NCBI GenBank assembly: GCA_028713245.1
Contig: JAQTOQ010000004.1
Span: 1-33,737, forward strand
Direction: 5' to 3'
Length of the DNA stretch: 33,737 nt
Source: Sulfuricurvum sp.
GTDB lineage: Bacteria > Campylobacterota > Campylobacteria > Campylobacterales > Sulfurimonadaceae
Shown piece after piece: positions 1 through 33,737 of the stretch (the first letter of the stretch is position 1; every line of letters starts with the position of its first letter). The translations under genes were made by a program, and so were the position numbers. The notes beneath the pieces were generated by a model. The model was not told where the DNA came from, searched no databases, and saw only the letters and a program-made list of their open reading frames with translations.

Positions 1-87
1 TTCTTTGCTCGATGTCTCTTCTTGCATGATTTGACCCATGCGGTCGTAAAAAGCACCTTTGAGGTGACGTAAATCGTAACGTTTCAT
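1..87 (-). CDS. nuoE: NuoE-like subunit of complex I (5' part only, runs off left edge)
   Basis: Minus-strand ATG at 87 (cat at 85-87) translates MKRYDLRHLKGAFYDRMGQIMQEETSSKE..., open to the window edge and directly after nuoD; resembles the atypical NuoE-position protein of Campylobacterota nuo operons. Confidence 0.65.
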   Translation of the reverse strand, partial: MKRYDLRHLKGAFYDRMGQIMQEETSSKE

Positions 88-97
88 GCGTGTCCTT

Positions 98-1324
98 CTA
101 GCGGTCTACTTCACCGAAGACGATATTGGTCGTCCCGATGATGGATACTACGTCTGGGATATAATGCCCAGGCAACAAGTCAGTCAAAATTCCAGTATGC
201 CAGAATGACGGCGCGCGTAATTTAAGACGATATGGATACGGTCCGCCTTGGCTATTGATGTAAAACCCGAGCTCCCCCTTTGGGGATTCAGTCGGAATGT
301 ACACTTCACCCACAGGTGGGCGCATCCCTTGTGTAACAAGTACAAAGTGCTGCATCAATGCATAATTTTGCGTCATTATCTCGAGCTTTGGTGCTGAAAT
401 ATACTGCGGTGCATGTGCCATCAATTCAGGTGATGTTCCCTCATACATATCTGCAACTTGGTACAAGATTTTTGCCGACTCACGCATCTCTGCCATATAC
501 AGTTTATAGCGCGCATAGTTGTCTCCCTTGTCAGAATCAGGAACATTAAACTCTACTTCATCGTACAATTCATACGGCTCTTCTTTGCGAATATCCCACT
601 CAACACCCGATGCACGTAGCATTACACCTGAACAACCCCAGCTTAATGCCATCTCTTTAGAAATAACACCGACATTTTCCATACGCATTAACCAAACACG
701 ATTCTTATCCAGTAAGTCTTCGTAGTCTTTGATATTTTCCGGCAATTTATCCAAAAATTTACGCAAATCCGTCATAAAGTTATCCGGCAAGTCCAATGGA
801 ACTCCGCCGATACGGATCGCTGCGTGCGTCAAACGAGCACCACAGTAATCTTCGACTAAGTCCATCAAATACTCGCGTTCACGGAAGGCATATAAGAATA
901 CGGTCATAGCGCCAATATCCAAAGCAGTCGTTGCCAACCAGAAAAGGTGAGACATCAAACGGTTTACTTCCAAAAGAAGCATACGAATAACTTTCGCACG
1001 ACGGGGAACCTCAAGACCGATCAATTTTTCAACCGCAAGGGCAAAGCCATAGTTGTTTGAACTTGAAGCGATGTAATCCATACGGTCGGTGGTTGGCATG
1101 AACTCATTGTAGATCATATTCTCCGCCATCTTCTCCATACCGCGGTGAAGGTATCCGATATCCGGATGCGCTTTGGTGATCTGCTCTTGCTGCATGTGCA
1201 ACATAAGGCGTAGTTGACCATGTGACGATGGATGCTGAGGACCGAAGTTCAGGATCATCTCATTGTCGACTCGATCAAAGGTAATATTTTCAAAAAACGG
1301 TCTAAGACGATTGGCTTGTTGCAT
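98..1324 (-). CDS. nuoD: NADH-quinone oxidoreductase subunit D
   Basis: 408 aa; [55 protein letters not shown] and [25 protein letters not shown] are NuoD 49-kDa subunit signatures. Confidence 0.97.
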
Positions 1325-1334
1325 TCACAGCTCC

Positions 1335-2141
1335 TTAACGGTGACGATCAGAGATCACAACGGACTTCTGAGCATCAAATTTATCGACCATGAACACACC
1401 TTCTTGCTCTTGGTAAACAAGTGGTGTATCCGGTTCGCCTTGGCTAATGTCTGTACCAAATGGTACTTCATGACCCAACCTAGAGAAACGCTTTGTATCG
1501 TAACGATCAATGCGCGCAGGATCACGATTTTCAGGTCCGATAATTTCTCTGGCTTCTTTACCGAAGATTTTATCGACTTCATACCATGCCGCAAATTCAT
1601 CACCTTGCAGTGGATAGGTTTTACGCAATGGAAACCCTTCCCAATCTTCTGGCATCAAAATACGTTTCATGCATGGGTGATTGTTCACCACAACTCCAAA
1701 CATATCGTACATTTCGCGCTCAGACCAATCCGCACAACGGAAAAGCTTCTCAACGCTTTGTATTGCTTCTTTTTCATCAATTTTACATTTGATGCGGAGA
1801 CGCTTACGCTTAGCCATACTCAACATTTGATAGAAAATTTCGAATTTTCCCTCAGTTGCTAACCAGTCAATCGCACTCATTTCAGAAAGCTGTGTATATT
1901 CACACTCGTTTTTAAGCAACTCTAGAACGGCATAGTTGTCATTTGCATTAATGACAACCACCATCTGATCGACTTGTATATAAGCATCCAAAACATCAAA
2001 TTTTGCTTTAATAGCATCAAGATCCGCTGTAAAAACGGTATCTTGGCTGACATCAAATTTTGCCACTTGTGGTGCTACCCAAAAGCGATCTGTGTAATAC
2101 GACTTTTTTTGTACGTTGTCTTTAGGCGTATAGGCTCTCAT
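1335..2141 (-). CDS. nuoC: NADH-quinone oxidoreductase subunit C
   Basis: 268 aa; [44 protein letters not shown] is the NuoC 30-kDa subunit signature; operon position between nuoB and nuoD. Confidence 0.95.
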
Positions 2142-2650
2142 TACATCAACCTTTTAGGTTTTTGAGCACGAGAAGCTGGCTCTTTACGGATTTTTTGCTG
2201 CAGCATCATCACCGCATATTGCAATGTTTCAGGACGCGGCGCGCAACCAGGAAGATACAAATCTACAGGGATAACGCGGTCAACTCCTTGAACCGTTGCG
2301 TACGTATTAAACATACCGCCCGTATTAGCACATGAACCCATAGAAATAACCCATTTTGGCTCTGTCATTTGGTCATACAAACGTCGGATAAACTCCGCAT
2401 GTTTTTTAGTCAATGTTCCTGCAACAACCATAAGTTCTGCCTGACGCGGAGAAGCACGAAAAATCGTACCGAAACGGTCGAAGTCATAACGAGATGCACC
2501 CGAAGCCATCATCTCAATACCGCAACATGCCAAACCGTACGTTAGTGCCCAAATCGAGTTTGAACGACCCCAGTTTACGACTTTATCAATTGTCGTTAAC
2601 GCGACGGGAAGACCGCCGTCTTTTAAGTAATTTACTTGATGTTGTGCCAT
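2141..2650 (-). CDS. nuoB: NADH-quinone oxidoreductase subunit B
   Basis: [10 protein letters not shown]...[11 protein letters not shown]...[19 protein letters not shown]; start placed at [10 protein letters not shown] (2650) rather than the ORF-track start at 2671. Confidence 0.95.
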
Positions 2651-3021
2651 TCGAGCGCTCCTTTTTTCCATGCATAAACAAAACCGATTGCTAACAACAA
2701 AATAAACGTTAGCATCTCAACAAAACCAAACCAACCTAGCAATTTAAAGTCAATTGCCCATGGAAACATAAAGACAATCTCTACATCAAAAAGCAAAAAT
2801 AAAAGTGCGAACAGGTAAAACTGCGTCGAAATACGGTTAGGCTGACGTGTAACTTCAGGACCACACTCATAAGGCGATAGTTTCAACTTTTCTGTATCTT
2901 TGGCCGCCAATGCACGGCTCGCCAAGCGTGCCAATACCGTCGTCGCATAAAATGCTCCAAACGTAATAACAAACAGTACAAATACCCCGAAGTAAGGATT
3001 TGCGACGTTGTAATGTTCCAT
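2632..3021 (-). CDS. nuoA: NADH-quinone oxidoreductase subunit A
   Basis: 129 aa; [43 protein letters not shown] is the NuoA signature. Confidence 0.95.
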
Positions 3022-3025
3022 AGTT

Positions 3026-3073
3026 CTACCTTTTCATGGTTGATGACGTATCTGATGCTAGAGTAATCCTCAT
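3026..3073 (-). other. possible 15-codon upstream ORF in the nuoA leader (MRITLASDTSSTMKR*)
   Basis: Minus-strand ATG at 3073, in-frame TAG at 3028-3026, ends 4 nt before the nuoA ATG; no clear SD of its own. Confidence 0.25.
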
Positions 3074-3084
3074 AATCAGATACG
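3047..3084. promoter_or_regulatory. 10-bp perfect inverted repeat (cgtatctgat / atcagatacg) in the nuoA 5' leader; on + strand it is followed by GCTTTTTT
   Basis: Arms 3047-3056 and 3075-3084, 18-nt loop. Confidence 0.6.
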
Positions 3085-3109
3085 GCTTTTTTATAAAAAT
3101 AGTTGTCGC

Positions 3110-3118
3110 ACTATAACA
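3110..3118 (-). promoter_or_regulatory. putative extended -10 (TGT-TATAGT) for the nuo operon
   Basis: + strand actataaca; reverse complement TGTTATAGT, about 90 nt upstream of nuoA. Confidence 0.4.
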
Positions 3119-3310
3119 AAAAGAGTGTTAAATCCTCCCCAACACCATGCCCATTTCTCCACCGGTGTTACTTTTATAAACACCTATGCGTACGTATTTC
3201 GTTCATTGTGTAGCATTTTGTAACAAGAATTTATTTTGTATTGGTATCTGGAAGTAACGATTCGTTCTAAGAAGATATTGAAGCTAGGAAAAGAGCGACA
3301 AAAATCACTC

Positions 3311-5047
3311 TTAATTATTTAAAAATCCTACAGATTTTTCATTGTCAAAATTTCCTTGACGCTCTTTTTCGATTTCATTCACAAAATCTTCCAAACGAAA
3401 AGTAGATTCTTTACGTGTAGCAACGGTATATGCGGTATTTTTCACAATCAAACTGATCTGTCCTCCTGTCAAAGGATAAGTTGAAAGTTTTTCCATCTCA
3501 AATCTTTCTTCATAGGGTGCATTTTTCGGCAACATCATCTTCCACAGTTTAAGACGCTGTGCCTTATCCGGTTTTTTAAACTCTATTTTGTAATTAAATC
3601 GGCGAGAGAAAGCTTGATCAATATTTTCAAGCAAATTAGTGGTCGCAATCAAGATTCCTTGAAATTTTTCGATCTGCTCTAAAAAGATATTCTGCATCTG
3701 ATTGTGCATTTGATCTGCGGATGTGCCCGCACCTTGTGAGCGTGATGAGAGAAACTGATCTGCTTCATTTAGCAAAAGAATCGGCTCTGTTTTCGTCTGC
3801 TTTGTTAAATCCGCATAGGTGTCAAATATCTTACGGACATTTTTCTCTGACTCTCCAACATACATTGAAAGGATTTTAGAACAGTCAAAACTCAATACTT
3901 GACGTTTTAGCGAACGAGAAAGTGAATGGGCTGTGAGGGTTTTACCCGTGCCAGGCGGACCATAAAAAATAATCCGCGCGTCGATCCCCGCTTTTTTATC
4001 TTTGATTCCCCATTCGTGCAGCTTAGCGATCACCTCACGATCCAGCTGATGCATCAAGTTTTGGAGCGTTTTATCCGTTGCCCCATTGAGCACCACGTTT
4101 TCGAGTGATGTTGTAGGCTCGATAAGTTCAAATATTTCCTGATCTTTAATCAGCATATCGAGCTTGAGCTTGCGCGCTTTTTTCTTCTTCTGCGGGTGCA
4201 TGATTGATTGAAGTACCTCATCGACGATGTAAAAGGCTCTACTAATACCGCCAAATGGATTGAGCATTTCTTCATAATCAATCACATCATCGTTTATCAG
4301 ACGTGATCCGTCTTCGAGCAATGCACGGTTTTTAATCCGCTCGTAATCATCGAAGCTGATGAGATCAATAAGGGTATTCATCTCCCTTAGATTCCCTTCA
4401 GTCGAACTGTATTCTTCTTTGAGCAATGCGAGAAAAATAACCTGTTCTTTTGGCTCCAGCTTTTTTTGTTTAAAAAAACGATCCAATACAACATCCTGAG
4501 AAGTTTGAGCAATCCGCTCCTCTATGCGCTTTTCGAGGAGATCAAGCTTGGTTTGAATACGATTGATCCCCAATGAGTGCTCGTTCCCGTTATTACGGAT
4601 AATCGACATCTTTTGGTACAGTTCGATACGAAAAAACTGATCTTGCAGATATTCCAAATGGTCGGCATACGGCTTGATCTCTGGAAGCGTCATTTCTAAC
4701 GAGCCCTCTTCGAGAAGCTTCATAAAAATCGTTGTCAATGCGATAGGAGTGTTGAACAGTTCCAACTGGGAGAGCTCGCTCATTTTGATCGGAGTGAAAG
4801 AGTGATGCGTAATCCATCCCAGCTCCAGAAGTGTTTTCACCTCGCCAAAGTGGCTTAAATATGAATAGTCATCAGGACCATATAACTCTTGGAGTAATTC
4901 TGCTACGACCACATCCTCCTGCGACTGCAAAAATTTACGGGTTAGCAGTTGAAGAACTTTGCCCTCATCAACGGTACATTTAAGTTGCGCAAAAATCTCC
5001 GATTGTTCGATAGACGGGTTTTCTAAAAAATCGATCAAATATTTCAA
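3311..5047 (-). CDS. AAA-family ATPase with large N-terminal region
   Basis: 578 aa; Walker A GPPGTGKT, Walker B-like ILLLNEADQF, sensor-1 IATTN, FSRRF. Confidence 0.85.
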   Translation of the reverse strand: MKYLIDFLENPSIEQSEIFAQLKCTVDEGKVLQLLTRKFLQSQEDVVVAELLQELYGPDDYSYLSHFGEVKTLLELGWITHHSFTPIKMSELSQLELFNTPIALTTIFMKLLEEGSLEMTLPEIKPYADHLEYLQDQFFRIELYQKMSIIRNNGNEHSLGINRIQTKLDLLEKRIEERIAQTSQDVVLDRFFKQKKLEPKEQVIFLALLKEEYSSTEGNLREMNTLIDLISFDDYERIKNRALLEDGSRLINDDVIDYEEMLNPFGGISRAFYIVDEVLQSIMHPQKKKKARKLKLDMLIKDQEIFELIEPTTSLENVVLNGATDKTLQNLMHQLDREVIAKLHEWGIKDKKAGIDARIIFYGPPGTGKTLTAHSLSRSLKRQVLSFDCSKILSMYVGESEKNVRKIFDTYADLTKQTKTEPILLLNEADQFLSSRSQGAGTSADQMHNQMQNIFLEQIEKFQGILIATTNLLENIDQAFSRRFNYKIEFKKPDKAQRLKLWKMMLPKNAPYEERFEMEKLSTYPLTGGQISLIVKNTAYTVATRKESTFRLEDFVNEIEKERQGNFDNEKSVGFLNN

Positions 5048-5055
5048 TAAAGTCC

Positions 5056-5907
5056 TTAATTACTAATTTTCATGCTATATAGCAGTTCTATCTCTTGTGC
5101 CCAAATGGTCTCATCGATAGTCTCTAAGACCAATGGAATATTGTCCATTCTCGGATCGTTCATCAAATAACGAAACGCATCCAACCCGATTTTACCCTTG
5201 CCAAGTGAATCATGCCGATCCACATGGCTCCCTAAATCAGGTTTCGAATCGTTAATATGCATTCCTCGCAAGTATTGAAATCCGATAATACGATCAAATT
5301 CTACCCAAGTTGCATCATAAGTCTCTCTCGTACGTATGTCGTATCCTGCCGTAAACATATGGCACGTGTCAATACAGACCCCTACTCGCGACTTGTCTTC
5401 GATACGCTCAATGATAGCAGCAATGTGCTCAAACTTCCATCCAAGGTTGCTCCCCTGCCCCGCTGTGTTCTCTATTGTGAGATTAACGCCCTCTGTCACT
5501 TTGATCGCATGGTTCATACTCATAGCGATACGATCAATACACTCTTCTTCAGTGATTTGCTTGAGATGACTCCCCGGATGAAAATTCAACCGATCCAATC
5601 CCAGCTGCTTGCATCGCTGCAACTCATCAATAAAAGCTTCGAGCGACTTTTCGCGCTTTTCCTCTTCAGGATGACCGAGATTAATCAAATACGAATCATG
5701 CGGCAAAATATGACACGGTAAAATACCGCTTTTGGCCAAATTATCTTTGAATAATCCGATTGTCTCATCATCGAGCGGTTTTGCTGCCCACTGTTTTTGA
5801 TTTTTAGTAAAAAGGGCAAATGCCCTCGCCCCTATTTTCATGGCATTGAGGGGGGCATTAAACACTCCACCGCTTGCAGATACGTGTGCGCCGACAAATT
5901 TTGACAT
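5056..5907 (-). CDS. nfo: endonuclease IV (AP endonuclease)
   Basis: 283 aa; [72 protein letters not shown]. Confidence 0.96.
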
Positions 5908-5981
5908 AATAGTTTCCTGTTTTCAATTGCGCTATTTTAACACAGCTTACGTATACGCGCCGCGCAATCGTACCGCTTCGA

Positions 5982-6482
5982 TCACTTAGTTGCATTCATA
6001 TCCTCTACATCGCTGATTTTAATTATTAACCCATTTAGACGGTCTTTAAAAAAGACTTCCCCACGTGCACGTCGATAGAGAATATCCATATCCTCATTTC
6101 GGATAAATTGGAAAATCACTCCGCCACACGATTCGCTCGTTCCATTTCCATCAAAAATAGGTGCATTCTGCAAAATACGGCGAAGCGTATCACGCGGATA
6201 CCCCTCATAAACATACTCTTTGACAAACTTTTCTTCATCCATGCATCCGGCACTGAAACATACTTTTTCATCAAACGAAATTTTTTCAACTGAAACGCCT
6301 GCTGTAAATAGTTCTAATTCAACCGTATCTCCCTCATAGCGTAAATACCCCATGTCAGAATATTTAAGTTTTGGAGTTTTTATCGTAATTACTTTAGGAG
6401 TGCTGATGGAATAGTGTTTGACAGAACATCCTCCCATAAAAAAGACAAGGATACTAGCCCATAGGATAAAGTATTTTTGCAT
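5982..6482 (-). CDS. putative lipoprotein
   Basis: 166 aa; N-terminal signal with lipobox FFMGGC|SVKH; overlaps the end of the upstream aldo/keto reductase gene. Confidence 0.7.
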   Translation of the reverse strand: MQKYFILWASILVFFMGGCSVKHYSISTPKVITIKTPKLKYSDMGYLRYEGDTVELELFTAGVSVEKISFDEKVCFSAGCMDEEKFVKEYVYEGYPRDTLRRILQNAPIFDGNGTSESCGGVIFQFIRNEDMDILYRRARGEVFFKDRLNGLIIKISDVEDMNATK

Positions 6483-7470
6483 GCACCGCGTCCAAATCTT
6501 TTAGTATTTCTGCACTCAACGTCACATTCATTGCCGCCAAACTCGCATCCAATTGTTCAGGCGTCGTCGCACCGATAATGGTCGAAGCCACAAAATCAAA
6601 CTGCTTGCTCCACGCAATCGCCATCGTGACAGGGTCAAGTCCATGAACAGCCGCAATCCGCAAATATTCTTGGGTTGACGTTAACGTCTTGTCATTGAGA
6701 AATCGTGCTGCCATTAGACGCTGACGTTTATTGCTTGAGTTTACATAATCACTGAAACGTCCTTGACCGCTAAAGGCTTGATTGTATTTTCCGCTCAAAA
6801 TTCCACCTCCCAAAGGTGAATATGGTAAAAGTGATATTTTTTCTTCACGGCACAGCGCACCGATCTCCGTTAGATCACGGCGATTGAGAAGCGAAAAATT
6901 GTTTTGGATCGACTCAAAACGGGTAAGTTTTTCGTATTTACTCACCATGAGCGATTTCATCGTACCGCGAGCCGTATCATTGGACGTGCCGATATAACGC
7001 ACTTTTCCGCTTTGCACCAGTGCATCCATCGCCCTCATCGTATCTTCGATGGGAACAATCGTATCGGGCCAGTGCATCTGATATAAATCGATGTAATCGG
7101 TCCCTAATCGTTTGAGTGATCCCTCAATAGCCCTTTCTATATGAAATCGGTCACATGCCGTAAATCCGTGACGAATTGGAGGTACGAACCATCCTGATGC
7201 TGCCCCGGCCACTTTAGTCGCTAAAATTACACTGTCACGTGGTTTGGTTTTGAGCCATCGGCCTACCATCTCTTCCGTCAATCCTGAAAGTTCAGCGGTA
7301 GGGGGAACAGGGTACAACTCCGCCGTATCGAAGAAGTTAACTCCGCTATCATAAGCTTTGTCCATAATAGCATATGCCGCTTTTTCATCGCATTGCGAGC
7401 CAAACGTCATTGTCCCCATACAAATCGGGGATACACGCAATCCTGTGCGTCCGATATAGCGGTATTCCAT
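6454..7470 (-). CDS. aldo/keto reductase family oxidoreductase
   Basis: MEYRYIGRTGLRVSPICMGTMTFG, FFDTAELYP, YIDLYQMHWPD, YIGTSN; start 7470 preferred (GGGAG 8 nt upstream) over ORF-track 7485. Confidence 0.9.
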   Translation of the reverse strand: MEYRYIGRTGLRVSPICMGTMTFGSQCDEKAAYAIMDKAYDSGVNFFDTAELYPVPPTAELSGLTEEMVGRWLKTKPRDSVILATKVAGAASGWFVPPIRHGFTACDRFHIERAIEGSLKRLGTDYIDLYQMHWPDTIVPIEDTMRAMDALVQSGKVRYIGTSNDTARGTMKSLMVSKYEKLTRFESIQNNFSLLNRRDLTEIGALCREEKISLLPYSPLGGGILSGKYNQAFSGQGRFSDYVNSSNKRQRLMAARFLNDKTLTSTQEYLRIAAVHGLDPVTMAIAWSKQFDFVASTIIGATTPEQLDASLAAMNVTLSAEILKDLDAVHAKILYPMG

Positions 7471-7489
7471 CCGAAGTTCTCCCAAATTT

Positions 7490-7517
7490 TTGCCATATTG
7501 TAGCGAATTGCCATATT
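7490..7517. repeat. 10-bp direct repeat TTGCCATATT x2, 18 bp apart, in the AKR/dinB divergent intergenic region
   Basis: ttgccatatt at 7490-7499 and 7508-7517. Confidence 0.6.
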
Positions 7518-7542
7518 TTGTCTCTTAGGTTTTAAATAGCTT

Positions 7543-7548
7543 TATACT
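7543..7548 (+). promoter_or_regulatory. putative -10 (TATACT) 6 nt upstream of the Y-family polymerase start codon
   Basis: tatact at 7543-7548, ATG at 7555; no SD-like sequence before the ATG. Confidence 0.4.
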
Positions 7549-7554
7549 TCCATC

Positions 7555-8820
7555 ATGAAAATACACATTGATTTAGATTGCTTTTTTGTATCAGCACAAC
7601 GTACAATCGATCCTACTTTAATCGGTAAGGCGGTTGGCGTAGGCGGTAGAGGAGACCAATATATTTTTTCCAATGAAAAATCGAACCAGGAACTGCTACT
7701 TAACAACAGCGGCTCTTTTGTGGGGAGTTTTTTTCACCGTTATGCGGGAGATGATCTCAGCCAATTTATCGATGCCAATGGACGTGTTAGGGGAATTTTA
7801 ACCACGGCCAGCTACGAAGCACGCACCTACGGTATCAATACCGGCATGAGTATCCGTGAAGCACTAATACGATGTCCACAGCTCATTATCAAGGGGCCTG
7901 ATATGCAGCTGTATCATCGCCTTTCTCATGAACTGCATCAATTTTTACAAGAGCGCATTCCCCTCATAGAACAAGCCAGTATCGATGAATTTTACGGTGA
8001 TTTGGAGGGGTGGATTACCGACGAAGAGGTCCCTGCTTTTATCGATCATCTACGCCATGAGATAAAACGTCATCTAAATCTTCCCGTCTCCATCGGTGCC
8101 GCCAATTCCAAACACATCGCCAAACTTGCTACCGAAAGCGCCAAACCCTTTGGGTGTCATACGGTTGTAGACGATTCTGTCGCCTCATTCGTCCATCCTA
8201 TCCCTGTTCAAAAATTTCCCGGCATTGGTTCTGCCATGCAGCGTAAATGCGCGCAGTACCATCTCCACACGCTAGGAGACTTACTGCGAGCCAAAAGCCT
8301 TGTAACTGCTTGGGGTCCGTATGCACAATCACTGTATGAACGTGTATCGAGCAATGATTTAGGTGAACTCACCGTATCGGCTCCGCGCAAATCAATCGGC
8401 ATTTCGCGCACCTTTGACCCCATAACTAATCGCGATGAGATACGACGCCGTATCTCAATCCTCTCTCGCCATCTAGCCTACGCCATCACAAAACTCGAAG
8501 TCAACCCAACTACTTTTTCCTTGTCACTGCATTACCTGCATCATCCCAAAAGTCATAGCGCGATAAGTGAATCGAGACTTTTTAACGAACAGCGTTTACG
8601 CCAACTGTGCCGTGAAATTTTTGCAAAATCCGATCTTCATATCAGTGGTGCTATCACTCATATTGGAATTAGTGCCTCTGCGTTTAGCGTTCACTCACGC
8701 AGAACTCTCTCGCTTATTGATTACGAAGAGGATGTAAAAGCTCGTGCTTTTGATCAAAAGAGTCGCGCCATCCGTGATAAGTATGGATGTGACGCTTTAA
8801 AATGGGGAAATGAGCTGTGA
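7555..8820 (+). CDS. Y-family DNA polymerase (DinB/Pol IV-like) with an insertion
   Basis: 421 aa; IDLDCFF, TTASYEARTYGI, ASIDEFYGDL, PVSIGAANSKHIAKLATESAKP, FPGIGSAMQRK. Confidence 0.9.
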   Translation: MKIHIDLDCFFVSAQRTIDPTLIGKAVGVGGRGDQYIFSNEKSNQELLLNNSGSFVGSFFHRYAGDDLSQFIDANGRVRGILTTASYEARTYGINTGMSIREALIRCPQLIIKGPDMQLYHRLSHELHQFLQERIPLIEQASIDEFYGDLEGWITDEEVPAFIDHLRHEIKRHLNLPVSIGAANSKHIAKLATESAKPFGCHTVVDDSVASFVHPIPVQKFPGIGSAMQRKCAQYHLHTLGDLLRAKSLVTAWGPYAQSLYERVSSNDLGELTVSAPRKSIGISRTFDPITNRDEIRRRISILSRHLAYAITKLEVNPTTFSLSLHYLHHPKSHSAISESRLFNEQRLRQLCREIFAKSDLHISGAITHIGISASAFSVHSRRTLSLIDYEEDVKARAFDQKSRAIRDKYGCDALKWGNEL

Positions 8821-9609
8821 TTAACTAACCGCTTGCAATGCGCCATACGCCTCTTGCAAGAGCTTGAATTTTTCCGTGTATTTGTTGATGATTTCAGGGC
8901 TTTTCGTGTTAACGCGGTCCGGATGATACCGCTTTGCAAGCTGGCGATACCGTTTTTTCAAATCTTCGAGTTTACTGCCAACTGGAAGATCAAAAATAGC
9001 ATGATATCGAATCATTTTATCGATTTCATCGTTACTGTGTCCCCATCCTTTGTAGTTTCCATACAGCTTGCTCATAAACTCTTCATCATAGTTATAATTA
9101 ATCACATAATGGAGTACTTCACGTCGATTAAGTGCTTTTTCCAAACGTGCTTTGGCCGCAATTGAACTAACATCAATGTAAATTTGGTTGGAGGTATGAC
9201 TGGTTACGAGAGAAGACAATTGCTGTTTTAGGTAACGCATTATCCATCGGTTTTCTATCAAAAATGTAAGCTTAACGCGATTAGGACCAAATGCGAACAA
9301 TTCGATATCGACTTTTTCCGCTTTTCGATAAGGGATTTCTATACGTACCGCAGCACTACGGCACTTACGCAGTGAACGGCGGTAAAAAGGGTTAGCCAGG
9401 TCATTCGCTGTTGTGTAGCGATCGCTCAATGTATCAAGAAACTCTTCTTTTTGCTCCGCAGAACCTTCATTGTTCAGTACCAATACCCCATTGTCTAAAA
9501 AGAGGGTATTATGAATATGATGATCAAAAAATTCTTCCATCCACGGCTCTTCGAGGGTTTTTGACCCCCCTTGAACGAAGATAGCATTGTTGCGCAAAAC
9601 GACTCTCAT
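8821..9609 (-). CDS. J-domain (DnaJ-like) protein, C-terminal J domain
   Basis: C-terminal DLPVGSKLEDLKKRYRQLAKRYHPDRVNTKS...EKFKLLQEAYGAL with HPD; start at MRVVLRNN (9609) with GGAGG upstream rather than ORF-track 9693. Confidence 0.85.
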   Translation of the reverse strand: MRVVLRNNAIFVQGGSKTLEEPWMEEFFDHHIHNTLFLDNGVLVLNNEGSAEQKEEFLDTLSDRYTTANDLANPFYRRSLRKCRSAAVRIEIPYRKAEKVDIELFAFGPNRVKLTFLIENRWIMRYLKQQLSSLVTSHTSNQIYIDVSSIAAKARLEKALNRREVLHYVINYNYDEEFMSKLYGNYKGWGHSNDEIDKMIRYHAIFDLPVGSKLEDLKKRYRQLAKRYHPDRVNTKSPEIINKYTEKFKLLQEAYGALQAVS

Positions 9610-9665
9610 GACAACCTCCGCTCGTAGATTATTTACATAATCAAAGCAAAAAGTATTCCGTATAT

Positions 9666-10514
9666 TTATTTTTGTACAATTATTCCATAACACTCAGGAC
9701 GTCGATCGCCAATCAATCCCCAATAATGACGGTATTCACGGTTAGCTACAACGTCAAATTCACTGTACAATATCTCTTCTTGATCGCGTGAAGCAACAGC
9801 AACTTTTTTTCCCGTGTGATCGGTAATAAACGAACTACCATAAAATGTCAGCGTACAGCTCTCTCCTGCTTCCTCGCCAATACGGTTAGCAGCAATGACA
9901 GGAATAATATTGGCTGCACTGTGCCCCATTTGAACCCGCTGCCAATGCGATGCGGAATCTACACCAATTTCTGGCTCACTTCCTATTGCTGTAGGATAAA
10001 AAATCATATCCGCCCCCATGAGTGTCAAACAGCGTGCCGTTTCGGGAAACCACTGATCCCAACAAATGCCAACACCGACATTACCAAAAGCTGTTTTCCA
10101 TACTTTAAATCCCGTATCTCCAGGTTCAAAATAAAACTTCTCTTCGTATCCAGGGCCATCTGGGATATGTGTTTTTCGGTAATTTTCCATTACCACCCCA
10201 TCTGCATCGATCATTACAAGGGAGTTAAAGTATCGCTCACCTTCTTTCTCAAAATAGCTCAAAGGCAGGACAACGCCCAACTCTTTTGCTAATCCACTAA
10301 AATATGTGATCATAGGATGCCCTTCACGTTCCTGTGCCCATGAAAAATAACGCTGATTCCTATCTTTACAAAAGTAGTATCCCTCAAACAGTTCTGGAAT
10401 CAATACGACATTTGCACCATTTTGTGCGGCTTGGCGGACCATCATTTCGGCTTTATGGATATTCGCTTTTTTATCCTCGCACATTTGCATTTGAATCGCC
10501 GCTACTTTTACCAT
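9666..10514 (-). CDS. aguB: carbon-nitrogen hydrolase, N-carbamoylputrescine amidase type
   Basis: 282 aa; VVLIPELFEGYYFCKDR, NYRKTHIPDGPGYEEKFYFEPGDTGF, GVGICWDQWFPETAR. Confidence 0.85.
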   Translation of the reverse strand: MVKVAAIQMQMCEDKKANIHKAEMMVRQAAQNGANVVLIPELFEGYYFCKDRNQRYFSWAQEREGHPMITYFSGLAKELGVVLPLSYFEKEGERYFNSLVMIDADGVVMENYRKTHIPDGPGYEEKFYFEPGDTGFKVWKTAFGNVGVGICWDQWFPETARCLTLMGADMIFYPTAIGSEPEIGVDSASHWQRVQMGHSAANIIPVIAANRIGEEAGESCTLTFYGSSFITDHTGKKVAVASRDQEEILYSEFDVVANREYRHYWGLIGDRRPECYGIIVQK

Positions 10515-10583
10515 ACCAATCTCCTATTCTTCTTCATCAAATTATAGCTAAGGACTTATAAAATCTTAAAACGGAACGTGATA

Positions 10584-10592
10584 TGCTATAAT
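10584..10592 (+). promoter_or_regulatory. extended -10 (TGC-TATAAT) upstream of the short flagellin-like gene
   Basis: tgctataat at 10584-10592, about 28 nt before the ATG; aaaagggg SD. Confidence 0.6.
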
Positions 10593-10619
10593 CTATAGAT
10601 ATATACAAAAGGGGTTATT

Positions 10620-11318
10620 ATGCAGCTCAATACCCAATACCAAGCTCTTCCACAAATGAATGAGCAAAGCGTCAAACGAGATAAAACTTTGGACAAAATC
10701 GCGGCTGGACTCCAGCTGAGTATGGAAGACAGTGCATCACGTAGCATTGCTTCTTTGATGCAAAGTCAAATCGACACCTATTCCCAAGAGTTAATGAATA
10801 CTAATGACAGCATAGGGATGACACAAATTGCCGATGGAGCACTTTCAAACCTCTCCGAGCAAGCTCAAACGCTAAATGATCTAAGCATTCGAAGTAATAG
10901 TGCTGTTCTAAACAGTTCTAATCAACAAGCACTACAAGCTGAGTTTCAACGCACACAAACATCGATGCAGGACATTGTAGATACGACGTCTTATAATGAA
11001 AAGCCTCTGCTCGATAACAATGTCTCGCCAAAAAATCTTACCCTTGATAATCAGGACGCAATTTCTACTTATATGCAGACTCTGTCCTCTGTGCAAAGCG
11101 ATGTTGGTGCTGCTGCCAATAACTATGTCAGTCATGCCAATACATTACTAGAGCAGATCACACAAACATCTGCAGCAAAGAGTCAAATAGCAGATACCGA
11201 TGTGACAAAAGCGATCAGCGATTTCCAAAGCAGTAACCGAGTGCTGGACGCATCTGTTCTTGCATCTGCACATCAAACACAGTTCTTACGTGAATCCATT
11301 GGACGTTTATTGGGGTGA
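10620..11318 (+). CDS. short flagellin-like protein (D0/D1 only)
   Basis: 232 aa; flagellin N-domain DKIAAGLQLSMEDSASRSIASLMQSQI..NDSIGMTQIADGALSNLSEQAQTLNDLSIRS and C-domain SQIADTDVTKAISDFQSSNRVLDASVLASAHQTQ. Confidence 0.85.
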   Translation: MQLNTQYQALPQMNEQSVKRDKTLDKIAAGLQLSMEDSASRSIASLMQSQIDTYSQELMNTNDSIGMTQIADGALSNLSEQAQTLNDLSIRSNSAVLNSSNQQALQAEFQRTQTSMQDIVDTTSYNEKPLLDNNVSPKNLTLDNQDAISTYMQTLSSVQSDVGAAANNYVSHANTLLEQITQTSAAKSQIADTDVTKAISDFQSSNRVLDASVLASAHQTQFLRESIGRLLG

Positions 11319-11340
11319 TTTTGTTGGAATAAAGATCGAA

Positions 11341-12921
11341 TTACATTCGGTCTTTGGCTTCGATTCCCAGAAGAGAAAACCCTGTTTTAAGAGAAAGAGC
11401 AACAACGAGAAGCAGCTTCAAAAGCTTTGCCTCATCTTCATTGCCAATAATTCTGGTATCATAGTAAAATTTATGCAGTTTTGCTGCCAGTGCTTTGAGG
11501 TAATCAGGAAGCTTTTGTGCCTGACGTGATTCAAACGCGTCATCAATAATTTCTGGTAGCAACAACGCTTCAAACAGCAATCCGTCCGCATCCACGCTTA
11601 ATCCATGCAATTTTGCCGCCATGATCGTATCTATACTCATCTCGCTTTTTGCAATCAACGTTTGGATACGAGCATGTGCGTATTGTACGTAATAAACAGG
11701 GTTTGAGCTGTCTTGGCGCTTGAGTTCTTCGATGTCAAATTCCAACGCCGTGTCGCACTTTTTCGATGCAAACATAAAGCGTAGAGCATCTGAACCGATC
11801 TCCTCAACAACATCGCTCATGAGAATTACTGTTCCCGCACGCTTAGACATTTTAAACGGCTCGCCGTCTTTGAGAAGACTCACCATCTGAGAAAGCAATA
11901 CTTCGAGTTTCCCCGAGTTATACCCTAGGAAATTAATCGCAGCATTCACACGAGCGATGTAACCGTGATGATCTGCACCCCAAATATTGATGTAGTGATC
12001 GAAACCGCGCTCAAACTTCTGATTATGGTAGATTATATCGCCCGCGAGATACGTTGGACGACCATCATCACGCACGACAACACGATCATGATCATCGCCA
12101 AAGCCTGAAGATTTGATAAATGTTTTTCCCTCATTACGGTAAACACCCTCTCCCATCTTCGCCATGACGCGATCCCATTCATCGTACAAAGAAGCTTCAC
12201 CGACAAAAGTATCAAAATGAACTTTGACACTTGCTAAATCGTCAACGATAAGTGCGAGAATTTTGTCTTTTGCCCATAGTGCCAACTCTTTTTGGCGACT
12301 TTCATCATACAGTGCCGCCTCTCCAAATTCAGCTACCGCTTCTTTGGCTAAATCGCTCAAGTAGTCACCACGGTAATATTTTTCAGGCCACTCAACACTC
12401 TCACCAAGCAATGAACTACGCCCTTCAAGCTGTAAAGAAACACCAAGTAAGTCGATTTGGTTTCCCGCATCATTGACATAATATTCTGCCGTGATATCGT
12501 ATCCCAAATGACGGCCCAATCGCAACATGGTATCGCCGTAAACCGCACCGCGCGCATGCCCAATATGTAATGGTCCTGTCGGATTGGCACTCACGAATTC
12601 TAAAAGAATCGATCCCGTTTTGTTGCCGCTGCCAAACTGCTCACCGTGAGACAGCGCCCATGTGGCGTACTCATCCAAAAATGTTTCAGAGAGACGAAAA
12701 TTAATATATCCCTTAACCGATTCAACTGCGGTAAATATTGCATCTTCACCAAATGAAGAGGCGAGTTCTTCTGCAATAGCCATGGGAGATTGTCTGAGTT
12801 CTTTTGCGAGAGAAAAAGCAATAGGAGTGGCGAAATGGCCAAAAGAACGATCTCTTGGCTTTTCGAGGATAACGTCGTAATTTAATTTGTCGCGTAAAAA
12901 CGCAGCTACTCTTTGCTTCAA
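11341..12921 (-). CDS. argS: arginyl-tRNA synthetase (TTG start)
   Basis: 526 aa; SANPTGPLHIGHARGAVYGDTM, FKMSKRAGTVI; start codon read as TTG at 12921. Confidence 0.96.
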   Translation of the reverse strand: MKQRVAAFLRDKLNYDVILEKPRDRSFGHFATPIAFSLAKELRQSPMAIAEELASSFGEDAIFTAVESVKGYINFRLSETFLDEYATWALSHGEQFGSGNKTGSILLEFVSANPTGPLHIGHARGAVYGDTMLRLGRHLGYDITAEYYVNDAGNQIDLLGVSLQLEGRSSLLGESVEWPEKYYRGDYLSDLAKEAVAEFGEAALYDESRQKELALWAKDKILALIVDDLASVKVHFDTFVGEASLYDEWDRVMAKMGEGVYRNEGKTFIKSSGFGDDHDRVVVRDDGRPTYLAGDIIYHNQKFERGFDHYINIWGADHHGYIARVNAAINFLGYNSGKLEVLLSQMVSLLKDGEPFKMSKRAGTVILMSDVVEEIGSDALRFMFASKKCDTALEFDIEELKRQDSSNPVYYVQYAHARIQTLIAKSEMSIDTIMAAKLHGLSVDADGLLFEALLLPEIIDDAFESRQAQKLPDYLKALAAKLHKFYYDTRIIGNEDEAKLLKLLLVVALSLKTGFSLLGIEAKDRM

Positions 12922-12924
12922 GAC

Positions 12925-13179
12925 TTACGCTTGCTTGGTAGTTTCTTGAACAGGCTCTGCGTGTACTGTAGTGACATTTTCCACTTGCTTTGGAGCTTCA
13001 GGAGTTGCACTGGCTGTAGGAGGAGGCGGTGGCGCGGTATCCTCATCATTCATCTCTTTTTTGAATCCACGGATTCCTTGACCGATACTTTTTGCAAGAT
13101 CGGGGATTTTCTTCGCACCGAAAAGCAACACAACTATTCCGAAAATTAACAGTAATTCTGACCCACTAGGCATTGCCAT
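12925..13179 (-). CDS. tatA: Sec-independent translocase TatA/E
   Basis: ELLLIFGIVVLLFGAKKIPDLAKSIGQGIRGFKKEM; start at MAMPSGSE (13179) rather than ORF-track 13272. Confidence 0.93.
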   Translation of the reverse strand: MAMPSGSELLLIFGIVVLLFGAKKIPDLAKSIGQGIRGFKKEMNDEDTAPPPPPTASATPEAPKQVENVTTVHAEPVQETTKQA

Positions 13180-13253
13180 ATTCAAACATCCTTTTCTAAG
13201 AAATTTAATAAGATAGTATAACGGCTCATTGCTGTAATCGTCCTTATAAACAA

Positions 13254-13877
13254 CTAGGCTTGCGCTTCCCACATTTGTATAAATTCATTGATATGCAAGG
13301 TCGGAATTTTCATCCGCGCGGCTTTTGCAATCGACACCAAAACTTCTGCTGCATCCGCTAGCTCATCATTCACAATCAGATAATCATACTCACTGATGCG
13401 CTGCACTTCACGTTTTGCCATTTCAAGACGATTTGCAATAACCTCAACGCTGTCGGTTGAACGGCTCACCAATCTATCTTTTAGCTCTTTGAGTGTCGGC
13501 GTGGTAATAAATACAGAGGTTGTGATATCCCCTAATCTGCTTTGTACTGCATCATTGCCCTGTACATCGATATCAAAGATAATGAGCTTACCTTCTTTAA
13601 GTGCTTTCTTAACAGGGGCCAGAGAAGTACCATAATGATTCCCATGAACCACTGCATATTCCAAGAACATCTCTGCTTCGATATCTTGGGCAAATACCTC
13701 TTCACTTACAAAATGATAGTGTACACCATCTATTTCGCCCTCACGAATAGGGCGTGTGGTGGTAGAAATCGAAAAATAAGTAGGCCCGATATCATCTATT
13801 ATTTTATTAATCAATGAGCTTTTACCCGCCCCGCTAGGACCCGATAAAACTAAGACAGCCCCGCTTTTTCGATTCAC
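13254..13877 (-). CDS. gmk: guanylate kinase (GTG start, 4-bp overlap with upstream stop)
   Basis: 207 aa; LSGPSGAGKSSLINKI, FSISTTTRPIREGEIDGVHYHF. Confidence 0.95.
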   Translation of the reverse strand: MNRKSGAVLVLSGPSGAGKSSLINKIIDDIGPTYFSISTTTRPIREGEIDGVHYHFVSEEVFAQDIEAEMFLEYAVVHGNHYGTSLAPVKKALKEGKLIIFDIDVQGNDAVQSRLGDITTSVFITTPTLKELKDRLVSRSTDSVEVIANRLEMAKREVQRISEYDYLIVNDELADAAEVLVSIAKAARMKIPTLHINEFIQMWEAQA

Positions 13878-15253
13878 TTCTCGTTCCCGAAATTGATATT
13901 GATATTAATACTAAGACCCTTCAACGTTTTAGCAACTTCTTCATTAGACAGTGCCTTGAGAAGTGCCTGAAGCGCATCCATTCCCTCGGCTGGTGTTCCA
14001 TGATGTTGCGCTACTGGTTTCAATGCAGTTGATACGTCAGTATCAATATCTTCTAACTCATTGTCCAACTCGACAACAGAAGATTCTCCCATGGCTTCAC
14101 TCAGCGCTTCTGCGTCCAATGATGAGTGACTACCATGTCCGATACGTACTTCTGGCTCTTCTTCTTCGACTTCTTCACCAATAGCGAGCTTAATATCGCG
14201 CTCACTTAGACCATCAAGCTCCCCAAATCCTTCAAAATCTCCCATATCAACGCCATCGAGTCCTTGTGCTAAATCTTCGATTCCTAACTCTTCAACCGCT
14301 TCTTGTATTTGCTGTTCAAGTTCACCGAATTCATCATCGCTAAGGGCATCATCCGTTACCTCTTGGGATAAACTCTCTTCATCTTCATCTAGCCCTTCCA
14401 ATAAAAGAGCATCTAAATCGTCTATCTCATCAGCAACTTCTGCCGCTTGAGGCTCAGGGGCTTCCTCTTCATCCATGCCCATTAAATCATCTAAAGATCC
14501 CAATAAATCATCGTCAAAAGCTTCCTCAATAGGCGCTGGCTTCGCAACCTCATCATCAAGACTCAAGAGTTCTTCATCAAAATCAAATTCATCCATCGCA
14601 TCGTCCAGCTCATGCTCTGGGTTTTTCACTTCAAGCGCTTGCAAAATATTATCATCCAATGATCCAAGCAAGTCTTCATCCTCGATGTCAAAGTTATCAG
14701 TCTCATCAAGCAGCCCTTGAAGCTCTTGCACTTCTTCATGATCCAATACATTGGTTTTTGCTACAAAGGCATCTTCTTCATCTTCGATATCAAAATCATC
14801 CAAATTCAAATCATCGTCCAAATTGGTGATGTCAAATCCTTTCTCTTTCTTATCATCTTCCAAAGTATCATCAAGCACAAAGGCTTTTTCGATGTCAGAT
14901 GTTCGTGGCTCAGCCACTTCTTGAACAGAGGGTATTATATCTTTAACAATTTGAGAAAAGAGATCCACTAAGTCTGTCGGTAAAAAAGGTTTATTTATCA
15001 CTTTGTCAAATCCGGCAGGGATCGCATTGCCACGAGTCGCCATCAATAATGAGGTTTTATACTGAATTTTTTCTTTTAAGGCTCTCATGGCCTCATCACT
15101 GTAATGTGCATCGTCGACGATGAGCAGATCATAAGCATCCTCTTCTGCTTCATCCACAGACCAAATAACACTCAAATCATCTTTTGTTTTTTGCGCACTC
15201 AACGCTACTAGTTTGCGTACAACCGGATTATCATTCAACAACAAAATTTTCAT
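13874..15253 (-). CDS. highly acidic protein with N-terminal receiver-like domain
   Basis: 459 aa; N-term MKILLLNDNPVVRKLVALS...YDLLIVDDAHYSDEAM...LLMATRG...VINKPFLPTDLVDLF (REC-like), then Asp/Glu-rich repeats (DLLGSLDD etc.). Confidence 0.75.
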   Translation of the reverse strand: MKILLLNDNPVVRKLVALSAQKTKDDLSVIWSVDEAEEDAYDLLIVDDAHYSDEAMRALKEKIQYKTSLLMATRGNAIPAGFDKVINKPFLPTDLVDLFSQIVKDIIPSVQEVAEPRTSDIEKAFVLDDTLEDDKKEKGFDITNLDDDLNLDDFDIEDEEDAFVAKTNVLDHEEVQELQGLLDETDNFDIEDEDLLGSLDDNILQALEVKNPEHELDDAMDEFDFDEELLSLDDEVAKPAPIEEAFDDDLLGSLDDLMGMDEEEAPEPQAAEVADEIDDLDALLLEGLDEDEESLSQEVTDDALSDDEFGELEQQIQEAVEELGIEDLAQGLDGVDMGDFEGFGELDGLSERDIKLAIGEEVEEEEPEVRIGHGSHSSLDAEALSEAMGESSVVELDNELEDIDTDVSTALKPVAQHHGTPAEGMDALQALLKALSNEEVAKTLKGLSINININFGNEK

Positions 15254-15301
15254 AATACGCCAAACCTCTCTTGCTTTACTATTGCATCACTGTGCACTAC
15301 A

Positions 15302-15310
15302 TGGTATGAT
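15302..15310 (+). promoter_or_regulatory. putative extended -10 (TGG-TATGAT)
   Basis: tggtatgat about 20 nt upstream of the ATG at 15331. Confidence 0.35.
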
Positions 15311-15330
15311 TGTAACTAAAAATAAATAAA

Positions 15331-15813
15331 ATGATAAAATTAATCACCCTAATTCTTACAATTACCGTTTCAAATGCCAACATTTTTCCATTTTTGCTCC
15401 CGGATGAAGGGAGCCATTTTAATCATTATCTTCAAGTATTACTCAAAAATGCTCAAAAAGAGATTATTATAGTGACCTCTTCGATGGATTATCCCTCATT
15501 AAACAAAAATATTATTCACTCCCTTTCTCATGGAGGGCATCTCACTATTATTGCTTCCAAGCAATCAGGAGACCCTCTACGCCTTATCGCATATGAGGGT
15601 GTAACTCTTTATGCGTATGCGCCTCGTGCCATTGCTGATACTCTTATTCTCATCGACAATACCCATGTTTGTCATCTATCCGGATCGCTTGATGAAAAAA
15701 GTTTGGGAGACACTGTTTCACATGTATGGTGCAGTGATGAATCATCCCTTATTCTTTCAACACAAAAACAAATCACGACATTACTAAAACGCTCGAAACC
15801 CTATTTACAGTAA
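15331..15813 (+). CDS. exported PLD/NucT-like protein with degenerate HKD motif
   Basis: 160 aa; signal-like N-term MIKLITLILTITVSNA; PLD-like order of segments, but IADTLILIDNTHVCHLSGSLDE where HxKxxxxD...GSxN is expected. Confidence 0.5.
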   Translation: MIKLITLILTITVSNANIFPFLLPDEGSHFNHYLQVLLKNAQKEIIIVTSSMDYPSLNKNIIHSLSHGGHLTIIASKQSGDPLRLIAYEGVTLYAYAPRAIADTLILIDNTHVCHLSGSLDEKSLGDTVSHVWCSDESSLILSTQKQITTLLKRSKPYLQ

Positions 15814-16569
15814 TTTTTCCAAAAAATTATACGCGCTTTGCATTTGCGATGTGACAATCATCATCGTTGCAGACAGCGTTGCCATCAATACCAAAAAGGC
15901 TACACCGATTTTAATCGGCATACCGATAACCAACAAGTTAAACTGAGGCATTGTTTTCATTAACATCCCAAAAATGACGTCTGCTAACATTGAGAGTGCA
16001 GTAATCGGGAATGCTATCATAAACCCTACGACAAACATGTTCATCATACCGTGCATGATATAGCGAAATAACTCAGGAGTCACCATAAATCCACCTAATG
16101 GAACGGTTGCAATCGATGCAGAAGCCAAAAGTATGATCCAATGATGTAAATCAGCCGCCAATAAAATCATCAATGCTATCAACGAGAGAAATTGATTCAC
16201 AATCGGCATCGAAACACCCGATTGTGGATCGATGGCAGACGCCAATGAAAACCCCATCATAAACGATATCTGTCCGCCAGCAAAAGTAATTACATGATAT
16301 GCCAATTGTAAAATAATCCCAACTGCTAGCCCAAACAGCATCTCTCCCAATATGGCAACCGTCATCGTCAACGAGTCTAGCGGTATTTGCAATGCTGGAA
16401 GAGAATCAAAAAAGACAACTGTAAAGAAGAATGCCATAGCAGCTTTAAGGGACATCGGTATATTGGCATGTGAAAAAATTGGAACTGCCATAAACAAAGA
16501 GCTAAAACGAACAAATAACAAAATAAAGGCAGCCGTTCGACCTTCGCTAAACAGTTGCGCCCATTCCAT
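15805..16569 (-). CDS. fliR: flagellar biosynthetic protein FliR
   Basis: 254 aa; polytopic, FMMGFSLASAIDPQSGVSMPIVNQFLSLIALMILL; synteny. Confidence 0.92.
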   Translation of the reverse strand: MEWAQLFSEGRTAAFILLFVRFSSLFMAVPIFSHANIPMSLKAAMAFFFTVVFFDSLPALQIPLDSLTMTVAILGEMLFGLAVGIILQLAYHVITFAGGQISFMMGFSLASAIDPQSGVSMPIVNQFLSLIALMILLAADLHHWIILLASASIATVPLGGFMVTPELFRYIMHGMMNMFVVGFMIAFPITALSMLADVIFGMLMKTMPQFNLLVIGMPIKIGVAFLVLMATLSATMMIVTSQMQSAYNFLEKLL

Positions 16570-16570
16570 A

Positions 16571-17215
16571 CTATTGGACCTTAGTCAAAACGCCATCATT
16601 CATGCGATAAATATAATTACATTGTGCCGCCAACAACTCGTCATGCGTTACCAAAATCATACCGGCATTATGCTCTTTAAGATAGTTAAAAAAAATAGTC
16701 ATTACTTCTTGTGCCGTTGCATGGTCAAGATTGCCCGTCGGTTCATCCGCAAAAATGAGACGTGGCTTTTTAGAAAGGACACGTGCAATCGAAACACGTT
16801 GCTGTTGCCCGCCTGAGAGTTCTGTCACCTTTTGATGACATACTTTATCAATTCTGAGAGACTGCAGTAAAGTATTATCAATGGTTTTATTTGCCATAAG
16901 CGCTGCTACTTCGAGGTTTTCATAACCACTGAAACCCTTGAAAAGATAATGACTTTGATAAATTAGTCCCAAATCATACCGACGAAGCTCCACAAGCTCT
17001 TTTTCATTCAGCTCATAAATATTACGGCCAAAAAGTTCTACGCTACCCTCATTGGGCACTAGCATTGAAGAGAGGTTATGCATCAATGTCGATTTTCCGC
17101 TCCCGCTAACTCCAATTATGGCCATCGATTCAGTAGCATTGAGCTCTAACGATACATTGTTAAACAGCGGATAATCAAACGCATGTGATAAAGAAGTGGC
17201 TTTTAAAAGATTCAT
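16571..17215 (-). CDS. ABC transporter ATP-binding protein (LolD/FtsE-like)
   Basis: 214 aa; [36 protein letters not shown]. Confidence 0.9.
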
Positions 17216-17252
17216 GTAGAAATTATAGAGAAAAAGAGGTTAAAAAGAGGGG

Positions 17253-17280
17253 CTAAAAAAGCGAAAAATCGCTTTTTTAG
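17253..17280 (-). terminator. intrinsic terminator hairpin downstream of tsf
   Basis: ctaaaaaagcga-aaaa-tcgcttttttag: 12-bp perfect stem immediately after the tsf stop. Confidence 0.75.
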
Positions 17281-17282
17281 AA

Positions 17283-18350
17283 TTACGCCATTTGTGCAGC
17301 TACTTCTGCAGCAAAGTCATTGACTTGTTTTTCAATACCTTCACCGACCTCGTATTTAACAAATTCAACGATTTGAGCGGTTCCGCCATGAGCAGCAGCT
17401 TCTTTTGCAAGAGCTTGGGCTACTGATAGTGAATCATCCATAACGAAGTTTTGATCCAACAATGCCAATTCTTTGTCCAAAGTTGTATTATCTGCTACGA
17501 AACGAGCCAACTGACCAGGGATGATGTTTGCCCAAATTTTTTCAGGTTTTCCATCTGCCAATAATTTAGCCTTGATCGCTTCTTCTGCTGTTGCCATAAC
17601 TTCTGGAGTTAATTGCATCATAGAAATGTACTGAGGAACGTTCTTAAGCGGTTTTTTCAAACGTCCAAGTTCTTCGTTCTCTGTTTTGATCGCTTCAATA
17701 CGACCAATAGTCTCTTCTTCTACAAATTTAGCATCAAAATCGTGGTAACTCATCGTAGTAGGCTTCATAGCCGCTGCGTGCATCGCGATGTTTTTAACAA
17801 ACGGTGCCATTGCATCAGCAGTTTTTTGTGAATCACATGTGATTGCTACCAAAACCCCAACACGACCATTTGAGTGAACGTAACCGTTTACACAACCATG
17901 TTCACCTGCATTAAGGGTAACAAAACGTCGAGTTACGATTTTTTCACCGATACGCGCTACTTGAGCCGTGAAATACTCAGAAAATGTACCTGTTTCATAA
18001 GAAGTTTCATTCAACTCTTCTACGGTGCTAACGCCCGTTGTAAATACATGTGCTGCTGTATTGCCCACAAGAGCCATAAAACCGTCGTTTTTTGCAACGA
18101 AATCGGTTTCAGAGTTGATCTCTACTAGTGAAGCAGATGCAAATGTTTCAGAGACCTTAAGACCCAAAAGTCCCTCAGCTGCAACACGATCCGCTTTTTT
18201 AGCCGTTTGTGACATACCGCGATCACGTAAAAAATCTTTCGCTTTTTCCATGTCGCCATCACACTCAGTAAGTGCTTTTTTACAATCCATCATAGGGGCA
18301 TCCGTTGCCGCTCTGAGGTCTTTTACCATAGCTGCTGTTACGTCTGCCAT
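17283..18350 (-). CDS. tsf: elongation factor Ts
   Basis: 355 aa; [57 protein letters not shown]. Confidence 0.97.
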
Positions 18351-18352
18351 GA

Positions 18353-19120
18353 TTATGCTTCCTCTGCGACTTCTTCAGATGCCGCTTCGAAAACTTCTTC
18401 TGCAGATGCTTCTTCTACCGCTGCATCATCGCTTCCGCTGTTACGAAGGGATTTGCCTTCATTGATAGCTTCTGCCATTTCTTTACAGAACAATTGAATA
18501 GAACGGATCGCATCATCATTTCCAGGGATTGGAATGTCAATAACGTCCGGGTCACAGTTAGTATCAAGAGGGGCAACAATACGGATACCAAGGTTACGAG
18601 CTTCTTGTACTGCAATGTGCTCTTTAACTGCATCAACAACGAACATCATGTCAGGTAAAGTTTTCATTTGACGGATACCACCAAGATAAGCAATTAGCTT
18701 CTCTTTTTGACGATTCATCATCAATGCTTCTTTTTTTGTTAAAAGACCCATTTGACCATTTGCTTGCATCTCTTCGATGATGTCAAGTTTGCGGATTGAT
18801 TTTTGAATTGTTGGGAAGTTTGTCAACATTCCACCCAACCAGCGATTGTCAACATATGGCATGCCACATGAGATTGCCGCATCACGAACTGCAACACGTG
18901 CCTGTTTTTTAGTTCCTACAAAAAGAACCGTTTGACCCTCAGCAGCTGCATCAAGAACCTGCTGGTATGCAGCACGGAAAAAACGCAATGTTTTTTGTAG
19001 ATCAATAATATAGATGTTTTTACGAACACCAAAAATGTATTTCTTCATTTTTGGATTCCAACGACGTGTTTGGTGACCGAAGTGAACACCGCACTCCAAT
19101 AAATCTTTCATAGTTACCAT
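18353..19120 (-). CDS. rpsB: 30S ribosomal protein S2
   Basis: [48 protein letters not shown] upstream; start at 19120, not ORF-track 19243. Confidence 0.96.
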
Positions 19121-19271
19121 GAAAAGACTCCTTTTAAAAATAAAATATTTTGTTCTTCGTTTACTTGGGCGCTTCTTGAAACAGAGCCGATGATGCATCG
19201 GATGCACGAGAACAAACTTAGATTCGCTTGCGAATTTTTTCACGCGACTTAAAAAAGTGGCAGAGAAAATC
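19121..19271 (-). promoter_or_regulatory. structured rpsB 5' leader (possible S2 autoregulatory element)
   Basis: Inverted repeats: 19151-19160 with 19206-19214 (one bulge), ccgat/atcgg 19187-19201, attcgc/gcgaat 19222-19235. Confidence 0.4.
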
Positions 19272-19277
19272 GGGCGA

Positions 19278-19283
19278 ATTATA
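19278..19283 (-). promoter_or_regulatory. putative -10 (TATAAT) of rpsB-tsf with GC-rich discriminator
   Basis: + strand attata; reverse complement TATAATTCGCCCG. Confidence 0.5.
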
Positions 19284-19386
19284 CTAAAAGTACTCTTTAA
19301 TTAGTCTTTTGTTTACTATTGCTCCTTTAATTACGCTAAATAAATCATTTTTTGTTATTTTTAAACTCTTTTTATATTATTTTTGC

Positions 19387-19430
19387 TAATATCGTTTCAA
19401 CAATGTAAGCTTATTACGCAATATTGAAAC
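19387..19430 (+). promoter_or_regulatory. porin promoter (TGC-TAATAT) and 5'-UTR dyad gtttcaa/ttgaaac
   Basis: -10-like 19387-19392; arms 19394-19400 and 19424-19430; SD aaggag 19435-19440. Confidence 0.4.
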
Positions 19431-19445
19431 CCTTAAGGAGTTAGA

Positions 19446-21023
19446 ATGAAAAACAAATTTTTAGGTTCCGTGGTCGCAGCGGCTCTTATGTCCACTACCG
19501 TGACGGCAGAAGGTACGATGCTACAACGCTTTGAAGCGATGGAAAAAGAGATGAATGCACTCAAGGCGGAAATCGCGAATATGAAAGCTGAAAAACCAAT
19601 ATCAGTTACTACAAAAAAAATAGTCGTTGAAGACGATGATGAAGCCCCGGTCAAAGCAACTGCTAGAAAAATTAAAGTAGCTGTTTCAAAAGATAATGAG
19701 GAAAAAAGTATTCCTGAACAGCTTGAAGATATTCACGATCAGCTAAGCACTCTCAACAAAAGAACCAACGGTAACGCCATCAAATGGGATGTTGATTTCC
19801 GCACCAGTGTTGATAACCTCAGCTATAAAATGGCGGATGGAAGCAAGCAAACCAATGATGCTCTTTTCAGTAACCGTTTATGGCTAGGAATGAACTATGC
19901 GGCTACAAAAAATCTTAGCTTCACAGGGCAGCTCGCCTATAACAAAACTTTTGGTCAACGTTCAATGGTCAATCCAACCACAGCAGGAATGGAAGGTTTT
20001 GACTGGATCAGCAGTGAAGCGGCTTATGATGATACGCTCCGTGTACGATCGGCTTATTTTTATTACCAAGATGATGAGTTTTTAGGTACCGATATCCCAT
20101 GGACTGTTAGTGTTGGTCGTCGTCCATCTACAGAAGGACATCTTGTTAATCTACGGGAGAATGATCAGGCATCATCACCATTGGCACATACTATCAATGT
20201 TGAATTTGACGGTGCAAGTGCAAAATTTGGGATGGAAGGAGTTACGGGTTTAACAGGAGCGTATTTCAAACTTTGTGCCGGTCGCGGTATGAGTGCAGCT
20301 GAGCCACGATTTGGTGCTGCTCCATACAGTGATCAAAATGCAACCACTAATAATATTGATATGGCTGGTATTATTATCGTTCCTTATGATGATAAGCAAT
20401 ACAGTATCGGAATGCAATATACTTACGCAAATAATTTGATTGATCTCGCTAATCCGGGAGTAGACTTTAGTATGAGTACGGTTGGTGGTCTTCATACAGC
20501 CACAGCTTTTGTTATGATAAACGGTATCGGTAATGGATGGAGTGACTTTTTGGATGACTCATTAATCTTTGCAAGTGGTGCAATGTCCAAAACGGACCCT
20601 TATGCCAATAAAGGGGGCATGCTAGGATCAACAGATAGTAAAACTGGGTATAGCTACTGGATCGGGACACAGTTCCCATCTCTTATCAGTGACGAAGGAC
20701 GATGGGGTGCTGAGTTCAACCACGGTTCAAACTATTGGCGTCCAATCACCTATGGTGAAGATACCCTAATCGGTTCAAAACTTGCAGCACGTGGTAATGC
20801 ATACGAAGTTTATTTTACAGAACCATTAGTTAAAGACATCCTCTCTTTCCAACTACGCTATACCTATATCGATTATGATTATAGTGGTAGTAATGGCTTT
20901 TTTGGAAGTACTTCAGGAACCCCTCTAAGTATGGATGAAGCTAGAGCGATTGGTGGAGCTACAGCTGCAAGTATTGTTGATCATGCGCAAGACATTCGTG
21001 CGTACATTCGTTATAAATTTTAA
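19446..21023 (+). CDS. outer-membrane porin-like protein (DUF3373-like)
   Basis: 525 aa; signal peptide MKNKFLGSVVAAALMSTTVTAEG, N-terminal coiled coil, beta-strand-rich body ending in aromatic-K-F (YIRYKF). Confidence 0.8.
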   Translation: MKNKFLGSVVAAALMSTTVTAEGTMLQRFEAMEKEMNALKAEIANMKAEKPISVTTKKIVVEDDDEAPVKATARKIKVAVSKDNEEKSIPEQLEDIHDQLSTLNKRTNGNAIKWDVDFRTSVDNLSYKMADGSKQTNDALFSNRLWLGMNYAATKNLSFTGQLAYNKTFGQRSMVNPTTAGMEGFDWISSEAAYDDTLRVRSAYFYYQDDEFLGTDIPWTVSVGRRPSTEGHLVNLRENDQASSPLAHTINVEFDGASAKFGMEGVTGLTGAYFKLCAGRGMSAAEPRFGAAPYSDQNATTNNIDMAGIIIVPYDDKQYSIGMQYTYANNLIDLANPGVDFSMSTVGGLHTATAFVMINGIGNGWSDFLDDSLIFASGAMSKTDPYANKGGMLGSTDSKTGYSYWIGTQFPSLISDEGRWGAEFNHGSNYWRPITYGEDTLIGSKLAARGNAYEVYFTEPLVKDILSFQLRYTYIDYDYSGSNGFFGSTSGTPLSMDEARAIGGATAASIVDHAQDIRAYIRYKF

Positions 21024-21031
21024 TTTCTACT

Positions 21032-21059
21032 GTCATTCCGTGCCACGACACGGAATGAC
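21032..21059. repeat. palindromic element, short form, between convergent porin and bcp
   Basis: gtcattccgtg-ccacga-cacggaatgac, 11-bp perfect stem. Confidence 0.75.
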
Positions 21060-21065
21060 GAAAAA

Positions 21066-21533
21066 CTATTCTTGCAATCTTGCCAACTCTTCTTTTACTT
21101 TAACCACGTGGTCTTTGACTTTAACGTTATTCCATAAGGCACGAACAACCCCTTTTGGATCGATGATGTACGTTGAGCGGACAATCCCCATATATTCTTT
21201 GCCATAGTTCTTTTTCATCGCCCATACACCATAGTCTTGCATCATTTGCGTCGTAGGATCGCTCAAAAGCGTAATACCTAAATTTTGTTTCTCGATAAAA
21301 TTACGGTGCGCTTTGGTACTGTCCGCACTTACACCCAAAATAATAGCACCCATATCATCGTACGCATCCTGTGCTTCAGTAAACTCACACGCTTCAGTCG
21401 TACATCCGGGAGTGGAATCTTTGGGATAAAAATACAATACAATCCATTTTCCGCGCAAATCGCGCAGACAGATTTCCACATCATCCTGATTACTCAAACA
21501 AAACTCGGGGGCGGTGCTTTCTAGTTCTAACAT
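21066..21533 (-). CDS. bcp: thiol peroxidase / peroxiredoxin Bcp
   Basis: 155 aa; LYFYPKDSTPGCTTEACEF, GVSADSTKAHRNFIEKQNL. Confidence 0.95.
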   Translation of the reverse strand: MLELESTAPEFCLSNQDDVEICLRDLRGKWIVLYFYPKDSTPGCTTEACEFTEAQDAYDDMGAIILGVSADSTKAHRNFIEKQNLGITLLSDPTTQMMQDYGVWAMKKNYGKEYMGIVRSTYIIDPKGVVRALWNNVKVKDHVVKVKEELARLQE

Positions 21534-21566
21534 TATTAGTTTCCTTTATTTTTAGTATCTCCATCC

Positions 21567-21634
21567 CGTCATTCCGTGCCACGACATGGAATCCATAAAC
21601 AGCAGATGGATACCGTATCGAGTACGGTATGACG
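21567..21634. repeat. palindromic element, long form (MITE/REP-like)
   Basis: cgtcat...atgacg outer inverted repeat; two sub-hairpins; shares cgtcattccgtgccacgaca with the copy at 21032. Confidence 0.7.
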
Positions 21635-21639
21635 AAAGG

Positions 21640-23061
21640 CTATAAAATTACGATCGATTTTATCTCTGTCATTTCTTCAATAGCAAAACGTGGACCTTCA
21701 CGCCCTACCCCGCTGAGCTTAACCCCGCCATACGGCTGTATATCAAAACGCAAGGTTGGCATGTCATTGATAATGATACCGCCTGCATCCAACTCTTCAA
21801 TCGCTTTGTTTGCATGTTCTAAATTATTGGTAAAAATTGAGCACTGCAATCCATACGGAGAGTCATTCATCTTCTCGATTGCCTCATCCAATGTTTCTAC
21901 TTTTACCAAACTCACGATCGGGGCAAAAACCTCTTCGCAAATGATTTTCATCGACTCTGTCACATCCGCCATAACACAGGGATAAAATAACCGTCCCTCA
22001 CTGCGCGAAGGTGTTAGAGCACAAGCGCCTTCATCAATAGCACTTTGTACCCAGTTCATTGCTCTACTCACAGCCTCATCATCAATAAGCGGTCCTAAAA
22101 AAGTCGCCTCATCGTAAGGAGATCCAACGACTAATTTTGCCGTTTCCTCCGTCATTTTTGCTGCAAATTCATTGTAAATTTCAGCATTTACATAAATACG
22201 CTGTAGCGAGATACACACTTGCCCAGAATTTGCAAAAGCACCAATTGCGCAACGCTGCGCCGCATACTCGAGATCAGCTGATGTATCTATATAGGTTGCC
22301 GCATTTCCCCCAAGCTCTAAGCTCACTTTTTTAATCCCAGCACTTTTCGTGATAATTGCACCAACCGGCACAGAACCCGTAAAGCTGATCACTCTGGGAA
22401 TATCACTGCTAACAAGAGCACTTCCTACCTCAGCATCTCCATATACAACGCTTAGTGCATCGGTAATCGCATAGGGGCTTTCAATAAAGAGTTTTGCAAG
22501 CTTATACGCACAAAGAGGTGCTTCAGGTGTTGGCTTTAACACGACGGCATTTCCGGCAACCAACGCAGGAGCCAATTTATGAGCAACCAAATTGAGTGGA
22601 AAATTAAAAGGAGTAATTGCAACAACGACACCACAAGGATCACGACGCCAAAAGGAAAGAGCCTTTCGCCCGCTTGGCATCGCATCCGTGTTAATTGTCT
22701 CTCCGTGCATGGTTCGCATCGTTTCTGCGCAGAGAGTAATGGTCTCTATACAGCGATCTACTTCGATGCGTGCATAGGTAAGCGGTTTACCTACCTCATC
22801 ACACAGCGCTTTTGCAAACTCTTCGCGCTGAATTTTTAGCTTTGAAGCAACATCCAACAACCATGAACATCGTTGATGCAAAGGGCTTTTTCTAGCAATT
22901 TTTACCGCATTTTGCGCAATTCTGAGCGCTTTTTGTGCATCTTCAGCACTACAGATGGCCGCTCGTGAAGCAACTCTCCCATCATAAGGGCTTAAACGCT
23001 CTGCATATTTTTCTGTCTTTACTTCAAGTGATCCCATCCATACATGCGCGTCCATAGCCAA
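21640..23061 (-). CDS. NAD(P)-dependent aldehyde dehydrogenase
   Basis: 473 aa; ITPFNFPLNLVAHKLAPALVAGNAVVLKPTPEAP, SFTGSVPVG, LELGGNAATYID, NSGQVCISLQR, CEEVFAPIVS. Confidence 0.92.
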   Translation of the reverse strand: MAMDAHVWMGSLEVKTEKYAERLSPYDGRVASRAAICSAEDAQKALRIAQNAVKIARKSPLHQRCSWLLDVASKLKIQREEFAKALCDEVGKPLTYARIEVDRCIETITLCAETMRTMHGETINTDAMPSGRKALSFWRRDPCGVVVAITPFNFPLNLVAHKLAPALVAGNAVVLKPTPEAPLCAYKLAKLFIESPYAITDALSVVYGDAEVGSALVSSDIPRVISFTGSVPVGAIITKSAGIKKVSLELGGNAATYIDTSADLEYAAQRCAIGAFANSGQVCISLQRIYVNAEIYNEFAAKMTEETAKLVVGSPYDEATFLGPLIDDEAVSRAMNWVQSAIDEGACALTPSRSEGRLFYPCVMADVTESMKIICEEVFAPIVSLVKVETLDEAIEKMNDSPYGLQCSIFTNNLEHANKAIEELDAGGIIINDMPTLRFDIQPYGGVKLSGVGREGPRFAIEEMTEIKSIVIL

Positions 23062-23145
23062 CCCCTAGAGTAAATTATGTTTCGATTATACAAATCATCA
23101 CCTAAAAATAGATAGAATACCACAAACCAACCAAGGATCTTTAAC

Positions 23146-23592
23146 ATGAATTTAATCATCACCGAAGGTGCACTAGGTGTTCGGCCTCCTGTGACTAAGC
23201 CTCATCCAGGCTTTTTAGTCGAGGTAGGAGAAGAGCGTTTTCGAAAATTAGTTAGCGATCACTATGAACTCCTTCGTACCAGCGATATTGCTTTTCTCTT
23301 TCCAATCAATGACGAAGAAGATTTTACGGCAGCTAAAAAACACGCTGCAGATTTCATGATCCAAATTTGCGGAGGACCTGCATATTTCAATCAATCACGT
23401 GGAGAACCGCGCATGGTAGGTCGTCACGCACCCTTTCGTATCGACCCTGTTGCGCGACATCGCTGGCTAGAGTTTTACGCTACGCTTCTTCCAGCGCTTG
23501 AAGCAGAAGGGATTAATCCCGAGTATGTTCAGTCTTTTTGGAATTATCTGGATATTTTTTCTATCTGGATGATCAATACACCTACACAATAA
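23146..23592 (+). CDS. truncated haemoglobin-like globin (group II-like)
   Basis: 148 aa; ICGGPAYFNQSRGEPRMVGRHAPFRIDPVARHRWLEFYATLL. Confidence 0.8.
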   Translation: MNLIITEGALGVRPPVTKPHPGFLVEVGEERFRKLVSDHYELLRTSDIAFLFPINDEEDFTAAKKHAADFMIQICGGPAYFNQSRGEPRMVGRHAPFRIDPVARHRWLEFYATLLPALEAEGINPEYVQSFWNYLDIFSIWMINTPTQ

Positions 23593-23599
23593 ATGGCTC

Positions 23600-23625
23600 T
23601 TAATCTCCTGTATATAGGAGATTAA
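23600..23625 (+). terminator. hairpin downstream of globin gene
   Basis: ttaatctcct-gtatat-aggagattaa, 10-bp perfect stem; weak T tract. Confidence 0.5.
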
Positions 23626-23704
23626 AGCTGCTTAATCAATGTTAAATAGCTTCTACGCTAGAATCACCTACTTTAAATTATATTTTTCACTGGAGAACCC
23701 CCTT

Positions 23705-24625
23705 ATGAATGAAGCCAAGTTTATTTGGATGAACGGAAAATTAGTTCCTTGGAATGACGCAAAAATTCACGTCCTCTCTCACACCCTTCACTATGGAAAC
23801 GGTGCTATCGAAGGAACCAAAGCGTATAAAACCTCAAAAGGGTATGCTATTTTTCGTCTTAGCGATCATACAAAACGTCTTATCGAATCGGCTAAGATGA
23901 CCCTAATTACGGTTCCCTACACTGTTGAGGAACTCAATAAAGCACAAGTAGAACTTCTACGTGCCAACGACTTCACGGCCCAAAACGTTTATCTCCGTCC
24001 TATCGTCTATCTAGGCTATGGCGTCATGGGTGTTTATCACAAAGAAGCCCCTGTTGAAGTTTCGGTTGCTGCATGGGAATGGGGCGCATATTTGGGTGAA
24101 GAAGGGATGAAGCGCGGAATTCGTCTCAAAATCTCTTCGTTTAGTCGTCCAAACAACAAATCAAACATGGGCAAAGCAAAAGCAGTCGGTAATTACCTCA
24201 ACTCGCAAATGGCAAAATTTGAAGCAGTTGAAGCGGGATATGATGAAGCATTGTTGCTTGATGATGAAGGATATGTTGCTGAAGCCAGCGGGGCGTCATT
24301 TTTTATGCTAAAGGGGGATGAGCTCATCACCCCTCCAAACGACAACTCCCTTGTATCCATCACTCAAAAAACCGTTATTGAGATGGCAACTAATATGGGA
24401 ATCAAAGTTGTGCGTCGCCGTATCAGCCGTGAAGAAATTTACACTGCTGATGAAGCATTCCTGACAGGAACTGCAGCTGAAATCACACCGGTACGTGACG
24501 TTGATTCCCGTATCTTAGGTGCTGGCGGACGTGGACCGGTAACAGAAAAAATACAAAGTGCCTATTTCGATATCGTTCACGGACGCAATCCCCACTACGA
24601 CCACTATTTAACTTACATCAACTAA
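23705..24625 (+). CDS. ilvE: branched-chain amino acid aminotransferase
   Basis: MNEAKFIWMNGKLVPWNDAKIHVLSHTLHYGNGAIEGTKAY, NNKSNMGKAKAVGNYLNSQMAK, ATNMGIKV; start 23705 rather than ORF-track 23639. Confidence 0.96.
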   Translation: MNEAKFIWMNGKLVPWNDAKIHVLSHTLHYGNGAIEGTKAYKTSKGYAIFRLSDHTKRLIESAKMTLITVPYTVEELNKAQVELLRANDFTAQNVYLRPIVYLGYGVMGVYHKEAPVEVSVAAWEWGAYLGEEGMKRGIRLKISSFSRPNNKSNMGKAKAVGNYLNSQMAKFEAVEAGYDEALLLDDEGYVAEASGASFFMLKGDELITPPNDNSLVSITQKTVIEMATNMGIKVVRRRISREEIYTADEAFLTGTAAEITPVRDVDSRILGAGGRGPVTEKIQSAYFDIVHGRNPHYDHYLTYIN

Positions 24626-24634
24626 AGGTAATCC

Positions 24635-25675
24635 ATGGCAAGTGATATGAACGACTATTTTCAAAAGAAAAAAAATGAGAATCAAAAAAAGAGCGATTCC
24701 CAAGGACCTAAAATACCAAAGTTTGACTTCAATATGAACGGTCAAAAAGCCGGAACTTTTTGGCTAATCGGTGGAATCGTCTTGTTGCTTCTTTTGGCAA
24801 AACCGTTTGTCATCATTACCGAAGGAGAGCGCGGTATCCTTGCCACCAATGGAAAATACGAAGATCGCGCCCTTATGCCTGGTTTGCATTTTCTGATTCC
24901 TGGCTTTCAAAAAATCTATTTAGTAGATACAAAAGTACGTATCATCAATTATGCCGAAAAAATGGATCGTGCTTCTACCGCCGGTGATGGTATCTTGCTA
25001 AAGCCTGCGATTACCGTACTTGACAAGCGGGGACTGCCAGTATCTATTGATATGACGGTCCAATACCGTCTAAATGCCGACCTCGCAGCCAAAACAATCT
25101 CTAATTGGGGTTTTAGCTGGGAAGATAAGATTATTGACCCTGTCGCACGCGACGTTGTCCGTAATGTCGTGGGTCAATACGATGCTGAAACATTGCCAAT
25201 TATGCGCAATGCCATCGCTCAAAAAATTGAAGCAGGTATACGCAGCAATATCTCTCGCCAGAAAAACAGTCCTGCCAATCTTGAATCTATTCAATTACGC
25301 GAGATTGGTCTGCCACAAAAAGTAAAAGACCAAATTGAGCGTGTACAAGTTGCCAAGCAAGAAGTTGAAAAAGCACAGCAAGACGTGGAACGCGCAAAAC
25401 AAGAAGCCTTTAAAAAAGAGACGGAAGCTCAAGGGACAGCAAACGCCCTTACGATTGAAGCACAAGCCCAAGCAAAAGCAAATCACCTCGTAGGAGCTTC
25501 TCTGAGCTCTGGATTACTAAAACTTGAGCAGATCAAAGTACAGGGCAAATTTAACGAGGCACTTAAAGAAAATAAAGACGCGAAAATTTTTCTTACCCCT
25601 GGAGGATCGACTCCTAATATTTGGCTCGATACCAAGAGTGGTGACAGTCAAAAAATAAGTTCAATAGGTAAATAA
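24635..25675 (+). CDS. SPFH/prohibitin (HflK-like) membrane protein
   Basis: 346 aa; single N-terminal TM then PHB domain; EGERGILATNGKYEDRALMPGLHFLIPGFQKIYLVDTKV; coiled coil. Confidence 0.88.
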   Translation: MASDMNDYFQKKKNENQKKSDSQGPKIPKFDFNMNGQKAGTFWLIGGIVLLLLLAKPFVIITEGERGILATNGKYEDRALMPGLHFLIPGFQKIYLVDTKVRIINYAEKMDRASTAGDGILLKPAITVLDKRGLPVSIDMTVQYRLNADLAAKTISNWGFSWEDKIIDPVARDVVRNVVGQYDAETLPIMRNAIAQKIEAGIRSNISRQKNSPANLESIQLREIGLPQKVKDQIERVQVAKQEVEKAQQDVERAKQEAFKKETEAQGTANALTIEAQAQAKANHLVGASLSSGLLKLEQIKVQGKFNEALKENKDAKIFLTPGGSTPNIWLDTKSGDSQKISSIGK

Positions 25676-25678
25676 TAG

Positions 25679-26353
25679 ATGAATCTCAATCAAATCGACT
25701 GGGAAAGATCTGAACTTCTTCCCGTTATTGTTCAAGACTCGACAACGCTAGAAGTCTTGATGATGGCGTATATGAACCGCGAAGCACTTGAGTTGTCCCT
25801 TTCCACAAAAATTGCTCACTACTTCTCACGCTCCAAACAACGTCTTTGGAAAAAGGGAGAGAGCAGCGGTCATTTACAGCACATTGAGCGTTTTTTGCTC
25901 GATTGCGATAATGATACCCTCCTCCTCATGGTTCAACAAGAAGGGGTTGCATGTCATACCGGACGTAAATCCTGCTTTTTTACCGACATCGAATTGGGGG
26001 AAACTATTAGTGCTCCACAAGTCGACACGGCTGCTGTGTATGGGATTATTGATGAACTTTATCACACGATCCTTGCTCGTAAAAATGCCGATCCCCAAAC
26101 CTCATGGACGGCAAAGCTTTTAAGCAAAGGCGATAACGCGATACTTAAAAAAGTAGTTGAAGAAGCGGGTGAATTTTCATTTGCCGTTAAGGACAACGAT
26201 GAAAATGAAATTATTTATGAATGTGCCGATTTAGTCTATCACGTCCTTGTTGCATTGGGACATAAAAATATTTCTCCTGATCGTATTAAACAAGAACTGG
26301 CTCGCCGATTTGGGATGAGTGGTATCGCGGAGAAGAACGCTAGGACCAAATGA
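25679..26353 (+). CDS. hisIE: bifunctional phosphoribosyl-AMP cyclohydrolase / phosphoribosyl-ATP diphosphatase
   Basis: 224 aa; VLMMAYMNREAL, YFSRSKQRLWKKGESSGH, GVACHTGRKSCFF; C-terminal KKVVEEAGEF...ECADLVYHVLVAL. Confidence 0.95.
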   Translation: MNLNQIDWERSELLPVIVQDSTTLEVLMMAYMNREALELSLSTKIAHYFSRSKQRLWKKGESSGHLQHIERFLLDCDNDTLLLMVQQEGVACHTGRKSCFFTDIELGETISAPQVDTAAVYGIIDELYHTILARKNADPQTSWTAKLLSKGDNAILKKVVEEAGEFSFAVKDNDENEIIYECADLVYHVLVALGHKNISPDRIKQELARRFGMSGIAEKNARTK

Positions 26354-26865
26354 AAAAACATGTCATCGAGTTTTTACATACATTAAGTCTCTATGACTAC
26401 CTTCTCTTCGGAGGGATTGTATTCCTATTTTTATTTTTACTCATATTGTCCATACTCTTTCGACACAAACAGACCCTCGCAATCAGCCTCGTTATCTTAG
26501 CCTTTATAACTCTACTGGCTGCACCCTTTGGTGGCTATATCACACTGCATGCTCTGATGTATAAACACACCATCACCCTCACTACCGTCAAAGATCTCAC
26601 GTTTACTGAGGCACTGTTAATTAAAGGGGATATCAACAATACCTCAAGACAAACGTTCAAAGAGTGTACATTGTATGTCGGTATTTCCAAAATATCCCCA
26701 ATAAAACAGCTCAATAAACTTTACCCTTATTTACCATTTCGCCGACAAACGATTATTATTAAGGGACCTATTGAACCAAAAAACTCCAAAACTTTTAAAC
26801 TTCTTATACAACCCTTTCATTACACCAAACGCCATAGCGTTACAATTCTAGGACAATGCAGATGA
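26350..26865 (+). CDS. DUF2393-like membrane protein, copy 1
   Basis: 171 aa; two TM helices followed by a domain with TFTEALLIKGDINNTSRQTFKECTLYVGI; ATGA overlap with hisIE. Confidence 0.65.
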   Translation: MKKHVIEFLHTLSLYDYLLFGGIVFLFLFLLILSILFRHKQTLAISLVILAFITLLAAPFGGYITLHALMYKHTITLTTVKDLTFTEALLIKGDINNTSRQTFKECTLYVGISKISPIKQLNKLYPYLPFRRQTIIIKGPIEPKNSKTFKLLIQPFHYTKRHSVTILGQCR

Positions 26866-27425
26866 CTACTTCTTTTACAATTTGGCACTATTTAGACTTC
26901 ATTCTAATTGCAATCGCATTGATCTGGGCTATAAATTCTACCCTTAAACAAAAGGCTATTCCACAAAAAGGCTCTTTTATTGCAACTTATAGCGTGATTG
27001 CATTCTTGCTGCTCATTCTTTCTGTAGTTGCGATTAATGGGTACACAAAAAAAGTTCTTTTGTTAAATGTTACAAATCACCGTTTTCTTTCCACAGAGTC
27101 CATATTTTTTTCGGGGAGCGTGCGTAATGCAGGAAACTATGACGTTGGTGAAGTGGAAATTGAAATCAAGATATTTGACAAAGGGACAAAAAGGCAGGGA
27201 AGATCCTCATTTGAATCAACAGCCTTTGAAGACTATTACAATGATGCAGATATTCGGAAACTCTTTGGATACAAAAATAAGGAGCTAAAAGCAACATCCT
27301 ATACTATTCGCAGAACCGTTGCAAAGGAATTAAAAGCAGGTCACACCAAGTCATTTACCGTATCAATCGATTATCCGTCACACTTTCAAGGCTATATCAA
27401 CGAAGAACGTCTCATTGTTCATTAG
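26862..27425 (+). CDS. DUF2393-like membrane protein, copy 2
   Basis: two TM helices, FLSTESIFFSGSVRNAGNYDVGEVEIEIKIFDKG; start 26862 (ATGA overlap) or 26856. Confidence 0.65.
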   Translation: MTTSFTIWHYLDFILIAIALIWAINSTLKQKAIPQKGSFIATYSVIAFLLLILSVVAINGYTKKVLLLNVTNHRFLSTESIFFSGSVRNAGNYDVGEVEIEIKIFDKGTKRQGRSSFESTAFEDYYNDADIRKLFGYKNKELKATSYTIRRTVAKELKAGHTKSFTVSIDYPSHFQGYINEERLIVH

Positions 27426-28384
27426 TATTTAAGCCCTATTTCTTTGAGCGCTTGGTTCACCGCTCTAAGTTGTTTATTTTTGTCTCTGCACCATTGTGGC
27501 GCTATGAGAGACTCATCATCAATACCTGCACTGATACGCTGAACGCTCACATGAGCTGGCTTTACCTTTAAAGCTTCACTCAACACATCCAAGTATAATT
27601 CTTCACTAATAGGAGTGAACTCACCTCTGGCATACTCATTTGCTAAAGCTGTTCGCTTCACAACATACAGCGGATGGTACTTCACAGAGTCAATCCCTAA
27701 ATCGTATGCAGCATACGCCGTTTGTAGCATCATCTCTCGATCTTCACCGGGTAAACCGAAGATGAGATGCCCACAGACTTTTAGACCATGTTCCTTGGCT
27801 TTTAGAATTGCATTTTTTACATTTTGGCTATCATGCCCACGATTAATTTTAAGAAGTGTCTCATCAAAAATAGACTGAATACCAAATTCAATCCATATTT
27901 CTGTATGTTTTGAGAGTTCTCTAAGATATGCAAAAGTTTCATCACTGATGCTGTCCGAGCGTGTTCCGATACTAAGCCCAACGACATTATCAAACGTTAA
28001 CGCTTTTTCATAGAGCGCTTTGAGGGTACTTAGCGGGGCATAGGTATTTGTGAAGCTTTGAAAATAGACCAAATACTTTTGGGTCTCATTTTCCAATGTC
28101 AGTTTTTTTGAAAGGGCCTTAAATTGCCATTCAAGCTGTTGCAACTGTTGTTCTAAGTGAGGGTTTTCTAACGAATAAAGATTCAGAAAAAAACCTTTAA
28201 GCGGTTTAACTTTATCCAAACTCGGACTAAAAGAGTCGTTCTCACAAAAAGTGCATCCCCCCTTTGCAACAGTACCGTCGATGTTTGGGCAGGTAAATCC
28301 GGAGATAGAAACGGGAACTTTAGAAACTTTGGTTCCAAATTTTTCACTCAAATATTGCCCGAATGTAAAAATTTGTTCCCGCAT
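27422..28384 (-). CDS. TIGR01212-type (YhcC-like) radical SAM protein
   Basis: 320 aa; SISGFTCPNIDGTVAKGGCTFCENDSFSP, FQSFTNTYAPLSTLK, IEFGIQSIFDETL, INRGHD, GHLIFGLPGEDREMML. Confidence 0.9.
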   Translation of the reverse strand: MREQIFTFGQYLSEKFGTKVSKVPVSISGFTCPNIDGTVAKGGCTFCENDSFSPSLDKVKPLKGFFLNLYSLENPHLEQQLQQLEWQFKALSKKLTLENETQKYLVYFQSFTNTYAPLSTLKALYEKALTFDNVVGLSIGTRSDSISDETFAYLRELSKHTEIWIEFGIQSIFDETLLKINRGHDSQNVKNAILKAKEHGLKVCGHLIFGLPGEDREMMLQTAYAAYDLGIDSVKYHPLYVVKRTALANEYARGEFTPISEELYLDVLSEALKVKPAHVSVQRISAGIDDESLIAPQWCRDKNKQLRAVNQALKEIGLKY

Positions 28385-28393
28385 GGTGAGGTC

Positions 28394-29743
28394 TTAAACG
28401 ATATATTTGCCGGTAAAACACGCCGTACAATACTTATCATCATCTGCATTTACGCTACGTAGCAAGGCATCATTACTTAAATACGCTAGAGAATCGGCTT
28501 CAATAAAACTACAAATTTCTTCATTGGTCATATTTGAAGCGATTAGCTTGTCTTTATCAGGTGTATCAACTCCATAAAAACATGGATCGGTTGTTGGAGG
28601 GCTAGAAATACGCATGTGCACTTCGGCAGCCCCTGCTTCTTTTAGCATACGTACAATACGACGACTGGTAGTACCGCGTACAATAGAGTCATCCACGACA
28701 ATCAATCGCTTCCCGCGTATAAGATCATCAATTGGTGAAAGTTTCATTTTCACTTTCAAATCACGCATCTCTTGAGTAGGCTCAATAAACGTACGCCCAA
28801 TATAGTGATTACGCATTATCGCCATTTCAAAAGGGATACCGCTTGCTTGTGCATATCCAATAGCTGCAGGAACACCGCCATCAGGAACAGGAACAACCAT
28901 ATCCGCTTCTATAGGCTTAGTAAGTGCAAGTTCCTTACCCATTGCCTTACGCATAGTATAAACGTTTTGATTATATACATTGGAATCAGGGCGGGCAAAA
29001 TAAACGTATTCGAAAATACAGTGCTTAGGCGTAGGCTCAAATACTTTAATAGATTGTGGGGCTTTACCTTTTTCAAATATGAGCAATTCACCTGGCTCAA
29101 CATCACGAATAAATTCAGCCCCGATAAGATCAAAAGCACAGGTTTCAGACGCAACGACATAGCCATCACCAACACGCCCAAGACTCAAAGGACGAAAACC
29201 GAAACGGTCACGCATCGCAAACATTTTAGAACGACTTAAAAAGACAAGAGAATACGCTCCCTCAATCTTTTGTACCGCATCAATAATACGGTCTGTGAGG
29301 TGAAGTTGATCACTTTTAGCAATCAAATGAATCAAATTTTCAGTATCCATAAAAGTTTGGAAAATCGCACCTTTTTTAATGAGCGCATCCCGTACTTCTT
29401 TTGCATTGGTCAAATTTCCATTATGAACGATTGCCATCTCACCAAGATCATAACGGGCAAATACAGGCTGAGCGTCTAAAATAGAATCATCACCTGCAGT
29501 AGAGTAACGAGTATGTCCGATCGCCATATTTCCCTTGAGAGTATTAAGTTTTTGAGTATCAAAGACTTGTGTTACCAATCCACGATCTTTGATCGTATAA
29601 AGCTTTTCACCATCACTTGTACTAATACCTGCCGCTTCTTGTCCACGATGTTGCATCGCATGTAACGAGAAATAGGCTAATTTAGAGGCTTCGGTGTGAT
29701 CAAATATTCCGATAACTGCACATTTTTCATTTAAACTACGCAT
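28394..29743 (-). CDS. purF: amidophosphoribosyltransferase
   Basis: 449 aa; CAVIGIFDHTEASKLAYFSLHAMQHRGQEAAGIS, VDDSIVRGTTSRRIV. Confidence 0.97.
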   Translation of the reverse strand: MRSLNEKCAVIGIFDHTEASKLAYFSLHAMQHRGQEAAGISTSDGEKLYTIKDRGLVTQVFDTQKLNTLKGNMAIGHTRYSTAGDDSILDAQPVFARYDLGEMAIVHNGNLTNAKEVRDALIKKGAIFQTFMDTENLIHLIAKSDQLHLTDRIIDAVQKIEGAYSLVFLSRSKMFAMRDRFGFRPLSLGRVGDGYVVASETCAFDLIGAEFIRDVEPGELLIFEKGKAPQSIKVFEPTPKHCIFEYVYFARPDSNVYNQNVYTMRKAMGKELALTKPIEADMVVPVPDGGVPAAIGYAQASGIPFEMAIMRNHYIGRTFIEPTQEMRDLKVKMKLSPIDDLIRGKRLIVVDDSIVRGTTSRRIVRMLKEAGAAEVHMRISSPPTTDPCFYGVDTPDKDKLIASNMTNEEICSFIEADSLAYLSNDALLRSVNADDDKYCTACFTGKYIV

Positions 29744-29752
29744 CCGTGCTCC

Positions 29753-30529
29753 TTAGGCCAATTCCAAACAATCTGCGATATTATACAATCCATTCCCTTT
29801 TCCAACCAACCATTTCGCTGCACGGATTGCCCCTTTTGAAAAGGTATTGCGGCTTGTTGCCGTATGGTGTAATTCCACAAATTCGCCATCATTATAAAAT
29901 CCAACCGTATGACGACCAACGATATCACCACCGCGCAGTGCCATCACCGCAATTTCATCACGGCTACGCTCACCGATATTTCCATCACGTCCACTGACAC
30001 GCACCGCATCCAAATCCAAGTTACGTCCCGCTGCTGCAGAATGCGCCAGTGTCAATGCCGTACCGCTTGGAGCATCTTTTTTATGACGATGATGCTGTTC
30101 GACAATTTCAATATCAAAGCCTTCCAGTGTTTTTGCCGCCGTATGTACAAGCTTATTGAGAAGTGCTACGCCCAATGACATATTCGTAGCGTATAAAATC
30201 GGCATCGATTCACTCGCCATTTTCAACAAATTCATCTGATGTGCGTCCAAACCTGTTGTTCCAATAACGATTGGCTTAGGATTAGCCATTGCACATTCAA
30301 GCAACTGCTGAGTTGCTTCTGGCAGGGAAAAGTCGATAACAATATCGCACCCCTTGAGTAAAGTAGTCATATCATTTGTAACCAAAACAGCCGGATCAAT
30401 TGAAAAATTTAGCTCATCACGTACATACACTGCACTTAAAGAGATCTCGCTCTCATGATGCAAATCATCAATAATTAATTTTCCGACGCGTCCGCCTGCT
30501 CCAAATACACCTACTCTAATCATGGTCAT
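29753..30529 (-). CDS. dapB: 4-hydroxy-tetrahydrodipicolinate reductase
   Basis: 258 aa; VGVFGAGGRVGKLI, IGTTGLD, EIVEQHHRHKKDAPSGTAL. Confidence 0.97.
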   Translation of the reverse strand: MTMIRVGVFGAGGRVGKLIIDDLHHESEISLSAVYVRDELNFSIDPAVLVTNDMTTLLKGCDIVIDFSLPEATQQLLECAMANPKPIVIGTTGLDAHQMNLLKMASESMPILYATNMSLGVALLNKLVHTAAKTLEGFDIEIVEQHHRHKKDAPSGTALTLAHSAAAGRNLDLDAVRVSGRDGNIGERSRDEIAVMALRGGDIVGRHTVGFYNDGEFVELHHTATSRNTFSKGAIRAAKWLVGKGNGLYNIADCLELA

Positions 30530-30572
30530 CTCCCGTTCACAATGGTAAAGTCGTATTGTATCGCCTTAGGGT

Positions 30573-31520
30573 TTAGTGGTGGCTTATCTCATCGACGTAT
30601 GAAATTGCTTGAAGAGCTGCTACCGCACCATCCCCAGCAGCGCTGACTACTTGTTTTGGCGCGGCAATACGCATATCACCTGTTGCGTATAATCCTGCAA
30701 CAGATGTCTTCATGCTAATATCCACAATCACTTCGCCAGCAGCATTCATATCACACAAAAAACTCCCATCTTCTTGAATAAGCACTTGATTATTAATATT
30801 ATTTCCAATAAAAACAAATACCCCTGGTGCATCGATTTGACGAGTGGAACCGTCTTTAAATACAACACGAACTCCGGTTACACCCATGGCATCACCTAGT
30901 ACTTCTTCAGGAGAAGCATTCAGTACAAGCTCAATATTTGCTGCAGTTTTCACACGTTCAATGGTGCTTGGAGCGGAGCGGAACGTATCACGGCGATGAA
31001 TCAAATATACTTTTGAGCAAATTTTAGCCAAATATAGCGCTTCTTCTAAAGCTGTATCGCCACCGCCTATAACGGCTACTTCTTTGCCCTTATAGAAAAA
31101 GCCATCGCACGTTGCACACGTACTGACACCACGACCAAAGTATTTATCTTCACCAATAAATCCTGCACGCTTAGGAGTAGAACCTGTACCCACGATCACG
31201 CTTTTGGCGGTATTAGTGCTTCCATCGGATTTGTGAATAACAAAAGTTCCGTCCTCATTACGGGAAACGCGTGTCACCTCTGACATCTCATGCTTCAGTC
31301 CAAAACGCTGGCACTGCTCTGGCCATGGAATCATTAAATCCATTCCACTGAGATTATGTCCTGTAACACCAGGATAGTTCTCTATCTCGGAGCTCATAGT
31401 GATTTGACCTCCCGGCATCCCTTTTTCAAACATGATGACATCATCCAATCCGCCACGAGTCGTATATAAACCTGCCGTAAGACCTGCTGGCCCTCCCCCA
31501 ATAATTGCACAATCCAACAT
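30573..31520 (-). CDS. trxB: thioredoxin reductase
   Basis: [63 protein letters not shown]; start 31520 rather than ORF-track 31562. Confidence 0.95.
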
Positions 31521-31727
31521 CCCAAACCCTCTGCTTTTTGTTAATCTAATTACACGTATCATACACTTTTGGAGTTAAGCAATACCACAAATGCAATTGA
31601 CAAAAAATCCTTTTAGAAAACTTTTAGACTAACCGATGGGAATAACAATCAAAAGTTGGTGGATGGGTATTTGATGAGGAATAAAATTGATAAGAATACT
31701 TTTTAATATTACTAATGTTTCTATAGA

Positions 31728-31757
31728 AGCATAAAGATTTGGTATTTACTTTATGCT
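31728..31757 (-). terminator. inverted repeat spanning the methyltransferase-Vsr stop codon
   Basis: agcataaag / ctttatgct, 9-bp perfect arms at 31728-31736 and 31749-31757; no strong T tract. Confidence 0.4.
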
Positions 31758-33172
31758 GCCTTTTTCAATGGTAATTTTATGTGATCTTCAATATTTTTAA
31801 TGCAATTTTCTAGGTTATAATTGATTTCATCGTCCCAAAATCGTAAAACAGTCCATCCGCTTTTTGTCAAATAATCATTTACCTTATCATCACGGACTTT
31901 ATTTTTCATGATTTTGTCCGACCAGTATTCGTGGTTTGTTTTAATTTTTTCTACGGTTTCATCAAGTTTTTTTCCATGCCAAAAAGCACTATCACAAAAA
32001 ATAGCTAATTTATGGGAAGGAAAGGCTATGTCTGGTTTCCCAAAAAGATCTTTTGGACACACGCGATACCTGTAGCCTTTGTTCCAAAGAGCTTTTCTGA
32101 GTTTCAGTTCAATCTTAGTATTTTTAGATTTTATTTGAGACATATTATAGCTACGTTTTTCAGGATCAGTCTTATATAGTTCCGTTTGAAAAATTTGATT
32201 ATTAAATGATTTAACAGCCTTAAATAAAGCATCTGATACGTGCCATATTAATACGGGAGGAACAGCATTACCAATTGCACGATAATTTCTAGTATCAGAT
32301 CCAGAAAAAATAAAATCATCAGGAAAAGATTGGATTCTAGCGGCTTCCAAAGGCGTAAATCTTCTATATTTATTATTAATATACAATACTGGATCTACAC
32401 TATTAAGACTAGCCTTTGAAAGATGAGCGCTGATAGTATTGCAAGGAGCATCCAAATTTTGAGCACGACCTTTATTCATCTTGTCTTTGGCTTTTATCAT
32501 ACCTTCAATAGCTTTATCGCTGAAATAATATTTCTCACAGACATCATGTTCATTTAAAACAACTCTTGATAAAGGAATTTTTTCTTTTGGAGTTACTGGT
32601 GTTGGAAATTTAAAGTTTTCGAAAGTTTTTTTATCCCGAATTCCAACGATAAAGACACGTTCTCTTTTTTGAGGGATGCCAAAATCAGAAGAATTTAAAA
32701 GTGTATACGTCACATGGTATCCTGCATTTCTAAATGATTCTAAAATTAATGGAAAAGCTTGCCCCTGATTAGCAGATAAAATTCCTTTAACATTTTCAGC
32801 TATAAACATAGCTGGTTTACGCTCTTTTAAAATACGTACCATTTCGAAAAATAATTGACCTTTAATATCTTTATATCCTAGTCTTGGAGGATTTTGAGCG
32901 ACTACGGAAAAAGACTGACAAGGAAATCCACCTATTAATATGTGATGAGGGGGAATATCACTGCTATTTACTTTTGTTATGTCTTCTGTATGACATTTAT
33001 GTTCAAAGTTTTCATTGTAAATTGAGCAAGGGTAAGGATCAAAATCGACAGCATAAACTATTTCAGCAGGATGTTTTGCATATTGTTTATTTAGGTATTC
33101 AAACCCTCCTATTAGTCCTAAGTCAAGCCCTCCGCACCCACAAAAGAGTGAAGCAACTTTTAACGGTCCCAT
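31751..33172 (-). CDS. fused DNA C5-cytosine methyltransferase - Vsr-like endonuclease
   Basis: 473 aa; MTase motifs SLFCGCGGLDLGL, GGFPCQSFS, IAENVKGIL, FGIPQKRERVFIVGIR, TRNYRAIGNAVPP; C-terminal Vsr KRSYNMSQIKSKNTKIELKLRKALWNKGYRYRV..FGKPDIAFPSHKLAIFCDSAFWHG..EYWSDKIMKNKVRDDKVNDYLTKSGWTVLRFWDDEI. Confidence 0.93.
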   Translation of the reverse strand: MGPLKVASLFCGCGGLDLGLIGGFEYLNKQYAKHPAEIVYAVDFDPYPCSIYNENFEHKCHTEDITKVNSSDIPPHHILIGGFPCQSFSVVAQNPPRLGYKDIKGQLFFEMVRILKERKPAMFIAENVKGILSANQGQAFPLILESFRNAGYHVTYTLLNSSDFGIPQKRERVFIVGIRDKKTFENFKFPTPVTPKEKIPLSRVVLNEHDVCEKYYFSDKAIEGMIKAKDKMNKGRAQNLDAPCNTISAHLSKASLNSVDPVLYINNKYRRFTPLEAARIQSFPDDFIFSGSDTRNYRAIGNAVPPVLIWHVSDALFKAVKSFNNQIFQTELYKTDPEKRSYNMSQIKSKNTKIELKLRKALWNKGYRYRVCPKDLFGKPDIAFPSHKLAIFCDSAFWHGKKLDETVEKIKTNHEYWSDKIMKNKVRDDKVNDYLTKSGWTVLRFWDDEINYNLENCIKNIEDHIKLPLKKAA

Positions 33173-33737
33173 ATTAATAATTCCTCATATTTACAACATG
33201 TATCAGGAGTAAAAGAAACATCCACACCATTTTTTATTGAAATATCAATTTTACTCTCTTTGTATAGACGTACTGGATTTTGCATGACTAATAGTTTTTT
33301 GTCCTCTTTGCTCAAAAATAATCGATATACAAAATATCTATCACCATGACTATTTGCTGCATTCCATTCATTATCTGTAAGATGAAATCTATTAAAGTTT
33401 ATTCTTTTACTACTAATAGTAGTTTTAACTTCAATAAATCGTTTAGTAGCATCTTCTTCTACTGATGAGATATCAAACCCCATAGCCAAGTGAGTAGGGA
33501 TTATTTTAATAAGGTGTATTAGGTCTCCTCTGTCATGGAGTTTGATACGCATGCATTCATGCCCGTGTATCAAGGATTCTCCCATATCACCAATTTCTTT
33601 AGTTGTGATTTCTCCACCAGTTTCAATTTTTTCATGGAATGAGGCAGACACTTCTTTTTTTAGAGCTTCATATTCTTCATCGCTTGTAGCAATCAAAGAA
33701 ACGACATCTGTTTCAAACATTGCGGAATCAATAGGCT
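33160..33737 (-). CDS. DUF3883/NO VEIN C-terminal-like PD-(D/E)xK protein (5' end probably beyond window)
   Basis: GDMGESLIHGHE..MGFDISSVEEDATKRFIEVKTTISSKRINFNRFHLTDNEWNAANSHGDRYFVYRLF; frame stays open (PIDSA) from the ORF-track ATG at 33720 to the edge. Confidence 0.7.
   Translation of the reverse strand, partial: PIDSAMFETDVVSLIATSDEEYEALKKEVSASFHEKIETGGEITTKEIGDMGESLIHGHECMRIKLHDRGDLIHLIKIIPTHLAMGFDISSVEEDATKRFIEVKTTISSKRINFNRFHLTDNEWNAANSHGDRYFVYRLFLSKEDKKLLVMQNPVRLYKESKIDISIKNGVDVSFTPDTCCKYEELLIWDR

Follow-up and report, generated by a model that had tools for sequence, protein, structure and literature searches.

The window, that is, the whole stretch of DNA that was analysed, which is one whole contig of 33,737 bases, codes for a real and rare join of a C5-cytosine DNA methyltransferase (MTase) and a Vsr-type mismatch endonuclease in one polypeptide. 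The original prediction had assigned the two domains and taken the fusion to be genuine, and both of these hold up; the coding strand, the M2-type operon, the zinc-less class of the Vsr domain and the recurrence of the architecture were all absent from it. What is new here is that the protein is probably the M2 of a BpuJI-like restriction–modification (R-M) system, that its Vsr domain belongs to a zinc-less class and that such a fusion has probably arisen at least twice. Judging from its sequence, the fusion protein is predicted to function in T:G repair.

The fusion gene and its join

Table 1. Features of the fusion gene and the adjoining endonuclease fragment in the window.
Feature	Positions	Strand	Basis
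Fusion gene (probable M2::Vsr)	31751..33172	-	473 aa plus stop; single open frame; Pfam/NCBIfam matches for both domains
C5-cytosine DNA methyltransferase domain, residues 4-316	32225..33163	-	PF00145, E=5.9e-77
Inter-domain linker, residues 317-338	32159..32224	-	AF2 pLDDT; codon listing without in-frame start
Vsr mismatch-endonuclease domain, residues 333-468, zinc-less class	31769..32176	-	TIGR00632; fold match to 1cw0
Restriction endonuclease, C-terminal 191 aa (NOV_C nuclease domain)	33160..33735	-	PF13020, E=1e-13; cut by contig end

The frame of the fusion protein (P0001) runs, just as had been claimed, unbroken through 473 codons; it extends from ATG to TAA. The earlier call placed its coordinates and frame correctly but gave no strand; the gene is on the minus strand, and a frame check of the plus strand across the same interval turned up many stops. 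All the motifs that had been read from the sequence are present in the protein: FCGCGG, GGFPCQSFS, ENV, QKRERVF and YRAIGNAVPP in its MTase half, and KRSYNMSQIKSKNTKIE, GKPDIAF, FWHG and GWTVLRFWDDE in its Vsr half. The profile searches that were proposed as a check of these assignments likewise recover both domains, with PF00145 covering the MTase (Table 1) and PF03852, whose failure would have spoken against a Vsr fold, matching residues 334-402 (E=3.1e-26).

The other outcome named as fatal to the prediction was an assembly or sequencing error that merged two adjacent genes. Such an error would fit a draft assembly of 206 contigs with a contig end just upstream of the gene, the lack of any other Vsr fusion in the 40 other genomes of the genus, and the existence of a locus (L094) where M2 and vsr are separate tandem genes. 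However, collinear full-length fusions occur in two unrelated assemblies from another phylum, namely the single-cell genome of Candidatus Omnitrophus magneticus (L036) and the MAG chromosome of the Omnitrophota member bin103 (L037), both 52-53% identical to the window protein from end to end and with a similarly placed short linker. Further, the 60 codons that lead up to the conserved Vsr helix contain no in-frame ATG, GTG or TTG, and thus the Vsr part could not be translated in this frame as an ordinary gene of its own. Together, these observations rule out an assembly artefact, and the fusion survives as a feature of the genome; a merging error is accordingly very improbable.

Fold, residues and affinities of the two halves

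The MTase half scores above the curated cut-off of its profile and contains motifs I, IV (PCQ), VI (ENV), VIII (QxRxR) and X (GN), placing it among the C5 MTases; the NCBIfam model for dcm (TIGR00675) matches with E=8.3e-87. Its catalytic PCQ cysteine is Cys85, with ENV at 126-128 and QxRxR at 168-172, and the catalytic motifs are invariant in 38 M2 homologs. The domain shows 57-63% identity to unfused M2 proteins. The N-terminal part of the protein matches M.HaeIII and M.HhaI in the PDB, and M.HhaI is also the top structural match of the AF2 full-length model. No C5 MTase other than the fusion was found in the 89%-complete source assembly.

The Vsr half is recognized by the NCBIfam vsr model (TIGR00632) over residues 333-447 with E=5.1e-42 and 142.9 bits against a cut-off of 97.85. 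The PDB match of the C-terminal part is the E. coli Vsr (1cw0), and the domain modelled alone (pLDDT 89.5) again has 1cw0 as its best match (E=1.5e-8, probability 1.00). The full-length AF2 model, which serves for the domains and linker and not for their mutual orientation, displays two confident domains, with linker residues 329-332 and 334-349 at pLDDT <50; the linker between the two folded domains is predicted to be short and flexible or disordered.

In the E. coli Vsr, catalytic and wedge roles are played by E25, D51, F67, W68, H69 and D97, while zinc is bound by C66, H71, C73 and C117. A residue table showed that equivalents of all the former set, and of N93, are kept in the window Vsr (Asp381 corresponding to D51 and His399 to H69), as they are in the two Omnitrophota fusions and in a phage-borne fusion (L201) described below. 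In contrast, the residues at the four zinc positions of the window Vsr are A, K, D and D, placing it outside the E. coli-type zinc subgroup. Among the 51 Vsr sequences tabulated, 16 have C66 and 35 lack it. The latter, zinc-less class includes the window, L036, L037 and L201, and differs from the E. coli Vsr at the zinc ligands and at nearby positions. In a pattern observed post hoc, all 31 unfused zinc-less rows have an acidic residue at the position equivalent to E. coli 66, and two of the three MTase-first fusions have lost it, with Ala in the window Vsr (31832-32176) and Thr in that of L037, which could reflect relaxed constraint. The window Vsr also has a long terminal branch in the Vsr tree.

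The closest characterized Vsr that we met is gonococcal: an ORF of the zinc-less class in L307 with 43% identity to the window Vsr (tblastn), comprising 137 codons plus stop, i.e., 414 bp from its own ATG. The published ngoAXIIIV gene is of this same size (PMC6116569), and solely from gene size and class we infer that the ORF is V.NgoAXIII. This enzyme cuts T:G mismatches in every context and forms a group apart from V.EcoKDcm, and loss of its gene results in a mutator phenotype (PMC6116569). Thus, the zinc-less class appears to contain an experimentally active T:G endonuclease.

Probable operon context and origin of the fusion

Directly upstream of the fusion, and overlapping its start by 13 bp, is the truncated endonuclease (R), whose fragment is 46-49% identical to the C-termini of two full-length proteins combining BpuJI_N and NOV_C (L003 and L023). 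In all three R proteins of relatives tested with Pfam, NOV_C is preceded by the recognition domain BpuJI_N (E=1e-66 to 1e-100). We scanned a collection of genomes from 84,980 species with an alignment of M2 sequences and obtained at least 80 loci with an M2, in most of which the genes are ordered M1-R-M2, with both M proteins being C5 MTases. This pairing fits an asymmetric site, which needs one enzyme per strand. The L036 and L037 fusions, too, come directly after a BpuJI-like R. As R is cut by the contig end, with M1 and the N-terminus of R absent, the window's operon is reconstructed from these relatives; M1 and the BpuJI_N part of R were not found elsewhere in the 89%-complete assembly. 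Given the homology of the NOV_C fragment and the gene order in relatives, the fusion is very probably the M2 of a BpuJI-like type IIS R-M system and not a Dcm-like solitary enzyme.

Among the related M2 loci listed, most have no Vsr nearby, suggesting that Vsr is dispensable to such systems; unfused Vsr genes adjoin operons of this kind at L084, L094 and L101. The G+C content of both parts of the fusion gene (MTase 34%, Vsr 32%) is low against that of the flanking genes (40-46%), which points to acquisition of the gene from elsewhere. From the homologs compared, M2 seems prone to gaining additional domains at its C-terminus.

Several related loci display architectures of their own. Single frames of 847-884 aa at L054:3470-6010, L084:3437-6010 and L096:3359-6010 match a C5 methyltransferase as well as the BpuJI-like endonuclease and are apparent M1-R fusions. 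The Bacteroidales M2 proteins in L048, L050, L087 and L112 have a common C-terminal extension of 150-200 aa (KLYYFMPY...GIRDLYFIKIARVG), and an extension of another kind is present in L083, L115 and L116. The Bacteroidales extensions were considered as a hidden Vsr and ruled out, as those tested gave no Vsr or Pfam/NCBIfam match.

The architecture is sparsely distributed. A sample count found Vsr in 16 of 298 Campylobacterota genomes, with a long frame only in that of the window, and a corresponding count among 285 Omnitrophota genomes found the fusion only in the genome of L037, that of L036 having been reached separately. A fusion of reverse order is coded by a faecal phage contig (MT836809.1, an unverified record; L201:2929-4722), where one 598-aa frame has Pfam matches to Vsr at 19-91 and to the MTase at 264-583; in its relative MT839108.1 (L308) the two are separate genes. 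A viral scan with the single window protein gave no match. The plasmid and phage records H6, H13, H32, H50 and H117 were rejected as fusions, their domains being coded by separate genes, and the Omnitrophota Vsr domains in longer frames at L301 and L302 are not fused to an MTase; the Vsr ORF at L302:1348-2184 (279 aa) has a C-terminal extension that is possibly DNA-binding. We found no description of a Vsr–methyltransferase fusion in the full-text literature that could be reached; with most subscription papers and REBASE beyond that scope, we do not claim the novelty of the architecture as established.

Phylogenetic analysis of M2 was done with a careful tree of 41 domains and a quick one of 93 rows. 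In the 41-row tree, the M2 domain of the window forms a pair with an unfused M2 from a Photobacterium plasmid (support 98/93), and L036 and L037 group with an unfused Nanoarchaeota M2 (98/91); a tree constrained to unite the three fused rows is worse by 46.5 log units (AU p=3e-9). The 93-row tree (p=0.09 for a single fused clade) is not decisive, and the Vsr tree (AU p=0.47) gives no decision either way. Hence, a single ancient fusion is rejected by the smaller but more careful M2 tree, and the fusion probably arose at least twice, unless recombination carried Vsr from one M2 gene to another or it was lost on many occasions.

Proposed function of the tethered endonuclease and comparison with known systems

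5-methylcytosine promotes mutation, and in many bacteria a C5 methyltransferase is accompanied by a Vsr that limits the damage. What the computations show is the presence of both domains with their motifs and folds, the type of operon in relatives and the recurrence, whereas we infer the methylation target, the T:G nicking and the targeting by the tether. We consider it fairly probable that the protein is a site-specific M2 methylase of a BpuJI-like system with its own tethered T:G nickase. Its MTase domain would set 5-methylcytosine on one strand of the asymmetric site; deamination of this base to T would generate a T:G mismatch at the methylated site; the tethered Vsr domain would nick beside the T; and DNA polymerase I and ligase would restore the C by very short patch repair. 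Since the unfused zinc-less relative, V.NgoAXIII, appears to be indifferent to context, being joined to a site-specific MTase could both direct the nuclease to its targets and hold the two enzymes at a ratio of 1:1. It is plausible that the fusion links a mutagenic mark to its own repair in a fixed ratio.

Two other roles are conceivable for the Vsr part. One is that it acts as an additional restriction or nicking enzyme, so that the chain would modify and cleave DNA rather than repair it: the PD-(D/E)xK fold is common to Vsr and restriction enzymes, some defence systems employ Vsr-like nucleases as effectors (CoCoNuT type III-B, PMC11090510), and the zinc-less class is unlike the E. coli Vsr at the zinc and nearby positions. 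Nevertheless, the operon already has an endonuclease, R, with BpuJI_N and NOV_C in relatives; the domain scores above the cut-off of the Vsr subfamily and keeps the F-W wedge and catalytic residues; and its class appears to hold an active T:G endonuclease in V.NgoAXIII, all of which makes a second nuclease improbable. We deem it equally unlikely that only the methyltransferase works and that its Vsr tail is in decay or has just a structural role. While a position 66 that is no longer acidic in two of the three fusions, the long Vsr branch of the window and the other C-terminal extensions, without known function, in Bacteroidales M2 proteins would agree with this, the frame has no stop or frameshift, all catalytic residues are kept, the Vsr fold is confidently predicted, and two Omnitrophota lineages keep the full domain.

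Returning to the tethered nickase, the MTase domain could keep the damaged site in place for the nuclease attached to it, as mismatch binding by C5 MTases has been reported (Yang 1995, cited in PMC3804486). The fusion would also keep Vsr from outliving its MTase; in Caulobacter, free VsrA is harmful when the cognate methylation is missing from the cell (PMC12907096). Other Vsr proteins are stimulated by MutL (PMC6116569), and such stimulation would be missing here, given that canonical MutL was not found in the source genome or in 12 relatives. A MutS-like protein with a 980-aa frame (G000:C125:7005-9647) scores well below the MutS1 cut-off. We tentatively put forward, as a possible but rather doubtful extension, a convergent fusion of a context-indifferent T:G nickase to a site-specific C5 MTase, in which the MTase would act as address label and mismatch sensor, confining the otherwise promiscuous nickase to the methylated sites of the cell itself and allowing very short patch repair without canonical MutL.

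A single chain with both enzymes would make the coupling of methylation and repair a physical one, and its repeated, apparently independent fusion suggests that selection favours this coupling. With such a chain, one could also ask directly whether a promiscuous T:G nickase becomes sequence-specific when it is tethered.

Among known systems, the E. coli Dcm/Vsr pair (V.EcoKDcm) resembles the window in the genetic linkage of a C5 MTase and a Vsr from the same two protein families; however, its genes are separate (overlapping), its MTase is solitary and its Vsr is of the zinc type, whereas the window protein is fused and zinc-less. V.NgoAXIII appears to share the zinc-less type of Vsr with the window but is free-standing. 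The Vsr-like domain of CoCoNuT type III-B is also fused, though to a helicase, within a defence system predicted to target RNA, and not to an MTase (PMC11090510). The Omnitrophota fusions, L036 and L037, agree with the window in domain order, place in the operon and, approximately, length, and differ in the lineage of their M2. As for the BpuJI-type type IIS R-M systems (R.BpuJI, recognizing CCCGT), the R proteins of relatives match BpuJI_N, are in most cases flanked by two C5 MTases, have NOV_C as their nuclease part and are only distantly similar to BpuJI itself; most of the BpuJI-like operons found are without a Vsr.
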